64,000 nucleotides of DNA from Bacillota bacterium (GTDB lineage Bacteria; Bacillota; Sulfobacillia; JAJYWN01; JAJZPE01): NCBI GenBank assembly GCA_021787335.1, contig JAJYMC010000024.1:1-64000 (forward strand). Direction: 5' to 3'. This document shows positions 1 through 64,000 of the stretch, one piece after another (within the stretch, counting starts at the first letter, position 1; every line of letters starts with the position of its first letter). Made by a program: the position numbers and the translations under genes. The notes below the pieces were generated by a model. It saw only the letters and a list, made by a program, of their open reading frames with translations. It was not told where the DNA came from and made no database searches.

Positions 1-1246
1 GGGCGTACTCGAAGCTGTTCCGCCAGCCGTTGCCGAGGGCTCCGAAATACGGATCGAGGGAGTTGTAATAGCGCTCGAAGACGATGGGCAACCGCCCGTA
101 GACGGCCAGGTCGGTCTCGGAGTGGATGAAGTTGCCCGTGGCCGTATTGATGGGGTCGGCCCACCGCCCGGAGGCGTAGGAGCCGCCCAAGGTCTGCTGC
201 GCGGCGCTGGGGGCAAGGTCGCCGTCGTACTTCTTGAGGGGGTCGTAAAGGGAGTCGCGGGCGTTGGACTCATCGGAAGTAATCCCCGCCGGGCTCTGGG
301 CCTTGGCGACGATGTGGTTGTAACCCTCGTTGAGGGTCACGCGGGTCGACCACGAGCCGCCCGATGGGGTCAGGGTGGCCACGGTACCGCCGTTGTTGGT
401 CACGGTGACCAGGGCGACCGGGGCCATGCTGTTCGAGACCGTGCCGGCGACCGTCACCACGCGGTCCCCGGACACGCTGGGCAGGGACGACGTGATGGTC
501 GGGGCCGCCGGCTTGGGGATATAGGTGAATGAAGCGCTGGTCGTGTCGCCGGGAATACCATCCTTGAACGTGTAGGATGCAACCACCGTGACCGTGCCGC
601 TGGCCGGCGGGGTGAAGGTGAAGACGTAGTTGCCACCGGATGGCGACGCGCTCGATTGCTCAAGCGTGGCTCCGCCGGCGCTTACGCTGATCCTGGCACC
701 GGTCACGATCGGTATAGGCGGAGAGAAGCTCGGGACCGGCACGCAGACCGTCTGCGTCGGTGAGTACAGCGGGTCACTCTGGAAACTCATCCCCGATGGT
801 GCGGGGTGCGGCGGGGGAGGAGGTGGCGGTGGCGGCGGGGGCGGCGGTGGCGGCGTCCCGCTCCCCCTCTGGACGGTCAAGCCGGTCGAACCGGAATAGC
901 CGCTCCACTCGTCGTTCGGGGCGACGGTTATCGTGTAAGAACCGTCCGGCCATTGGGGGGAACCGAACGAGAACGTGTTGCTGCCAAGCCCGCCATAGGT
1001 CGTGTAGGACGCGCTGAAGGGGCCTGACACTGTTATCAGCGTCGGATGGGGTATCGTATCGTAGGCCCATGTCACCGTCAGGGTCTGCCCGGAGGTCGGG
1101 TCATACGGGTTAGGGCTGACGCTGACGCCCGTGGTCGCCAAAGGCACAATGCCGCCGCCCGGCTTTGCGGCGTGCGCCGGGCTGGAGGCGATCACCAAGG
1201 CGAAGACCAGGATGGCGGAGACCAGACGTGACCGAGCGATTCTCAT
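1..1246 (-). CDS. Secreted RHS/YD-repeat family protein, N-terminal part (3' end beyond window)
   Basis: Reading from an ATG at 1246 the frame stays open to the window edge, about 415 codons. Residues 1-26 form a signal peptide (basic start, hydrophobic core, SSPAHA|AKP cleavage site). An Ig-like beta-rich segment follows, then a run of 14 prolines near residue 140, then more Ig-like domains. From about residue 370 the sequence TATGNFIHSETDLAVYGRLP followed by FERYYNSL and GNGWRNSFE is typical of the N-terminal DUF6531/RHS module that precedes YD repeats. Known relatives such as WapA and RHS toxins end in a variable toxin domain; that end lies outside the window, so toxin function is inferred only. 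The ribosome site is weak (GGGGGT). Confidence 0.8.
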   Translation of the reverse strand, partial: MRIARSRLVSAILVFALVIASSPAHAAKPGGGIVPLATTGVSVSPNPYDPTSGQTLTVTWAYDTIPHPTLITVSGPFSASYTTYGGLGSNTFSFGSPQWPDGSYTITVAPNDEWSGYSGSTGLTVQRGSGTPPPPPPPPPPPPPPPHPAPSGMSFQSDPLYSPTQTVCVPVPSFSPPIPIVTGARISVSAGGATLEQSSASPSGGNYVFTFTPPASGTVTVVASYTFKDGIPGDTTSASFTYIPKPAAPTITSSLPSVSGDRVVTVAGTVSNSMAPVALVTVTNNGGTVATLTPSGGSWSTRVTLNEGYNHIVAKAQSPAGITSDESNARDSLYDPLKKYDGDLAPSAAQQTLGGSYASGRWADPINTATGNFIHSETDLAVYGRLPIVFERYYNSLDPYFGALGNGWRNSFEYA

Positions 1247-1399
1247 TCGAGCCCTGACCCCCATTGAAGCCGACTGCGCTGACATACGCTCCCGTTAATG
1301 TAATCGTCTGGCAGGTCCGTTTCCTTAAGGTTTACCGGTCGACGTTTTTCGGCGCAGTTCGACATGATGTTGGGCCGTAGCTCACGCTTTAATCAGGCG

Positions 1400-1420
1400 G
1401 GTGTCCGAATCTTGGACACC
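1400..1420. repeat. Perfect 7-bp inverted repeat upstream of the RHS gene
   Basis: GGTGTCC and GGACACC flank a 7-base loop. It lies about 155 bp upstream of the RHS-protein start and just beyond the terminator of the acylase gene. It could be an operator or a leader hairpin; there is no T-run. The rest of 1247-1435 shows nothing I can name. Confidence 0.4.
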
Positions 1421-1435
1421 GGACCAGGGGCACAT

Positions 1436-1464
1436 AACAAGAAAGCCTCGCCGCAGGGGCGAGA
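1436..1464 (-). terminator. Intrinsic terminator after the penicillin-acylase gene
   Basis: On the minus strand CTCGCC, a 5-base loop and GGCGAG form a stem (1447-1463), followed by GCTTTCTTGTT. It lies about 55 bp past the stop codon of the acylase gene. Confidence 0.7.
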
Positions 1465-1518
1465 CTCTCTGGCAATCGGCTTATGATGCGCAGGCTGTGC
1501 TATGGTCCTACCGCCCTC

Positions 1519-3936
1519 CTACTTCCCCGGCTCCAGGACGAACTTCTGCGCCCCCTCCAGGTCGGCCTGGTCGAAGGCCTGCAGGTGATACTCGCCCCTG
1601 AGCCAGAGCGGCGCCTGGTCGGCGTAGTGCTTGCTGAAGCGCTCGCCCGACTCGCCCGGCGTGGTCACGTCGTAGGAGTGACGGAGGTCGGAGAGGTCGA
1701 CCACCTGCCGCCACGGCGCGGCCGAGGTCACCAGGTAGGGCACCTTCTTGGTGCTGTAGCTGGCGGCCATCACCGTACCGCCGGAGCCGCCCATCGGGAA
1801 GGGCCCGACGTTGAAGAGCTTATCGAGCGGCTTGACGGCGCCCATGGCGTGGGCGAAGGTGATCTGGTGCAGGCGGCCCCAGGTCCACTTGGCCGGGTCG
1901 GGGCCGAGGGCCTTGTCGAGCTTGCCGACGCTGATGGAGAACGCCCGCCGGACGATGTCGTCGAAGGTCTCCTTCTCCGGGGTCTTGACGTCGTCGTACC
2001 AGTCGGCGCCGGCGCCGGGCTGGGTGAGCCAGGTGTCGACGGCGATGCTCAGGCCGGGGGCCTTGGCGAAGAGGTCGTCGCCCAACTCGTCGGCGAAGGT
2101 CTCGTGGAGGAAGTCACGGTAGAACTGCTGGAAGACCGACGGCCCGACCTGGTCGACGGTGTCCACCGGGTTCTTGCCCCAGGCCGCCAGGAGGTCGCGG
2201 GCCTTGGCCTCCTCCGGGGTGAGCTTGGCGCTCTCGAGGGCCTTGGTGATATACGGTGCCCACAGCCCGCCCTGAAGGTCGGTCTTGTCCGTCTGGAGGG
2301 CCTGCATGTCCGCCACCGTCAGGCCGGTCTTCGGGCTGAGGTACTGGACGATGCGCATGGCCCGGTACGGCGCGGCCCACTCGGCCGAGATGAAGTACGG
2401 GTAGTCGTCGCCGACGACGCGGTTGTTGGCCGTGGCGATGAACCCCTGGGCTGGGTTGTACAGCTCGGGCAGCTTGTCGAAGGGGATGTAGCCGGTCCAC
2501 TCGTACTCGCCGGTCCAGCCGGGCACGGGAACGAGGCCGTCGCCCTTGGCCCGGATGGGGACCTTCCCGTTGGCCCGGTAGCCGATGTTCCCGTCGACGT
2601 CGGCGTAGACGAAGTTCTGGGCCGGGGCGTCGAAGTAGCTAAGGCCGGCCTTGAAGTCGGACCAGTTCTTGGCCCGGTCGATCAGGTAGAAGGCCTCGAA
2701 CTCGTCGGACGCGTCGAGGGCCGTCCAGCGCATGGCGATGGGCTCCTTGAGCCCGGGGACGACCTTGCTGATGATCGGCCCGTGCCGGGTCTCGACCACT
2801 TCACGGACCACCGGGTCGGCCTTGCCCTTGACCTTGATCTCTTCCTTGTAGACGGTGGCCTTCTCCCACTTCCCCTTGAACTCGAAGGAGTAGGGGTCGG
2901 ACGGGTTCGGCTTCTCGATGTAGAGGTCCTGGACGTCGGGGCCGACGTTGGTCACGCCCCAGGCGATATGGTCGTTGTGGCCGACGATGACCCCAGGGAC
3001 GCCCGGGAAGACGACCCCGATGACGTTCTCCATACCGGGGACGTTCAGCTGCACCTGCCACCAGATGGACGGGAGCTGGATGCCGAGGTGCGGGTCGTTG
3101 GCCAGGAGGGGCTTGCCCGACTTGGTCTTGGCCCCGCTGACGACCCAGTTGTTGCTGCCCAGGCCCGACCGGTCGGCCGGCTCGGCGACCTGCCCGAGGA
3201 GGCCGTCGATGGTCGCCTCGGGGTTCATCGTCAGCAGCCGGCCGATGTCCGGCGTGTCGGCGCGGAGCCAGTCGCGGGCGATGACCGGCCAGTCTTCCTT
3301 ATAGGACGGGGAAATCTCCATGGCCTTCCGCGGGTCGACCTTCTGGAGAAGCGACGCCCGGAAGACCTCGCCCTCCCAGTTGCCACCGAGGACCCAGGAC
3401 ATGTACTTCCCGATGACCAAAGAGTCCACCGGTGTCCACGGTTCCGGGCGGTACTTCAGGAGGCGGAACTCGGGGGGCAGGTTGTCGCCGGTCTTCTGCA
3501 GATAGGCGTTGACGCCGTTGGAGAAGCTCTGGAGCAGGTCCATGGTCTCCGGTTTGACAATGGCCAGCGACTTCTCGGCGGCCCGGGTAAAGCCGATGGT
3601 CCGGACGAAGTAGTCCTGGTCGACGAACTTGTCACCGAGGATCTCGGCCAGCTTGCCCTCGACCCCGCGACGCGAGAGGTCCATCTCCCACAGACGGTCC
3701 TGGGCCTCCGCGTAGCCCTGGGCGAAGGCCGCATCGTTGATAGTGGCGGCGTAGATGTGGGGCACGCCGTACTTGTCGCGGTAGATGGTCGCCGGCTTGG
3801 ACAGGCCGGCCACGACCAGCTTCCCGCTGGTCGGCGCCAGGCCGACGCGCGTCCAGCGCCAGGCGAAACCGATGGCGGCCACCAGGATGATCCCGATCGC
3901 CGCCAGAGTGTAGATCAGCCAGCGTCTCTTTTTCAT
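1519..3936 (-). CDS. Penicillin acylase family protein (Ntn hydrolase), membrane-anchored
   Basis: An 805-residue member of the S45 peptidase/penicillin acylase family, whose proteins hydrolyse amide bonds of acylated substrates such as beta-lactams or acyl-homoserine lactones. The ATG at 3936 was chosen because MKKRRW followed by about 18 hydrophobic residues makes an N-terminal signal anchor; a longer reading frame upstream adds a segment without family similarity. The block SNNWVVSGAKTKSGKPLLAN near residue 261 contains the nucleophile serine that becomes the N-terminus of the beta chain after self-cleavage, and NDPHL follows. Length fits the family. The enzyme probably acts outside the membrane. 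Its natural substrate cannot be told from the sequence or the neighbours. Confidence 0.9.
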   Translation of the reverse strand: MKKRRWLIYTLAAIGIILVAAIGFAWRWTRVGLAPTSGKLVVAGLSKPATIYRDKYGVPHIYAATINDAAFAQGYAEAQDRLWEMDLSRRGVEGKLAEILGDKFVDQDYFVRTIGFTRAAEKSLAIVKPETMDLLQSFSNGVNAYLQKTGDNLPPEFRLLKYRPEPWTPVDSLVIGKYMSWVLGGNWEGEVFRASLLQKVDPRKAMEISPSYKEDWPVIARDWLRADTPDIGRLLTMNPEATIDGLLGQVAEPADRSGLGSNNWVVSGAKTKSGKPLLANDPHLGIQLPSIWWQVQLNVPGMENVIGVVFPGVPGVIVGHNDHIAWGVTNVGPDVQDLYIEKPNPSDPYSFEFKGKWEKATVYKEEIKVKGKADPVVREVVETRHGPIISKVVPGLKEPIAMRWTALDASDEFEAFYLIDRAKNWSDFKAGLSYFDAPAQNFVYADVDGNIGYRANGKVPIRAKGDGLVPVPGWTGEYEWTGYIPFDKLPELYNPAQGFIATANNRVVGDDYPYFISAEWAAPYRAMRIVQYLSPKTGLTVADMQALQTDKTDLQGGLWAPYITKALESAKLTPEEAKARDLLAAWGKNPVDTVDQVGPSVFQQFYRDFLHETFADELGDDLFAKAPGLSIAVDTWLTQPGAGADWYDDVKTPEKETFDDIVRRAFSISVGKLDKALGPDPAKWTWGRLHQITFAHAMGAVKPLDKLFNVGPFPMGGSGGTVMAASYSTKKVPYLVTSAAPWRQVVDLSDLRHSYDVTTPGESGERFSKHYADQAPLWLRGEYHLQAFDQADLEGAQKFVLEPGK

Positions 3937-4009
3937 CGCCCAGAACCCCCCGCCCGGGCCGGAACCATGCCGGCCGGAATTTTCCATCTTGCCGGGTAAT
4001 TCGCTTGGG

Positions 4010-4618
4010 TCAGCGGGTTTCCTGCCGGGCCAGGGCAAGACGGCGTATCAAGAGCAGGATGGCCAGGACCACGTAGGTCGAAGCCAAGCTAACCGCCACC
4101 ACCAGCCGGAGGTGGGCCTCGACCGGGATGCTCGGCACGTAGCCGTGGAAGTAATCCAGGTAGTCGTCAAAGGCGAACCAGGCCGTGGCGGCCACGAGCC
4201 AGCCGTTGGCCGGCGTGAAGTAGCGGAAGTACATCAGTCCCTCGACCAGCATGGCCAGGTGGGACAGGGCCAACAGCGCATCCATGACGATGACCGGGCC
4301 ACCCTCGAGCCAGTAGAGGCCGATGACCATGAAGGTCCAGAAGCCGTATTTGACGAGGCCGATGTAGGCCAGGGCCTCGAGCCAGCCCGCCCGCACCCGC
4401 CGCTGCAGGTTCAGGAGGACGAAGGTGAAATAGAAGCTGGACAGCGGGCTGTCGGCGACAATGATCCAGGTGTACCAAGGCGTCGTCGCCAACTGGTCGC
4501 GATACCAGTAGAAGCCGTAAAGGCTCCCGGCAAAGTTGATGGCGATCAGCGGCCAGAGCCACCGCCGGTCGGCCGGGATGGACCAGAACCAGTTCCAGAG
4601 CCTGCGAAGGGCCTTCAT
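4010..4618 (-). CDS. DUF1405 family membrane protein (YpjA-like)
   Basis: A 202-residue protein with about five to six hydrophobic segments, among them WLWPLIAINFAGSLYGFYWY and a long stretch around residues 85-115. The pattern, with conserved Tyr/Trp-rich helices and a DYLDYFHGY segment, matches the DUF1405 family known from Bacillus YpjA. Function is unknown. It is transcribed towards the acylase gene with a 73-bp gap and diverges from rqcH. ATG start at 4618. Confidence 0.8.
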   Translation of the reverse strand: MKALRRLWNWFWSIPADRRWLWPLIAINFAGSLYGFYWYRDQLATTPWYTWIIVADSPLSSFYFTFVLLNLQRRVRAGWLEALAYIGLVKYGFWTFMVIGLYWLEGGPVIVMDALLALSHLAMLVEGLMYFRYFTPANGWLVAATAWFAFDDYLDYFHGYVPSIPVEAHLRLVVAVSLASTYVVLAILLLIRRLALARQETR

Positions 4619-4646
4619 GACGTCATCCTTACCTCGTTTGACTCGT

Positions 4647-4676
4647 TTGACGCCCGTTCCGGGCGAATGCTATACT
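4647..4676 (+). promoter_or_regulatory. Sigma-A-type promoter for rqcH
   Basis: TTGACG (4647-4652), an 18-bp spacer and TATACT (4671-4676). The spacer begins with the perfect inverted repeat CGCCCG-TTC-CGGGCG, which may be a regulator site or chance in GC-rich DNA. Start codon at 4730. Confidence 0.6.
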
Positions 4677-4729
4677 GGGGGCGCTTTCAAACCCTGGGCC
4701 CGCCACCTCGCGAGAAAGGCCGGACCTCC

Positions 4730-6646
4730 ATGCCCTACGATAACCTGATGATGGCCGCCGCCGTGGCCGAACTGTCGCGCACCGTCGCCGGCGGCCGAAT
4801 CCAGAAGATAAGCCAGCCCGAGCGGCTGGAGTTGCTCCTCCACGTCTACACGCGCGAGGGCATGCGGCGCGTGGTCATCTCGGCCGACCCGGTCCGGGCC
4901 AGGCTGCACCTGACCCGTCGCGACAAGGGCAACCCGCCCGTGCCGCCGCCGTTCTGCCTCGTCCTGCGGAAGCGCATCGAGGGGGCGCGCATCGAGTCGG
5001 TCGAGCAGGTCCCCTGGGAACGCGTGGCCGCCTTCGAACTGTCGACCCACGACGAGCTCGGGACGCCGCGCCGCCTGCGGCTCCTGGTCGAGGCGATGGG
5101 CAAGCACAGCAACGTCGTGCTGGTGGACGAGGCCGGGGTCATCATCGACGCCCTGAAGCGCATCGGCGCGGAGGAGAACCGTTACCGCCTGCTGGTCCCG
5201 GGGGAGAAGTACATCCCTCCCCCGCCGGCCGGGAAGCTCGACCCGGACCAGGCCGACGAGGCCGCCGTGCGGGCGGTGCTGACGGCCCGCGGGCTGGCGG
5301 ACCTGCCTGCCCCGCTGGGCGACGTGACGGCCACGAGTGTCGCCGATGCCGTGCGCAAGGACATCCGCGGGCTCGGGCCTGGGCTGGCGGCCGAGGTCGT
5401 CGCCAGAGCCACGGGCTCTGTTGCCGACACGGCCAGCGCAGCCGGGGCCCCCGGGCTGTCCCTGGCCGCCGCGCTGGTCAAGGCCCTCGCCGAGGTCATC
5501 GCCCCGGCGCGTGGCCTGGCGCCCTTCTCTCCCACGGCGTACATCGACGGCGATGGTTCGGTGGCGGCTTTCTCGGCCATCCCGATGAGTGGTTACGCCG
5601 GTCTGGCCACCCGTTCCTTCCCGGAGCCCGGCGAAATGCTGGACTTGGTCTACGGCCGGGCCGAACAGGCGACCCGTTTCCGCCAGACGCTGGAGCGCCT
5701 GCGGCGGGCCATCGAGGCCGCTCAGACCCGCGTCTCTCGCCGGGCCGAGGCCCAGCGCGAAGAGCTGGCCCGGGGCCGCGAACATCAGCAGGAGCTGACC
5801 TGGGGCGAACTCATCAAGCAGAACCTCCACCAGATAACCGCCGGCGCGGCCGAGTTCACGGCCACGGACTGGTCCGACCCGGACCAGCGCCAGGTGACCG
5901 TGCCGCTCGACCCGAACCTGACCCCGGTCGAGAACGCCCAGCGCTACTTCAAGCGCTACGCCCGGGGCAAGAAGACCGTGGCCGGGGCCACGCCGCGCCT
6001 CGCCGCCACCGAGAACGAACTGCGCTACCTCGAGGAGGTCGCCTCGAGCCTGGCCGTCCTCGACCAACCGGGCGTCCCGTCACCGGAGGACGAGGCCGCC
6101 CTGGCCGAGGTCCGCGCGGAACTCATCGCCGCCGGATACGTCCGGCCTGAACCCGCGGCCGGCCATCGGGCCGCGGGCAAGGCCGCCGGCAAGCCGTCCG
6201 CCCGCGCCGCGGGCGCCCCGGCCGCCCCGGCCGCCTCATCCCCGTTGCGCTTCGTCACCTCTAGCGGCAGGGAGGTCCTGGTCGGGCGGAACAACCGCCA
6301 GAACGACCTCCTGACCCTGAAGACCGCCCGCCCCGACGACCTCTGGCTGCACGTCAAGGACATCCCCGGCTCCCACGTCATCCTCCGCCGTGACCCCTCG
6401 GGCGACTTCACCGAGACCGACATAGTCGAGGCCGCCAAGCTGGCGGCCTACCACAGCCGGGGCCGGCAGTCGAGCCGGGTCCCCGTCGACTACGCGCCCC
6501 GGAGCCACGTTCGTAAGCCCTCCGGGGCCCGCCCCGGGATGGTCATCTACGATCATCACCGGACGGTCTACGTGACCCCCGAAGCGGCCGAGGTCGAACG
6601 CCTGAGGCCGAAAGGGCTGGTCAACCCGCCGCCTTCGGACGGGTGA
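4730..6646 (+). CDS. rqcH: Ribosome quality control factor RqcH (NFACT protein, fibronectin-binding A family)
   Basis: A 638-residue NFACT-family protein (Bacillus YloA/RqcH). In Bacillus this protein binds obstructed 50S subunits and directs addition of C-terminal alanine tails to stalled chains. The N-terminal NFACT-N domain spans roughly residues 1-250 (MPYDNLMMAAAVAEL start; AMGKHSNVVLVD). A middle part with charged helices likely forms a coiled coil (about 300-420), followed by a low-complexity Ala/Pro/Gly linker near 475-500. The NFACT-R domain at about 505-600 has REVLVGRNNRQNDLLT and LWLHVKDIPGSHVILR. The ATG at 4730 is where family similarity begins; in-frame sequence upstream is non-coding. 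Its 3' end overlaps pyrE tail to tail by 26 bp. Confidence 0.92.
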   Translation: MPYDNLMMAAAVAELSRTVAGGRIQKISQPERLELLLHVYTREGMRRVVISADPVRARLHLTRRDKGNPPVPPPFCLVLRKRIEGARIESVEQVPWERVAAFELSTHDELGTPRRLRLLVEAMGKHSNVVLVDEAGVIIDALKRIGAEENRYRLLVPGEKYIPPPPAGKLDPDQADEAAVRAVLTARGLADLPAPLGDVTATSVADAVRKDIRGLGPGLAAEVVARATGSVADTASAAGAPGLSLAAALVKALAEVIAPARGLAPFSPTAYIDGDGSVAAFSAIPMSGYAGLATRSFPEPGEMLDLVYGRAEQATRFRQTLERLRRAIEAAQTRVSRRAEAQREELARGREHQQELTWGELIKQNLHQITAGAAEFTATDWSDPDQRQVTVPLDPNLTPVENAQRYFKRYARGKKTVAGATPRLAATENELRYLEEVASSLAVLDQPGVPSPEDEAALAEVRAELIAAGYVRPEPAAGHRAAGKAAGKPSARAAGAPAAPAASSPLRFVTSSGREVLVGRNNRQNDLLTLKTARPDDLWLHVKDIPGSHVILRRDPSGDFTETDIVEAAKLAAYHSRGRQSSRVPVDYAPRSHVRKPSGARPGMVIYDHHRTVYVTPEAAEVERLRPKGLVNPPPSDG

Positions 6647-7193
6647 GCGGCACGCCGGCCTTGCAGAGCGGGCACTCGTCCGGATCATAAGCCTCGACGG
6701 ACAGGGTCGCCACGGCCCGCAGGGGGACGCCCAGGTCCACCTGCCCGCCGCTCCGGTCGACCAGGGCGCCGACGCCCACCGGGACGGCGCCAAGTTCCAC
6801 GACGAGGTCGAGGACGCGCTTGACCGAACCGCCGGTGGTCACGGCGTCCTCCACCAGGAGGACCCGTTCCCGCGGCCGGACCGTGAAGCCCCGTCGCAAG
6901 ACGAATCCCCCGCCGTCGTTCTTCTCGGCGTAGATCGCCCGGGCCCCCAAGGCCCGGGCTGTTTCATAGGCCAGGATGACCCCGCCCATAGCCGGGCCGA
7001 TGACCGTCTCGATCCGCTCGCCGGCGAAGCGCTCGGCCAGCGCGGCGGCCAGACGGGCGGTCGTCTCCGGGTGCTGCAGGACCTGCGAGCACTGGAGGAA
7101 ACGCGGGCTGTGCTTGCCTGAGGTCAGGAGGAAGTGGCCCTCCATCAGGACACCGGTGTCTTTGTAGATCTTGATGGCTTCATCCGCGGTCAA
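6621..7193 (-). CDS. pyrE: Orotate phosphoribosyltransferase
   Basis: Makes orotidine monophosphate from orotate and PRPP, the fifth step of UMP synthesis; cytosolic, usually a dimer. The PRPP-binding loop VLLVEDAVTTGG is at residues 111-122, and GPAMGGVILAYE is also typical. Length 190 residues fits the family. The start is TTG at 7193, overlapping the pyrF stop by four bases (TTGA), behind GGGGGAGGG; translational coupling is likely. A CPLC motif near the C-terminus is an extra seen in some orthologues. Last gene of the pyr operon; it overlaps rqcH on the opposite strand and no terminator is visible between them. Confidence 0.95.
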   Translation of the reverse strand: MTADEAIKIYKDTGVLMEGHFLLTSGKHSPRFLQCSQVLQHPETTARLAAALAERFAGERIETVIGPAMGGVILAYETARALGARAIYAEKNDGGGFVLRRGFTVRPRERVLLVEDAVTTGGSVKRVLDLVVELGAVPVGVGALVDRSGGQVDLGVPLRAVATLSVEAYDPDECPLCKAGVPLTRPKAAG

Positions 7194-7972
7194 GGTCGTC
7201 CCTCCCCCATCGACTCTTCAGCGACTTGGATCTCCTCGACGACGCGGGCGGCGGCCTCGCGCGGGTCCGGAGCCGCGGTGATGGGCCGGCCGACGACCAG
7301 GTAGTCGGAGCCCGCCCGGACCGCGTCCCCTGGCGGGAGGACGCGCCGCTGATCGCCCAGGCCGACGCCGGGCAAGCCTCCTCGACCCGCGCCGCTCACG
7401 CCCCAGGCCGGCCGCACCCCGGGGGTCACGGTCAGGAAGCCGGGGCCCTCCGCGGCCTTGATGGCGGCGGCCTCGCGCGGCGAGGCGACGACGCCGTCGA
7501 GTCCGGCCCGGTGGGTCAGGGCGGCCATGGTCAGGACCTGCTGCTCGATTGGTCGCGCCACTCCGGCTTCTTCCAGGGCGGCCTGGTCGAGGCTGGTCAG
7601 GACGGTGACCCCGATGACGAGCGGCCGCGGATGCTCACCCAGTCCCTCCACGGCCTCCGCGGCGGCCCGCATCATCGCCGTGCCTCCCTGGGCGTGGACA
7701 TTGAGCATCGCCACCCCAAGGGCGGCCGCCGAGCGGACGGCCCCCCCGACCGTGTTCGGGATGTCGTGGAACTTCAGATCGAGGAAGACGAGCTTCCGCG
7801 CCTCGATGAGGAGTTCCACCGCCCGTGGACCGGCCGCCGTGAAGAGCTCGAGCCCGACCTTGAACCAGTCGACGTCGTCGCCGAGCCGATCCAGGAGGCG
7901 CTTGGCCCCATCGAGGTTGGGCACGTCCACGGCGACGATGAGGCGCTCGCGCCCTCGCGGTCTCTTCAGCAA
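7190..7972 (-). CDS. pyrF: Orotidine 5'-phosphate decarboxylase
   Basis: Decarboxylates OMP to UMP, last step of the pathway. The catalytic Asp-Lys-Asp segment DLKFHDIPNTV is at residues 65-75, and YLVVGRPI near the C-terminus is the phosphate-binding strand. The TTG start at 7972 lies one base after the pyrD stop, with GGGGAGGT placed eight bases upstream. Unusual: about 16 Gly-rich residues (190-205, GVSGAGRGGLPGVG) are inserted between TPGVRPA and GDQRR, which are adjacent in most orthologues. The catalytic core is intact. Confidence 0.95.
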   Translation of the reverse strand: MLKRPRGRERLIVAVDVPNLDGAKRLLDRLGDDVDWFKVGLELFTAAGPRAVELLIEARKLVFLDLKFHDIPNTVGGAVRSAAALGVAMLNVHAQGGTAMMRAAAEAVEGLGEHPRPLVIGVTVLTSLDQAALEEAGVARPIEQQVLTMAALTHRAGLDGVVASPREAAAIKAAEGPGFLTVTPGVRPAWGVSGAGRGGLPGVGLGDQRRVLPPGDAVRAGSDYLVVGRPITAAPDPREAAARVVEEIQVAEESMGEGRP

Positions 7973-7973
7973 T

Positions 7974-8915
7974 CTAGTACCTCCCCGGTCGCCGCCCCTT
8001 GAAGCCCGGGTTCGCGGCGCCTATCAGTTCTCCGATCCATTCGACCCGGTTGCGGTCGCACCAGTCCGATAGGCCCTCGACGACCCGGACCGCGGCCACC
8101 GGGTCGACGAAGAAGGCCGTCCCGACGGCCACCGCGGCCGCGCCGGCCATCATGAACTGCAGGGCGTCTTCGGCCGTCGTCACCCCGCCCAGGCCGATGA
8201 TGGGCACGTCGACGGCGGCGGCCACTTCGTAGACGGCGCGGACGGCCACCGGCCGCACGGCCGGCCCCGATAGGCCGCCGACCCCGCGCGGCAGGACGGG
8301 CCGCCGCGTGGCCGGGTCGATGACCATCCCGACCAAGGTGTTGATGAGCGACAGGGCGTCCGAACCGGCTTCGGCCGCGGCCCGGGCGACCACCGTCAGG
8401 TCGGTCACGTTCGGGGTCAGCTTGGTGATGAGCGGCCTTCTCGTCCGGCGCCGGCACCCCTCGACGACCGCGGCCACGGCCGCCGGGTCGACCCCGAAGG
8501 TCATCCCGCCCTGGTCGACGTTGGGGCAAGAGACGTTGATCTCCAGGGCGGCCACGCCCTCGGCCCCGTCCAGCCTGCCGGCCACCTCGGCGTATTCGGA
8601 GGCGGTGTGGCCGGAGACGTTGACGATGACTGTCGCCCCGGCCTCGCGCAACGCCGGCAGTTCTTCTTCGATGAACCGGTCGACGCCCGGGTTCTCGAGG
8701 CCGATGGAGTTCAGCATCCCGGCCGGCGTCTCGACGACGCGCGGCGCGGGGTTGCCGGCCCTCGGCTCAAGGGTGATCCCCTTGGTGACCACCGCCCCCA
8801 GGCTCTTCAGCGAGAAGAACTCGCCATACTCGCGGCCGTAGCCGAAAGTCCCCGAGGCCGTCATGACCGGGTTCTTCAGCTTCAGGCCGGCGAAGGCCAA
8901 CCCCAGATCAGCCAC
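7974..8915 (-). CDS. pyrD: Dihydroorotate dehydrogenase, NAD-dependent catalytic subunit (class 1B)
   Basis: Oxidises dihydroorotate to orotate with FMN. The neighbouring pyrK supplies the NAD+-linked subunit, so this is the class 1B heteromeric enzyme. Motifs include NPVMTASGTFGYG near the N-terminus, the substrate/FMN segment VNVSG, LEINVSCPN (with the catalytic Cys) and IIGLGGV. The GTG at 8915 was chosen because AGGAGGTGG stands just upstream and family similarity begins there; 313 residues. It overlaps the pyrK 3' end by 8 bp. Confidence 0.95.
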   Translation of the reverse strand: MADLGLAFAGLKLKNPVMTASGTFGYGREYGEFFSLKSLGAVVTKGITLEPRAGNPAPRVVETPAGMLNSIGLENPGVDRFIEEELPALREAGATVIVNVSGHTASEYAEVAGRLDGAEGVAALEINVSCPNVDQGGMTFGVDPAAVAAVVEGCRRRTRRPLITKLTPNVTDLTVVARAAAEAGSDALSLINTLVGMVIDPATRRPVLPRGVGGLSGPAVRPVAVRAVYEVAAAVDVPIIGLGGVTTAEDALQFMMAGAAAVAVGTAFFVDPVAAVRVVEGLSDWCDRNRVEWIGELIGAANPGFKGRRPGRY

Positions 8916-9747
8916 CGAGGACCACCTCCTGCGCGGCGAAGACCGGCCCGTCATGGCAGACGTGATAGTAGGCCGTCCCCGGCCCGGCCCGACGCACGGC
9001 GCAACCCAGACAGGCCCCGACCCCGCAGGCCATCCGGGCCTCGAGCGACAGGTAGCCGCGGACGCGCGGCCCGCCCTCGGCGACCATCGCCTGGACCCGG
9101 CGGAGCATCGGCTCGGGCCCGCAGGCGTAGACCACCGGCCGGGCCACGCGCTCGAGGAGCCCGGCCAAAAGGTCGGTGACGAAGCCGTGGTACCCGGACG
9201 ACCCGTCGTCGGTGGCCGTCGCCACGCGCCCGGCGACCTTCCCCAGTTCGTCCACGGCCACCAGCCCGGCCGCTGTCTGGGCCCCGACGGCGGCCGTCAG
9301 CGGCGCGCCCTTCCCGGCCAGTTCCTCGGCCAGGGCGACCAGCGGGGCGACCCCGATGCCGCCGGCCGCCAGGACGGCTGTCTCGCCGTCGGCCAGGTCG
9401 GTCGGGAAGCCCTGCCCGAGCGGCCCGATGAGGTTTATCGCGTCGCCCTCGGCCAGCCCGGCCAGGTAGCCTGTCCCCCTCCCGACCACGCGAAAGAGGA
9501 CCTCGATCTCGCCTCGCCCGCGGTTGATGCGATGCACGCTCAGCGGTCGGCGCAGCAGCGGGTCCCACTGGCCCGGCAGGGCGCAGCGAAGGTGGACGAA
9601 CTGTCCCGGCCGCGCGACCTCGGCCACGGCCGCGGCGTGGAGACGCAGACGATGAAAGACGGCCTGGCCGTCGCCGTCAGCCCCGCGACCGCCTCCGCCG
9701 CCCACGCGCACGCTCTCCCTAATCGGCGCTCTGAAGACCGAGAGCAT
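8908..9747 (-). CDS. pyrK: Dihydroorotate dehydrogenase electron transfer subunit
   Basis: Carries electrons from PyrD to NAD+ through FAD and a 2Fe-2S cluster. The ferredoxin-reductase fold shows the FAD motif RRPLSV, a GGIGVAPL nucleotide-binding turn and a C-terminal Cys cluster at residues 241, 246, 249 and 264 (CGVGACLGC followed by C). The ATG at 9747 lies inside the end of carB (29-bp overlap) behind AGAGGTTGAG. Residues 15-30 hold a Gly/Asp-rich insertion not seen in most relatives. Confidence 0.93.
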
Positions 9748-12700
9748 CGCTCAACCTCTTTTCGGCCAGATAGTCCTGGAGGGCCCGCGGCTCGAACGGC
9801 CGCGCGGGTAGGCCCGCGGCGAGCACGTCGACCAGGGCCCGGGTCGTGTCCAGCGAGGTCAGACAGGGCACACCGTACTCGACGGCGGCCCGGCGGATTC
9901 GGAAGCCGTCCCGCTCCGGGCGTTTTCCCTTGGTCAGGGTGTTGATGACCAGGTCGACGTGGCCGGCCTGGATCTCGTCGAGGAGGTTCGGGCTCCCCTC
10001 ACCGACCTTCTTCACCCGCGTCGCCGGGACGCGCACGGCGGCCAGCGCCCCGGTCGTGCCGGCGGTGGCCATCAGCTTGAAGCCCAGGGCGGCGAAGCGG
10101 GCCAGGAGCGGCGCGGCCTCGGCCTTGTCGCGGTCGGCCACGGTGGCCAGGATGGTCCCGCCCGAGGGGAACTTCAGGCCGGCGGCGATCATCGCCCGGT
10201 AGAGGGCCCCGGAGAAGTCACGGTCGATGCCCATCACCTCGCCGGTGGACTTCATCTCCGGACCCAGCGAGGTGTCAACCGAGGTCAGCTTGGACCAGGA
10301 GAAGACCGGCGCCTTCACGGCCACGTAGTTCGGCTCCGGCCACAGCCCGCCGTGGTAACCCTGGGCCCGCAGGCTGCGCCCGATGGCCACCCGGGTGGCC
10401 ACCGCGACCAGCGGCAGCCCGCTGACCTTGCTCAGGAAGGGCACGGTGCGGCTGGACCGCGGGTTGGCCTCGATGACGAGGACCTCGTCGCCGACCACGA
10501 CGTACTGGACGTTGAGCAATCCGCGCACGCCCAGGGCCAAGCCGAGCCGGGTGGTGTAGTCGATGACCCTGGCCACGGCCGCCGCGCTCAGGGACTGCCG
10601 CGGATACACGGCGATGCTGTCGCCCGAGTGGACCCCGGCCCGCTCGACGTGCTCCATGATCCCGCCGAGGAGGACCTCCTCGCCGTCGGCCACCGCGTCC
10701 ACTTCGACTTCCTTACCTTCCACGTACTTGTCCACGAGGACCGGGTGGTCCGGCGTGACCCGGACGGCGGTGGTCATGTAGTCGTCGAGTTCCTTCGGGT
10801 CGTAGACGATCTCCATGGCCCGGCCGCCGAGGACGTAAGACGGCCGGACGAGGACCGGGAAGCCGATGGCCGCGGCCACTTCGCGGGCCTGGGCCGGCGA
10901 GGTGACCGTCCGCCCGGGCGGCTTCGGGATACCCAGGTCGATGAGGAGCCGGTCGAAGCGCTCGCGGTCCTCGGCCGCGTCGATGCCGTCGACGGACGTC
11001 CCGAGGATGCCGAAGCCGGCCGCGGCCAGCGGGCCGGCCAGGTTGATCGCGGTCTGGCCGCCGAACTGGACGACCACACCGTCGGGACGCTCCTTCTCGA
11101 TGACGTTCAGGACGTCCTCCATCGCCAGGGGTTCGAAGTAGAGCTTGTCGGAGACGCTGGCGTCGGTGGAGACCGTCTCCGGGTTGTTGTTGATGATGAC
11201 CGACTCGTAGCCCTCCTCGCGGAGGGCCTTGACGGCGTGGACCGAGCAGTAGTCGAACTCGATGCCCTGCCCGATGCGGATGGGTCCCGACCCAAGGACG
11301 ACGGCCTTCTTCCGGCGCTCCACGGTGACCTCGTCGGCCTGGTCATAGGCCGAGTAGTAGTAGGGCGTGCGGGCGGCGAATTCGGCCGCGCAGGTGTCGA
11401 CCATCTTGTAGACCGGCCCCAGGCCGGCCTCCGCGCGGGCGGCTCGGACGGCCGTCTCCGGCAGACCGGTGACCCGGCCGATGGCCCGGTCGCCGAGCCC
11501 CTTGCGCTTGGCCGCGGCGAGGGCCGCCGGGTCCGGGAGCGAAGCGGTCGCGGCGCCGTCGGTGCCCGCCTGGGCGAGCCCATCGCGTAAGGCCACCAGA
11601 CCGGCGATCTTGGTCACGAAGAAGAGGTCGACGCCGGACAGGGCGGCCACGCGGTCCGGCGCCCAACCCCGCCGCAGGGCCTCGGCCAGGATATACAGTC
11701 GCTCGTCGTCGGGGTTCTCCAGCCGGTCGGCCAACCGCTCGTCATCGAGCCCGGCCAGGGCCGGCAGGATGACGTCGTCGGCCCCCGTCTCAGACGAGCG
11801 GACGGCCTTCAGGAGCGCGCCCTCGAAGGTCCGGTCGATGGCCATGACCTCGCCGGTGGCCTTCATCTGCGTCCCGAGGGCCCGGTTGGCCGTCCTGAAC
11901 TTATCGAACGGCCAGCGCGGTAGCTTCACCACGACATAGTCGAGGGCCGGTTCGAAGCAGGCGTAGGTGTTGCCGGTGACCGGGTTCCTTATCTCGTCGA
12001 GGGACAGGCCGGCGGCCATCTTGGCGGCGATGAAGGCGATGGGATAGCCGGTGGCCTTGGAGGCCAGGGCGCTGGACCGGCTGACCCGCGGGTTGACCTC
12101 GATGACGTGGTAGTCGTCCCCCCGCGGGTTCAGGGCGAACTGGACGTTGCAGCCACCCTCGATGCCGAGGGCGTCGATTATCCGCCGGGATGCCGAGCGC
12201 AGCCGCTGGTAGTCCACGTCCGACAGGGTCTGGCTGGGGGCCACGACGATGCTGTCTCCCGTGTGGACGCCCACCGGGTCGAGGTTCTCCATGTTGCAGA
12301 CGGTGATGCAATTGCCCTTGCCGTCCCGCATCACCTCGTACTCGATCTCTTTCCAGCCGGCGAGGCTCTTCTCGATCAGGATCTGCCCGATGGGACTGGC
12401 CTTCAGCCCGCGCGCGGCGACCTCGGACAGGGCCTCCGGCGTGTCGGCCAAGCCGCCGCCGGTCCCGCCGAGGGTGAAGGCCGGGCGGACGATGACCGGG
12501 TATCCCAGGTCACGGGCCAGGCGCCTGGCCGCGGCCACGTCGGAGACGATGCCGCTGCGCGGGACCGGCTCCCCGATGGCCTGCATGGTCGCCTTGAACA
12601 GCTCCCGGTCCTCGGCTCGCTTGATGGACTCCAGGGGCGTGCCGAGGAGCCGCGTCCCGACCTCGTCGAGGACGCCCGAGGTGGCCAGTTCCACGGCCAG

Positions 12701-12991
12701 GTTGAGACCGACCTGCCCGCCCAAAGTCGGCAAAAGACCGTCCGGCCGCTCACGGCGGATGATCTCCGCCAGGCACTGGACGGTCAGGGGTTCGACGTAG
12801 ACCCGCTGGGCCATCTCGGGGTCGGTCATGATCGTCGCCGGGTTCGAGTTGACCAAGACCACGGCCACGCCTTCCTCGGCGAGCGAACGGCAAGCCTGCG
12901 TGCCGGCGTAGTCGAACTCGGCCGCCTGACCGATGACGATGGGACCTGACCCGATGACGAGGACCTTCCTCAAATCGACGCGGGTGGGCAA
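9719..12991 (-). CDS. carB: Carbamoyl-phosphate synthase large subunit
   Basis: Makes carbamoyl phosphate from bicarbonate, ammonia (channelled from CarA) and two ATP, for pyrimidine and arginine synthesis. It has 1090 residues with two homologous halves, each with a biotin-carboxylase-like ATP-grasp domain: [20 protein letters not shown] in the first and [20 protein letters not shown] in the second. A C-terminal MGS-like allosteric domain covers about 940-1075. TTG start at 12991 with AAAGGAG upstream. It lies 24 bp after carA. Confidence 0.97.
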
Positions 12992-13015
12992 GAGGCCGGA
13001 CTCCTTTTGGTCTGT

Positions 13016-14077
13016 CTAGTCAGCGGCCATCGCCAGGAACTTCTCGAAGAGGTAGGTCGAGTCCTGAGGCCCCGGGGCGGCCTCCGGGTGGTACTGCACG
13101 CCGAAGACGGGGTACTTCTCGTGGACGAGGCCCTCGACCGTGTCGTCGTTGAGGTTGCGGTGGGTCACCCGCAGGCCGGTCCCGGCCAGGCTGTTCTCAT
13201 CCACCGCGTAGCCATGGTTCTGGGTGGTGATGTGGACGCGGTCACGGTTGAGGTCCTTGACCGGGTGGTTGGCCCCCCGGTGGCCGTACTTGAGCTTGTA
13301 GGTGTCGGCCCCGAGGGCCAGGGCGAGCAGCTGGTGGCCGAGGCAGATGCCGAACATGGCGACCTGGCCGACCAGTTCCCGGATGATCTTGGCGGCCTCG
13401 GGGATGTCCTTCGGGTCACCGGGGCCGTTCGAGAGCAGGACCCCGGCCGGGTTGAACTCAAGGATGTCCTCGGCCGACATCGTCGCCGGAGCGACCATGA
13501 TATCGCAATCGTAGGCCTGCAATGAGCGGAGGATGTTGTACTTGACGCCGTAGTCGACCACGACCACCCGCGGTCCGTCGCCGAAGATGCGGTAGGGGCG
13601 CGGGGTGGTGACCTCGGTGACGAGCCCGGCCAGCCGCGTCTCGTGGGCCTCGTGGGCCAGCTCGTCGGCCGGCCGGTCGCCGGTGGTCAGGACCCCGAGC
13701 ATCGTCCCGCGCTCGCGGAGGTGCTTGGTCAGCGCCCGCGTGTCCAAGCCGGCCAGGCCCATGATCCCCTGCTCCTCCAGATACCCTTGGAGGTCGCGTT
13801 CGGCCAGGTGGTGGCTCGGGACCTCGCAGTGCTCATGGACCAGGAACCCCTTGACCCACGGCCGCCGCGACTCGACCGCCCGGCCGTTGAGCCCGTAGTT
13901 GCCGACGAGCGGGTAGGTCATCGTGACGATCTGCCCGCAGTAGGAAGGGTCGGTCAGGACCTCCTGATAGCCCGTCATCCCGGTGTTGAAGACCACCTCG
14001 CCGCGCTGTTCCCCGGTGGCCCCGAAGGCCTTGCCCTCGAAGGCCGTCCCGTCCTCGAGCACCAACCGCCCGACCAT
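13016..14077 (-). CDS. carA: Carbamoyl-phosphate synthase small subunit (glutaminase)
   Basis: Hydrolyses glutamine to feed ammonia to CarB. The N-terminal CPSase small-chain domain contains EVVFNTGMTGYQEVLTDPSY. The class I glutamine amidotransferase domain starts near residue 170; the nucleophile Cys in FGICLGHQ is at about 245 and QYHPEA holds the catalytic His-Glu pair. ATG start at 14077 behind AAGGAAGGG. A 107-bp gap separates it from pyrC. Because that gap holds ARG-box-like operators and a possible promoter, carAB may also be transcribed separately from the upstream pyr genes. Confidence 0.96.
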   Translation of the reverse strand: MVGRLVLEDGTAFEGKAFGATGEQRGEVVFNTGMTGYQEVLTDPSYCGQIVTMTYPLVGNYGLNGRAVESRRPWVKGFLVHEHCEVPSHHLAERDLQGYLEEQGIMGLAGLDTRALTKHLRERGTMLGVLTTGDRPADELAHEAHETRLAGLVTEVTTPRPYRIFGDGPRVVVVDYGVKYNILRSLQAYDCDIMVAPATMSAEDILEFNPAGVLLSNGPGDPKDIPEAAKIIRELVGQVAMFGICLGHQLLALALGADTYKLKYGHRGANHPVKDLNRDRVHITTQNHGYAVDENSLAGTGLRVTHRNLNDDTVEGLVHEKYPVFGVQYHPEAAPGPQDSTYLFEKFLAMAAD

Positions 14078-14122
14078 GCGCGCACCGCCCTTCCTTCACC
14101 GCCGGCGGTCTACCGCCGTTCG

Positions 14123-14165
14123 GCATAAATATACGAGCCGTCTGCATTGTTATGCACTATTATGC
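14123..14165 (-). promoter_or_regulatory. Tandem ARG-box-like operators upstream of carA
   Basis: Near-palindromes GCATAAATATAC (14123-14134) and GCATTGTTATGC (14144-14155) have centres 21 bp apart, about two helical turns. A third overlapping copy, GCACTATTATGC, is at 14154-14165. The same GCATA-NN-TATGC motif stands upstream of argG. ArgR hexamers bind paired 18-bp ARG boxes with similar spacing, so arginine repression of carAB is the natural reading. A weak -10-like TATATT overlaps the first box on the minus strand. Confidence 0.65.
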
Positions 14166-14184
14166 ATCTTCCCTGCCGGGCTCG

Positions 14185-15498
14185 TCAAGAGGGCTTCCCG
14201 TCTTCGGCGACGACCTTGCCGCCGACGACCGTCAGCACCGCCCGACCGGTGAGTTCCCAGCCGCCGAACGGCGTGTTGCGAGCCCTCGAGGCGAAGGTCG
14301 CCGAGTCCACCGTCCACTTGGCGGCCGGGTCGATGACCGTCACGTCGGCGTCGGCGCCCGGCTGGAGCGTCCCCTTGGGGAGCCCGAGGACGCCGGCCGG
14401 CCCGGCGGTCAGTTTCTCAACGGCCAGGGCCGCGGTGATCAGCTTCTTGGCCACGAGTTCGGAGAAGATGAGGCCGACGGCCGTCTCCAGGCCGACGATG
14501 CCGAAGGCGGCGTAGTTGTACTCGACGTCCTTGTCGTCCAAGTGGTGCGGGGCGTGGTCGGTGGCGATGGCGTCGATGGTCCCGTCGACCAACCCCCGCC
14601 GCAAAGCCTCCACGTCGGCGATCGTCCGGAGCGGCGGGTTGACCTTGGTGTTCGTGTCGTAGAGGTACTTCTCGACCGCGTCCTCGGTCAGCGTCAGGTG
14701 GTGCGGCGTGCAGTCGCAGGTCACCGTGAAGCCGTTCTCCCGGGCCCGGCCCTTGGCCCAGCGGATGAGGTCCACCGAGCGGGCCGTGGAGATGTGGGTC
14801 AGGTGGACGTGCCCGCCGGTCAGCTCGGCCAGGAGGATGTCCCGGGCGACCATCGCCTCTTCGGCCGCCGCCGGCATCCCTCGCAGGCCCAGGACCGTCG
14901 AGACGCGGCCGAGGTTGATGACCCCATCCCCGGCCAGGGGGCGGTCCTCGCAGTGAGAGATGACCGGGACCTTGAACATCTTGGCGTACTCGAGGGCGCA
15001 GCGCATGACCTCGCCGTTCTGGACCGGGTGGCCGTCGTCGGAGACCGCCACCGCGCCGGCCGCGGCCATGTCGCCGATCTCCGCCAGCTCCTCGCCCTTC
15101 TGACCCTTGGTCACCGCGCCGACCGGGAAGACGTTGGCGATCCCGGTGGTCGCCGCCCGTTCGCGGACGAAAGTGACCTCGCTGGCCGTGTCGATGACCG
15201 GCTTGGTGTTGGCCATGGCCACGACCGAGGTGTATCCCCCGCAGGCGGCGGCCCGGGTGCCGGAGGCGATGTCCTCCTTGTACTCGAAGCCCGGCTCGCG
15301 GAGGTGCGTGTGCATGTCGATGAGCCCCGGGACGACCAGCTTGCCCTTGGCGTTGATGACCTTCGCCTTCTCGGCGGCCTCGGACCCCAGGTCCTTGCCC
15401 ACCGCGGCGATCTTACCGTCCTTGACCAGCACGTCCTGGACCGCGTCGACCTTGTTGGCCGGGTCGATCACCCGCCCACCCTTAATCAGCAGTTTCAT
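14185..15498 (-). CDS. pyrC: Dihydroorotase (class I)
   Basis: Cyclises carbamoyl aspartate to dihydroorotate with a metal centre. The amidohydrolase HxH motif [10 protein letters not shown] is near residue 61. Later ligands appear in VISHCED and HLTHIS, and the catalytic Asp in IATDHAPH. At 437 residues it is the long bacterial class I type, as in Bacillus. The ATG at 15498 overlaps the pyrB stop by 17 bp and follows GGGAGGGG. Confidence 0.96.
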
Positions 15499-16420
15499 CG
15501 GTCGCCCCTCCCAACAGCAGGTAGAGGATGGCCATGCGGATGGCCACCCCGTTGGTGACCTGTTCGGTGATGGTCGAGTGCTCGCCGTCAGCGACGTCGC
15601 TCGCGATCTCCACGCCGCGGTTCATCGGCCCCGGGTGCATCAGCAGGTAATCCACCTTGGCCAGGGCCAGGCGCTCCTGATTGACCCCGAAGATCCGCGC
15701 GTACTCGCGGGTGCTCGGGAAGAGGCCCTTCTGCTGCCGCTCCAGCTGCAGGCGCAGGACGTTGACCACGTCGGCGCCCTCGATGGCCTCCTCGACCCGG
15801 GTGTAGGCCTTGACCCCGAGTTCCTCGATGTATGGCGGGATGAGCGTCGAAGGCCCGGCGACGACCACCTCGGCCCCCATCTTGGTCAGGCCCCAGATGT
15901 TCGAGCGGGCGACCCGGCTGTGGTAGATGTCGCCGACTATCGCCACGCGCAGGCCCTTCAGGCGGCCCTTTCTTTGGCGGATGGTGAACATGTCGAGGAG
16001 CCCCTGGGTCGGGTGCTCATGCATGCCGTCGCCGGCGTTGATGACCGAGGCATCGAGGATCTTCGCCAGGTAGTGGCAGGAGCCCGAGATGGGGTGGCGC
16101 ATGATGACCATGTCCATCCCCATGACCTCGACCGTCTTGGCCGTGTCGCGGAGGGTCTCCCCCTTGACCACGCTGGACGTGGTCGTGGCGATATTGACCG
16201 TGTCCGCGCTCATATACTTGCCGGCCAGTTCGAAGGATGTCCGGGTGCGCGTGCTGGGCTCGTAGAAGAGGGTCAGGACGGTCTTACCGCGCAGGGTCGG
16301 GACCTTCTTGATGGGCCGGCTGATGATCTCCTTCAACGACTCGGCCGTGTCCAGGATGAGCTGCATGTCGGTCGTGCTCATGTCCTGCAGGCCGAGGACG
16401 TCCTTGCTGGCCAGTCTCAT
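15482..16420 (-). CDS. pyrB: Aspartate carbamoyltransferase catalytic subunit
   Basis: Joins carbamoyl phosphate and aspartate. The carbamoyl-phosphate loop [13 protein letters not shown] is at residues 52-64, and MHPGPMNRG near the C-terminus binds aspartate. No regulatory pyrI gene follows, as usual in Bacillota. The ATG at 16420 is preferred over an in-frame GTG three codons earlier, because that GTG forms part of the ribosome site GAGGTGG. It is separated from pyrR by the second PyrR attenuator. Confidence 0.95.
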
Positions 16421-16457
16421 CGGTTCCACCTCGACTTCCGGGGGCTACGGAGCATGC

Positions 16458-16543
16458 AAAAAGACCTCCTCGCCTTAGATTGTCCGGCGGGGAGGTCAGG
16501 CACACGAAAGCCTTTCTCGTGCCCTTTCCAGTCTCACCGGACC
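16458..16543 (-). promoter_or_regulatory. PyrR-dependent attenuator between pyrR and pyrB
   Basis: On the minus strand the PyrR binding-loop motif reads GGTCCGGTGAGACT (16530-16543), with two differences from the known consensus ARUCCNGNGAGGYU. Downstream, GACCTCC pairs with GGAGGTC in a stem followed by TTTTT (16458-16497), an intrinsic terminator. PyrR bound to UMP favours the terminator. A GGACCC-GCAA-GGGTCC hairpin lies further upstream at about 16581-16596. Confidence 0.8.
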
Positions 16544-16618
16544 GAATTCAAGGGCCTTGCTCACTTGCTGGGTTTTTGGACCCTTGCGGGTCCCGCGGTT
16601 CCATGCCAACCGGGGGCT

Positions 16619-17307
<689 letters not shown>

Positions 17308-17333
17308 CGCTTATAAGGAACCCGGTCAGGCTT

Positions 17334-17363
17334 ATTTTAGCAAGTGTTTGGCAGTCCTGTCAA
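17334..17363 (-). promoter_or_regulatory. Sigma-A promoter of the pyr operon
   Basis: TTGACA (17358-17363), an 18-bp spacer and TAAAAT (17334-17339). The transcript would start near 17327 and run about 148 bases of attenuator leader before pyrR. Confidence 0.75.
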
Positions 17364-17452
17364 ACGATTTCTCCAGCCAGCCTTTCCCACCAGAGGCGGG
17401 GCAGGAACAGCTCGATGGCCGGCCAAAGAAGTGGTTTCAAGGAGGCCTGCCA

Positions 17453-17557
17453 ATGTGGCCTTTCCGTGCCAGGAGACGTTATCCGCCCAAAGACCAGCTG
17501 ACCGTGACCAACTCCTGGGTGACCGGCCCAGGGACCAGATCAAGACGCACCGGCTGA
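17453..17557 (+). CDS. Possible small protein (34 residues)
   Basis: Reads MWPFRARRRYPP then KDQLTVTNSWVTG and ends TRSRRTG. It has an unusually good ribosome site (CAAGGAGGCCTGCC then ATG) but no recognised homologue and no clear promoter. It is convergent with argH (3 bp between the stops). It could be chance or a remnant. The remainder of 17364-17452 holds nothing recognisable. Confidence 0.25.
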   Translation: MWPFRARRRYPPKDQLTVTNSWVTGPGTRSRRTG

Positions 17558-17560
17558 AGC

Positions 17561-19036
17561 TTATGGTCCATCCTGACCCGCATTGGCGGGTGTACCGGAC
17601 GTTCGTCCGTTAGCGGCGAGCCGCACCCTGGCCGCCTCGATCTGTCTGGCGACCTGCTCCGGCGCTGTCCCGCCCCACGATCGCCGAGCGGCCGCGGCCG
17701 CCGCCGGCCGGACCTGGGCCAGGATGTCCTCGTCGAACAGCGGCGAGAACCGGCCGAAGTCCTCGAGGGTCAGGTCGGTCAGGGCGAGGCCGCGCTCCAG
17801 GCAGTCCAGGACCAGGCGACCGACGACCTCGTGGGCCTCCCGGAAGGGCAGACCCTTCCTCGCCAGGTGGTCGGCGACCTCTGTGGCCGTGGAGAATCCC
17901 CCGCCGGCGGCCTTCCCCATCGCCTCGGCCCTCACCTTCAGGGTGGCCAGCATCCCCGTCGTCACTTCCAGGGCGGCCTCGACCGTGTCCACGGCCTCGA
18001 AGGTCGCCTCCTTGTCTTCCTGCAGGTCGCTGTGGTAGGCCAGGGGCAGGCCCTTGACCGTGGCCAAGAGCCCGGTCAGGCGGCCGAAGACCCGCCCCGC
18101 CTTGCCCCGGACGAGTTCGGCCACGTCCGGATTCTTCTTCTGCGGCATGATGCTGGAGCCGGTGGCGAAGGCATCGTCCATCTCGATGAACCCGAACTCG
18201 GCCGTGGACCAGAGGACGAGCTCCTCACCCAGCCGGCTGAGGTGGACCATCAGGATGGACGCGGCGGCCAGGAACTCCAGGAGGAAATCGCGGTCGGAGA
18301 CGGCGTCGATGCTGTTCTCGTAGACGCCTGCCAGCCCCAAGTCGGCGGCGACGGCCGCCGGGTCGATGGGGAAGGTCGTGCCGGCCAGGGCCCCCGCGCC
18401 GAGGGGCGAGAGGTCGGTCCGGCCCAGACAGTCCGCGAAGCGCTCGCGGTCGCGCTGGAGCATCCAGAAGTAGGCCATCAGGTGGTGCGAGAAGAGCACC
18501 GGCTGGGCCCGCTGGAGGTGGGTATAACCGGGCATGACCGTGGGACCGGGCCCGGACTGGTCGGCCCCGGCCCCGCCTGCGCCAGGCCCGCCGAGCTGCT
18601 CTTCGGCCCGGTCGACGATGACCTCCTGGAGGCCGCTGATGAGCCCGGTGACGCGGCTCAGCTCCTCCACCATGTAGAGGTGCATGTCCAGGGCCACCTG
18701 GTCGTTGCGGCTGCGGGCCGTGTGCAGCCTCCCGCCGGCCGGCCCGATGAGCTCGGTCAGGCGGCGCTCAACGTTCGTGTGGATGTCCTCGAGTTCCGGC
18801 CGCCAGGGGAAGGCGCCCGACTCGATCTCCTCCTCGACGCGGTCGAGTCCGCCGAGGATGGCGGCCACGTCGGCCTGGGTCAGGATGCCGCACTTCCCCA
18901 GCATCCGGGCGTGGGCGCGGCTCCCGGCGAGGTCCTGCTTGTACAACCGCCGGTCAAAGGAGAGGGAGGCGGTGAACCGCGCCGCTCGTGCGTCGGCGTC
19001 CTTGGCGAACCGGCCTCCCCACAGCTTCTTGGTCAT
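17561..19036 (-). CDS. argH: Argininosuccinate lyase
   Basis: Splits argininosuccinate into arginine and fumarate, last step of arginine synthesis. Fumarase/aspartase superfamily; the signature GSSIMPQKKNPD holds the catalytic Ser loop, and HTARSRNDQVALD and MPGYTHLQRAQPV are the other two conserved regions. It has 491 residues, longer than most, because of a Gly-rich insert (about residues 149-164, GGPGAGGAGADQSGPG) just before the PGYTHLQ region. ATG at 19036 behind GGTGGAGAG, 10 bp after argG, so the two form an operon. Confidence 0.95.
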   Translation of the reverse strand: MTKKLWGGRFAKDADARAARFTASLSFDRRLYKQDLAGSRAHARMLGKCGILTQADVAAILGGLDRVEEEIESGAFPWRPELEDIHTNVERRLTELIGPAGGRLHTARSRNDQVALDMHLYMVEELSRVTGLISGLQEVIVDRAEEQLGGPGAGGAGADQSGPGPTVMPGYTHLQRAQPVLFSHHLMAYFWMLQRDRERFADCLGRTDLSPLGAGALAGTTFPIDPAAVAADLGLAGVYENSIDAVSDRDFLLEFLAAASILMVHLSRLGEELVLWSTAEFGFIEMDDAFATGSSIMPQKKNPDVAELVRGKAGRVFGRLTGLLATVKGLPLAYHSDLQEDKEATFEAVDTVEAALEVTTGMLATLKVRAEAMGKAAGGGFSTATEVADHLARKGLPFREAHEVVGRLVLDCLERGLALTDLTLEDFGRFSPLFDEDILAQVRPAAAAAARRSWGGTAPEQVARQIEAARVRLAANGRTSGTPANAGQDGP

Positions 19037-19046
19037 CTCTCCACCC

Positions 19047-20279
19047 TCAGTCGGCGACGATCAACCTCTCACCGACGGCCTTGCGGCGTTCCTGGGCGTT
19101 GACCGAGCTGAAGACGCGCGTCGGCAGCCCCCAGACGTCGATGAAGCCCTTGGCCGACTTGTGGTCGAAGGCGTCGCCCTTATCGTAGGTCGCCAGTTTC
19201 CAATCATATAGCGAGGCGGTCGACTTGCGGCCCGCCACGGCACAGTTGCCCTTCCATAGTTTGACCCGGACCGTCCCGCTGACCGTCGCCTGGGTCGAGT
19301 CGACGAAGGCGTCGAGGGCCTTCTTCAGAGGCGAGTACCACAGGCCGAAGTAGGCCAGCTCGGCGTATTTCTGCTCGATGGCCGGCTTGAAGTGGGCCAC
19401 CTCGCGCGGCAGGCAGAGGTCCTCGAGGTCGCGGTGAGCGGCCAGGAGCACGGTCGCCGCCGGGCACTCGTAGTTCTCGCGGGACTTGATGCCGACGAGG
19501 CGGTTCTCGACGTGGTCGACGCGCCCCACGCCGTGGCCTCCGGCGATCTTGTTGAGCCGCTCGATGAGGTCGACCGGGCTTACCTTGTACCCGTCCAGGC
19601 TCACCGGGACGCCGGCCTCAAAGCCGATCTCGACGTACTGCGGGTCGGCCGGGGCCTTGTCGGGACTCACCGTCCAGGCATAGATGTCCTCCGGCGGCTC
19701 GACCCACGGGTCCTCGAGGACGCCGCACTCGATGCTCCGGCCCCACAGGTTCTCGTCGATGCTATAGGGGTTCTTCTTGCCCACCGGGACGGGGATGCCG
19801 TGGGCCTTGGCGTAGTCGATCTCTTCTTCGCGCGACATGACCCACTCGCGCTGCGGGGCGATGACTTTCAGCTCCGGGTTCAGGGCGGCCACCGAGACGT
19901 CGAACCGGACCTGGTCGTTGCCCTTGCCCGTGCAGCCGTGGGCGACCGCGTCGGCCCCCTCGGCCTCGGCCACCTCGACCAGGAGGCGCGAGATGAGCGG
20001 CCGGGACAGGGCCGACGAGAGCAGGTAGCGACCCTCGTAGACGGCGTTGGCCTTGAGGGCCGGGAAGACGTAGTCGCGGGCGAACTCCTCCCGCGCGTCG
20101 AGCATGTAGGATTTCTTCGCCCCGATGGTCAGGGCCTTGGCCTTGATGAAATCGAGGTCCTTCCCCTCGCCCACGTCGACGGACAGGGCGATGACCTCGG
20201 CGTCGTACCTCTCCTGGAGCCAGCGGATGGCGACCGAGGTATCGAGGCCTCCGGAGTAGGCCAGGACGACTTTCTTCAA
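19047..20279 (-). CDS. argG: Argininosuccinate synthase
   Basis: Condenses citrulline and aspartate using ATP. The PP-loop motif [10 protein letters not shown] is at residues 6-15; [12 protein letters not shown] and [12 protein letters not shown] are typical. 410 residues. The TTG start at 20279 stands eight bases after GGAGGT. The 5' leader between the ARG-box-like operators and the start is very GC-rich and can fold, but I recognise no riboswitch in it. Confidence 0.96.
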
Positions 20280-20395
20280 CGGCGTTACCTCCTCGTGGCA
20301 ACCTCGCCGCGCTGGCGGCGAGAGCGGCCTAGCTTGGCCCGCGGGACCCCGCCGGGGCCCCTCACCGGGCTGCTAGAACTTATGACGGGTATGGC

Positions 20396-20427
20396 CATAA
20401 TTATACCCGCCTACGCATAGTTATGCA
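20396..20427 (-). promoter_or_regulatory. Tandem ARG-box-like operators upstream of argG
   Basis: GCATAGTTATGC (20415-20426) is a near-perfect palindrome; CATAATTATA (20396-20405) is a second copy whose centre lies 20 bp away. The second copy sits in a larger repeat, GGGTAT to ATACCC (20388-20408). This matches the paired arrangement upstream of carA. By family knowledge these are ArgR operators; no argR gene is in this window. Nothing clear is seen in 20428-20576. Confidence 0.65.
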
Positions 20428-20576
20428 ATACCCTCAAAAAGAAAGGGAACAGGCCTTCCTGCTCGTGGGGCCGTTGTCCGGTGTGGCCGGCTTATTGCGG
20501 ACACGTCTTCAGGCCCTAATCCAGTCTTTTTGCCAAATTCTGCGGTTTATCTGCTTTTGCCGAGGCCGTCTCGGGA

Positions 20577-20605
20577 TTTACGGCCCGCCATCTTCCGGCT
20601 ATACT
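20577..20605 (+). promoter_or_regulatory. Promoter of the kimA transcript
   Basis: TTTACG (20577-20582), a 17-bp spacer and TATACT (20600-20605), directly before the riboswitch. Confidence 0.6.
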
Positions 20606-20613
20606 AATGATTT

Positions 20614-20758
20614 GTAAGCGCTGAATCCGCAAAACGGAACGGGGGAACCAGACCCTGGGGGTGAATCCGCCGCCCGCGTCCACCGTGGGGCGGCCGGTAG
20701 GGAGTCTTCGACCTCCCGAACCCGACAGCTAACCTCGTAAGCGCACAGTCGAAGAGGC
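20614..20758 (+). ncRNA. c-di-AMP riboswitch (ydaO-yuaA leader)
   Basis: The conserved segments of this riboswitch class appear in order: GCTGAATCC, GGGGGAACCA, GGGGGTGAATCC, a variable GC-rich arm, GGTAGGGAGTC, CGAACCCGACAGCTAACC and TCGTAAGCGC. The last of these pairs with the 5' GCGCT to close the structure. In this class c-di-AMP binding turns expression off. The gene below it is a KimA homologue, the same pairing as in Bacillus subtilis ydaO. Confidence 0.93.
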
Positions 20759-20783
20759 CGCCCGGCACCACGAGCTTCTCGGG

Positions 20784-20808
20784 ACGACCCCTTGGTGGGT
20801 CTTTTTTT
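20784..20808 (+). terminator. Riboswitch expression-platform terminator
   Basis: GACCC-CTTGGT-GGGTC followed by seven T, placed between the c-di-AMP aptamer and the kimA ribosome site. A competing CACCA/TGGTG pairing begins upstream at about 20766 and may act as the antiterminator. Confidence 0.75.
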
Positions 20809-20838
20809 GTTGCCGGCGAGCAAGAAGGAGTAAGGAAC

Positions 20839-22788
20839 ATGTCCAGCCCGTCACACGCCATCGTCAACCGTGCCAAGCGGCTCGTCTTCGGTCGACCGAA
20901 GCGCACCGACCAGCAGCACCAGGAAAGACTGGGGGTCGGGTCGGCCCTGGCCGTCTTCAGCGCCGACGGCCTGTCGTCGGTCGCCTACGCCACCGAGGAG
21001 ATCCTCTACGTCCTCGTCCTGGCGGGCGCCGCCGCCAGCGTCTATTCCCTGCCGGTCGGCCTGGCCATCGTCGGATTGGTCCTCGTCGTGGCCACCTCGT
21101 ACTCGCAGACCATCCGGGCCTACCCGGCAGGAGGGGGCTCCTACATCGTCTCCCGCGAGAACCTCGGGACGGTGGCCGGCCTGACCGCGGGGGCAGCCCT
21201 GCTCATCGACTACATCCTGACCGTCTCCGTGTCGACGGCCGCGGGCATCGCCGCCCTCGTCTCGGCCGTGCCGGCCCTCCGCGGTCACGAGGTCATCCTC
21301 TCCCTGGCCGCCATCTGGTTCATAGCTCTGGTCAACCTGCGCGGCGTGCGGGAGTCCGGGCTCGTCTTCGCCGTGCCCACCTACGGCTTCATCATCAGCA
21401 CCCTCGCTTTGATCGGCGCCGGCCTGTTCAAGGTGCTGGCCGGCACCTGGCATCCAATCGTCCCGCCGTCCTTCGGTTTCGGGTTCGGCAGCCCCGCCTT
21501 TCACCAGTTGACCGGGGGGGTCACGCTGTTCCTTCTGCTGCGGGCCTTCTCGTCGGGCTGTACCGCCCTGACCGGTTTGGAGGCCGTCTCCAACGGGGTT
21601 CAGGCCTTCCGGCCGCCGGAGGCGAAGAACGCCATCCGGACCATGAACCTCGAACGGACGCTCCTCTATACGATGTTCGCCGGCATCACCCTCCTCGCCT
21701 TCGGCTTCGGGGCGCTGCCCAGCGAGAGCGAAACGGTGATGAGCCAGATCGCCCGGGACGTCTTCGGGCGCAACGTCCTATACTACATCATCCAGGCGAC
21801 GACGGCGATGATCCTGCTCCTCGCGGCCAACACGGCCTACGCCGACTTCCCGCGGCTGGCCAGCTTCATGGCCCGCGACGGCTTCCTCCCCCGCCGCTTC
21901 GTCAACCGCGGCGACACCTTGGTCCTCAACTACGGCGTGTATCTGCTGGCCGGGCTGGCCTCGGCCCTCGTCGTCGTCTTCCGCGGGAGCACCCACCTGC
22001 TCATCCCGCTCTATGCCGTGGGTGTCTTCACCGCCTTCACCCTCTCCCAGACCGGCATGGTGATTCACTGGGTCCGTGACGCCCGGCGGACCGGCCAACC
22101 CCTTCGGCGGCACTGGTGGTCACTGACCATCAACGCCCTCGGGGCCTTCCTCAGCGGCACCGTGCTGATCATCATCGGCATCACCAAGTTCACCCACGGA
22201 GCCTGGATCGTCCTCATCCTGGTCCCGCTCCTGGTGGCCTACTCTCTCCACGTCCGGGGATATTACGTCCGCTTCAAGCGGCGGGTCGAGAGCCTCCTCG
22301 GCGAGCACCTGGCCATCGACGACGCCCGGCGGGTGAAGGTCGTCCTGACCATCGGCGGCCTCAGCCCGGTCATCGACCACTCGATGCGCGTGGCCCGCCG
22401 CATCTCCGACGATATCACCGCCGTCTACGTCGCCGTCGAGCCCGAGCTCGGCGAGAAGCTCCGGGGCAAGTGGGACCTGAAGCGCCACGGCGGCGTGCCC
22501 CTGGTCGTCCTGCCATCGCCCTTCCGGGACGTCGTCGGGCCCCTCCGCGAGTATGTCGAAGGGCTGCGGGCGGCCAATCCCGGGCTCCTCATCAACCTGC
22601 TCGTGCCGGTGGTCGTGACCAACGAGCCATTCGACCAGTACCTCCACAACGGCACGGCCGAAATGCTCCTCCGCGAGTTGCGCTACAGCGAGGGCATCCT
22701 CGTCACGGTCATCCCCTTCTATGTGAACATGGACGCGCGGGCGGCCAGCGCTATCACCACCGCGTCACCCGTTCAGTCGAAAGGCTGA
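20839..22788 (+). CDS. kimA: KimA-type potassium uptake permease (APC superfamily, YdaO family)
   Basis: A 649-residue protein. The APC-fold membrane part (about residues 35-470) has 12 hydrophobic helices, starting after SALAVFSADGLSSVAYATEE, which is typical of KimA. A cytosolic C-terminal domain (about 480-649) has the USP-like fold reported for KimA (VKVVLTIGGLSPVIDHSM). In Bacillus KimA is a high-affinity K+/H+ symporter whose gene and protein are both inhibited by c-di-AMP. The riboswitch upstream supports that role here. ATG at 20839 behind AAGGAG. Confidence 0.92.
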   Translation: MSSPSHAIVNRAKRLVFGRPKRTDQQHQERLGVGSALAVFSADGLSSVAYATEEILYVLVLAGAAASVYSLPVGLAIVGLVLVVATSYSQTIRAYPAGGGSYIVSRENLGTVAGLTAGAALLIDYILTVSVSTAAGIAALVSAVPALRGHEVILSLAAIWFIALVNLRGVRESGLVFAVPTYGFIISTLALIGAGLFKVLAGTWHPIVPPSFGFGFGSPAFHQLTGGVTLFLLLRAFSSGCTALTGLEAVSNGVQAFRPPEAKNAIRTMNLERTLLYTMFAGITLLAFGFGALPSESETVMSQIARDVFGRNVLYYIIQATTAMILLLAANTAYADFPRLASFMARDGFLPRRFVNRGDTLVLNYGVYLLAGLASALVVVFRGSTHLLIPLYAVGVFTAFTLSQTGMVIHWVRDARRTGQPLRRHWWSLTINALGAFLSGTVLIIIGITKFTHGAWIVLILVPLLVAYSLHVRGYYVRFKRRVESLLGEHLAIDDARRVKVVLTIGGLSPVIDHSMRVARRISDDITAVYVAVEPELGEKLRGKWDLKRHGGVPLVVLPSPFRDVVGPLREYVEGLRAANPGLLINLLVPVVVTNEPFDQYLHNGTAEMLLRELRYSEGILVTVIPFYVNMDARAASAITTASPVQSKG

Positions 22789-22820
22789 AGCCCGCGCCGA
22801 ACATATCTGGCCAAAAGATA

Positions 22821-22847
22821 ACCCCTCCCGCATGGGAGGGGTTTTTT
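22821..22847. terminator. Bidirectional terminator between kimA and the rluD-type gene
   Basis: ACCCCTCCC-GCAT-GGGAGGGGT followed by TTTTTT on the plus strand. On the minus strand the stem is followed by TATCTTTT, so it can also end the convergent pseudouridine-synthase operon. Confidence 0.85.
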
Positions 22848-22877
22848 CATCAGAAGAGCGGAGCCGTCGCCGGGTGG

Positions 22878-23852
22878 CTATTTGGCTGTCCTGAGCCAGT
22901 CGAGAAGGGCCTGGAAGTCGGAGGGCGGCTCGGCGGTGAAGGTCAGCTCCTCGCCCGTCCGCGGGTGGGCGAACGAGATCGACCAGGCGTGGAGGGCCTG
23001 CCCCTCGACGAAGGGGGCCTTCTTCTTCGGCCCGTAGACCGGGTCGCCGAGGACCGGGTGGCCGATGAAGGCGAAGTGGACGCGGATCTGGTGGGTCCGT
23101 CCCGTGTCCAGCTCGGCCTCGACCAGGGTGGACCGGGGGAACCGCTCACGAACGGTGAAGCGGGTTCGCGCCGGGCGGCCGCCCTCGACGACGGCCATCC
23201 GCTTGCGTTCCACCGGATGCCTGGTGATGGGCGCCTCAATCACGCCCCGTTCGTCTTTCATGCCGCCGGAGACGACGGCCAGGTAGCGTCGCTTCAGGTG
23301 CCGGTCCTTGAGCTGCCCGGACAGGGACAGGTGAGCCGCGTCGTTCTTGGCCACGACCAGAAGGCCGGTGGTATCGCGGTCGAGCCTGTGGACGATGCCG
23401 GGCCGCAGGACATCGTTGATCCCGGAGAGGTCGACGCAGTGCTCCAGAAGGGCGTTGACCAGCGTCCCGTCCTCGTGGCCGGCCGCCGGGTGAACGACCA
23501 TCCCCCTGGGTTTGTTGATAACCAGGAGGTCGGAGTCCTCATAGACGATGTCCAGGGGGATGTTCTCGCCAGTCAGGTGGAGCGGCTCTGGGGCCGGTAT
23601 CTCCATGCGGACGGCCTCCCCCGGAGTCACTTTGTGGCTGGCCTTGACCGGCCGGCCTTCGGTGGTCACGTGGCCCTCGTCGATGAGCCGGCGGGCGTGC
23701 GAACGCGTCACACCGGCCTCCGGGCGCGCCGCCAGGAACTGGTCGATGCGCAACCCCTCGTCCTCCGGGCCGGCGGTCAGGTCGACCGTCCGCGGACCGG
23801 CCTGACCGGCTTGGGCCGACTTGCCCGGACCGTCGGCGTGACGTTGGCTCAC
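22878..23852 (-). CDS. RluA/RluD family pseudouridine synthase
   Basis: Isomerises specific uridines in rRNA. An S4 RNA-binding domain covers about residues 33-90 (RIDQFLAAR, SHARRLIDEGHV). The catalytic domain contains HRLDRDTTGLLV with the catalytic Asp, plus LDTGRTHQIRVH. Closest in layout to RluD (Bacillus YlyB), which also follows lspA. GTG start at 23852 overlaps the lspA stop (GTGA). The first 20 residues are low complexity. Exact target site unknown. Confidence 0.9.
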   Translation of the reverse strand: MSQRHADGPGKSAQAGQAGPRTVDLTAGPEDEGLRIDQFLAARPEAGVTRSHARRLIDEGHVTTEGRPVKASHKVTPGEAVRMEIPAPEPLHLTGENIPLDIVYEDSDLLVINKPRGMVVHPAAGHEDGTLVNALLEHCVDLSGINDVLRPGIVHRLDRDTTGLLVVAKNDAAHLSLSGQLKDRHLKRRYLAVVSGGMKDERGVIEAPITRHPVERKRMAVVEGGRPARTRFTVRERFPRSTLVEAELDTGRTHQIRVHFAFIGHPVLGDPVYGPKKKAPFVEGQALHAWSISFAHPRTGEELTFTAEPPSDFQALLDWLRTAK

Positions 23853-24352
23853 GGCTGGCCCCCCTTGCCCGCCACGCCCGGTTCGGGCGATCGCAGGACC
23901 AGGTAGGCGAAGAGCAAGACGCCGACCACCAGCGAGCTGTCGGCGACGTTGAAGACCGGCCAGACCCGAAAGTCCAGGAAGTCGATGACCAGCCCGCCGT
24001 GAAGACGGTCCCAGAGGTTGCCCAGGGCCCCCCCGAGCATCAGACCGAGGGCGATCTGGTAGGCCAGACCGTCCTTACCGAGGCGCCCGGCGAAGAAGAC
24101 GATGAGGGCCACCACCGCGAGGGTGACGATGATGAAGAAGACCGTCCGGTTTGGCAACAGGCCGAAGGCGGCCCCGGGGTTGCGGACGTACGTAAGATGA
24201 AAGACCCCCGGGATGACGGGGATCGAGTCCAGCTCACTCATGTTCCTGACGACGGCGATCTTGGTCAGCCGGTCGATGAGGACGATGGCGGCGGCGGTGA
24301 TGGCGAGCGGCAATGGCGACATCCTTTTCTGGTCCGCGCTGTCTTGGCTCAT
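23849..24352 (-). CDS. lspA: Lipoprotein signal peptidase (signal peptidase II)
   Basis: An aspartic membrane protease that removes signal peptides from diacylglyceryl prolipoproteins. Four hydrophobic helices; conserved YVRNPGAAFGLL, GALGNLWDRL and VWPVFNVADSSL, the last two holding the two catalytic Asp residues. 167 residues. ATG at 24352; the ribosome site is weak, and an ATG ten codons later (AAAAGG upstream) is an alternative start. Confidence 0.95.
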   Translation of the reverse strand: MSQDSADQKRMSPLPLAITAAAIVLIDRLTKIAVVRNMSELDSIPVIPGVFHLTYVRNPGAAFGLLPNRTVFFIIVTLAVVALIVFFAGRLGKDGLAYQIALGLMLGGALGNLWDRLHGGLVIDFLDFRVWPVFNVADSSLVVGVLLFAYLVLRSPEPGVAGKGGQP

Positions 24353-24423
24353 TTTACCACGCCTATGGACGGGCTTTCAACCCGACCAGGCCGACGGGTG
24401 TCGACCGGTTCCGGCGCCGAGCG

Positions 24424-25104
24424 TCATTCCTCGACCTTGGACCCCGGCGGCTTGACCTCCTTGCGCCGCCTGGAGTCGAGGATGGCCTCGCCCTTCTCGT
24501 CGACCAGGCGCTCGACCTCTTCGACCGTGCCCTCCGGTTCCTCGGCGTCGCCGAAGACGTTGTTCGTGAGGTCCCGCCCCGGGGTGTCCTGGGGCCCGCT
24601 GGCGGTCCCGTAGCGGGCCACGGCCTGCCAGGTGTCCTCGCCGTCGAAGCCGACCCCGCCCTTGTCGCCGGTCCAACTACGGCCGAAGGGCGGATAGAGC
24701 ACGTCTTCCTCGACCGGGCGCGGGTGCCGGTCGGGGAGTCCGTCGGTGGCCGCCTGGCAGCGTAGGCAGCGAGTGGCCTCGGGCATGGCCTCCAGCCGGC
24801 CCTCCCCGATGGGGCCGCCACAGACGTCGCAGACCCCGTAGGTGCCCTCGTCCAGCTTCTCCAGGGCCCGCCCGACGCGGTCCAGGAAGACCTGCTCGTT
24901 GCCGATGAGCCCGAGGTCCTTCTCCCGCTCGAAGGTTTCGCTCGCCAGGTCGGCCGGATGGTTGTCGTAGGACGAGAGTTCCTGCACCGAAGACTGCTCG
25001 CTTTCATCGAAGCTGCGCCGGTTGAGCGTGTCGACGGTACGGCGCAGTTCCTCCTGGCGGTCGAGCAGGCGCCGGCGGACGGTTTCACGGTTGAATGAGG
25101 TCAT
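24424..25104 (-). CDS. TraR/DksA-type zinc-finger protein, YteA family
   Basis: A 226-residue protein. The N-terminal helical hairpin (residues 1-75, rich in Glu/Arg) and a four-Cys zinc finger (CDVCGGPIGEGRLE then CLRC, about 89-113) match TraR/DksA proteins. The long C-terminal acidic extension and the FDGEDTWQAVARYGTASGPQ segment are typical of the YteA subgroup, found in spore formers. Role unproven. The ATG at 25104 was chosen for GGAGCGGGGAAG upstream and the start of similarity. Confidence 0.85.
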   Translation of the reverse strand: MTSFNRETVRRRLLDRQEELRRTVDTLNRRSFDESEQSSVQELSSYDNHPADLASETFEREKDLGLIGNEQVFLDRVGRALEKLDEGTYGVCDVCGGPIGEGRLEAMPEATRCLRCQAATDGLPDRHPRPVEEDVLYPPFGRSWTGDKGGVGFDGEDTWQAVARYGTASGPQDTPGRDLTNNVFGDAEEPEGTVEEVERLVDEKGEAILDSRRRKEVKPPGSKVEE

Positions 25105-25157
25105 GTCTTCCCCGCTCCCTTCGTTTGGGCGACCGCGCCTCTCCGGCCCGGGCCCGG

Positions 25158-25457
25158 TCACTGACCAAGCTTGGTATTGACGATCCGGACCAACTCGGCG
25201 ATGACTTCGCCGATGTACGGCAGGCGGGCCAGGAGGGGCCGCTGTAACAGGTACAGGACGACGCCGGTGATGAGGGTGAAACCGACGGCGACGCCGAACC
25301 CGCGGGCCACACCGCCGATGAAGTTGACGTAGAGCAGCCGCCAAGGGTGCTGCAGGAGGTAGACATACTCGGCCAGCTTCATTTTCTCCATGCTGACGGA
25401 GAGGGTCTCGACCTTGCGGATGAGCTTCTCCACCAGCGAGTTGTCGACCTGGGCCAT
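25158..25457 (-). CDS. DUF5665 family small membrane protein
   Basis: 99 residues: an N-terminal amphipathic helix (MEKMKLAEYVYLLQHPW), a membrane segment with GGVARGFGVAVGF, and a C-terminal helix. The pattern matches the DUF5665 family, common in spore-forming Bacillota; function unknown. ATG at 25457 is preferred because GGAGG is 7 bases upstream; a GTG two codons earlier is too close to it. Confidence 0.8.
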   Translation of the reverse strand: MAQVDNSLVEKLIRKVETLSVSMEKMKLAEYVYLLQHPWRLLYVNFIGGVARGFGVAVGFTLITGVVLYLLQRPLLARLPYIGEVIAELVRIVNTKLGQ

Positions 25458-25570
25458 CTTCACGCCTCCGTCACCCGTTTGGCACGAAGGTTATTATGCC
25501 CGCTGGAACCAGACGTCGCCGTGGCCCGTCTATCAACTATCGACTGACGAAAGAAGGACACCCAAGGCCA

Positions 25571-26440
25571 ATGGGACAGAGAGCCGTAGACCCAACCGAG
25601 CCGTTGCCGGACAAGCCGTCACTGGCCGCCAACTACTCTTCAGCGCTGATGGACCGGCTGGCCGTGGATAACCAGGCCGTCGACATCATCAAGGTCTCAG
25701 AATTCGACCGGCCGGAACTCCTGGATGAGTATGCCGCCGCCCGCCGCCGCAAGCCGCTGATCCTGCACGGCCTGGGGCACGCCGCCCAGCCGGGGAAACC
25801 CGGGTTCCCGGCGGCCTTTGAACCGGCCACCCTTCGGTCCGCCCTGGCGGCCACGGACTCCGTCTATCTCTCCGCACACCTGTCGTGTCACGCGTTGCAG
25901 GCCGTCCGGCTATCCCCGGATGCCTTCCTCGTGGCGCTGGTCGCGGACATCGACCGGGTACGGGAGGCCTCCGGGCTGCCCGTGCTCCTGGAGAACGGGC
26001 ACTGGTACCTCCCCGTCCCTGACCGTCCCGACAACCCCGAGTACATCGCCGACCCGGCCTTCATCGCCACGGCCCTGGCGGCCACGGGCTGCCGCCTCCT
26101 CCTTGACCTCGCCCACGCCCGGATCGCGGCCTGGCATCGCGGTGAAGACCGTCGAGACTACCTTTCCGCCCTGCCCCTCGATCTCGTCGATGAGATCCAC
26201 GTCGTGGGAGTGGCGATGGTGGACGACGAACCGCGCGACCGGCATCAGGAGATGGACGAGGACGACTACGCCACCCTGGCCTGGGTCCTGGAGAGGGCCC
26301 CCGCCCATCTGGTGACCCTCGAGTATGGCGGAGTCGACGGCAGCGCCCTGGACGAACGGTCGGACGCCACGGCCCTTGGCCGGCAACTCGAACGGCTGCG
26401 CGCCATCATCAGTGGAATCAGGGGAGGCTCGGGCAGATGA
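25571..26440 (+). CDS. DUF692 family protein (predicted multinuclear iron enzyme)
   Basis: 289 residues, TIM-barrel type. DUF692 proteins such as MbnB and TglH bind two or three iron atoms and modify cysteines of ribosomal peptides. The expected ligand positions are present: LHGLGH, SAHLS, LLENG, LDLAHARIAA, EIHVVGVA, DRHQEMDEDD and TLEYGG. MbnB and TglH work with partner proteins and precursor peptides; neither is visible beside this gene. The start is uncertain: ATG at 25571 is where family similarity fits, with AAGAAGGA about 13 bases upstream. It is divergent from DUF5665 and immediately followed, in the same frame, by a Nudix remnant. Confidence 0.75.
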   Translation: MGQRAVDPTEPLPDKPSLAANYSSALMDRLAVDNQAVDIIKVSEFDRPELLDEYAAARRRKPLILHGLGHAAQPGKPGFPAAFEPATLRSALAATDSVYLSAHLSCHALQAVRLSPDAFLVALVADIDRVREASGLPVLLENGHWYLPVPDRPDNPEYIADPAFIATALAATGCRLLLDLAHARIAAWHRGEDRRDYLSALPLDLVDEIHVVGVAMVDDEPRDRHQEMDEDDYATLAWVLERAPAHLVTLEYGGVDGSALDERSDATALGRQLERLRAIISGIRGGSGR

Positions 26441-26683
26441 CCGGACCTTCGGGGCCTCTATCACCTCGCCCACCGTGACGCGTACGTCTTCGTCTTCATG
26501 GCCCGGCGAAGCCCGGGCGACCCCGTCCCCGACGGCGCCGAGATCGACCAGTGGGGCTTCTTCGCTCCGGATCGCCTGCCGTCGCCCCTCTCCACTTTCA
26601 CTCGGGAAAGACTCGCCGACGCGGTCTCGGCGGTGCCCGGCGTGATCATGAAGACGCAGCGGATAGAGGATTACCGGCTATGA
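26441..26683 (+). pseudogene. Nudix hydrolase C-terminal remnant
   Basis: Directly after the DUF692 stop, and in the same frame, the sequence reads PDLRGLYHLAHRDAYVFVF, then EIDQWGFFAPDRLP, then STFTRERLADAV, ending at a TAT-GA stop. This is the typical second half of a Nudix domain. The Nudix box (GX5EX7REUXEEXGU) and everything before it are missing, and there is no ribosome site or plausible start for a complete protein. Internal ATGs would give at most 61 residues. Interpreted as a 5'-deleted gene. Confidence 0.6.
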
Positions 26684-26709
26684 AGACTCGCGAGCCCTGG
26701 GTATGAAGA

Positions 26710-26741
26710 GGACCGGCCCATCGAGGGCCGGTCCTTCATTT
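26710..26741. terminator. Bidirectional terminator between the Nudix remnant and arcC
   Basis: A perfect 10-bp stem GGACCGGCCC-ATCGA-GGGCCGGTCC (26710-26734), followed by TTCATTTC on the plus strand and TCTTCAT on the minus strand. T-runs are imperfect. Confidence 0.65.
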
Positions 26742-26765
26742 CGGCTGTGCACTTCATGCTTGGAG

Positions 26766-27713
26766 TCAGGCCTGCACGGTCGTGCCCGCCTCGCCCCTGG
26801 CCGCCTCGGCGGCCTGTTCCAGCGAGCCGATGATGGCGCGGCGCCGGCCGTCGATCGACGACTCGACGAACCGCAGAGCCGCTTCGACCTTGGGCTTCAT
26901 GCTCCCCGCCTTGAACTGCCCCTCGCTCATGTAGGCGCGCCCTTCGGCCGGCGTGATGCTCTTCAGGAACTTCTGGTCCGGCTTCCCGTAGTTGACGGCC
27001 ACGCCCGGCACATCGGTCAGGATGAGCAACGTCTCGGCGTCAAGGTCCGAGGCAAGGCGCATGGCGGCGAGATCCTTGTCGATGACGGCTTCGATCCCCT
27101 CGAGCCGGCTTTCGCGGGAGACCACCGGGATGCCCCCACCGCCTGAGGCGACCACCAGAGCCCCAGCGGCGACCAGAGCCTTGATCGCCGGGCCCTCGAC
27201 GATGGCCTTGGGCTCAGGCGAGGCGACGACCCGGCGCCAGCCGCGGCCGGCGTCCTCGACCATCTTGAACCCTCGCTCGGACATCAGCTTTTGAGCCCGC
27301 TTCTCGGTGTAGAAGGGGCCGATGGGCTTGGTCGGCTTGTCGAAGGCCGGGTCGGCCGGGTCGACCAGGACCTGGGTCACCAGCGAGACGACGGGCCGGT
27401 CGAGACCCACCCGCTTCAGCTCATTGCCCAGGGCCTGCTGGATCATGTAACCGATGAGCCCCTGGCTCTCCGCCCCGCAGACGTAGAGGGGCATAGCCGG
27501 GACGACCTTGTTGGCTTCTTCGTTCTGGATGAGGATGTTGCCGACCTGCGGACCGTTGCCATGGGTGACGACGACCTGATACCCGTGACGGAGAAGGCTG
27601 ACGATGGGATTCGAGGACTCATAGACGTTGGCCAGTTGTTCCCCGAAGTCGCCGGGCTGGTTAGCTTTTAGGATAGCGTTGCCGCCAAGGGCGACAACGA
27701 TGAGGTGACTCAT
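26766..27713 (-). CDS. arcC: Carbamate kinase
   Basis: Reversibly converts carbamoyl phosphate and ADP to ATP and carbamate. Amino-acid-kinase fold with IVVALGGNAIL at the N-terminus, VVTHGNGPQVGN, VVASGGGGIPVV and a C-terminal GSMKPKVEAALRFVE. 315 residues, full length. No arcA or arcB is adjacent, so the classic arginine deiminase pathway is not encoded here. ATG at 27713 behind GGGGGAGGG. It lies 97 bp after alr on the same strand and may share its transcript. Confidence 0.95.
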   Translation of the reverse strand: MSHLIVVALGGNAILKANQPGDFGEQLANVYESSNPIVSLLRHGYQVVVTHGNGPQVGNILIQNEEANKVVPAMPLYVCGAESQGLIGYMIQQALGNELKRVGLDRPVVSLVTQVLVDPADPAFDKPTKPIGPFYTEKRAQKLMSERGFKMVEDAGRGWRRVVASPEPKAIVEGPAIKALVAAGALVVASGGGGIPVVSRESRLEGIEAVIDKDLAAMRLASDLDAETLLILTDVPGVAVNYGKPDQKFLKSITPAEGRAYMSEGQFKAGSMKPKVEAALRFVESSIDGRRRAIIGSLEQAAEAARGEAGTTVQA

Positions 27714-27813
27714 TGTTTCCCTCCCCCGGCCCCCACGGCGCCGACCTGAGGCCGGTCAAGGCGAGATGGCGCCGGTCTCCCAGGGTTCTCCCCCGGTGTT
27801 TCTATGGCCCGAA

Positions 27814-29592
27814 TCAGCTGGGTCGGATCTTCCCCGGCGTGTGGCGGCGGCGCTTCGGTCCACGAAGCCCCTTCTTCTTGCGCGCGCCGAACGGCCTCTT
27901 TGCCGGGGCGACCTCCGCCCCGCCATCTTCCGCCGGATCAGCGGCTTTGCCGCCCGTGGTCAACCTGGCGAGTCGTTCGCCCTGGAGGACGGCCGACGGG
28001 GCCTGCCGGCGCTCGGTCGGCCGTTCCAAAGGCGCCTCAAAAGCGGTGGCGGTCTCTGGGGCCGGCTCGAACTCTGACTTCTGAGGAACAGCGAACTCCT
28101 CAGGCTTCGGAGGAGCGGTGAACTCCGGCTTCGGAGGAGCGGCGATCTCAGGCTTCGGAGGAGCGGCCCCGGCGGCCCCCCTGGCGGGACGACCTTCGCC
28201 CGCGGGGCGGCGCTCCGCATGCTCGTAGCGGTCGGTATGGCGACCGCGCCCCTCGCCTTCACGATGCCCCTCGAACTCGCGACGCCCTTCTTGCCCGGGG
28301 CGTCCGCCGCGGTCCCGGCGTTCCTCACGCCGGCCTCCGGCGGCCCGGGCCTCTTCGGTCTGGCGGCGTGGGCCCGCTTCCTCGACTGGCTTGGCCGGAC
28401 CGCCGGCCATGGCCTCGGCGCCCACATAGATCCGCGGCACGTGCGCCGGGACGTTGACCCGGCGCCCTGAAAGAGTGGCCACGTCGCCCGGCTCGACGCC
28501 GGGGATGCGACTCACGTCAACGGTGAAGGTCTGCATGCCCACCCGGCCGATGACGGGGGCCTCGCGGCCCTTGATGAGGACCTCCGCCGGTATGCGGCTG
28601 CGGCGCACGTAGGTGAGGACGTCGCGGGCCACCGCCCGCCCAAGCTCGGAGAGGCGGGTCGGGCGTCTGAGGTGGCTCACCCGGAATCCATCGGCCTGAC
28701 CGACGGGGAGCACGGCGATGGCCATCTCGCGGCGGGCGATGTAGTCGCGGCCATAACCCACGCCGCTTCCGGCGGGGATGGTCTGCAGATGGACGACCCG
28801 AGCCTTCCAGGACCAGGTCGGCTGCAGTTCCATGCCGGCCGGCAGAGGGACCGGGCTCTCGCCGTACATGAGGTTGCCCACCCGGACCATGTCCAGGCGG
28901 CTCTCCGGCAGGGTGATGACGGCCTCGCTGTTGGCCATGTGCTTGAGAGGGATCTTCCGGCCGTCGGCCTCGATCTTGGCCACGACGTCGTTGAAGACCC
29001 CCAGCTGCCGCTGAGCGTAACCCGAAGCGGCCCGGAAGGCCGTGGCGAAATGGCTGTAGATGCCCTCGATCTCGAGCCATTCAAACTCTCTCAGCCGCTG
29101 CACGAAGGCGGGAGCCTCGGTGAACCTCACCCCGAGCCGTCCGAGACCGGTGTCGACCTTGATGTGGATCCTGGTCTTGCGATGCATCTGACGGGAGACG
29201 TCGTCGAGGGCCTCGGCCACGACCAGGCTCCCGACGGACGGCGTAAGGCTCTGGCGAATGACGGCCGCCGCCTCCTGCGGCAGGATGGCCCCCATGACCA
29301 GGATGGGCGCCCGGATGCCGCCGTGGCGAAGTTCGGCGCCTTCCTCGACGGTCGTCACGGCCAGGGCCGCGGCGCCGGAGGCCAGAGCCGTGCGGGCCAC
29401 GGCCAGAGCCCCATGCCCATAGGCGTTGGCCTTGACGACGGCCATGATCCCGACCTTCGGCCCGATCAGTTTCTTCACTGCCGCCAGATTATGCGCGATG
29501 GCATCCAGATTGACTTCAACCCAGGTCTGGCCCTTCACGGGGCCGACCTTGGCCGCTCCGGGCTGAGGCCCGCGGCCGCTCTGCACGGTCAT
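27814..29592 (-). CDS. alr: Alanine racemase with long disordered basic C-terminal tail
   Basis: A PLP enzyme making D-alanine for peptidoglycan. The barrel domain holds the PLP lysine at residue 54 (AVVKANAYGHG), HIKVDTGLGRLG, MANSEA and RVGNLMYGESP. The C-terminal domain has GVGYGRDYIARR with the catalytic Tyr. The usual GYADG reads GQADG, losing a Tyr that lines the substrate entrance in known enzymes. The racemase fold ends near residue 390; about 195-200 extra residues follow, rich in Arg, Glu, Pro and Gly, with three or four APPKPE-type repeats and a Lys/Arg-rich end. Start ATG at 29592 overlaps the femAB stop (TGATG); GTG at 29586 has better Shine-Dalgarno spacing. Confidence 0.9.
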   Translation of the reverse strand: MTVQSGRGPQPGAAKVGPVKGQTWVEVNLDAIAHNLAAVKKLIGPKVGIMAVVKANAYGHGALAVARTALASGAAALAVTTVEEGAELRHGGIRAPILVMGAILPQEAAAVIRQSLTPSVGSLVVAEALDDVSRQMHRKTRIHIKVDTGLGRLGVRFTEAPAFVQRLREFEWLEIEGIYSHFATAFRAASGYAQRQLGVFNDVVAKIEADGRKIPLKHMANSEAVITLPESRLDMVRVGNLMYGESPVPLPAGMELQPTWSWKARVVHLQTIPAGSGVGYGRDYIARREMAIAVLPVGQADGFRVSHLRRPTRLSELGRAVARDVLTYVRRSRIPAEVLIKGREAPVIGRVGMQTFTVDVSRIPGVEPGDVATLSGRRVNVPAHVPRIYVGAEAMAGGPAKPVEEAGPRRQTEEARAAGGRREERRDRGGRPGQEGRREFEGHREGEGRGRHTDRYEHAERRPAGEGRPARGAAGAAPPKPEIAAPPKPEFTAPPKPEEFAVPQKSEFEPAPETATAFEAPLERPTERRQAPSAVLQGERLARLTTGGKAADPAEDGGAEVAPAKRPFGARKKKGLRGPKRRRHTPGKIRPS

Positions 29593-30677
29593 CACTCCTT
29601 GTCCCGCCCAGTCAGCCGCCGGCGCATCTGCGTCAGCCGGCCCCGGGTCCTGCGATAGAAGGGCTCACCCCAACCCCACAGCCAATATGCCAGGGGTGAG
29701 AAGATGAGGTCGTATTCACCGATGAATTCGGTGAAGTTCCCAGAAAAGCCTTTTTTGAACCGGTACAGGCCGTAAAGGGGGTTGTCCGGGCTGAGGTCAC
29801 CGGAGACCCCCCGGAAGTCGTACATGACGCACCCCGACTCCTTGGCCCAGCGGATCATCTCCCACTGCAGGGCGTAGTTGGGCATCGCCTCGCGGTCCTG
29901 GTTGGACGAGGCCCCGTAGATGTACCAGGCCTTGTCACCCATGATGAAAGCCAGGGTGGCGGCGATCATCCGGCCCTCCAGCTCGGCCACGAAGAGACGG
30001 GCCAGGCCCCGCTCGACGAGGTGGTCCCAGAGGTCGACGAAGTAGTCGTAGGAGCGCACCAGGAAGCGGTCCCTCGTGGCCGTCTCCAGCAGGACCTCGT
30101 AGAACCTGGTGAGGTCATCCTTGACCCCGTCCCGCACCCGGACTCCCTTCCGCCCGGCGAGGCGGATGTTGTACCGCGTCTTGTTGCCAAAGGAAGCGAA
30201 GAGGTCATCAAGCGACTTGTCCAGGGGCAGCCGGAAGACGAAGCGGGGCTGGACGCCCTCGAAATCGGCCCCCCGCTCGTTGTGGACGAAGCCCCGGCGG
30301 GCCAGGTAGTCCCGGACTTCCTGCCGGTCGGCCGGGACGTCGGGGTCGATCTTCCACATTATCGCCCGGCTCCGCGGAGCCAGCTTGCGGACCTCGGCGA
30401 TGAGGAAGTCAAAGGCCTCCGTGTCGCGGTAATCGAGGACCGGGCCGCGCGGCGAATAGAAGATGGTCCGCTTGATGACCGGCACGTCGCGACGGAGAAT
30501 CAGGGCCGCGGCCCTGGGCCCCGACTGGTCCTCGGCCATCAGCCGGATGGGGGTCCAGCCGGTCTCGGCCTTGACTTCCCCCCATTCGTAAGATTGGAGG
30601 ATATGGCCCTTGGGGGCGGCGGCGACGAACCGGTCGTAGTTCTCGCGTAGCTCGGGCGTCACCTGGATGAGGCGCAT
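29592..30677 (-). CDS. FemAB/FemX-type peptidoglycan interpeptide bridge aminoacyltransferase
   Basis: 361 residues with two GNAT-like lobes. Family proteins transfer amino acids from tRNA to the lipid II stem peptide. Visible motifs include ILQSYEWGEVKAETGW, SPRGPVLDY, FGNKTRYNIRLAGRKGVRVR, YIYGASSNQDREAMPNYALQ and YRFKKGFSGNFTEFIGEYDL, all typical of FemAB. ATG at 30677 behind AAGGGGG; an in-frame upstream extension lacks similarity. It is coupled to alr, a fitting partner in cell-wall synthesis. Confidence 0.88.
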   Translation of the reverse strand: MRLIQVTPELRENYDRFVAAAPKGHILQSYEWGEVKAETGWTPIRLMAEDQSGPRAAALILRRDVPVIKRTIFYSPRGPVLDYRDTEAFDFLIAEVRKLAPRSRAIMWKIDPDVPADRQEVRDYLARRGFVHNERGADFEGVQPRFVFRLPLDKSLDDLFASFGNKTRYNIRLAGRKGVRVRDGVKDDLTRFYEVLLETATRDRFLVRSYDYFVDLWDHLVERGLARLFVAELEGRMIAATLAFIMGDKAWYIYGASSNQDREAMPNYALQWEMIRWAKESGCVMYDFRGVSGDLSPDNPLYGLYRFKKGFSGNFTEFIGEYDLIFSPLAYWLWGWGEPFYRRTRGRLTQMRRRLTGRDKE

Positions 30678-30739
30678 GCGGGGCCCCCTTGCCCAGGGCT
30701 GAGGGCTTTCCACCCCTGGTTGATGGCTTCCACAAGGAC

Positions 30740-30768
30740 ATTTTGTCTTAAATAGGCCGGAATTACAA
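30740..30768 (-). promoter_or_regulatory. Putative promoter of femAB-alr
   Basis: TTGTAA (30763-30768), a 17-bp spacer and CAAAAT (30740-30745). Modest match to the sigma-A consensus, in the correct place upstream of the FemAB gene. Confidence 0.4.
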
Positions 30769-30788
30769 GGGAAAATCAGGTGAAACAA

Positions 30789-30820
30789 CCAAAAAAAGAG
30801 GGCGAAAGTAGCTTTCGCCC
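30789..30820 (-). terminator. Intrinsic terminator after the DUF2889 gene
   Basis: GGGCGAAAG-CTA-CTTTCGCCC followed on the minus strand by TCTTTTTTTGG. Confidence 0.85.
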
Positions 30821-30863
30821 GCTCTCTCGGCTCGGTTATCGTGCCCGCGCTGGCGCGGCGGCC

Positions 30864-31385
30864 TCAGCGCCCCCCGGCGCCGGGCTCGCCGCCGCCCGAC
30901 CCGCCGATCTCGTAGGCGGCGCAGGAATTCGGGATGACCTGGCGGCCGAGGGCCCGGATGTCATCGAAGACCTTCGCCCGGACCTCCTCGGGGGGGGAAC
31001 CCTCGGCCGCGTAGGCGTCCGACAGGCGGAACTCCTCGAGGCGGGCCAGGGCGGGCGTGTAAGCGCGGAAGACCTCGACCACCAGGTCCACCAGGTGGGT
31101 ACAGCCCCTGGGGCCGCCGAGAAGGGCGGTGACCTTCCGGGCCGAGCCCGGGCCGATGTTCACCCCGGCCAGCTTCCCGACCACGGCCAGGGGGCCCAGG
31201 CAGACCTCCCCAAACGGGGTCCGGCTCATCGAGGCGTAGGCCGAGGTCACCGTGCCGGACTCACGATTCACCTTGATCTGGACGTCGAGGAGATGGTTCT
31301 GGTCTTCGAATTGTCCGTGCATCAGCAGGTCGCCGCCGGGCAGTTCCTGCACTGTCACGCCGGTCTTCCGGCAGAGGACGATCAT
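30864..31385 (-). CDS. DUF2889 family protein
   Basis: 173 residues. The segment LLGGPRGCTHLVDLVVEVF with the GCTHL motif, preceded by a beta-rich half (LLMHGQFEDQNHLLDVQIKV), fits the DUF2889 family, often found near acyl-CoA metabolism genes. Function unknown. The ATG at 31385 overlaps the stop of the broken acyl-CoA ligase by four bases, so its translation may depend on reading that remnant. The C-terminus is Gly-rich low complexity. Confidence 0.7.
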   Translation of the reverse strand: MIVLCRKTGVTVQELPGGDLLMHGQFEDQNHLLDVQIKVNRESGTVTSAYASMSRTPFGEVCLGPLAVVGKLAGVNIGPGSARKVTALLGGPRGCTHLVDLVVEVFRAYTPALARLEEFRLSDAYAAEGSPPEEVRAKVFDDIRALGRQVIPNSCAAYEIGGSGGGEPGAGGR

Positions 31386-31921
31386 GGCTTCAGGCCGATG
31401 GTCCCGATCTTGTTCTGGCCCCAGATGTGCTTCTGGATGGCCTTCATCGCGTCCATGGCGTTGAACCTGGGCATCAGGACGATGGGCGAATGCATGAGAA
31501 TCCCGAAATTCATGCAGGTGGTCATGCCGTACGAGTGGAACAATGGGAGAGCAGCTAAGATGCCTTCGTCACCGGGTCTGGCCTCGGCGTTCCACTCCCT
31601 GCACTGCAAGGCGTTGGCCAGCAGGTTGCGGTGGGTCAGCATGGCCCTGAAGTGACCCTCTTTCTTCGCTTTCATCGGGTAAAGCACGCTGAGCGGGAAC
31701 GGCATGTAATCGGCGCCCATCGCTGAGAGGGCCGCGGCCAGCCGATCCACCTGCTCGCCAAGCCAGGAACAGCTGAAACGGCGGTTGAAGAAGACGAGGG
31801 CGGTCGTCGTTCCGTCATCTCTGGCTGCGTCCTCCACCAGTCTGGGCAGCGGGACGTTTGGGTAATCCAGGCTCCACCTGACTTTCTCGGGATAGAAGCG
31901 GTGCCAGAAACGCTCTTCCAA
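31382..31921 (-). pseudogene. Long-chain acyl-CoA ligase (AMP-binding) remnant with internal deletions
   Basis: Segments of a FadD-type acyl-CoA synthetase appear in the right order but with large gaps. The N-terminus is FWHRFYPEKVRWSLDYPNVP to RFSCSWLGEQVDRLAAALSAMG. Then come ADYMPFPLSVLYPMKAKKEG and AMLTHRNLLANALQ. A long stretch follows from CREWNAEARPGDEGILAALP through LFHSYGMTTCMNFGILMHSP to NAMDAMKAIQKH, and last KIGTIGL. The P-loop (TGGTTGxPKG), most of the adenylation core and the whole C-terminal domain are missing. About 179 codons remain of an expected 550 or more. The junctions keep one open frame. The start is probably TTG at 31921 after GGGAGGGG. It cannot be an active ligase. 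An assembly artefact is possible but less likely with several junctions. Confidence 0.75.
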
Positions 31922-32217
31922 GGCGACCCCTCCCGTCGGACTTTCATCACCTTTCAGACCTTTTGCAAGAGACATGCCGAGATATGCTTAGCCGCGTCTT
32001 TATTCTACAAGCGATCAAAACCGCGTGATTGTGGCGTTTCAGCGGGCTCGCCCGAACCGTTTCTGTTGATCCGGCGGTCACCGGTTGTCCGCCGGCGCGG
32101 ACAGGTGTCATCCATGCCGGTCATCGCCCGCCCAATGATTACCGCACCGGGGCAGGAACTTCGAGGACCCGCGGGTCGTCTCTTTGAATGATTGATCTAG
32201 CTGGGAGGAAGCGTTCC

Positions 32218-32940
32218 TTGCCGCGTCGACTGCCAACATCGCTGATGCTCATCATCATCATCATCGTCCTCACCCTGGCCACGCTCGGGCAGGCGGCCGG
32301 CGCGGAGGCCGTCCTCGGGCCGTATGCTTTGAACCCCGCGGGGACAGCCGGGCGGGTCGGCCCCGACCCTGGCGCCCCGCCGGACGGGCCCCTGGCCGGC
32401 AAGCTCATCGTCGTCGACCCGGGGCACGGCGGGGACGACCCCGGGGGCACGGGCCGCCTGGGCGGCGTCGAGAAGGACCTGGCCCTGGACATGGGCCTGA
32501 GGCTGAGGGACCTTCTGGTCCAGGCCGGCGCCCGGGTCCTGATGACCCGCGTCGATGACTCGACCGTCGGTCTCTATGAGCGGCCCGCCCTGACCAACCT
32601 GGCGGGGGCCGACGCCAACGTGTCCATCCACCTGGACTGGTATCAGTCCCGCTGGATCCGCGGCACTGAGGTCTACTACTATCCGGTCAACCCAGGCAGT
32701 GAGCGGCTGGCCGACGAGGTTCACCACGCCCTCATCGACGGGCTGCGGCTGACGGACCGCGGCATCAGTTCGGAGCATGCGTTCGTGGCCATCCGCGAGA
32801 CGACCATGCCGTCGGTCCTCGTCGAGGTGGCCTACCTGACCAACCCCTCAGAAGAGAAACTTCTCCTGAAGGACTCCTTCCGCCAAGAGGTGGCCGCCGA
32901 CATCTATGCCGGACTCGAACGGTTCTTCGCGGAAAAATAG
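32218..32940 (+). CDS. N-acetylmuramoyl-L-alanine amidase (Amidase_3), CwlD-like
   Basis: A zinc amidase cutting the bond between MurNAc and the stem peptide. A signal anchor (LMLIIIIIVLTLATLGQAA) is followed by the catalytic domain from about residue 60: IVVDPGHGGDDPG with the first His, a Glu in GGVEKDL, SIHLDW with the second His, and VLVEVAYLTN with the catalytic Glu. At 240 residues it is near the size of the spore-cortex amidase CwlD, but that identity is inferred. The start was placed at TTG 32218, nine bases after GGGAGG; an upstream ATG at 32188 would put the ribosome site inside the gene. About 295 bp upstream (31922-32217) show no other feature. Confidence 0.85.
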   Translation: MPRRLPTSLMLIIIIIVLTLATLGQAAGAEAVLGPYALNPAGTAGRVGPDPGAPPDGPLAGKLIVVDPGHGGDDPGGTGRLGGVEKDLALDMGLRLRDLLVQAGARVLMTRVDDSTVGLYERPALTNLAGADANVSIHLDWYQSRWIRGTEVYYYPVNPGSERLADEVHHALIDGLRLTDRGISSEHAFVAIRETTMPSVLVEVAYLTNPSEEKLLLKDSFRQEVAADIYAGLERFFAEK

Positions 32941-34138
32941 GCGGCGCCGCCGCTGGCGGCACCGTGTCCGTTTCCCCCTCATCGCCCTGCTTATCGTCAT
33001 CGCCATCGGTGGCACCCTGACCTGGCTGGTCACCGGGGACCGGGGCCCGCTTGGGCTCCCCACCTCCGGGTCGACCCAGCCTGCGGCGGCGCCCGCGGGC
33101 GCGTTCTTCCGCGGCGACCTGCGGCGTACCGGGGTCTATCCGTCGGCGCACGTCCCCGTGGCCCCCAGGGTCCTGTGGACCTACGACACGGGGGCTCCAG
33201 TGGCTTCGACCGCCGTCATCGACGGCGACCGGCTCTTCTTCAGCAGCCAGGACGGCCAGATGTACGCCCTCGAGGCGGGCACGGGCCTGCGGGTCTGGTC
33301 CTTCAAGGCCCCCTCCGGTTACCTGGGCTCGCCCGCCGTGGCCGGCGGGGTGGTCTACGTTGGGGGCAACCGCGGGAACCTCTATGCCCTCGATGCCCTG
33401 ACCGGGCAGGAGGTCTGGCGCTTCGCCACGTCGGCGGGCGTCAACACCGCACCGGCGGTGAGCGCCGGCCGGGTCTTCTTCGGGTGCAACGACGGCGCCC
33501 TTTACGCCGTCAGCGTCAAGACAGGACGAGAGGTCTGGCGTTTCCGCACCGGTGGGATGGTCCTCGCCTCCCCGACCGTCTCCGGGTCCGAGCTTTACTT
33601 CGGCAGCGGTGACGGCAACTTCTATGCCCTCGATGCCGGAAATGGTCGCGAGCGGTGGCGTTTCCCCGTCGCCAAAGGCGTGGGCTCCACCGCCGCGCTG
33701 GCCGGGCGGTCCCTGTTCTTCGGCGGGCTGGACGGGAACGTGTACGTGGTCGACACCCGGACCGGCCGCGAGCGCTGGCGCTTCGCCACCGACCAGTTGA
33801 TCGTCTCCTCACCCGCGGTCGACGGCGGCCTGGTCTATGCCGGCGGCATCGACGGATGGCTGTATGCCCTCGATGCCCAGACCGGCCAGGAGCAGTGGCG
33901 GTTCGACACGGGGAACGCCATCTACTCGTCCCCGGCCGTGGCCGACGGGTACGTCATCTTCGGTGACTACCAGGGCAACCTGCGGGCCCTCGACGCCACC
34001 ACCGGCGAAGTAGCCTGGTCCTTCGTGACCAAGGAGGGCATCTTCTCCTCACCCGTCCCGAGTGGGGACTTCGTCTACTTCGGAGACAACGACGGCCACC
34101 TCTACGCGCTCCACGGGGAGTTCGTCGGTGGCCGCTGA
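32906..34138 (+). CDS. Membrane-anchored PQQ-like beta-propeller protein
   Basis: 410 residues: a very basic N-terminus (RKNRRRRRWRHR), one membrane helix (about 23-43), a Pro/Ala linker, then seven to eight tandem repeats of about 38 residues with the signature YALDAxTGxExWRF and a preceding SSPAV-type strand. This is the PQQ-like/BamB-type propeller fold. The usual role is a protein-binding scaffold; no redox site is evident. ATG at 32906 overlaps the amidase gene by 35 bp, so the two form an operon and may act together at the cell surface. Confidence 0.85.
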   Translation: MPDSNGSSRKNRRRRRWRHRVRFPLIALLIVIAIGGTLTWLVTGDRGPLGLPTSGSTQPAAAPAGAFFRGDLRRTGVYPSAHVPVAPRVLWTYDTGAPVASTAVIDGDRLFFSSQDGQMYALEAGTGLRVWSFKAPSGYLGSPAVAGGVVYVGGNRGNLYALDALTGQEVWRFATSAGVNTAPAVSAGRVFFGCNDGALYAVSVKTGREVWRFRTGGMVLASPTVSGSELYFGSGDGNFYALDAGNGRERWRFPVAKGVGSTAALAGRSLFFGGLDGNVYVVDTRTGRERWRFATDQLIVSSPAVDGGLVYAGGIDGWLYALDAQTGQEQWRFDTGNAIYSSPAVADGYVIFGDYQGNLRALDATTGEVAWSFVTKEGIFSSPVPSGDFVYFGDNDGHLYALHGEFVGGR

Positions 34139-34161
34139 AGGGGATTGACCGTCGAGTTCGA

Positions 34162-34196
34162 GGCCCGGGCTTCTCTGGAGCCCGGGCCTTCTGTTT
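34162..34196 (+). terminator. Terminator after the beta-propeller gene
   Basis: GGCCCGGGC, a 9-base loop and GCCCGGGCC, then TTCTGTTT. Stem 34162-34188. Confidence 0.75.
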
Positions 34197-34240
34197 CAAG
34201 TCGGGGGGATTATAGCCCCCTCGGACTCCCCCATCCGTCT

Positions 34241-35941
34241 CTAAGTCGGATGGTCGCCGGAAAGGCCGTACTCGGCGATCTTCTCGTAGAGGTGCGAACG
34301 GCTGATGCCGAGCAGCCTGGCGGCCCTGGCCTTGTTGCCTCCCGCCCGCTTCAGAGCCTCGGCGATGGCCTGGCTCTCGGCCTGGGCCACGGCATCGCGG
34401 TAGCCCAGCATTTCCCGGGTGCGCGACGAGGTCGCGTCGCCGACCTTGGCGGTCAGGTGGCCGGGAAGGTGCTCGAGGCCGATGGTCTGCCCCGCTCCCA
34501 GGCTCATCGCCCGCTCGACGACATTCTCGAGGTCCCGCACGTTCCCGGGCCAGTCGTACTCACGAAGGACGGCCGCCGCCTCGGGCGTGGCCCCCGCCAC
34601 CTTGAGCCCCATGACCTCGTTGTATTTGGCGACGCAGTGGTGGATCAGGGGCAGGACGTCCTCGCGCCGGTCGCGGAGCGGCGGGATGACCAGGCCGACC
34701 ACGTTCAGGCGGTAGTAAAGGTCGCGGCGGAAGTCGCCCGACTCGACCATCGCCTCCAGGTTGTGGTTCGTGGCGGCGATGACCCGGACGTCGGCGTGGA
34801 TCGTGGTCGTCCCGCCGACCCGCTCGAACTCCCGCTCCTGGAGCACGCGGAGCAGCTTGGCCTGGAGTGACTGGGTCATGTCCCCGACCTCGTCGAGGAA
34901 GATGGTCCCGCCGTCCGCCAGCTCGAACTTGCCGGGCTTGCCGCCTTTCCTGGCATCGGTGAAAGCCCCTCCGGCGTAGCCGAAGAACTCCGACTCCAGC
35001 AATGGCTCGGGGACGGCCGCGCAGTTGACCTTGACGAAAGGGCGCCCTTGCCTGGGTGAGGCGTTGTGGATGGCGTGGGCGAACAGTTCCTTGCCCGTCC
35101 CCGACTCGCCCCGCAGGAGGATGGTGGCGTTGCTGCGGGCCGCCTGCTGGGCCACGGCCTTCAGCTCGACCATCGCCTGGTCCTGGGTGACGATGCTGTC
35201 GAAGGTGTAGCGGGTCCCGTTGACCCTCTCGAGCTGGTCGCGGTAGTAGGCGACCTGTCCCTCCAGGTTGTCCATCCGCCGGACCGCCTCGCGCAGGTCG
35301 TCGAGGTTCTTGAAGATGGCCTTGCCGACGGCCCCGACCGTGCGGCCGTCCTTGACGATGGGCTGACGGCTGACGATGAACCTCTGCCCACGCAGTTCCT
35401 GGACGTGCCCCAGCTCGCGGACCCCCGTCTTGGCCACGATGTGCAACCTTGTGTTCTCGAGGACCTCCGTCACGTGCCGGCCGATGACCTCGGCCGGCTC
35501 TTTGCCGATGAGGTCGGCCAGCGGCCGGTTGAGCATGGTCACGTAACCGCGCTCGTCGACGACGATGATCCCGTCGTAGGCCATCTCCAGGACGGTCTCC
35601 AGCGTCTGCCGGACCTTCTTGAGCGAGTCCAGCTCGGCCCGGAGCGAATCGCGCTGGTCGAGGAGAGCCCTCTCAGCCACGTCGGCCAGGTCGGTGTCCG
35701 GGCCGATGGCCACGGCCGTCGCGCTGAACCGGCCTTCGATCGGCTCATCCAGCCCGAGTCCTTCGAGCAGAGCGGCGTAGAGGTTCGGTCGCGTGAAGAC
35801 GCCGACCACCTTCATCTGGTCGTCGACCACCGGGGCCCCCTCCAGTCGCCCCTGGTGAAACACGCGGACCGCGTCGCGCAAGGTATCGTGGGCAGTCAGG
35901 AAGAGTGGCGGTGAGCTTCTGAGGATGTCCTTCACCAGCAT
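34241..35941 (-). CDS. Sigma-54-type enhancer-binding regulator with CBS and PAS domains (GAFTDA variant)
   Basis: 566 residues: an N-terminal CBS-like domain (about 1-95), a PAS domain (about 110-225), an AAA+ domain with Walker A GESGTGKE (278-285), Walker B GGTIFLDEVGD and the arginine-finger region, and a C-terminal Fis-type helix-turn-helix (GGNKARAARLLGISRSHLYE). The sigma-54 contact loop, normally GAFTGA, reads GAFTDA (325-330). CBS and PAS domains suggest control by nucleotides and by a redox or small-molecule signal. ATG at 35941 behind AGGAGG. It diverges from the LuxR-type response regulator. No -24/-12 promoter was recognised nearby. Confidence 0.88.
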   Translation of the reverse strand: MLVKDILRSSPPLFLTAHDTLRDAVRVFHQGRLEGAPVVDDQMKVVGVFTRPNLYAALLEGLGLDEPIEGRFSATAVAIGPDTDLADVAERALLDQRDSLRAELDSLKKVRQTLETVLEMAYDGIIVVDERGYVTMLNRPLADLIGKEPAEVIGRHVTEVLENTRLHIVAKTGVRELGHVQELRGQRFIVSRQPIVKDGRTVGAVGKAIFKNLDDLREAVRRMDNLEGQVAYYRDQLERVNGTRYTFDSIVTQDQAMVELKAVAQQAARSNATILLRGESGTGKELFAHAIHNASPRQGRPFVKVNCAAVPEPLLESEFFGYAGGAFTDARKGGKPGKFELADGGTIFLDEVGDMTQSLQAKLLRVLQEREFERVGGTTTIHADVRVIAATNHNLEAMVESGDFRRDLYYRLNVVGLVIPPLRDRREDVLPLIHHCVAKYNEVMGLKVAGATPEAAAVLREYDWPGNVRDLENVVERAMSLGAGQTIGLEHLPGHLTAKVGDATSSRTREMLGYRDAVAQAESQAIAEALKRAGGNKARAARLLGISRSHLYEKIAEYGLSGDHPT

Positions 35942-36147
35942 CGGCGACGGCCTCCTGGGGCACGGACTCAGACCTTTCGATCTTAGCACACGTTTAGCAG
36001 TGATTCGTCGCCATAGTACTAAATCCTGCCCTGTGAAGTTTACCAGAACAGGGCCTTTCGCATCAGCGAAGCGGCCTTCATACTATAAGTGGAAGCCACC
36101 CGGGGCCTGAAACTTTGGTCCCAACACCACCGGCAGGTGAAGGCGCT

Positions 36148-36834
36148 TTGGAGAAGATTCGCGTCCTCGTCGCCGATAAGAACCCGCTCTTGAAGCAAGG
36201 CATGATGAAGCTCTTCGAGCAGGACCAGAGCATCGAGATCGTCGGGGAGGCGGCCACCAACGACGAGTGTGTCGCCCAATGCCGCGCCCTGGTCCCCGAC
36301 ATCGTGGTGATGGACGTCAACCTGCCCGGGATGACCGCCGTGGAGGGCATCAAGCTGATGAAGCGGGAACACCCCACGGTCGAGGTCATCGTCCTGACCA
36401 TGCAGAACAACCGGGAGTACATCCTGGAGACGCTGAAGGCCGGGGCCATCGGGTACATCCTGAAGGACGTCGGGAGCTCGGAGCTCATCCGGGCCATCCA
36501 GGTCGGGTCGACCGGCAAGTCCATCCTTCACCCCAAGATCGCCACCAAGCTCGTCCAGGAGATCACCCGCCTGGCCGAGCGGACGCCGGGCCGGCACGGA
36601 GATGCCGCCACGACCCAGTTGACGCCACGCGAACGCGAGGTCTTGGTGTTGGTCGCCCGCGGGTTGACCAATCAGGAGATCGCTGACCGCCTCTTCATCA
36701 GCGAAAAGACGGTCCGCAACCATATCTCCAACCTCCTGCGTAAGCTCAGGCTGAAACACCGGACGCAGGCCGCGGTCCACGCCATCAAGACCGGGCTGGT
36801 CCGCCTGGACGAACCCCTCCCTCCAGGGAGCTGA
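36148..36834 (+). CDS. NarL/DegU-type response regulator
   Basis: 228 residues: a receiver domain (about 1-122) with phosphate-accepting Asp in IVVMDVNLPGM, Thr in IVLTMQNN and Lys in YILKDVG; then a LuxR-type helix-turn-helix (LTPREREVLVLVARGLTNQE then ISEKTVRNHISNLLRKL). The acidic pair at the end of strand 1 is VADKNPLL, so the second Asp/Glu is a Lys; metal binding and phosphorylation may be altered. The start was placed at TTG 36148 after AGGTGAAGG, giving the usual EKIRVLVAD beginning. No histidine kinase is adjacent. Confidence 0.85.
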   Translation: MEKIRVLVADKNPLLKQGMMKLFEQDQSIEIVGEAATNDECVAQCRALVPDIVVMDVNLPGMTAVEGIKLMKREHPTVEVIVLTMQNNREYILETLKAGAIGYILKDVGSSELIRAIQVGSTGKSILHPKIATKLVQEITRLAERTPGRHGDAATTQLTPREREVLVLVARGLTNQEIADRLFISEKTVRNHISNLLRKLRLKHRTQAAVHAIKTGLVRLDEPLPPGS

Positions 36835-37354
36835 GCACGGTCAGGTCGTCCAACAGCCTGGCCAGTCCCATCTCGAGGGCCAGCATCGGCCGAAAGTAGA
36901 GGGCCCAGACGGTCTCCCAGTCGGCGGCCGAGAGGCGACCGGCCGCCGGGGGTCGTTCGCGGCAGGCCCGCAGCCGCGCCGCGAGGGCGGCCCGGACAAG
37001 CCGGCGGCCCTTCAGGAGCGGCCGGAGGGCGGCCAGGAAGGTCTCCCCCGCCCCACCCGCCAGGGCGGTCCCGGCGAGGCGGGCCGCTGCGGCCAGGTGA
37101 CGGGCGGCGGCGGCTTCGCGACCATCGCTCACCCGGAGGATCATCTCCACGGCCATCCACGATGAATCCCTCATCTGACCGACGGTCACCGGCAGCAGGG
37201 TCAGGGTCGAGGCGAAGACCTCGGACCTGACGCACACGGCCGGCAGGACGTGCCGGCTGAGAATGGACGCGACCTTCCGCAGAGTCGCCTGGGGTTCGGC
37301 CCCGGGCGGCGCCTCGAAAGGTCGCCATGGTTTCTCGCTCCGGATGTGCTGCAA
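36785..37354 (-). CDS. Hypothetical protein (189 residues)
   Basis: I do not recognise it. The N-terminal half is mixed (SILSRHVLPAVCVRSEVF, QMRDSSWMAVEMILRV), the C-terminal half Ala/Leu/Arg-rich helices. The TTG start at 37354 stands four bases after GGAGGGGGCGAGG, a strong ribosome site, which supports translation. Its last 50 bp overlap the response-regulator gene on the other strand. The ribosome site can pair within an upstream hairpin (37359-37409). Could be a spurious frame, given the high G+C. Confidence 0.45.
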   Translation of the reverse strand: MQHIRSEKPWRPFEAPPGAEPQATLRKVASILSRHVLPAVCVRSEVFASTLTLLPVTVGQMRDSSWMAVEMILRVSDGREAAAARHLAAAARLAGTALAGGAGETFLAALRPLLKGRRLVRAALAARLRACRERPPAAGRLSAADWETVWALYFRPMLALEMGLARLLDDLTVLSSLEGGVRPGGPARS

Positions 37355-37358
37355 CCTC

Positions 37359-37409
37359 GCCCCCTCCAGTGCTGGATGCCCCGCGTTAGCATCCTACGCC
37401 GGAGGGGGC
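37359..37409 (-). promoter_or_regulatory. Two-level inverted repeat covering a ribosome site
   Basis: The outer arms GCCCCCTCC and GGAGGGGGC are perfect complements, and the inner arms GGATGC and GCATCC pair inside them. On the minus-strand transcript the 3' outer arm is the Shine-Dalgarno of the hypothetical gene starting at 37354, so folding would hide it. No T-run follows, so it is not an intrinsic terminator. Confidence 0.5.
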
Positions 37410-37506
37410 CATTCAGCGTTGGGCGAAGTCACTGTTTATCGGCGTGTGCCGCGGCCCGGCAGGGCGCCGGTCCCGGCGGGCCGGAGGTCATGGTCGGGAC
37501 ATCGGC

Positions 37507-39039
37507 CTAGTCTCGCCGAAAGGCCACCCGTCCGCCGACGACGGTCATCTCGACCCTGAGGTCCTTCAGGGCCTCGCCGGGGATGGCCGTCGGGTCGCGG
37601 TCGAGGACGACCAGGTCGCCGAGCTTGCCCGGCTCGATGGAGCCCTTGTCGTTCTCCTCGAAGGCCGCGTAGGCGCCGCCCAGGGTGAAGAGACTGAGGG
37701 CCTCCTCCGCCGTGAGCTTCTGCTCGGGCAACCAGCCGCCGCGAGGCTGACCGTCGAGGTCCTCTCGAGTGACCACCGAGTACAGTCCGAGGGCCGGGTC
37801 GAGGGGCTCGACCGGGCAGTCGGAACCGCCGGCGCAGTGGACGCCGTGGTCGAGGAAGGTCCGCCAGGCGTAAGAGGTCCGGACGCGTTCCGGGCCCACG
37901 CGCCGCTCGGCCCAGCGCATGTCGGTGGTGATGAACTTCGGCTGGATGTCGGCCACCACGCCGAGCCGGGCGAAGCGAGCGAACTGCTCTGGCCGCATGA
38001 TCTGGCAGTGGATGACCCGGTGGCGGTGGTTCGGCCGTGGCGCCCCGGACAGGGCCGCCTCATAGGCGTCGAGGGTCATCGCGATGGCCAGGTCGCCGAT
38101 GGCGTGGACGGCCACCTGCATCCCAGCCCGGTGGGCGCGGAGGACGTTCTCTTTCATCTGCTCCGGCGAGACCACCGGAATGCCCCGGTTGCCGGGGTTG
38201 TCGCTGTACGGCTCGGACAGGGCCGCCGTGCTGGCACCCAGGGAGCCGTCGGCGAACATCTTGACCGAGCCTATCTTGACGTGGTCGTCGCCCGAGCCGG
38301 TGCGGAGGTCGGTGGCCAGAAGGTCACCGATGACGTCGTTGGAGATGTCCATGTCGCTGTGGACGCCGGTGACCCCGGCCGCCAGGGCGCGTCCGACCGC
38401 GGCCCGCAGGGCCGGCTCGAGCTCCTTGGCCGAGGGCTTGGGGATGAACCGGCTGACGAGCCCCATGGCCCGTTCCCGGAGGATGCCGGTGGGCTCGCCC
38501 GCGGCGTCGCGGTCGATCTGGCCGCCGGCCGGGTCGGGCGTCTGGGCGCCCACGCCGGCCCTCCGCAGAGCCTCCGAGTTGACCGCCATGACATGCCCGC
38601 AAGCGCGGGTGAGGGCCGCCGGCCGGTCGGGGGCGACGGCATCCAGGTCCTGCCGCGTCGGATAGCGCTTCTCGGCGAAGAGGTCCTGGTCCCAACCCCG
38701 GCCGATGAGCCAATCGCCAGCGGGCATGGACCGGTGCCGCTCGGCCACCTTACGGACCAACTCGGCCAGCGACTTGACCCCCATGAGGTCGAGCCGTTGC
38801 AGGTAGACGCCGAAGTTGATGAGGTGCAGATGGCTGTCGATGAAGCCGGGCACGACGGCCTTCCCGGCCAGGTCGACGGCGGGCACGCCGCGCGGGGCGT
38901 CCGCCCGCACTGGTTCGTCCCCGCCCACCGCCCTGATCCGACCGTCGATCACGAGGACGGCCGTGGCGCCCCGGGCCGCTTCCCCCAGCCCGGTCACCCG
39001 GCCGTTATAGAGCAAGAGACTATTCCCTTCGCTGACCAT
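37507..39039 (-). CDS. Amidohydrolase family protein (YtcJ-like)
   Basis: 510 residues of the amidohydrolase 3 family: metal-binding DSHLHL near residue 68, SVKMFADGSLGA, HAIGDLA, HRVIHCQ and GGSDCPVEP near the C-terminus. Composite barrel with a small beta domain formed by both ends (IDGRIRAVGG; VVGGRVAF). Substrates of this subgroup are mostly unknown (YtcJ, exoenzyme-regulator-like and N-acyl hydrolases). ATG at 39039 with GAGGGGACC upstream. No neighbour points to a pathway. Confidence 0.88.
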   Translation of the reverse strand: MVSEGNSLLLYNGRVTGLGEAARGATAVLVIDGRIRAVGGDEPVRADAPRGVPAVDLAGKAVVPGFIDSHLHLINFGVYLQRLDLMGVKSLAELVRKVAERHRSMPAGDWLIGRGWDQDLFAEKRYPTRQDLDAVAPDRPAALTRACGHVMAVNSEALRRAGVGAQTPDPAGGQIDRDAAGEPTGILRERAMGLVSRFIPKPSAKELEPALRAAVGRALAAGVTGVHSDMDISNDVIGDLLATDLRTGSGDDHVKIGSVKMFADGSLGASTAALSEPYSDNPGNRGIPVVSPEQMKENVLRAHRAGMQVAVHAIGDLAIAMTLDAYEAALSGAPRPNHRHRVIHCQIMRPEQFARFARLGVVADIQPKFITTDMRWAERRVGPERVRTSYAWRTFLDHGVHCAGGSDCPVEPLDPALGLYSVVTREDLDGQPRGGWLPEQKLTAEEALSLFTLGGAYAAFEENDKGSIEPGKLGDLVVLDRDPTAIPGEALKDLRVEMTVVGGRVAFRRD

Positions 39040-39110
39040 CCAGCCGGTCCCCTCCCCTTCTCTGTTCGCTCAGGGCCTCCGCCACCGCCGCCAGGGCCAG
39101 GGCCTCGGGA

Positions 39111-41885
39111 CTAGACCACGGCCGCGCGGCAACGCTCGCAGAGACCGGGGTGGTCCTGGTTGGCGCCGACCGTGGGGCTGTAGGTCCAGCAACGTTCGCA
39201 CTTGGCCCCCGGCGCCGTCCGCACGAGCACGGCCACTTCGGGCCGGCGCTCGCCGTGAACGGCTTCCGTCGCCGGCGCTTCGCCGGACGGGGCCAGGGTC
39301 ACCGCGGAGACGATGAAGATCGTCGCCAGCTGGTCGCGGTACTCCTCGAGGAGTCTGCGGTCGTCCCCGGAAGCCCAGAGGACCACCTCGGCCTCGAGGG
39401 AATTGCCGATGGCCTTGGCCTGCCGGGCGGTCTCGAGGGCCTTCAGGACGTCCTCGCGGACGGCCAGCAGCCCCTCCCAACGCTCGGCGAGCTTCTGGTC
39501 GAGCAGCTCGGCCTGTGCCGTCGGCCAGTCGGCCAACTGCACCGACACCGGCCGGTCGGCGACCGCCGGGAGATAGCCCCACATCTCGTCGGCCGTGTAG
39601 GTCAGGACTGGAGCGATCAGCCGCACCAGGGCCTCGAGGATGTCGTGGAGGACGGTCTGAGCCGCCCGCCTGGCCTCGGAGTCGGCCTTGGACGTGTAGA
39701 GGCGGTCCTTGAGCACATCGAGGTAGAATGAGCTCATGTCGAGGACGCAGAAGTTGTGGACGTCGTGATAGAAGAGATGGAAGTCGTAGTCGTCGTAGGC
39801 CTTGGTCACCCGGGTGATCAGTTCCTGCAGCCGGTGCAGGGCGAAGCGGTCGATCTCCGGCAGCTTCGCGTACGGCACCCGGTCGCGGGCCGGGTCGAAG
39901 TCGTAGAGGTTGCCCAGGAGGAAGCGGGCCGTGTTGCGGATCTTCCGGTAGACCTCGCCCATCTGCTTCAGGATGTCGTCGGAGACGCGGACGTCATCCT
40001 TGTAGTCCGACGACGAGACCCAGAGCCGGAGGATGTCCGCCCCATACTGCTTGATGACCTTATCGGGGTAGATGACGTTGCCGATGGACTTGGACATCTT
40101 GCGGCCCTCACCGTCGACGACGAAGCCGTGGGTCAGGACGGCGCGGTACGGGGCCCGGCCGCGGGTGGCCACGCCGGTCAGGAGCGAGGACTGGAACCAG
40201 CCACGGTGCTGGTCCGAGCCTTCGAGGTAGATGTCGGCCGGCCAGCGCAGCTCGTCGCGGGTCTCGAGGACCGCGGAATGGCTGCTCCCCGAGTCGAACC
40301 AGACGTCCATGATGTCCGATTCCTTACGGAACTTGCCGGACCCGCACTTCCCGCACTTCGTCCCCTTGGGTAGGATGTCGGCGGCCTCGGTGGTGAACCA
40401 GGCGTCCGACCCGTGGCGCCGGAAGAGGTCGGCCACGGCGGCGATGGATTCCTTGGTGATGAGCGGCTCGCCGCAATCGGCACAGTAGAAGACGGGGATG
40501 GGCACGCCCCAGACGCGCTGCCGGGAGATGCACCAGTCCTGGCGGTCGGCGACCATGTTGTGGATGCGGTCGCGGCCCCAGGCGGGGATCCACCGGACCT
40601 CGTCGATGGCCTTGAGGGCCTCCTTGCGGAAGCCTTCGACCGAGGCGAACCACTGCTCGGTGGCCCGGAAGATGACCGGGTTCTTGCAGCGCCAACAGTG
40701 CGGGTACTCGTGTTTGATGAAGCCGAGCTTGAGGAGCATGCCCCGCTTCTCCAGCTCCGCGGCGATGGGCTTAGAGGCATCCTCATAGAAGAGGCCGGCG
40801 AAGGGTCCCGCCTCGGCGGTGAACTTGCCGTCGCTGGCGACCGGGTTGAGGACCGGCAGATTGTACTTCCGGCCGACCTCGAAGTCCTCCTGGCCGTGGC
40901 CGGGGGCCGTGTGGACGCAGCCGGTGCCCTGTTCCAGGGTGACGTGGTCACCGAGGATGATGACCGAGTCCCGGTCGACGAATGGGTGGCGGCACCTGGC
41001 CCCTTCGAGCTCGCGGCCCTTGAAGGTCTTCTCCACCGAGGCCTCACTCAGCTCGCACTCCTGCATGACCCGGTCGACCAGCTCGCGGGCGATGACCAGG
41101 CGGCCCTTGGGCGTCTTGAGGACGACATAATCGAGGTCCGGGTTCAGGGCGATGGCCAGGTTGGCCGGGAGGGTCCAGAGGGTCGTCGTCCAAGCGACGA
41201 CGAAGGTGTCCTCCTCCGGGATGACGCCCTTCCCGTCGACCACCGGGAACTTCACGTAGACCGACGGCGAGCGCTTCTCGGCGTACTCGATCTCCGCCTC
41301 GGCCAAGGCGGTCTGGTCGACGGGGCACCAGTAGACCGGCTTGAGGCCCTTGTAGATGTACCCGCGGAGGGCCATCTCCCCGAAGACCTCGATCTGCCTG
41401 GCCTCATACGCGGGCTTCAAGGTCAGGTAGGGGTCGGCCCAGTCGCCGTTGACGCCGAGGCGCTTGAACTCCTCGCGCTGAATGTCCTTGTACTTCAGGG
41501 CGAACTCGCGGCACCGCGCCCGGAGCTGCGTGGTCGTGACGTCCTCGCGCTTGAGGCCCTCGGCCTTCATCGCCAGCAGCTCGATGGGGAGGCCGTGGGT
41601 GTCCCAGCCGGGCACGTAGGGCGCATCGTAGCCCCGCATGCTATGGAACTTGACGACGATGTCCTTGAGGATCTTGTTCATCGCCGTGCCGATGTGGATA
41701 TCCCCGTTGGCGTAGGGCGGCCCATCGTGGAGGATGAACTTCTCGCGGCCGGCGCGGGCCTTCCGGACGAGGCCGTAGACGTCCACGCCGTCCCACTTCT
41801 TCTGGATCTCCGGCTCCCGCTGAGGCAGGTTCGCCCGCATCGGGAAGTCGGTCTTCGGCAGGTTCAAGGTCTGGCTGTAATCCAA
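39111..41885 (-). CDS. ileS: Isoleucyl-tRNA synthetase
   Basis: Charges tRNA-Ile. 924 residues, class I: HIGH-type motif [17 protein letters not shown] motif [12 protein letters not shown], an editing (CP1) domain between them, an anticodon-binding domain, and a C-terminal zinc finger (CERCWTYSP and CERCR). It is the bacterial type with the tryptophan-rich editing core ([15 protein letters not shown]). The start is TTG at 41885 behind GGGAGGGTG, where [17 protein letters not shown] begins; a longer upstream frame is non-coding. I looked for a T-box in 41886-41971 and found none. Confidence 0.96.
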
Positions 41886-41971
41886 TCTGCACCCTCCCAC
41901 TTTTGGGCCGGTGAACGGCAGCTTAAATAAGAAAACGGCTCGACCACTCGAGTCCGTCAGGTCCAGCGCAA

Positions 41972-42280
41972 CTAGAGACGTTCGATGGCCCGGAGCACCG
42001 ACTCCGCGTCGATCCCGGCGACATGCACCGTCTTGTGCCGCGAGGTCTGCCCGGCGGCCAGGCTGACCTGCGACTTGCGGATCCCGAGCCACTTGGCCAC
42101 GGTCTCCAGGCAGGCCCGGTTGGCCTCGCCGTCGACCGGGGGCGCGGTCACCCGGACGACCACGGCCCCGTCCCGGGGCGGCTCGACCCGCGACCGGCTG
42201 GACCGGGGCTGGACGCGGACCGGGACGAGGACGCCGCCCGGCACCGTGGTCACCCCGACGACGCGCGGCTCCTCACTCAA
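41972..42280 (-). CDS. DUF167 family protein (YggU-like)
   Basis: 102 residues with the family core [33 protein letters not shown] and [14 protein letters not shown]. Conserved across life, function unclear. It overlaps the divIVA stop by four bases and precedes ileS, a common place for this gene in Bacillota. Confidence 0.88.
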
Positions 42281-42750
42281 CTCCCGACTTTCCCGTCCTC
42301 GCCGGGCTCTTCCCGGCCGATCTCCTCGAGCTGAGCCAGGAGCAGGCTGCGGAGCTTCATCCGGAAGACCGCCGCCTCCTTGCGGGTGTTGGCGTACTCC
42401 TGGGCGATCCGGTCGCCCTCCGTCCTGGCCGTGGCGAGAACCCGCTCGGCCTCGGCCCGGCCTTCCTTGACGATGAGGTCGGCCTCTTTGCGGGCGTTGG
42501 CCTTGACCTCTTCGGCCGTGGACTGGGCGACGACCAGGGTCTGGTTGAGGGTCTCTTCCAACCGGCGGAACTGGCCGACCTTCTCCTCGGCCTTGCCCAG
42601 TTCGACCTTGAGACGGTCGATCTCCTTGAGCATCTCCTCGTAGTCGCGGACGACCTGATCGAGGAATTCGTCGACATCTTCCTCGCTGTATCCGCGGAAG
42701 CCCTTGCGGAATTCCTTGTTGTGAACGTCAAGCGGCGTCAAGACCGGCAT
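42277..42750 (-). CDS. divIVA: DivIVA domain cell-division/polarity protein
   Basis: 157 residues. The N-terminal lipid-binding part PLDVHNKEFRKGFRGYSEED with VDEFLDQVVRDYEEM, followed by a long coiled coil (about residues 30-140), is diagnostic for DivIVA. It marks curved membrane at septa and poles. Location after sepF and yggT is the standard Bacillota order. ATG at 42750. Confidence 0.95.
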   Translation of the reverse strand: MPVLTPLDVHNKEFRKGFRGYSEEDVDEFLDQVVRDYEEMLKEIDRLKVELGKAEEKVGQFRRLEETLNQTLVVAQSTAEEVKANARKEADLIVKEGRAEAERVLATARTEGDRIAQEYANTRKEAAVFRMKLRSLLLAQLEEIGREEPGEDGKVGS

Positions 42751-42874
42751 CGGACCACCCCCGACTGGCGATTGGTGACTGGAACGCGGCTCGGCGACCG
42801 GCGGTCACCGGCCCGGCTTGCGGAGAGTTTCGACAGGATTCGTCCAAAACCCTCCGGGGCTTCGGCCGGGCGGC

Positions 42875-43162
42875 TCAGAAGCCCGTTGACAGCAGGCGGA
42901 TGAGCACCCGCGTGATGAAGCTGATCAGGAAGATGACGATGACCGGCGAGATGTCGAGCCCCCCGAAGTCGGGGAGCAGACGTCTGATCGGTTGGATGAG
43001 CGGCTCGGTCAAGCGGAAAGTGAGGCTGTAGAGAGTACCCCAGAAGTCCCGCCGGCCGATCGCCCGCGGGGAGAACCACTCGAGCAGGATGCGGACGATG
43101 ATGGCCCAGTAGAAGACGACGGAGAAGATCTGCAGGGCGCGGATAATGGTCGAGTTCACCAT
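42875..43162 (-). CDS. YggT family membrane protein
   Basis: 95 residues with two membrane helices separated by the family signature (ILLEWFSPRA, TEPLIQPIRRLLPDFGGLD, SPVIVIFLI). Usually found between sepF and divIVA; thought to help membrane or septum organisation. ATG at 43162 chosen for GGGAGGG upstream; a frame five codons longer starts inside that site. Nothing clear in 42751-42874. Confidence 0.9.
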   Translation of the reverse strand: MVNSTIIRALQIFSVVFYWAIIVRILLEWFSPRAIGRRDFWGTLYSLTFRLTEPLIQPIRRLLPDFGGLDISPVIVIFLISFITRVLIRLLSTGF

Positions 43163-43205
43163 CGCTGACCCTCCCATGGCGAGCCGCGTCGGCTGGCCGG
43201 GTTGT

Positions 43206-43673
43206 TCATTTGGCCCACGGGAACCCCTCGCCCTCGTCCTTGCCGTCCAGGGCGGCGCGGTCCCTGACCATGGCCGTCACGTCCACGCCGCTCGGCGCGA
43301 AGAGAAAGACACCCGCGGCGATGCGCTGGGTGATCCCGTCGATGGCGAAGGCCGTGCCGCTGAGGAAATCGATGACCCGGCGGGCCAACTCCTTGTCAGC
43401 CTCCTCGAGGTTGACGATGACCGGCCGGCGGCTCCTGAGGTTCTCGGCGATGTTCTCGACCTCTTCGAAGGACTTCGGCTCGACCACGACGACCTTCATC
43501 GGCTTGGCCGTAGGCAGGCTCACCACGGCCCCACGGCCCCGCGGCGCCCGGGCCCTCTCGGCCCGCTCCGAACGCTCCTCGGGCCGCTCAGGCTCGAACT
43601 CCTCCTCGACCTCCACCTCTTCCTGTTCGAAGCCCAGGAAGTTCAGGATCCTCTCCATCATGCCCTTGGCCAT
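43206..43673 (-). CDS. sepF: Cell division protein SepF
   Basis: 155 residues: an amphipathic membrane-binding helix (MERILNFLGF), an acidic linker and the SepF core from about residue 60 (VVSLPTAKPMKVVVVEPKSF, ELARRVIDFLSGTAFAIDG, FLFAPSGVDV). SepF binds the FtsZ tail and tethers it to the membrane. With no ftsA in the division cluster here, SepF may be the main anchor. ATG at 43673. Confidence 0.95.
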   Translation of the reverse strand: MAKGMMERILNFLGFEQEEVEVEEEFEPERPEERSERAERARAPRGRGAVVSLPTAKPMKVVVVEPKSFEEVENIAENLRSRRPVIVNLEEADKELARRVIDFLSGTAFAIDGITQRIAAGVFLFAPSGVDVTAMVRDRAALDGKDEGEGFPWAK

Positions 43674-43705
43674 CCCCTGCCCACCTCCGGGTGATCTATG
43701 CGACG

Positions 43706-44398
43706 TCAGGCGCGCGGTCCGAAGATCGCCGTGCCGACGCGGATCAGGGTCGCTCCCTCTTCCACGGCGACCTCGAAGTCGCCGCTCATGCCCATCGACA
43801 GCTGGGTCATCTCGACCTCGGGCCAACCGCGAGCGGCGATCTCCTCGGCCAGGCCGCGCAGCCGCCGGAAGTGGGGCCTGGCCGCCTCGGGGTCGGCCGC
43901 CAGCGGCGCCACCGTCATCAGCCCGATGATCCTGACGTGGCTCAGAGGTCTGAGGGAGTCGACGAGGGCGACGGCCTCGTCGAGGCGGACCCCCGATTTG
44001 CTGTGTTCTCCGGCGATGTTGACCTCGACGAGAACGCTCTGCTGAATGGCCGCTTGCTTCGCGAGTCGCTCAACTTCAATGGCGACGGCCATCCGATCGA
44101 CCGAATGGATGAGTTTTACCTTTTCTACCAAGTATTTTACCTTATTGGTCTGCAATTGTCCAATGAAATGCCAGTGGGCCAAGGGTCCGAGAAGGGCGTA
44201 CTTGTCGCGGAATTCCTGGGCACGGTTCTCCCCGAGGTCGGTGGCTCCGCAGGCGACGGCCTCACGGACGACCGCGGGGCTCACGGTCTTGGAAACCGTG
44301 ACGAGGGTCACTTCCGACGGGTCACGCCCGGCTCTGATCGCGGCGGCGGCCACGCGGGACCGCACCGCGGCGAGGTTAGCGGCGATATCGACGGCCAC
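43706..44398 (-). CDS. YggS family PLP-binding protein (PLP homeostasis)
   Basis: 230 residues, alanine-racemase-like barrel without the second domain. The PLP lysine is in LVTVSKTVS (about residue 37); GENRAQEFRDK, HFIGQLQTNKVK and LSMGMSGDFEVAVEEGATLIRVGTAIFG are family signatures. Regulates free PLP and amino-acid balance. GTG start at 44398 with GGGGGAGGG upstream. Confidence 0.94.
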   Translation of the reverse strand: MAVDIAANLAAVRSRVAAAAIRAGRDPSEVTLVTVSKTVSPAVVREAVACGATDLGENRAQEFRDKYALLGPLAHWHFIGQLQTNKVKYLVEKVKLIHSVDRMAVAIEVERLAKQAAIQQSVLVEVNIAGEHSKSGVRLDEAVALVDSLRPLSHVRIIGLMTVAPLAADPEAARPHFRRLRGLAEEIAARGWPEVEMTQLSMGMSGDFEVAVEEGATLIRVGTAIFGPRA

Positions 44399-44445
44399 GG
44401 TCCGACGTCCCTCCCCCGCCCGGGCCCTTCAGCCCCGGCCCGGAA

Positions 44446-45744
44446 CTACTGGATCTGCTGTTCCACACCCATCACCAGCCATGGGTTCGTGACCACCTGG
44501 GCCCCGGCCGGGATGCCGTCGACGGCGGCCCGCCGGCGGTCGAAACCGACCACCGTCACCGGTTTGAAGACGACCTGGGACTTTCGCAGAATAAAGACAC
44601 CCTCGCGCCCCTCCCGCTTGGCCAGGGCGCCGCGGGGGACGATGACCCCGGCGTAGCTCTCCTTGACCACCTGGACCGGGGTGCGCCGGAGGTTGGCGAA
44701 CTCGGTCAGGAACTGGTCGGTGCTGAAGACGGCCAGCCCGTATCCGTTGCGCTCCTTCTCCCCCACTCGCTCGACGGTCGCGGCCACCGCCTGACCCTTC
44801 AGTTCAGGAAAGCGGAGGGTGACCATGTTCTTGCCGTCGATGGCCGGCAGCTGGTCGCCTGGCAGGACCACGGCGACGTAGGCGCGGACCGAGTCGATGA
44901 CCTTGAAGACCGCCTGACCGGGCCGGAGCGCGTCGCCGCCCTTGGTCGAGGCGGCCTGTTCCAGCTCGGCGAGGGCCTTCTTGCCGGTCAGCCCCGGCAG
45001 CGTGGACGGCGAGAAGACGTTCTCGAGCCCGTCACGCCGGAAGGAGATGATGCCCGCGGCCGGGGCGGTCAATTCCGCCGTCGCCTTGTCCACCAAGGCC
45101 TTGGCCGCGGCCACCTCCCCCTCGAGGGCCGCCTGCTGCTTCTTCAAGTCGTCAAAGCGGCGGGCCGTGTCGGCGCGGGCCAAAGACAACTTGCGGGAGG
45201 CGGCCGAGGCCGCGTCGAGGGCCTTCAGGTCACGGTTGAGCGCGGCCCGCTGCAGTTCGGCCAGAGTGGCGCTGAGGCGGCCGTCGCTCTCCTGCAGCTT
45301 TGTCTGTAGGTCGACGAGTTCGGCCCCGTTGGCTGTCTTGAACTCGTTCAGGCGCTGCTCCGCTTCCCGCACCTGGTCCTCGGCCTGACCCCGGGCCTCG
45401 CTGTTGGCGACCTGAGCGATGGGCGTGCCGACGCGCACCCGCGCGCCTTCCGCTTGGAGCAGGGTGACGGTGCCGGCGATGGGCGTGGTGACCACCGTCT
45501 CCGACCTGACCAGGACGCCGTCACCGGGGGCGATCAGCTCGATGACCCCCTGCTCGGCCGGGGTCATCCGAATGAGCTGGCTGGCGACGACGCGGCGGAT
45601 CCAGGGGAAGGCGATCAGCAGGACCAACGTGGCCAGGACAAAAAAGACAAGCTTTGACCGTCCGGCCTCGGAGCGCCGGCGTCGCCGGGAAGAGCGCGGC
45701 TTGGAGGCTTTTCGCCCGGCGCTTTTCTTGGTCTGTCCGGCCAC
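44446..45744 (-). CDS. HlyD-family (membrane fusion type) protein
   Basis: 432 residues: a Lys/Arg-rich cytosolic N-terminus, one membrane helix (about 30-50), biotinyl-lipoyl-like halves (IELIAPGDGVLVRSETVVTT; APAAGIISFRRDGL) around a coiled-coil hairpin (about 115-215), and a C-terminal beta region. No ABC transporter or outer-membrane partner is adjacent. This gene recurs between pgeF and yggS in spore-forming Bacillota, where its role is not established. GTG at 45744. Confidence 0.85.
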   Translation of the reverse strand: MAGQTKKSAGRKASKPRSSRRRRRSEAGRSKLVFFVLATLVLLIAFPWIRRVVASQLIRMTPAEQGVIELIAPGDGVLVRSETVVTTPIAGTVTLLQAEGARVRVGTPIAQVANSEARGQAEDQVREAEQRLNEFKTANGAELVDLQTKLQESDGRLSATLAELQRAALNRDLKALDAASAASRKLSLARADTARRFDDLKKQQAALEGEVAAAKALVDKATAELTAPAAGIISFRRDGLENVFSPSTLPGLTGKKALAELEQAASTKGGDALRPGQAVFKVIDSVRAYVAVVLPGDQLPAIDGKNMVTLRFPELKGQAVAATVERVGEKERNGYGLAVFSTDQFLTEFANLRRTPVQVVKESYAGVIVPRGALAKREGREGVFILRKSQVVFKPVTVVGFDRRRAAVDGIPAGAQVVTNPWLVMGVEQQIQ

Positions 45745-45772
45745 CTTGGGTCGTCCTTTCCATCCGTCAAGG

Positions 45773-46639
45773 TCAATGGGCGGGCGTTGAGGGGCGGATG
45801 GCCAGGAGGGCGGCCATCCGGCCGGCCTTGCCCCCTGAGGCGCGGTGGGAGAAGAACCGGTCCTGGTTGCAGGAGGTGCAAACGCCGGCCACGCCGATGT
45901 TCTCCGGCCTCAGCCCGGCGTCCAGCAAGGCCTGGCGGTTGGCCGCCCACAAGTCGAGGAACCAGCGGTCCGGGCGGCCCGCCGGGGCGAGCAGGGTCTG
46001 GGCGTCCTCGCCGAAGGCCCGCCGGACCGGGCCGGCCACGGGCTCGTCGACCTCGTAGCAGCATGGGCCGATGGACGGGCCGACGGCCGCGAGGATGGCC
46101 TCGGGACGCGACCCGAAGGCCTCGGTCATGGCTCGGACGGCCTCGGCGGCGATGCGGGCGACGGTGCCCCGCCAGCCGGCGTGGGCCAGCCCGATGGCCG
46201 GTCGCTCCGGGTCGACCAGGTAGACCGGGACACAGTCGGCACAGCCGATCATCAGGGTCAGGCCGGGTTCGTCGGTGACCAGGGCGTCCACGCCTGGGAT
46301 GGCCGTCTCCCGGGTGGTCGCGCCGCGGCCCGCCTCATGACGGCCGACGCGGGCCACGCGGCCCCCGTGGACCTGCTCGGCGGCGACCACCGAAGGCAGG
46401 GCCAAGCCGGCGCGCTCGAGGGCGCGCCGCCGGTTGGTCAGGACGGCCTCCGGGTCGTCGCCGACGGCCAGGCCGAGGTTGCACGAGTCCAGGTGGCCGC
46501 GGCTGACCCCGCCCCGCCGGGTGGTGAAGACGGCCACCACCGGCGCGGCCGCTTCGAGCCGCGCGGCGTGATAGAGACGTCCCTCGGGGTCGAGGGTGAA
46601 GGCCTCGTCAGGGGGACCGGTGATCGGACATTCCTCCAA
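45773..46639 (-). CDS. pgeF: Peptidoglycan editing factor PgeF (YfiH/laccase-domain)
   Basis: Polyphenol-oxidase-like fold that in E. coli removes wrong L-Ser from the UDP-MurNAc peptide. 288 residues: FTTRRGGVSRG, AEQVHGGRVARV, IGCADCVPVYLVDPE (metal Cys), GLAHAGWRGTV and GPSIGPCCYEV hold the conserved His/Cys ligands. The start is uncertain: TTG at 46639 lies inside the T-run of the upstream terminator, and the GGAGG ribosome site points to an out-of-frame ATG. Family similarity begins only near residue 11. Confidence 0.9.
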   Translation of the reverse strand: MEECPITGPPDEAFTLDPEGRLYHAARLEAAAPVVAVFTTRRGGVSRGHLDSCNLGLAVGDDPEAVLTNRRRALERAGLALPSVVAAEQVHGGRVARVGRHEAGRGATTRETAIPGVDALVTDEPGLTLMIGCADCVPVYLVDPERPAIGLAHAGWRGTVARIAAEAVRAMTEAFGSRPEAILAAVGPSIGPCCYEVDEPVAGPVRRAFGEDAQTLLAPAGRPDRWFLDLWAANRQALLDAGLRPENIGVAGVCTSCNQDRFFSHRASGGKAGRMAALLAIRPSTPAH

Positions 46640-46665
46640 AAGGCGCCGGCCTGACGGCCGGCGCC
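46638..46665 (-). terminator. Terminator after nrdJ
   Basis: Perfect 10-bp stem GGCGCCGGCC-GTCA-GGCCGGCGCC followed by TTTT on the minus strand, between nrdJ and pgeF. Confidence 0.75.
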
Positions 46666-46684
46666 TGGTCTTGCCTGAGGATCT

Positions 46685-48925
46685 CTAGCCGCACTTCGAG
46701 TAGCCGCACGAGGTGCAGTGCCAGCACCCGCTCTCATGGACCATCAGGCCGCCGCAATCCGGGCAGGAGATGGCGGGCTTGGGACCGCCGAAGACATCGA
46801 GGTCGAACCGGTTGGAGCCGTTGGCGAACTTCTCGATGGCCTTGCCGATGGCGTCCGGGCAGGAGAGGACATTGGTCTCGGCGTCGACGATGCAGCCGAT
46901 GCACTTGATCCCGCGGAGCTGGTCGACGATGGGGTCGATCTGCACCCCGGCCCGCAGGGCGATACTGATGAGCCGGCTCACCGCCTCGGACAGCGACGAG
47001 CAGCCTTCCTCGCCGGTGTTGGTGAAGACCTCGCAGATACCGTTGTCATCGGCGTTCACGGTGACGAAGAGATGGCCGCAGCCGCCGATCCTGAACTTGC
47101 GGGTGATCCCGTGAGTCTCATCCGGCCGCGGGCGGGGTTTGGGGGTCACCGCCATCGAACCCTGGGCCGGCGCGGCCACGGCGGCCGCCGCCTCGGCGTC
47201 GGCGGTGGTCTTGCCGGTGCTGCCGGTGCTGAGGACCTGCTCGTCGCGGCTGCCGTCGCGGTAGATGGTGACTCCCTTGCAGCCCATCTCGTAGGCCAGT
47301 TCGAACACGTGGGCGACGTCTTCCTTGGTCGCCGAGTGGGCGAAGTTGACCGTCTTCGAGACGGCGTTGTCGGTGTTCTCCTGGAAGGCCGCCTGGATGG
47401 CGATGTGGGCCTCCGGCGAGACGTCGTGGGCGGTCTTGAACACCTCACGCACGTCCGCGGGCACCTCGTCGAGGCCATGCACCGAACCGACCTCGGCGAT
47501 CTTGCGCATCAGGGCCTCGCTGTAGAAGCCGCGTTCCTTGGCGACCTGCTCGAAGAGGGGGTTGACCTCGACCAGCTTGGTCTGGTCCAGGACGTTGCGC
47601 ACATAGGACAGGGCGAAGAGGGGCTCGATGCCGCTCGAGCACCCGGCGATCATGCTGATCGTCCCGGTGGGGGCGATGGTCGTGGTCGTGGCGTTCCGGA
47701 CGGGCTCGCCGTCGCGATAGACGCTGCGGTCGAAGTTCGGGAACGGGCCGCGCTTCTTGGCCAGCTCCCGCGAGGCCTCGCGGGCCTTCTCGCGGATGAA
47801 GGCCATCAGCTTGCGGCCGACGCCGATGGCTTCCTTGGAATCGTAGGCCACGCCGAGGAGGACGAGCATGTCGGCGAAGCCCATGACCCCCAGGCCGACC
47901 TTGCGGTTGGACTTGACCATCTGGTCGATGAGGTCCAGCGGGTACTTGCCGGCGTCGATGACGTTATCCAGGAAGTGCACGGACAGCTTGACCAGCGCGC
48001 CGAGGCGGTCCCAATCGATCTCGGCCTTCTTGCCCTTCCGGACGACCAGGTGGGCCAGGTTGATGGAGCCCAGGTTGCAGGCCTCGTACGGAAGGAGGGG
48101 CTGCTCGCCGCAGGGGTTGGTGCTCTCGATCTCACCGACCTCGGGAGTGGGGTTGTCGTGGTTCAGGCGGTCCAGGAAGATGATCCCCGGCTCGCCGTTC
48201 TTCCAGGCCATCTCGACGATGAGGTCCATGATCTCCCTGGCCCGGACGCGGCGGGAGACCTGGTTGTGGCGCGGGTTGATCAGGGCGAACTCGCCGTCGG
48301 CCTTGAGCGCCTTCATGAACTCCTCGGTGATGCCGACGGAGATGTTGAAGTTGGTGATGTCCGCGTTGTTCTGCTTGGCGGTGATGAACTCGAGGATGTC
48401 CGGGTGGTCGACGCGGAGGATGCCCATGTTCGCCCCGCGTCGCGTGCCGCCCTGCTTCACCGCCTCGGTGGCGGAGTTGAAGACACGCATGAAGGAGACC
48501 GGCCCGGAGGCCACCCCGCCCGTCGAGAGGACCTCGTCGTTCTTCGGCCGCAGCCGGGAGAAGGCGAAGCCCGTGCCGCCGCCGGACTTGTGGATGAGGG
48601 CGGCGTGCTTCAGGGAGTCGAAGATGGACTCCATCGAGTCCCGCACCGGCAGGACGAAGCAGGCCGCCAGTTGCTGCAACTCCCGGCCGGCGTTCATCAG
48701 CGTCGGTGAATTGGGGACGAAGTCGAGTTCGGTCATGGCCTTGTAGAACTCGTCGGCCAGCTTCTTGACGGCCGGCCCACTCTCGCCGTAGAGGTCCCCG
48801 TCCACCGCGGCGATGTTTTCGGCCACCCGCCGGAACATGTCCTCCGGCTTCTCGACGGTTTTCCCGTCGACCTTCTTGAGGTACCTCTTCTCCAGCACTG
48901 TCAACGCGTTGTCGGATAGCTTCAC
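46685..48925 (-). CDS. nrdJ: Adenosylcobalamin-dependent (class II) ribonucleotide reductase
   Basis: Reduces ribonucleotides to deoxyribonucleotides with vitamin B12, without oxygen dependence. 746 residues: PNSPTLMNAGRELQQLAACF (N-terminal active-site Cys), TGFAFSRLRP, STNPCGEQPLLPYEACNLGS (catalytic Cys and Glu region), ATTTTIAPTGTIS and a C-terminal domain with CPDCGG...CTSCGYSKCG zinc-type cysteines. GTG at 48925 behind GGGGGGACGACAG. It lies downstream of nrdR on the same strand. I looked for a cobalamin riboswitch in 48926-49094 and saw none. Confidence 0.96.
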   Translation of the reverse strand: MKLSDNALTVLEKRYLKKVDGKTVEKPEDMFRRVAENIAAVDGDLYGESGPAVKKLADEFYKAMTELDFVPNSPTLMNAGRELQQLAACFVLPVRDSMESIFDSLKHAALIHKSGGGTGFAFSRLRPKNDEVLSTGGVASGPVSFMRVFNSATEAVKQGGTRRGANMGILRVDHPDILEFITAKQNNADITNFNISVGITEEFMKALKADGEFALINPRHNQVSRRVRAREIMDLIVEMAWKNGEPGIIFLDRLNHDNPTPEVGEIESTNPCGEQPLLPYEACNLGSINLAHLVVRKGKKAEIDWDRLGALVKLSVHFLDNVIDAGKYPLDLIDQMVKSNRKVGLGVMGFADMLVLLGVAYDSKEAIGVGRKLMAFIREKAREASRELAKKRGPFPNFDRSVYRDGEPVRNATTTTIAPTGTISMIAGCSSGIEPLFALSYVRNVLDQTKLVEVNPLFEQVAKERGFYSEALMRKIAEVGSVHGLDEVPADVREVFKTAHDVSPEAHIAIQAAFQENTDNAVSKTVNFAHSATKEDVAHVFELAYEMGCKGVTIYRDGSRDEQVLSTGSTGKTTADAEAAAAVAAPAQGSMAVTPKPRPRPDETHGITRKFRIGGCGHLFVTVNADDNGICEVFTNTGEEGCSSLSEAVSRLISIALRAGVQIDPIVDQLRGIKCIGCIVDAETNVLSCPDAIGKAIEKFANGSNRFDLDVFGGPKPAISCPDCGGLMVHESGCWHCTSCGYSKCG

Positions 48926-49094
48926 CTGTCGTCCCCCCGAGCCCACAGTTTCCCCTCGATATCTAATGGGTGTGCGGCGCGTCCGAATGAAGGAAGCCTC
49001 CCGCCCGTGGACGCCCGAGCGGCGGCTGTTTTGCCGATAGAAAAAGCGCTACCATCAGCCGGTGCCCGTCTTCGGAGGGCGGGCGCCGGAGAGC

Positions 49095-49562
49095 CTAGGA
49101 GCGCCTTTGGACAAGGGTCTGCAACTGCTCCAGGAAGCGGTTGATATCGTTGATATCCTTGAACGAACGGTAAACGGAAGCGAAGCGGACGTAAGCCACC
49201 TCGTCCAGTTCCCGAAGCCTCTCCATGGCCAGTTCGCCGATATCCCGGCTGTCGACCTCGGACGAGGTCCGGTTGCGAAGCTGCCGCTCGATGTCCTCGA
49301 CGAGGGCCTCGAGCTTGGCCAGGGGGATCGGGCGCTTCTCGCACGCCCGCAGGAGACCGTTGAGCAGCTTGACCCGATCGAACGACTCGCGCCGGCCGTC
49401 CTTCTTGATGACGACCAGGGGGAGTTCCTCGACCTTCTCGTAGGTCGTGAACCGGCGACCGCAGGCCTGGCACTCACGCCGCCGGCGAATGGCCGCGCCC
49501 TCCTCGGTCGGCCGGGAGTCGAGGACCTTGCTTTCCGGTTCCCCACAATAAGGGCAACGCAT
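49095..49562 (-). CDS. nrdR: Transcriptional repressor NrdR
   Basis: Senses ATP/dATP and represses ribonucleotide reductase genes. 155 residues: zinc ribbon with Cys 3, 6, 31 and 34 ([23 protein letters not shown]), then an ATP-cone domain from about residue 46 ([20 protein letters not shown]). ATG at 49562 behind AGGAG. Its promoter carries NrdR-box-like repeats, suggesting self-control and control of nrdJ by readthrough. Confidence 0.96.
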
Positions 49563-49619
49563 CGGCCTCGGCTCCTGTCCATGAAAGAGCGCTACGACGG
49601 GCACCGAACGGCTGTGCTT

Positions 49620-49672
49620 CACTACATTTGGGGCGGCATGTCCATTATATCCCACTAGATGTAGTGTGTCCA
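49620..49672 (-). promoter_or_regulatory. Sigma-A promoter of nrdR with NrdR-box-like operators
   Basis: TGGACA (49667-49672), a 17-bp spacer and TATAAT (49644-49649). The perfect palindrome CACTA-CATC-TAGTG (49653-49666) fills the spacer. A second, degenerate copy (49620-49633) lies 33 bp away, about three helical turns. NrdR is known to bind paired boxes of this kind. The remaining upstream DNA to 49865 holds an A/T-rich stretch but nothing further that I recognise. Confidence 0.7.
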
Positions 49673-49865
49673 GGGGTGCCTCGGGGCCTCAGGGAATTTT
49701 TTCTAACCGCCCGTTTCGGTCTTAATACCTCGCCCCGGCCGATGGTCCCAAACGGTCGCCGGAAGACGACCGATAGCAAAGGGACGGCGCCGGCGCGCCG
49801 CCCCTGAAGTCATTTCGACACCTCATTCCGACCGCCCCTCCCCCACCTGGCGCTGGCGGCCGAGC

Positions 49866-50132
49866 TCATCTCAGGCGGGAGTTCCTGACCGCGCCCGCCT
49901 GCGCCGGCAGGTCGACGATGATGACATCGACGCCGATCCGGACGACCTTCTCCCACGGGATGACGTAGTCGTCGTCGCCCCCGAAGAGCCCGAGGACGCG
50001 CCCGCGGCCCGGCACGACGATGGCCGTCACGCGCCCCGACTCCAGGTCCACCTCGACATCGATGAGGTTGCCCAGCTTTCGGCCGTCGGAGAGGTTGATG
50101 ACCTCTCTGACCCTCAGGTCCGACTTCATCAT
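49866..50132 (-). CDS. YlmC/YmxH family sporulation protein (PRC-barrel)
   Basis: 88 residues: SDLRVREVINLSDGRKLGNL followed by IDVEVDLESGRVTAIVVPGR and YVIPWEKVVRIGVDVIIVD is the PRC-barrel signature of this spore-former family. Function unknown. ATG-ATG at 50132 with GGGGGTGGG upstream. A CATATATT about 20 bp upstream resembles a sigma-E -10 element, but no good -35 accompanies it. Confidence 0.88.
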   Translation of the reverse strand: MMKSDLRVREVINLSDGRKLGNLIDVEVDLESGRVTAIVVPGRGRVLGLFGGDDDYVIPWEKVVRIGVDVIIVDLPAQAGAVRNSRLR

Positions 50133-50204
50133 CGCGCCCACCCCCGGAACAATATATGCCGCTCGTCCCGTCGTCGGAATGGTCGGCCGTTCCCAGGGAC
50201 ACGA

Positions 50205-50236
50205 AAGGCGGCCCGCCCTCCTCGGGGGACCGCCTT
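50205..50236 (-). terminator. Possible terminator after spoIIR
   Basis: AAGGCGG pairs with CCGCCTT around a GC-rich inner stem; only TTTCG follows, so termination strength is uncertain. Confidence 0.4.
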
Positions 50237-50284
50237 GGATATACGCGATTCTGCCGGACTGCGCGGTCGGCGGGCGCCGCGGCG

Positions 50285-51157
50285 CTACCGCCCTTCCCCG
50301 TCGTCCCGGCCGGCCGCGGCCTCGAACACCCGGACCAGCCGGTCCACGAAGGCCTTGGCGTTCATCCCCGCCGCCCGAGCCCAATCGAGGAGTTTCCAGC
50401 GCAACTCGATCGGGACCCGGTCGGGGTCCTGGTCCGGCTCGGCCAGAAGGGCGAGTTCATCCGCGCTGAGGGTCACCGGGCCAAGGCCGTCAGCCAGGAC
50501 CTGCGCCTGTAGCGACCCGCCCGACGCCAGAGCCGGGGCGCCGCCGGGCTCGGTGGCCAGGTCGGTCAGGCACAGCGGCGGGAAGAGGACGCACCACCAG
50601 TTGCGCCCGGCGCCATCGCCGATGGACAGCTGCAGGGCGTGGTACCAACCGGACGGGACGACCAGCGAGCCGTAGACCCGCGTCGGGAAGAAGCCCACGC
50701 CGACGGTCGCCCGGACGCTGTAGGCCGGGCCGGTCTCGGCCGCCGCCCGTTCGGCCACGGTCGTGATCCTGGCCAGGTGGTCCCGGGCGTAGGCCTCGGC
50801 GGCCTTCGCGTCGTTCAACTTCGCGAACTCCGGCCCGAAGGCGGCCAGGATGGCGTCGCGCACCTTGAGCTTCTGGGCCTGGTCGCCCGGCTCGTCGCTG
50901 TTGGCCCGGACATGCAGCCGGAAGATGCCCTGCCGGTTCAGGTTGGTCTGGTTGTAGGCCACCTGGTTGCGGCCGGCCCACGCCGCCTGAGCGGAACCCA
51001 GGAGGATGGCGACGACGGTCAGGACCGCGGCCACCCGCCCCACCTCGCGGCGCGAGGGCCAGGTCGGACGGCGGAGCGGCTTCGGCAGCCGGGCCACCGT
51101 TTGGTGCATCGAGTTATCGGTCGCCGGACCGGGTCCGGCACTGTCTTCAGCAGCCAA
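50285..51157 (-). CDS. spoIIR: Stage II sporulation protein R
   Basis: A forespore-made secreted signal that activates SpoIIGA in the mother cell. 290 residues: a cytosolic N-terminus, one membrane/signal segment (about 42-60), then the SpoIIR core FRLHVRANSDEPGDQAQKLK followed by VRDAIL, PSGWYHALQLSIGDGAG and NWWCVLFPPLCLTD. TTG at 51157 stands eight bases after GGAGG; a later ATG at 51109 is possible. It lies 19 bp after sigG, unlike Bacillus subtilis, where spoIIR is elsewhere. Confidence 0.93.
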   Translation of the reverse strand: MAAEDSAGPGPATDNSMHQTVARLPKPLRRPTWPSRREVGRVAAVLTVVAILLGSAQAAWAGRNQVAYNQTNLNRQGIFRLHVRANSDEPGDQAQKLKVRDAILAAFGPEFAKLNDAKAAEAYARDHLARITTVAERAAAETGPAYSVRATVGVGFFPTRVYGSLVVPSGWYHALQLSIGDGAGRNWWCVLFPPLCLTDLATEPGGAPALASGGSLQAQVLADGLGPVTLSADELALLAEPDQDPDRVPIELRWKLLDWARAAGMNAKAFVDRLVRVFEAAAGRDDGEGR

Positions 51158-51176
51158 TGGAAGGACCTCCGTTGCC

Positions 51177-51950
51177 TCAGATATGCTTGCGCATGTGGGT
51201 CAGGGCGGCCTTCTCGAGCCGCGAAACCTGCGCCTGGGAGATGCCGATCTCCTCGGCCACCTCCATCTGAGTCTTGCCCTCGAAGAAGCGCTTCGTCAGG
51301 ATTACCTTCTCGCGGTCGGACAGCTTGCGAAGGGCCTCGCGAATGGCGATCCCCTCGAGCCACGTGTGGTCCTGGTCCTTCTCGTCGCTGATCTGGTCCA
51401 TGACGTAGATGGGGTCGCCGCCGTCATGGTAGATCGGGTCGAACAGGGAGATGGGCTCCTGGATGGCGTCGAGGGCGAAGACGATCTCTTCCCGCGGGAT
51501 CTTGAGCTCCGCGGCGATCTCGGTGATGGACGGCTCGCGGGAGTGCTTGTTGACGAGGCTGTCGCGGACCTGGAGGGCCTTGTAGGCGATGTCGCGCAGG
51601 GATCGGCTGACCCGAATGGGGTTGTTGTCGCGCAGGTACCGCCTTATCTCGCCGATGATCATCGGCACGGCGTAGGTGGAGAACTTGACGTTCTGCCCGA
51701 GATCGAAGTTATCGATCGCCTTCATCAGGCCGATGCACCCGACCTGGAACAGGTCGTCGACGTACTCCCCGCGGTTGTTGAACCGTTGGATGACCGACAG
51801 GACCAGGCGCAGGTTGCCGTTGATGAGCTCCTGCCGGGCATCGTGGTTTCCGGTCCGCATCTGCTGAAACAGGTCGCGCATCTTGGCCGAGGTCAGGACG
51901 GGGAGTTTCGAGGTGTTGACCCCGCAGATCTCCACTTTGTTGACCAGCAC
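51177..51950 (-). CDS. sigG: RNA polymerase sigma-G factor (late forespore)
   Basis: 257 residues: starts VNKVEICGVNTSKLPVL, the SigG hallmark, then region 2 (DARQELINGNLRLVLSVIQR, DDLFQVGCIGLMKAIDNFD, KFSTYAVPMIIGEIRRYLRD) and region 4 (LSDREKVILTKRFFEGKTQM, SQAQVSRLEK). The GTG at 51950 was chosen because it matches the Bacillus SigG N-terminus and GGGGTGG lies six bases upstream; a TTG 13 codons earlier lacks a ribosome site. A terminator and a forespore-type promoter separate it from sigE. Confidence 0.96.
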   Translation of the reverse strand: MLVNKVEICGVNTSKLPVLTSAKMRDLFQQMRTGNHDARQELINGNLRLVLSVIQRFNNRGEYVDDLFQVGCIGLMKAIDNFDLGQNVKFSTYAVPMIIGEIRRYLRDNNPIRVSRSLRDIAYKALQVRDSLVNKHSREPSITEIAAELKIPREEIVFALDAIQEPISLFDPIYHDGGDPIYVMDQISDEKDQDHTWLEGIAIREALRKLSDREKVILTKRFFEGKTQMEVAEEIGISQAQVSRLEKAALTHMRKHI

Positions 51951-51993
51951 CGGCAGCCACCCCACGGTTTCCAGATTCTTGCTGAGCAATCTA

Positions 51994-52023
51994 AATTATG
52001 TCCTGGGCTGGGTGAGTTTATTC
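51994..52023 (-). promoter_or_regulatory. Forespore (sigma-G/F-type) promoter of sigG
   Basis: GAATA (52019-52023), an 18-bp spacer and CATAATT (51994-52000). These agree with the sigma-G consensus gHATR and CATWHTA, with one mismatch in the -10. The transcript would begin about 37 bases before the sigG start. Confidence 0.55.
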
Positions 52024-52043
52024 CCTCGCGGCCCGGTAACTGG

Positions 52044-52088
52044 CAGAAAAAGCCAGGGGCCCGACCGTCGTTGCGGTCGGGCCCCTGG
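52044..52088 (-). terminator. Strong terminator after sigE
   Basis: A perfect 15-bp stem CCAGGGGCCCGACCG/CGGTCGGGCCCCTGG with a 6-base loop, followed by CTTTTTC. It insulates sigG from transcription of the spoIIGA-sigE operon. Confidence 0.9.
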
Positions 52089-52155
52089 GGTGGCTCGTTC
52101 CTATTGGCTCGGGTCGCGGGCGCGGCCCGGCGGGCGCCGGCCAGACGGCCGGAGC

Positions 52156-52884
52156 TCACTCCATCTTCTTTATCTCCTTGCGGAGCCGCTTGATGATGCG
52201 CTTCTCCAACCGGGAGATGTAGGACTGGGAGATCCCGAGGAGGTCGGCGACCTCCTTCTGGGTCCGCTCCTGCCCGTCCTTGAGGCCGAAGCGCAACTCG
52301 ACGATGCGGCGCTCCCGGGCGGTCAGCTTGCCGATGGCCCGGCGCAGGAGCAGCCGGTCGACCTCGTCCTCGAGGTTGCGGTAATCGGCGCACTCGGCCC
52401 CATAGACGTCCGAAAGGAGCAGCTCGTTGCCGTCCCAGTCGACGTTGAGGGGCTCGTCGAAGGAGATCTCCGAGCGGGTGCGGCTGTTCCGCCGGAGGTA
52501 CATCAGGATCTCGTTCTCGATGCACTTGGAGGCGTATGTGGCCAGCTTTATCTTCTTGTCGGGGTCGAAGGTGTTGACCGCCTTGATGAGGCCGATGGTC
52601 CCGATGGAGACCAGGTCCTCGATGCCGACCCCGGTGTTCTCGAACTTCCGGGCGATGTAGACCACGAGACGCAGGTTACGTTCGATGAGGATGCCCTTGA
52701 CGGCCTGATCCCCGCGCTTCAGGCGGCCGAGGAGGAAGGATTCCTCATCGGCGCTGAGCGGCGGAGGCAGGGCCTCGGTACTCCCGGCGACGAAGACGCG
52801 CGGGGCCGGCAGGCCGATCGCCTTCCGCAGGCGGACGAGGTTGGCGATGATCGTCCAGCGAAGCCTGGCCAGCGTGCCGAGCAC
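52156..52884 (-). CDS. sigE: RNA polymerase sigma-E factor (early mother cell), pro-form
   Basis: 242 residues. An N-terminal pro-sequence ([20 protein letters not shown], amphipathic, membrane-binding) precedes the conserved [15 protein letters not shown]. Region 2 has [40 protein letters not shown] and [20 protein letters not shown]; region 4 has [20 protein letters not shown]. This matches Bacillus SigE closely, including the pro-region cut by SpoIIGA. GTG at 52884, two bases after the spoIIGA stop, with AAGGGGG upstream. Confidence 0.96.
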
Positions 52885-52886
52885 GG

Positions 52887-53810
52887 TCAAACCCCCTTGG
52901 CGGTTGGTGGGGCCAGGTCCGGGTGCAGAAGGGCGTTGTAGGAGCCGTCCTCCGACAGGGTCCCGGCATAGACACAGACGACCGCGTCGCGCCTGCGGGT
53001 GGGGCCCCCCGAACCGCGCACCGTCAGACCGTCGGGCCTGAACCCGAGCAGAAGGCCGTTCTCCTTGCCCAACGAGGTGAACGGCACGACCCTGACTCTG
53101 GCCAGCCACGGCTCGGGCAGACGGTCGAGACCGGAGAGGGAGCCGATGAACCCTCCGTCGAGCCCCGCCGCGGGGCCCGCCCGGTAGACCTCGATCAGTT
53201 CGACCGGCAGGAGCGGGGCGATGGCGGTCAGCTCCACCACCACCACCGGGTGTCCCGACAGCGGGTCGCGGAGCTGGTTGCCCGTGTCGACGAGGGCGGT
53301 CAGGTCGGCCGGGCGCCCGTCGACATCGACGGATAGGCCGAGCAGGCGGCCCGCCTCGCGGGTCCGCCGGCGGAAGCTCCCCCAGGCCATGCGGCCCGCC
53401 GTCAGGACGATGGCCAGACCCGCGGCCACGGCCCACCAGCGGGCTTCGGACGGGCCGAGGGCGTAATCGGGCCGCAGGGACGACGCGGCCAGGTCGGCCA
53501 CGAGGACGGCCCCACCGAGGAAGACGGCCGCCGAGAGGAAGTACCCGTAAAGGGCGAGGAAGACCGACGGCGTGGTCGGGATGAAGGTCGCGGCCAGCAT
53601 GCCCGCGGCCGCCACGAGCAGTCCGACCAGACCACCGAAAGGCCCGCGGCCGAAGACCAGGACCCACAGCGAATAGGCCGCCCCGACGGCGGCCCCAAGG
53701 GCCAGTCGCCACGGACGCGCCGGGTGGCGGGCGAGCGTCGCCGCGGCCCACAGAAGGGCCAGGTCGACCACGAAATTAGTGAACAGAAAGATGTCGCCGT
53801 AGACCCTCAT
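52887..53810 (-). CDS. spoIIGA: Sigma-E processing peptidase SpoIIGA
   Basis: An aspartic protease that cleaves pro-sigma-E in the mother-cell septal membrane. 307 residues: about five membrane helices in the first 145 residues ([20 protein letters not shown] start typical), then the protease domain with the catalytic Asp near residue 175 in [18 protein letters not shown] at 53810. Operon with sigE, as in Bacillus. Confidence 0.94.
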
Positions 53811-53939
53811 CCTGACTGGCCCACCGCACCCTGGGCGACGGGAGCCGGTCCGCGGGTGGGCGGGGTTTCCTCCCTATCCAATCCATCCTTATGCTCGTCC
53901 CCATCGGCCGATGACCGGTCGCGGCCGCCCACAGGGTGA

Positions 53940-53973
53940 ATTATACCGGGAGGTAACCTCCGAAATTTGTCAA
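53940..53973 (-). promoter_or_regulatory. spoIIG-type promoter with 22-bp spacer (putative Spo0A target)
   Basis: A perfect TTGACA (53968-53973) and a perfect TATAAT (53940-53945) are separated by 22 bp. That spacing is too long for ordinary sigma-A use but is the known hallmark of the Bacillus spoIIG promoter activated by phosphorylated Spo0A. TTTGTCAAA, one base from a 0A box (TTTGTCGAA), overlaps the -35 in inverse orientation. The spacer also holds GGAGGT-T-ACCTCC. The untranslated leader is about 120 bases. Confidence 0.65.
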
Positions 53974-53975
53974 AC

Positions 53976-54005
53976 GAAAAAACCCCGCCGCGAAGGCGAC
54001 GGGGT
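53976..54005 (-). terminator. Terminator after ftsZ
   Basis: ACCCCG(T)CGC-CTTC-GCG(G)CGGGGT followed by TTTTTTCG on the minus strand. It abuts the -35 of the spoIIGA promoter. Confidence 0.85.
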
Positions 54006-54068
54006 CTTGGGGAGCGGATATCAGGGAGGGTCGGCGAGGGTCGGGCAGGGCCCCGGGCCCGTCAGGGT

Positions 54069-55112
54069 CTACTTCTTGCGGAGGAAGGCCGGGATGTCCA
54101 GATCGTCCCCTGGGAACGGCTTGAACTCCAGGTCCTCCTGCGGCTGGCCGCGGCGAGGCCGGTTGTCGAAGCCGGTGGCGATGACCGTCACCCGCACCTG
54201 GTCTTTCATGTCTTCGTTGATGACCGCGCCGAAGATGATGTTGGCCTCGGGGTCGGCCGCCGCGGCGATGATCTCGGCCGCCTCGTTGACCTCGAACAAC
54301 CCCAGGTCCGGGCTGCCGGTGATGTTCAGAAGGACGCCCTTGGCCCCCTCGATGGAGGTCTCCAGAAGCGGGCTGGAGATGGCCGCCTTGGCCGCCTCCA
54401 CCGCCCGGTTGTCGCCGGAGGCGGAGCCGATGCCCATCAGGGCTGAGCCGGTGTCGAGCATGATCGTCCGGACATCGGCGAAGTCCAGGTTGATCAGGCC
54501 GGGCACGGCGACCAGGTCGGAGATGCCCTGGACGCCCTGACGCAGGACGTCGTCGGCGATGCGGAAAGCCTCGACGATGGAGGTCTTCTTCTCGACGACC
54601 TGGAGGAGCCGGTCGTTGGGGATGGTGATGAGCGTGTCGACCTTGTCCTTCAGGTCGGCGATGCCCCTCTCCGCCTGCTGTTGGCGCTTCTTGCCCTCGA
54701 AGGTGAACGGCCGGGTGACCACGCCGACGGTCAGGGCCCCCGATTCCTTGGCGCACTCGGCGACGATCGGCGCCGCTCCGGTGCCCGTCCCGCCGCCCAT
54801 GCCGGCGGTGATGAAGATCATATCGGCGCCCTTGAGGGCCTGAAGGATGGTCTCCCGAGTCTCCTCGGCGGCCTCTCGGCCCACCTCGGGGTTGCCGCCC
54901 GCGCCGAGCCCCCGGGTCAGCTTCGACCCAAGCTGGATCTTGTGGGGGGCGCTGGACAGGTAGAGGGCCTGGGCGTCGGTGTTCAGGGAGATGAACTCAA
55001 CGCCCATCAGGCCGGCGGTGATCATCCGGTTGACGGCGTTGCTCCCGCCGCCGCCCACCCCGACCACCTTGATGAGGGCGAATTGTTCCTTGTCGAGGTC
55101 AAGTTCGAGCAT
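54069..55112 (-). CDS. ftsZ: Cell division protein FtsZ
   Basis: Tubulin-like GTPase forming the Z-ring. 347 residues: [16 protein letters not shown], the GTP loop [12 protein letters not shown], and [11 protein letters not shown] in the T7 region. The C-terminal tail [11 protein letters not shown] is the conserved peptide bound by SepF, FtsA and others. ATG at 55112 behind AAGGAGGT. Last gene of the ftsQ-DUF881-sbp-ftsZ unit. Confidence 0.97.
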
Positions 55113-55206
55113 TCTGCGGGCTACCTCCTTGCGCCGTTGGGCCCCCCCGGCGGAGCGGGTGGCCTGAACAAAAGACCCAGGCCGTTTTGGCCTGGGCTAC
55201 TTATTT

Positions 55207-55608
55207 CTAGACGGTCGTGCTTTTCCCTTTCTCAGTTTCCGGCTTTTTCCCGACTTTCCATCGGTCGAAATTCGGCCAAAACCGCAGGAGATGTCGGCGA
55301 ATGGCGCCGAGGTTGAGGAACATGCGGTAGCCGAGGGCGAACAGCGCGGCATAGTAGAGCTCGACGCCGAGCCGGTCGCCGATGTAGGTCAGCGCCGCAG
55401 CCAGCATGGCGTTGCCGAAGAAACCGCTGACGAAGACGACGTTGTCGAAGTTTCCCTCGAGGCCGGCGCGGAGGCCGCCGAAGACCGAGTCGAGCGCGGC
55501 GAGCAAGGCGATGGACAGATAGCGGGCGTAGACCACCGGGAGAGCCACCGGCAGGAGGATCCCGACGGCCAGGCCGGCGGCCAGCCCGAGGAAGGAGAGC
55601 CAGATCAC
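55207..55608 (-). CDS. sbp: Small basic protein Sbp (DUF1290)
   Basis: 133 residues with three to four hydrophobic helices and the DUF1290 pattern (VYARYLSIALLAALDSVFGG, LRAGLEGNFD, VSGFFGNAMLAAALTYIGDR). Usually sits just before ftsA-ftsZ; here ftsZ follows directly. Function unknown. GTG start overlaps the DUF881 stop (GTGA). Confidence 0.9.
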   Translation of the reverse strand: MIWLSFLGLAAGLAVGILLPVALPVVYARYLSIALLAALDSVFGGLRAGLEGNFDNVVFVSGFFGNAMLAAALTYIGDRLGVELYYAALFALGYRMFLNLGAIRRHLLRFWPNFDRWKVGKKPETEKGKSTTV

Positions 55609-56327
55609 TTACCCGCACCTCCCTGGTCGGTCACCGGTTTGGCGTAGAGGAACTGCAGCGGCCCGGAGTAGGCCGGGATGGTCACTTCCTGGGGCTTGGT
55701 CAGCCTGATGTCGATCTTCCAGAAGCTGAGCTGGTCGAGGACGCCGCCGCGCATCCGCAGGGAGTTCTCCAGGGTGGTCGGGTCGCCGACGGCCAGGATC
55801 TCCACCGGCGGCGCCGTCCGGGTGTTGTTGATCGAGATGGTCGGGCCCGCGCACCTTATCTCCGACCGCGCCACGAGCCGCTGGCCGTTGACGGAGATGG
55901 CCTCGGCCCCCGCCGCCCGCAGTTCGTTGATGACCTTCAGGAGGTCGTCATCGTGGAGGATGAAGAGGTTCGGGTCCTCGCCCGGCTGCCGCGGGGCCTT
56001 TGAGTCGTCGAGGACCAGGCGGATGCCGGGGCCCTTGACGGCCACGGTGCCGGCCATGATCTGCGACTGCAGAAGGGCGTCCTGCATGCCCTGGTCGGTC
56101 TGCTGCCCCTTGGCCCCATCGGACAGCTGCTGGCGGAGGGTCGTCACCTCCGTGCGTAGCAGGTCGCGCTCTTGCTCAGCCTGCTGCAGCATGACGCTTA
56201 TCTCCTCGGAACGTTCGAAACTGAGCGGGTTTTGAATGTTGTGCTGGACCTTGAACTGGACGGCCAGCATGAGCCCGAGGACCATGCTGACCAGAGCGAC
56301 TGCCCATGGACCTCCCTTTTTGCCCAT
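55605..56327 (-). CDS. DUF881 family protein (YlxW/YlxX-like)
   Basis: 240 residues: an N-terminal membrane segment (VALVSMVLGLMLAVQF), a coiled coil (about 40-80), then the DUF881 domain (GPGIRLVLDDSK, DDDLLKVINELRAAGAEAIS, VNGQRLVARSEIRCAGPTI). Found in division clusters of Bacillota and Actinobacteria. ATG at 56327 follows GAGGG at 7 bases. Confidence 0.9.
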   Translation of the reverse strand: MGKKGGPWAVALVSMVLGLMLAVQFKVQHNIQNPLSFERSEEISVMLQQAEQERDLLRTEVTTLRQQLSDGAKGQQTDQGMQDALLQSQIMAGTVAVKGPGIRLVLDDSKAPRQPGEDPNLFILHDDDLLKVINELRAAGAEAISVNGQRLVARSEIRCAGPTISINNTRTAPPVEILAVGDPTTLENSLRMRGGVLDQLSFWKIDIRLTKPQEVTIPAYSGPLQFLYAKPVTDQGGAGK

Positions 56328-56368
56328 CACGGATCCCTCGTTTCTATCTTTGAGCCCGGAGCCTACGA

Positions 56369-57136
56369 CTACTTGTCCAGCTTGATCACGGGCGGGCCGT
56401 CGAACCTGAGGTCGATCTGGCGGACCGGCATCTTGCTGGCGGCGATATCATCGAGGATGCCGGCCAAGGCCTCGACCTTTCGACGGAGAAGGTCGCCGTC
56501 GGTCGGCCGGAACGACCCGAGGAGGACGGTCGCGTGGCCCGTGGTGTAAGCGGTGATGTCGCTGGTCCCATCGTCGCGGCCGGCGACATGGACCTCGGCC
56601 AGCATGGCCCGGTGGGCGGCGTCGACGGCGCCGATGACGGCCAGGCCCGTCTGGAGGGCCTCGCTGTTGACGGTCAGACCGACCCGCCATTCCTCGGACC
56701 GGACCCCGGTCAGGACCGGCAACCCCAGACCGTAGTAGTTGTCCACCAGGGCCAGCACGCGGGCGTCCCCATCGACGACGAAGAAGGTGTTGTTGTTGGG
56801 GACGGCCGCCGTGGCCTCGCGTTCCTTGATCGCGATCACCAACCGGCCGGGGAACTCGCGGCGCACGGCCGCTTCCTTGATCCAGGGCTGGGCCTCCAGG
56901 CGGCGCTTGACCTCGGCCAGGTTGACCTGCCACAGGTTGGCCTTGGCCGGCAGACCGGCGGCCTGGACCACGTCCTGGTTGGCCAGTTTGACGTTGCCGG
57001 TCACGGTCACGGTGGCGACGCGGAAATAGGCTGAACTCAAGAAGAAGAACAGCCCGATGCCGCCGAGCAACAACAGGTCGAAGAACAGGAAGACGCGGCG
57101 CTGCGCGCGCCATCGGCGCCTTTTGACCACCGCCAC
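56369..57136 (-). CDS. ftsQ: Cell division protein FtsQ/DivIB
   Basis: 255 residues: a basic N-terminus, one membrane helix (about 16-35), a POTRA domain (about 39-110: VATVTVTGNVKLANQDVVQA, LWQVNLAEVKRRLEAQPWIK) and a beta domain (RLVIAIKEREATA onward). Part of the divisome scaffold. GTG at 57136 with GGAGG seven bases upstream. First gene of its transcription unit. Confidence 0.9.
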   Translation of the reverse strand: MAVVKRRRWRAQRRVFLFFDLLLLGGIGLFFFLSSAYFRVATVTVTGNVKLANQDVVQAAGLPAKANLWQVNLAEVKRRLEAQPWIKEAAVRREFPGRLVIAIKEREATAAVPNNNTFFVVDGDARVLALVDNYYGLGLPVLTGVRSEEWRVGLTVNSEALQTGLAVIGAVDAAHRAMLAEVHVAGRDDGTSDITAYTTGHATVLLGSFRPTDGDLLRRKVEALAGILDDIAASKMPVRQIDLRFDGPPVIKLDK

Positions 57137-57192
57137 TCAGGTCCCTCCGTGCCCGTGAAAACCAGCTATGAGACACAGTCCTCCAACGCTAG

Positions 57193-57221
57193 ATTCTAAC
57201 GTCCGGTTGACGTTATGTCAA
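57193..57221 (-). promoter_or_regulatory. Sigma-A promoter of the ftsQ-DUF881-sbp-ftsZ unit
   Basis: Perfect TTGACA (57216-57221), a 17-bp spacer and TAGAAT (57193-57198). Two overlapping inverted repeats lie within it: TTGAC-ATAAC-GTCAA and TAACGT-(7)-ACGTTA, a possible repressor site. Confidence 0.7.
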
Positions 57222-57418
57222 ACAAAAGGACTCGTCCATCGACTCGCTGAACCGTCGGCCGCTGAACCCTCGGCCGCTGAACCGTCGGCCCAGATACGCG
57301 GCTTGGGCTTGTCCAAAGAACGGCCGAAAACCAGGCCGCGCCCGTTGACCGCGACGCGGCCTGGCACGGCGCCGGGGACGGCCCGCCCGTCGCTTCGACC
57401 GACAGGCGCGGCGCTCAC
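57218..57418 (-). CDS. Possible small protein (66 residues) overlapping the murA stop
   Basis: GTG overlaps the murA TGA (GTGA), as between many true gene pairs here. The product would be low complexity, with a threefold DGSAA/EGSAA-type repeat near its end, and no Shine-Dalgarno is visible. It also runs into the ftsQ promoter. More likely non-coding. Confidence 0.2.
   Translation of the reverse strand: MSAAPVGRSDGRAVPGAVPGRVAVNGRGLVFGRSLDKPKPRIWADGSAAEGSAADGSASRWTSPFV
57246..57290. repeat. Three tandem copies of a 15-bp unit
   Basis: GCTGAACCGTCGGCC, GCTGAACCCTCGGCC and GCTGAACCGTCGGCC in direct succession, one base differing in the middle copy. Located between murA and the ftsQ promoter. 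Confidence 0.85.
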
Positions 57419-58677
57419 TCGCGGCCGATGGCCGCTCCCAACGCCGACAACTTGGCCTCGAGCCCCTCGTAGCCGCGGTCGATGTGCTCGGTCCCCCTGA
57501 CCTTCGTCACGCCTTCGGCCGCCAGCCCGGCGATGACCAGGGCCATCCCCCCGCGGAGGTCGGGCGCGGCCACCTCGGCCCCGGACAGGCCCGGGACCCC
57601 TTCAACGACGGCGGCCCGGCCCTCGACGCGGATCCTGGCCCCCATCCGCGACAGCTCCTCGACATGGTTGAAGCGCTTGTCGAAGACGGTCTCGGTGATC
57701 AGGCTGGTCCCTTCGGCCACCGTCATCAGGGCCATCGCCTGGGGCTGCAGGTCGGTCGGGAAGCCGGGGTACGGCAGGGTCTTGAAGTCGACCGCCCGCA
57801 GTCTGGCGGTGGCGGTCACCATCAGCCCGGAGCGGCCCTCGGTGATGATCAGGCCGGCCTCCCGCATCTTGGCCATGGCCGCCTCGATGTGCTCCCCGAC
57901 GACGTTCCTGAACTCGACATGGCCGCCGGCGACGCCCACCGCGGCCAGGAACGTGCCGGCCTCGATGCGGTCCGGGATGACCGAGTGCTCGGCGCCGTGT
58001 AGGGTGGCCACGCCGTCCACCCGGACGGAGTCCGAACCCGCCCCGGAGACCCTCCCGCCCATGGCGTTGAGGAAACGCTGCAGATCGGCGATCTCCGGTT
58101 CCCGGGCGGCGTTGCGGATGACGGTCGTCCCCTCGGCCAGGATCGCCGCCATCATGACGTTCTCCGTCGCGCCGACGCTCGGGAAGTCGAGGTGGACTTC
58201 GCCGCCCCGCAGGGCGACGGCCTCGGCCTCGATATGACCGTAGCGCTCACGGAACTTGGCCCCCAGGGCGGAGAGGCCCCGCAGGTGCAGGTCGATGGGG
58301 CGCGGCCCGATGGCGCACCCGCCGGGGTAGGCCACGGTCGCCCGGCCCAGCCTGGCGAGGATTGGGCCCATGACGAAGATGGACGAGCGCATCTGGCCCA
58401 TCAGGTCGCCGGGGCCGACGTGGGTGTTCAGGCCGCCGGCGTGGATGGTGAGACTCCGCCCGCCGTCTCCCCCTCTTCCGGCTTCGACCTTCACTCCGAG
58501 TGACCTGAGGATGTCCGTCATGACGGTCACATCGCGCAGGTCCGGGACCTCGTGGATGAAACAATCGCCGGGGCAGAGCAGCGTCGCCGCCATGATCGGC
58601 AGGATCGCGTTCTTCGCCCCGCTCATCCTGACCTGACCTTCGAGTCTCCGGCCGCCTTCAATCACAAAAGAGCCCAC
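57415..58677 (-). CDS. murA: UDP-N-acetylglucosamine 1-carboxyvinyltransferase
   Basis: First committed step of peptidoglycan synthesis; fosfomycin target. 420 residues: GAKNAILPIMAATLL at the N-terminus; catalytic Cys 121 in YPGGCAIGPRPIDLHL; AEGTTVIRNAAREPEI and PYPGFPTDLQPQ are typical. The Cys form predicts fosfomycin sensitivity of the enzyme. GTG at 58677 after GGGGGTGG. It stands where murB is often found in related clusters. Confidence 0.96.
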   Translation of the reverse strand: MGSFVIEGGRRLEGQVRMSGAKNAILPIMAATLLCPGDCFIHEVPDLRDVTVMTDILRSLGVKVEAGRGGDGGRSLTIHAGGLNTHVGPGDLMGQMRSSIFVMGPILARLGRATVAYPGGCAIGPRPIDLHLRGLSALGAKFRERYGHIEAEAVALRGGEVHLDFPSVGATENVMMAAILAEGTTVIRNAAREPEIADLQRFLNAMGGRVSGAGSDSVRVDGVATLHGAEHSVIPDRIEAGTFLAAVGVAGGHVEFRNVVGEHIEAAMAKMREAGLIITEGRSGLMVTATARLRAVDFKTLPYPGFPTDLQPQAMALMTVAEGTSLITETVFDKRFNHVEELSRMGARIRVEGRAAVVEGVPGLSGAEVAAPDLRGGMALVIAGLAAEGVTKVRGTEHIDRGYEGLEAKLSALGAAIGRE

Positions 58678-58769
58678 TTGGCCACCCCCGAAACAGCCGG
58701 CCGAGGCGGCTGCCCACTATCATACGGTGGGCGTGGCCGGTTGGTGAAAGGGGTGGGGCCCAGAAGGGC

Positions 58770-60158
58770 TCAGGAGAAGCGCGGTCCGGCTTCGAGACGC
58801 TTCAGCAGCTCCGGGCCGAGGGTGGTGACGTTGCCGGCCCCGGTGGTCAGGACGAGGTCGCCGGGGCGGACGGCCCGCGCGAGGGCGTCGAGGAGGTCCT
58901 CACGCCGCGGGTGATACTCCACGTGGCGGTGGCCGGACTCGCGGACCTGGTTCAGGAGGGTCTCCCCGGTGATGCCGGGGATGGGCGTCTCGCCGGCCGA
59001 GTAGATGTCCATCAGGAAGAGCAGGTCGGCCGCGGCGAAGGCCGAGCCGAACTCCTTGACCAGGTGCTTCGTCCGCGTGTAGCGGTGCGGTTGAAAGACG
59101 CAGATGACCCGGCCGAAGTTCTGGAGCCTGGCCGCCCGCAGAGTGGCGGCCACCTCCGTCGGGTGATGGGCGTAATCGTCGATGACGGTCACCCCGCGGG
59201 CCTCGCCGACCCGCTCGAAGCGTCGCTCGGCGCCGATGAAGTCGTGCAGGGCCTCAGCGATGGCCGCGAAGGACAGGCCCGCCTCGAAGCCGACGGCCAC
59301 GGCGGCCAGGGCGTTCTGAACGTTGTGCCGGCCGGGCACGTTGAGCTGGAGGACACCCAGTTCCTGTCCCTTGAGCAGGACGCGGCAACTGCTCCCGGGC
59401 CCGTGGAAGCTGATGGCCGTAGTCGTCAGGTCGGCCGGCCCGTCCAGGGCGTAGGTGACCTTGCGACCTGGGTACCGTCCCCCGATCTCCCGGACCAGGG
59501 CGTTGTCGTAGCCGAGGACGGCCAGCCCGTCCGGCGGGACGTCGCGCAGGAACTGGTCGAAGGCCTCGACGATGCGCTCCAGGGTCCCGTAATGGTCGAG
59601 GTGGTCGGCCTCGATGTTGGTGACCACGGCGATGGCCGGGTGGAGCTTCAGAAAGGACCCGTCGCTCTCGTCGGCCTCGGCGACCACGTAACTCCCCCGG
59701 CCGAGGGCGGCGTTGGCTCCGAGGTTGCGGACCTCTCCCCCGACGACGTAGGTGGGATCGAGCCCGCCACGGTGGAGGGCCAGGGCGATCATCGACGAGG
59801 TGGTGGTCTTGCCGTGGCAACCGGCCACCGCCACCGACCGGCCGGAACGCATGATCTCCGCAAGCACCTCGGCCCGCCGCTTGATCGGCAGGCCCAGGCG
59901 CCGGGCGGCCTGGAGTTCCTCGTTGAAGGTGGGGATGGCCGACGACATGACGACCACGTCGGGCAGATGGCCGTCGGGGCCGGTCAGGTTGTCCGCCCTC
60001 TGGCCGGCCCTGACCTCCGCGCCCATCTCGGCCAACTTCCGGGCATGGATCGAGATGGCCAGGTCGGAACCGCTGACCCGGTGTCCCATCTCCTGGAGCA
60101 CTTTGGCGATCCCGCTCATGCCCGAACCGCCGATTCCGATGAAGTGGTAGTGACTCAT
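58770..60158 (-). CDS. murC: UDP-N-acetylmuramate--L-alanine ligase
   Basis: Adds L-Ala to UDP-MurNAc with ATP. 462 residues: N-terminal Rossmann HFIGIGGSGMSGIA, ATP loop VAGCHGKTTTSSM (111-123), EADESDGSFL, and C-terminal VIDDYAHHPTEVAATL. ATG at 60158, 7 bp after murG. Confidence 0.96.
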   Translation of the reverse strand: MSHYHFIGIGGSGMSGIAKVLQEMGHRVSGSDLAISIHARKLAEMGAEVRAGQRADNLTGPDGHLPDVVVMSSAIPTFNEELQAARRLGLPIKRRAEVLAEIMRSGRSVAVAGCHGKTTTSSMIALALHRGGLDPTYVVGGEVRNLGANAALGRGSYVVAEADESDGSFLKLHPAIAVVTNIEADHLDHYGTLERIVEAFDQFLRDVPPDGLAVLGYDNALVREIGGRYPGRKVTYALDGPADLTTTAISFHGPGSSCRVLLKGQELGVLQLNVPGRHNVQNALAAVAVGFEAGLSFAAIAEALHDFIGAERRFERVGEARGVTVIDDYAHHPTEVAATLRAARLQNFGRVICVFQPHRYTRTKHLVKEFGSAFAAADLLFLMDIYSAGETPIPGITGETLLNQVRESGHRHVEYHPRREDLLDALARAVRPGDLVLTTGAGNVTTLGPELLKRLEAGPRFS

Positions 60159-60165
60159 GCTTGTC

Positions 60166-61302
60166 TCACCTTGATGAACTGGACCGGTGCCGCGTTCGGA
60201 CGATCGACCTGATCTCCCGCCCGATCTCCGCCGCCGCCGATGGGCGGCCCATCTCCCGCGCGGCCTTGGTCATGGCGGCCAGCCGGTCCGGGTCGTCGAG
60301 CAACGCCTGGACCTGGCCGGCGATGGCCTCCCCGGTCAGGGCGGCGTCGGCGATGATGATGGCCGCCCCCCTGGACGCCAGGGCCTGCGCGTTGTACTCC
60401 TGATGGTTGTGGGTCACGTTCGGCGAGGGGACGAGGATGGCCGGGATGCCCATCGCCGTAAGCTCAGCCACGGTTATCCCGCCGGCCCGGGTGACCGCCA
60501 GGTCGGCGCAGGCCAGGGCGGCGTCCTGGTTATAGAGGTAGGGCACGAGGACCAGGTTCCGCTGCGCGGCCGGGTCGAACCCGGCTCGCGTCATGGCCTC
60601 GACGGTGGCTTGGTGGTGGGTCGTCCCGGTGGCGAAGACGACCTGCAGGTCGCCTCGGGTCAGGAGCTTCGGCAGGGCCTCGATCATGGCCCGGTTGATG
60701 GTCTCGGCGCCGCGGCTCCCGCCGAAGACGAGGAGGGTCCGCCGCTCCGGGTCGAGCCCCATGGCGGCCAGGGCCTCGGGCCGCTTGCGGTCGAGGATCT
60801 CGCTCCGGATGGGGTTGCCGGTGACGACGACCTTGCCAGGGGTGGCGAAGTACTTGCGGGCGTCGTCGAAAGGCACGGCGATGCGGGTCACGAAGGGCGA
60901 CAGGAGCCGGTTGGTCAGCCCCGGGAAGACGTTCTGTTCCTGGATCAGCGTGGGCAGGCCGGACACCGCCCCCATCAGGACGACCGGGCCGCAGACATAG
61001 CCGCCGGTGCCGACGACCACGTCCGGCCGGAAACGCCGGATGATCCGAGCGGCTTGGAGGCAGGCCCCGGCCGCCTTGACCACGCCGGTGATCCGTTCCG
61101 CGGCCGATTTGCGCAGGATGCCTTTGACGTCGATGGTGGCGAAGGCCAGGCCGGCCCGGGGGACCAGGTCGGCCTCGAGGCCGTCGCGGGTGCCGACGTA
61201 AAGGATCTCGCCCTTGGGGTCCTGCTCCGCCAGGACGCGGGCGATGGCCAGGGCCGGGTTGACGTGGCCGCCCGTGCCGCCGCCGGCTATCAGTGTGCGC
61301 AC
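60166..61302 (-). CDS. murG: Undecaprenyl-PP-MurNAc-pentapeptide N-acetylglucosaminyltransferase
   Basis: Converts lipid I to lipid II at the inner face of the membrane. 378 residues, GT-B fold: IAGGGTGGHVNPALAIA at the N-terminus, VVGTGGYVCGPVVLMG, VFGGSRGAETIN and the UDP-GlcNAc site TRAGGITVAELTAMGIP. GTG at 61302, 12 bp after ftsW. The C-terminus is a short Arg/Ser tail. Confidence 0.96.
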   Translation of the reverse strand: MRTLIAGGGTGGHVNPALAIARVLAEQDPKGEILYVGTRDGLEADLVPRAGLAFATIDVKGILRKSAAERITGVVKAAGACLQAARIIRRFRPDVVVGTGGYVCGPVVLMGAVSGLPTLIQEQNVFPGLTNRLLSPFVTRIAVPFDDARKYFATPGKVVVTGNPIRSEILDRKRPEALAAMGLDPERRTLLVFGGSRGAETINRAMIEALPKLLTRGDLQVVFATGTTHHQATVEAMTRAGFDPAAQRNLVLVPYLYNQDAALACADLAVTRAGGITVAELTAMGIPAILVPSPNVTHNHQEYNAQALASRGAAIIIADAALTGEAIAGQVQALLDDPDRLAAMTKAAREMGRPSAAAEIGREIRSIVRTRHRSSSSR

Positions 61303-61314
61303 GTGCCCACCGCC

Positions 61315-62415
61315 TTAGACTACGGAGTACTTGGAGATGTTGAGGAGGATGCCGACCCCCATCATCGTGAAGACCAGCGACGAACCGCCGGAGCTGATGA
61401 ACGGGAGAGGGATGCCGGTGATCGGCAGCGAGGCCGTGACCACCCCGATGTTGATGATGAGCTGAAGGGCGATCATCGTCGTCAGGCCGGCCGCGAGGAC
61501 GCTCGCGAAGGCGTCCGGGGCCGAGATGGCGACCTTATAGCCGCGCCAGATGAGGACGAAGAAGAGGAGCAGGATGACCGCCGCGCCGATGAAGCCGAGT
61601 TCCTCGGCGATGATGGCGAAGATGAAGTCGGTGTGGGCCTCGGGCAGATAGAACAGCTTCTGCCGGCTGCGGCCGAGTCCGACCCCGAAGAGGCCGCCGG
61701 AGCCCAGGGCGTAGAGGGCCTGGATGATGTGATAGCCCGTGTCGCTCGGGTCGGCCCACGGGTTGAGGAAGGCGAAGAAGCGACGCCGACGGTAGTCGGC
61801 GCTGAAGATGGCCGCCCCGAGGACCGGCAGGGCCGACAGGGCCAGGCCGACCAGGTGGGCCGGACGCGCGCCGGAGACGAAGAGCATCAGGAAGACCGTC
61901 CCGGCCAGGGCGACGGCGGTGCCGAGGTCCGGCTCGCCCATGATCAACAGGCCGGCGGCGCCGAGGATGGCCAGGACGGGGATGACCCCGCGCCAGAAGT
62001 CCTGGACCCGGCCCGCCCCTCGGGTCAGGAAGTGGGCCAGGTAGATGACCAGCGTCAGTTTGGCCATCTCCGACGGCTGGATGGCGTACGAGCCGAACCC
62101 GACCCAGCGGCGGGCGCCGTTGATCTCCCGGCCGATGCCGGGGACGAGGACGATGGCCAAGAGGAAGAACGAGAAGACGACGATGGGGATGGCGTAGCGC
62201 CTCAGGTGCCAGTAGTCGAAGTTCATCAGGAAGAGCATCCCGATGAGGCCGACGACCGCCCAGCCGGCCTGGCGTTTGAGGAAGTAGAGGGCGTCCTTGA
62301 ACTGCATCTCGGACTTGATGGAGCTGGCCGAGTAGACCATCACCATGCCGATGGCCAGGATGGTCATCGCCACGGCGAAGATGACGAAATCCGGACTCTG
62401 TTTGCGCCGGGCCAT
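61315..62415 (-). CDS. ftsW: SEDS-family peptidoglycan polymerase FtsW
   Basis: Polymerises lipid II at the septum with a partner PBP. 366 residues, ten predicted membrane helices; NGARRWVGFGSYAIQPSE, EPDLGTAVAL, GSGGLFGVGLGRSRQKLFYL then PEAHTDFIFAIIAEELGFIG, and PLPFISSGGSS are SEDS signatures. Position between mraY and murG favours FtsW; SpoVE is an alternative in spore formers. Confidence 0.93.
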   Translation of the reverse strand: MARRKQSPDFVIFAVAMTILAIGMVMVYSASSIKSEMQFKDALYFLKRQAGWAVVGLIGMLFLMNFDYWHLRRYAIPIVVFSFFLLAIVLVPGIGREINGARRWVGFGSYAIQPSEMAKLTLVIYLAHFLTRGAGRVQDFWRGVIPVLAILGAAGLLIMGEPDLGTAVALAGTVFLMLFVSGARPAHLVGLALSALPVLGAAIFSADYRRRRFFAFLNPWADPSDTGYHIIQALYALGSGGLFGVGLGRSRQKLFYLPEAHTDFIFAIIAEELGFIGAAVILLLFFVLIWRGYKVAISAPDAFASVLAAGLTTMIALQLIINIGVVTASLPITGIPLPFISSGGSSLVFTMMGVGILLNISKYSVV

Positions 62416-62442
62416 CGCGTCCTCTCCTTCCGCCGTGGCCGT

Positions 62443-63405
62443 CTAGCCCCAGTTCCTGAGGCCGAGGAAGCCGATGATGACGAAGATCGCCGCCGCCAGC
62501 CAGAAGCGCGTGGCCACCTGGGTCTCGCTCCAGCCGAGGAGCTCGAAGTGATGGTGCAGCGGGGCCATCTTGAAGACCCGCCGGCCGGTCAGCCGGAACG
62601 ACACCACCTGGATGATGTCGGAGACGGCCTCGAGGACGAACAGGCCGCCGGTGAACACGAGGAGCAGTTCGGTCTTGGTCAGCACGGCCAGAGCCGCCAG
62701 GGCCCCGCCCAGAGACAGCGCCCCCAGGTCGCCCATGATGACCCTGGCCGGGTGGAGGTTGTAGACGAGGTAGCCCAGCAGCGCGCCGACCATGGTCAGG
62801 GACAGCAGGCCGAGTTCGAGCCGGTCGCCGGCGATGGCGATGAGGGCGTAGGCGGCGGAGACGATGACCATCGCCCCGGCGGCCAGACCGTCCACGCCGT
62901 CGGTGAGGTTGACCGAGTTGGAGGTGGCGATAACGACGAGGACCACCAGGACCGGGTAGAAGTAACCGAGGTCGATGGTCGTCGCGGTGAACGGGATGCC
63001 GACCGTCGGCGGCAGGCCGACAACATTGGTCGCCCCGAGGCTCAGGACGAGGCCGATGAGGACCTGACCGACCAGCTTGTGCCGGGCCTTCAGGCCCAGC
63101 GGGCGGTGCAGGACGACCTTGCGGAAGTCATCCATGAAACCGATGGCCCCGAGCCCGAAGGCGGTGAAGAGGACGAGGCCGACCGAGGCGTTCAAGGGGA
63201 CGAAGACGAGGGTCGCGACGACGATGCCCAGGAGGAAGATGAGTCCGCCCATGGTCGGTACGCCGGCCTTCTTGAGGTGGGTCTGAGGCCCGTCAATGCG
63301 GACACTCTGCCCCAGCTTCAGCCGCTGCAGGAACCGGATGATGGGCACACCCACCGCCGCGGCGACCACGAAGGCCAGCCCCGGGGCCAGAATCAGTCTT
63401 TCCAA
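62443..63405 (-). CDS. mraY: Phospho-N-acetylmuramoyl-pentapeptide transferase
   Basis: Makes lipid I. 320 residues, ten membrane helices: KKAGVPTMGGLIFLLGI, FMDDFRKVVL (catalytic Asp pair), SVNLTDGVDGLAAG, and MAPLHHHFELLGWSETQV (HHH). The third motif reads VIMGDLGALSLGG where most enzymes have MGDTGSLALG; the key Asp is kept. TTG at 63405 has GGAG only two bases upstream, so the true start could be slightly different. ftsW follows after 27 bp with no murD between. Confidence 0.95.
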   Translation of the reverse strand: MERLILAPGLAFVVAAAVGVPIIRFLQRLKLGQSVRIDGPQTHLKKAGVPTMGGLIFLLGIVVATLVFVPLNASVGLVLFTAFGLGAIGFMDDFRKVVLHRPLGLKARHKLVGQVLIGLVLSLGATNVVGLPPTVGIPFTATTIDLGYFYPVLVVLVVIATSNSVNLTDGVDGLAAGAMVIVSAAYALIAIAGDRLELGLLSLTMVGALLGYLVYNLHPARVIMGDLGALSLGGALAALAVLTKTELLLVFTGGLFVLEAVSDIIQVVSFRLTGRRVFKMAPLHHHFELLGWSETQVATRFWLAAAIFVIIGFLGLRNWG

Positions 63406-63430
63406 AGCTCCACCACTCCCAACGAACGCG

Positions 63431-64000
63431 TCAGGTCGCCTTGAGGGCGCCGGTGATCTCCTCCATCTTCATCCCGCGCGAACCCTTGACCAGCACCGTG
63501 TCCCTTGGCCGGAGCCAGGCCCGGGCCACCCTGACGGCCTCGGCGTTGGAGGCGCAGGTGGTCACGAGCGAGGCGTCGTAGCCCGCGGCGACCGCGGCCC
63601 GGGCGATGACCGCCCCGAGGTCGCCGACGGTGATCAGGCGGCCGATCCCGAACTCGCGGACGGCCCGGCCGATCTCCTCGTGGCCCGCCTCGGCGGCCGC
63701 CCCGAGTTCGAGCATGTTGCCGAGGATGGCCGTCGAGCGCCCTCTCCCGGCCACTTCCTTCAGGATGCCGAGGGCCGCCCGCATGGAGGCCGGTCCGGCG
63801 TTGTAGGTGTCGTCGATGATGGTCAGGCCGGCGGCGTGGACCACCGCCAGGCGCATGGCCGAACGCCGGGGCGCGGCCAGTCCGGCGGCGATGTCGGTCA
63901 GGCTCATCCCGAGGGCCCGCCCGACGGCCACGGCCGCCAGGGCGTTGCCGACGTTGTGTCGTCCGGGGATGGGGACGACGACCTCGAACCGCTCGGTCAC
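63431..64000 (-). CDS. murF: UDP-MurNAc-tripeptide--D-alanyl-D-alanine ligase, C-terminal part (5' end beyond window)
   Basis: About 189 residues of the central and C-terminal domains: PGRHNVGNALAAVAVG, IIDDTYNAGPASMRAALGIL, GNMLELGAAAEAGHEEIG, LVKGSRGMKMEEI. This pattern, especially DDTYNAGPASM, separates MurF from MurC, MurD and MurE. The ATP-binding half lies to the right of the window. Confidence 0.92.
   Translation of the reverse strand: MTERFEVVVPIPGRHNVGNALAAVAVGRALGMSLTDIAAGLAAPRRSAMRLAVVHAAGLTIIDDTYNAGPASMRAALGILKEVAGRGRSTAILGNMLELGAAAEAGHEEIGRAVREFGIGRLITVGDLGAVIARAAVAAGYDASLVTTCASNAEAVRVARAWLRPRDTVLVKGSRGMKMEEITGALKAT

Follow-up and report, generated by a model that had tools for sequence, protein, structure and literature searches.

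The window, the whole stretch of 64,000 nucleotides that was analyzed, carries spoIIGA on the minus strand, with ftsZ as its upstream neighbor and sigE, sigG, and spoIIR on the same strand. The orientation and the target gene given in the preliminary description were both right. The locus was compared with two members of the window's genus (L011 and L081) and one member of its family (L004). The closest named relative is the metagenome-assembled genome SKS1.bin113 (L081), whose SpoIIGA is 79% identical, and genomes near Symbiobacterium fell in the window's class in the SpoIIGA tree. The genes and the terminator are as follows:

52887–53810, minus strand: spoIIGA, encoding the pro-sigma-E protease (ATG at 53810; PF03419, E = 6.7e-69)
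52156–52884, minus strand: sigE, 242 aa, GTG start at 52884, 2 bp past spoIIGA; sigma-70 domain matches
51177–51989, minus strand: sigG; sigma-70 domain matches
50285–51157, minus strand: spoIIR, encoding the signal protein for SpoIIGA activation (TIGR02837, E = 1.3e-41 at 50552–51025, under the curated cut-off)
54069–55112, minus strand: ftsZ, with FtsZ sequence motifs in its translation
53977–54008, minus strand: intrinsic terminator of ftsZ (13-pair stem, 4-nt loop, T-run), kept in L004 and L011

Between the ftsZ terminator, which ends at 53977, and spoIIGA lies a candidate promoter, P1, on the same strand as spoIIGA and sigE. Reading the minus strand directly from 53973 to 53940 yielded TTGACA, AATTTCGGAGGTTACCTCCCGG, and TATAAT, with a spacer of exactly 22 bp. 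The perfect hexamers 22 bp apart that had been described earlier were thus borne out, and so was the near-0A-box over the -35. Transcription from P1 would start near 53933. The elements of P1 are as follows:

53968–53974, minus strand: Spo0A box TTTGACA (reverse complement TGTCAAA), overlapping the -35-like TTGACA at 53973–53968; one mismatch to TTCGACA
53946–53967, minus strand: 22-bp spacer AATTTCGGAGGTTACCTCCCGG; the TTTC near its start lies within a conserved block
53949–53961, minus strand: 6-bp inverted repeat GGAGGT-T-ACCTCC in the spacer, judged to be a chance feature
53940–53945, minus strand: -10 hexamer TATAAT of sigma-A type, invariant in the family and conserved phylum-wide

Spacing and conservation of P1

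P1 was the sole TTGACA-N15-24-TATAAT match in the window, and no such match arose in 100 shuffles. When the 3.5-Mb genome was scanned with spacers of 14–24 bp, 27 perfect TTGACA/TATAAT pairs were identified; the other 26 had spacers of 16 (2 pairs), 17 (13), 18 (8), 19 (2), and 20 bp (1), and GACA-N21-22-TATAAT occurred once in the genome, at P1. Among the perfect pairs of this genome, the P1 spacing is thus a genuine outlier. No sigma-A promoter with a spacer of 16–18 bp was found in 53700–54120. TTTGACA was the sole 0A box with at most one mismatch in 53800–54120, and no distal 0A site was found at this threshold up to 54120.

The sequence CGTTTGACAAA at the 0A box was invariant in the family, and the P1 core from CGTTTGACAAA to TATAATTCAC was nearly invariant while the spacer diverged, which suggests that P1 is under selection. 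Neither the window nor its genus or family showed the upstream half-site, a CA 10 bp up, and the T-run GGGGTTTTTTCGTTTGACAAA was found there instead; the T-run of the ftsZ terminator adjoins the 0A box and occupies the position that the upstream 0A half-site takes in relatives.

The inverted repeat in the spacer might be regarded as an operator or a structural feature by which the effective spacing is reduced, such as a repressor site or a MerR-like twist. A 6-bp palindrome inside the spacer is in keeping with such a role, its probability being approximately 2% in a shuffled spacer of the same composition. MerR-type sites have spacers of 19–20 bp, and their palindromes are conserved with their regulators. 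The palindrome of the window was absent from the same-genus and same-family relatives, and inverted repeats inside spacers occurred in 5 of 151 promoters against 2.9 expected. We rejected the repeat as a functional element because it is unconserved and near chance frequency, and we regard an operator-like role as extremely unlikely. The repeat noticed earlier is present at 53961–53949; its functional role did not stand.

Spacer geometry and the -35 element across Bacillota

We scored 154 distinct spoIIGA upstream regions blindly for TTGACA/TATAAT-like pairs with spacers of 13–27 bp. The results revealed 107 matches at 21 bp and 47 at 22 bp, against 17.6 and 17.4 by shuffling; in this loose scan, spacers of 14 bp (37) and 24 bp (40) were moderately elevated, and most others were close to background. 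A stricter scan, which required an exact GACA and at least five of six -10 positions, included 60 further Bacillota regions for a total of 213 and yielded 116 matches at 21 bp and 39 at 22 bp, with 0–5 at every other spacer. Taking the best match per region at spacers of 20–23 bp gave 115 regions at 21, 38 at 22, and 1 at 20. GACA-N21/22 before a TATAAT-like -10 was accordingly present in 153 of the 213 regions, and the strict signal was missing in 59.

The preliminary description had considered the 22-bp spacing itself to be kept. The spacing was mostly 21 bp, and it was 21 bp in both members of the genus (L011 and L081), the nearest relative included, and 22 bp in L004 of the same family; with the window's own 22 bp, both lengths thus occur inside the genus. 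A SpoIIGA tree built quickly from 108 rows, confined to loci with a spacer of 21 or 22 bp, gave at least 16 changes between the two states, of which 9 are required by branches with good support. One-base switches that recur and yet stay at 21–22 bp indicate that the geometry is under selection and not merely inherited. The comparison with near relatives thus upheld the 21–22-bp range but not the literal 22. The proposal that the Spo0A mechanism at this promoter is ancient was supported, as the 153 regions combine this spacing with a 0A box.

Upstream of spoIIE, 22 of 30 genomes exhibited the same geometry, 19 of them with 21 bp and 3 with 22 bp. In the window's own genome, the spoIIE upstream region (L288:580–613) reads GCGACA-N22-TACAAT, with a weaker -10, immediately downstream of an apparent tRNA cluster.

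Other arrangements were observed in particular groups. In the window's class, L042 and L043 (f24 genomes) had no exact GACA-N21/22 and carried GACC-N22-TAAGAT with a CGACA approximately 10 bp downstream; this extra CGACA suggests a shifted or third 0A half-site. Desulfotomaculum/Pelotomaculum-like genomes exhibited an inverted repeat across the spoIIG -10 (CCCTGGC..TATAAT..GCCAGGG), followed by a T-run in several. It was seen in L094, L154, L159, L165, L171, L172, L106, L118, L151, L153, L160, and L182, and its arms co-vary (18 observed versus 5.4 expected). This repeat may be an ftsZ terminator straddling the promoter.

To describe the "-35", we compared 151 promoters. The base preceding GACA was T in 68% and C in 25%, and the position before that was nearly unconstrained. 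CA stood exactly 10 bp up from the CA of GACA in 109 promoters (72%) and was lacking in 42, and a conserved block followed GACA, with T at +7 and +8 and Y at +9 (the G of GACA being 0). The second half-site marked by this CA is an accessory feature and does not define the promoter type. The Spo0A box is TTCGACA, with TGTCGAA as the other-strand core (PMC3485338). The rarity of TT before GACA (37/151; TTGACA approximately 25%), together with the frequent CA 10 bp up, points to a tandem 0A box and not to a -35 hexamer. The conserved "-35" is a predicted Spo0A box (nnGACA), in most cases paired with another half-site one turn of the helix farther upstream, and the window's perfect TTGACA is a T/C coincidence inside the 0A consensus. 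We therefore rejected the perfect TTGACA as the conserved unit, in which respect the earlier account has to be replaced by the nnGACA box. No trade-off between a perfect TTGACA and the upstream half-site was detected, TTGACA being no commoner where the half-site was lacking (Fisher p = 1.0).

These results bear on whether P1 is an ordinary sigma-A promoter, weakened by its spacing and acting without an activator, in which the 0A match is accidental. TTGACA does resemble TTCGACA, and a 0A box with one mismatch is not rare, 0.32 being expected in 53800–54120. However, there is free drift phylum-wide at the first position of the hexamer, whereas GACA, the preceding T/C, and the CA 10 bp up are kept, and an unregulated weak promoter would be expected to move toward 17 bp. 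We consider such a promoter very unlikely and prefer the reading of P1 as a promoter activated by Spo0A.

A candidate sigma-E-type promoter in the spoIIGA leader

The leader between P1 and spoIIGA contains a second promoter-like element, P2, and a conserved block:

53910–53915, minus strand: candidate P2 -35, GTCATC; its CAT, 20 nt up from CATA, is conserved in all family members
53885–53894, minus strand: candidate P2 -10, GCATAAGGAT, conserved in L011, L004, and L081
53862–53874, minus strand: leader block GGGAGGAAACCCC, nearly invariant in four family sequences

The block GGGAGGAAACCCC may be a sequestered Shine-Dalgarno-like hairpin, and no known RNA element was found in the leader with Rfam. 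A better promoter in 53811–53939 had been suggested as a check on P1. That interval does contain a further promoter-like element, P2, and no better sigma-A promoter; being of sigma-E type, P2 would be an addition to P1.

The P2 pattern was defined as CAT...CATA with its two C residues 19–21 nt apart (20 in most cases) or as ATA/CTA...CATA with a distance of 19. It was found in 27 of 50 leaders of the class, against 0.95 in shuffled and 2 in reversed sequences; the pattern was derived from these same leaders, and shuffling corrects only partly for that choice. Elsewhere in the phylum, with Bacilli-like loci set aside, it was present in 44 of 142 leaders (6.7 shuffled), and it was found in none of 20 Bacilli-like leaders, a set chosen by record names and sequence appearance and not by formal classification. 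The pattern lay mostly 20–100 bp downstream of the P1 -10. An independent control was provided by spoIVA, a known sigma-E gene, upstream of which the pattern occurred in 14 of 30 cases (0.67 shuffled); the 3' end of ftsZ (2/48) and the inside of spoIIGA (0/50) served as negative controls. The sigma-F gene spoIIR was rejected as an explanation for the CATA motif, as no comparable enrichment was found upstream of it (3/27 versus 0.97).

The sigma-E consensus is ATA-N16-CATA (PMC3789822). The CAT–CATA distance of 20 in the window fits sigma-E, and the -35 reads TCATC, leaving the last base of ATA unmatched. We read the P2 pattern as a probable sigma-E promoter, which would confer direct sigma-E autoregulation; in this genome, where the -35 is imperfect, P2 is a candidate. 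The literature searched contained no mention of a sigma-E-type element in the spoIIGA leader, which is weak evidence of novelty.

If P2 mainly drove the operon, the extended-spacer promoter could be a decaying relic. The occurrence of a P2-like element in all family members and in more than half of the leaders of the class, and the missing upstream 0A half-site in the window, are compatible with this possibility. On the other hand, family members share an almost unchanged P1 core around a diverging spacer, and a sigma-E promoter alone cannot begin sigma-E synthesis. A relic is very unlikely indeed, and P1 as the Spo0A-dependent promoter remains our reading, with P2 beside it. On balance, we lean slightly toward the view that, outside Bacilli, spoIIG often has tandem promoters, namely, an ancient Spo0A/sigma-A promoter with fixed 21–22-bp spacing and a sigma-E leader promoter that amplifies sigE and the protease in the mother cell. 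In this view, the leader promoter was lost from Bacilli or never arose there, and they depend on the accumulation of Spo0A~P instead.

Proposed mechanism and comparison with known systems

In B. subtilis, Spo0A~P contacts sigma-A at spoIIG, where its target is polymerase that already occupies the promoter, and spoIIG activation has been described by a polymerase repositioning model. K356 and H359 of B. subtilis SigA are implicated in Spo0A contact. We compared the C-terminal end of SigA with the closest solved Bacillus-type SigA (7ckq), and the equivalents of both residues were kept; most RpoD proteins retain these residues, so they discriminate little. The genome encodes one Spo0A, whose DNA-binding domain is 71% identical to that of B. 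subtilis Spo0A (PDB 1lq1), and the recognition helices are nearly identical (TTPSRVERAIRHAIEVAW here and TTASRVERAIRHAIEVAW in B. subtilis). Residues 227–240 read GNFDVINNLFGYTV here and GNIDSISSLFGYTV in B. subtilis, with four changes in 14 residues; the putative sigma-A activating region differs at 229 (I to F), 231 (S to V), 233 (S to N), and 234 (S to N). Spo0A and SigA are both encoded, and their predicted contact surfaces are well conserved.

We conclude with considerable confidence, from the sequence comparisons, that P1 drives the spoIIG operon (spoIIGA-sigE) as a sigma-A promoter dependent on Spo0A~P and that evolution has kept its 21–22-bp geometry. Transcription from P1 probably reads on into sigG. 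SigA-RNA polymerase would bind the perfect -10, but with a spacer of 22 bp and no hexamer at 16–18 bp it would be unable to reach a -35 at the usual position. Phosphorylated Spo0A would bind TTTGACA over the -35 position and contact SigA region 4, restricting activation to the onset of sporulation. Spo0A binding, sigma contact, and activation in this organism are all inferred. Evolution appears to have kept the Spo0A box, the 21/22 bp, the -10, and the TTTY block just past the box. As the upstream half-site is absent, the near-consensus downstream 0A box probably bears more of the binding in the window's lineage. The conservation of extended spacing with a Spo0A box at spoIIGA across Bacillota suggests that the control mechanism of Bacillus spoIIG is very likely ancestral in Bacillota and not Bacillus-specific.

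P1 itself belongs to a known promoter type, and the added interest comes from the comparison across Bacillota and from the leader element. The comparison amounts to a phylum-wide test of a promoter mechanism known from one species, in which 21–22 bp is held at spoIIG and spoIIE while the spacer sequence and the first "-35" base drift. The conserved geometry predicts which bases matter, and the Spo0A box with its -10 spacing would be a useful marker for early sporulation promoters in uncultured Bacillota. The leader element raises the question of sigma-E autoregulation outside Bacilli.

The spacing and mechanism of B. subtilis spoIIG were reportedly worked out by the Moran and Spiegelman groups (in work attributed to Baldus 1994, Schyns 1997, Bird 1996, and Seredick 2007). 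The window shares with that promoter the gene, the orientation, the 0A box over the -35, the 22-bp spacer, and a TATA-type -10; unlike it, the window lacks the upstream half-site of the tandem pair and has an adjacent ftsZ terminator and an extra sigma-E-type leader element. For C. difficile spoIIGA, PMC3789822 and PMC3485338 describe a sigma-A promoter that has been mapped, carries GTGACA and TATAAT boxes, and is bound by Spo0A with low affinity. Its -35-like element is GTGACA where the window has TTGACA, and TATAAT is common to both. The spoIIE promoters, which are Spo0A-activated and sigma-A-dependent, exhibit the same GACA-N21/22-TATAAT geometry at a different gene, with a weaker -10 in the window's own genome. 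Compared with sigma-E promoters, P2 has the same CAT/CATA distance as the spoIVA promoters of the class, whereas its -35 in the window is TCATC in place of ATA and its -10, GCATAnnnAT, is an imperfect CATAnnnT.
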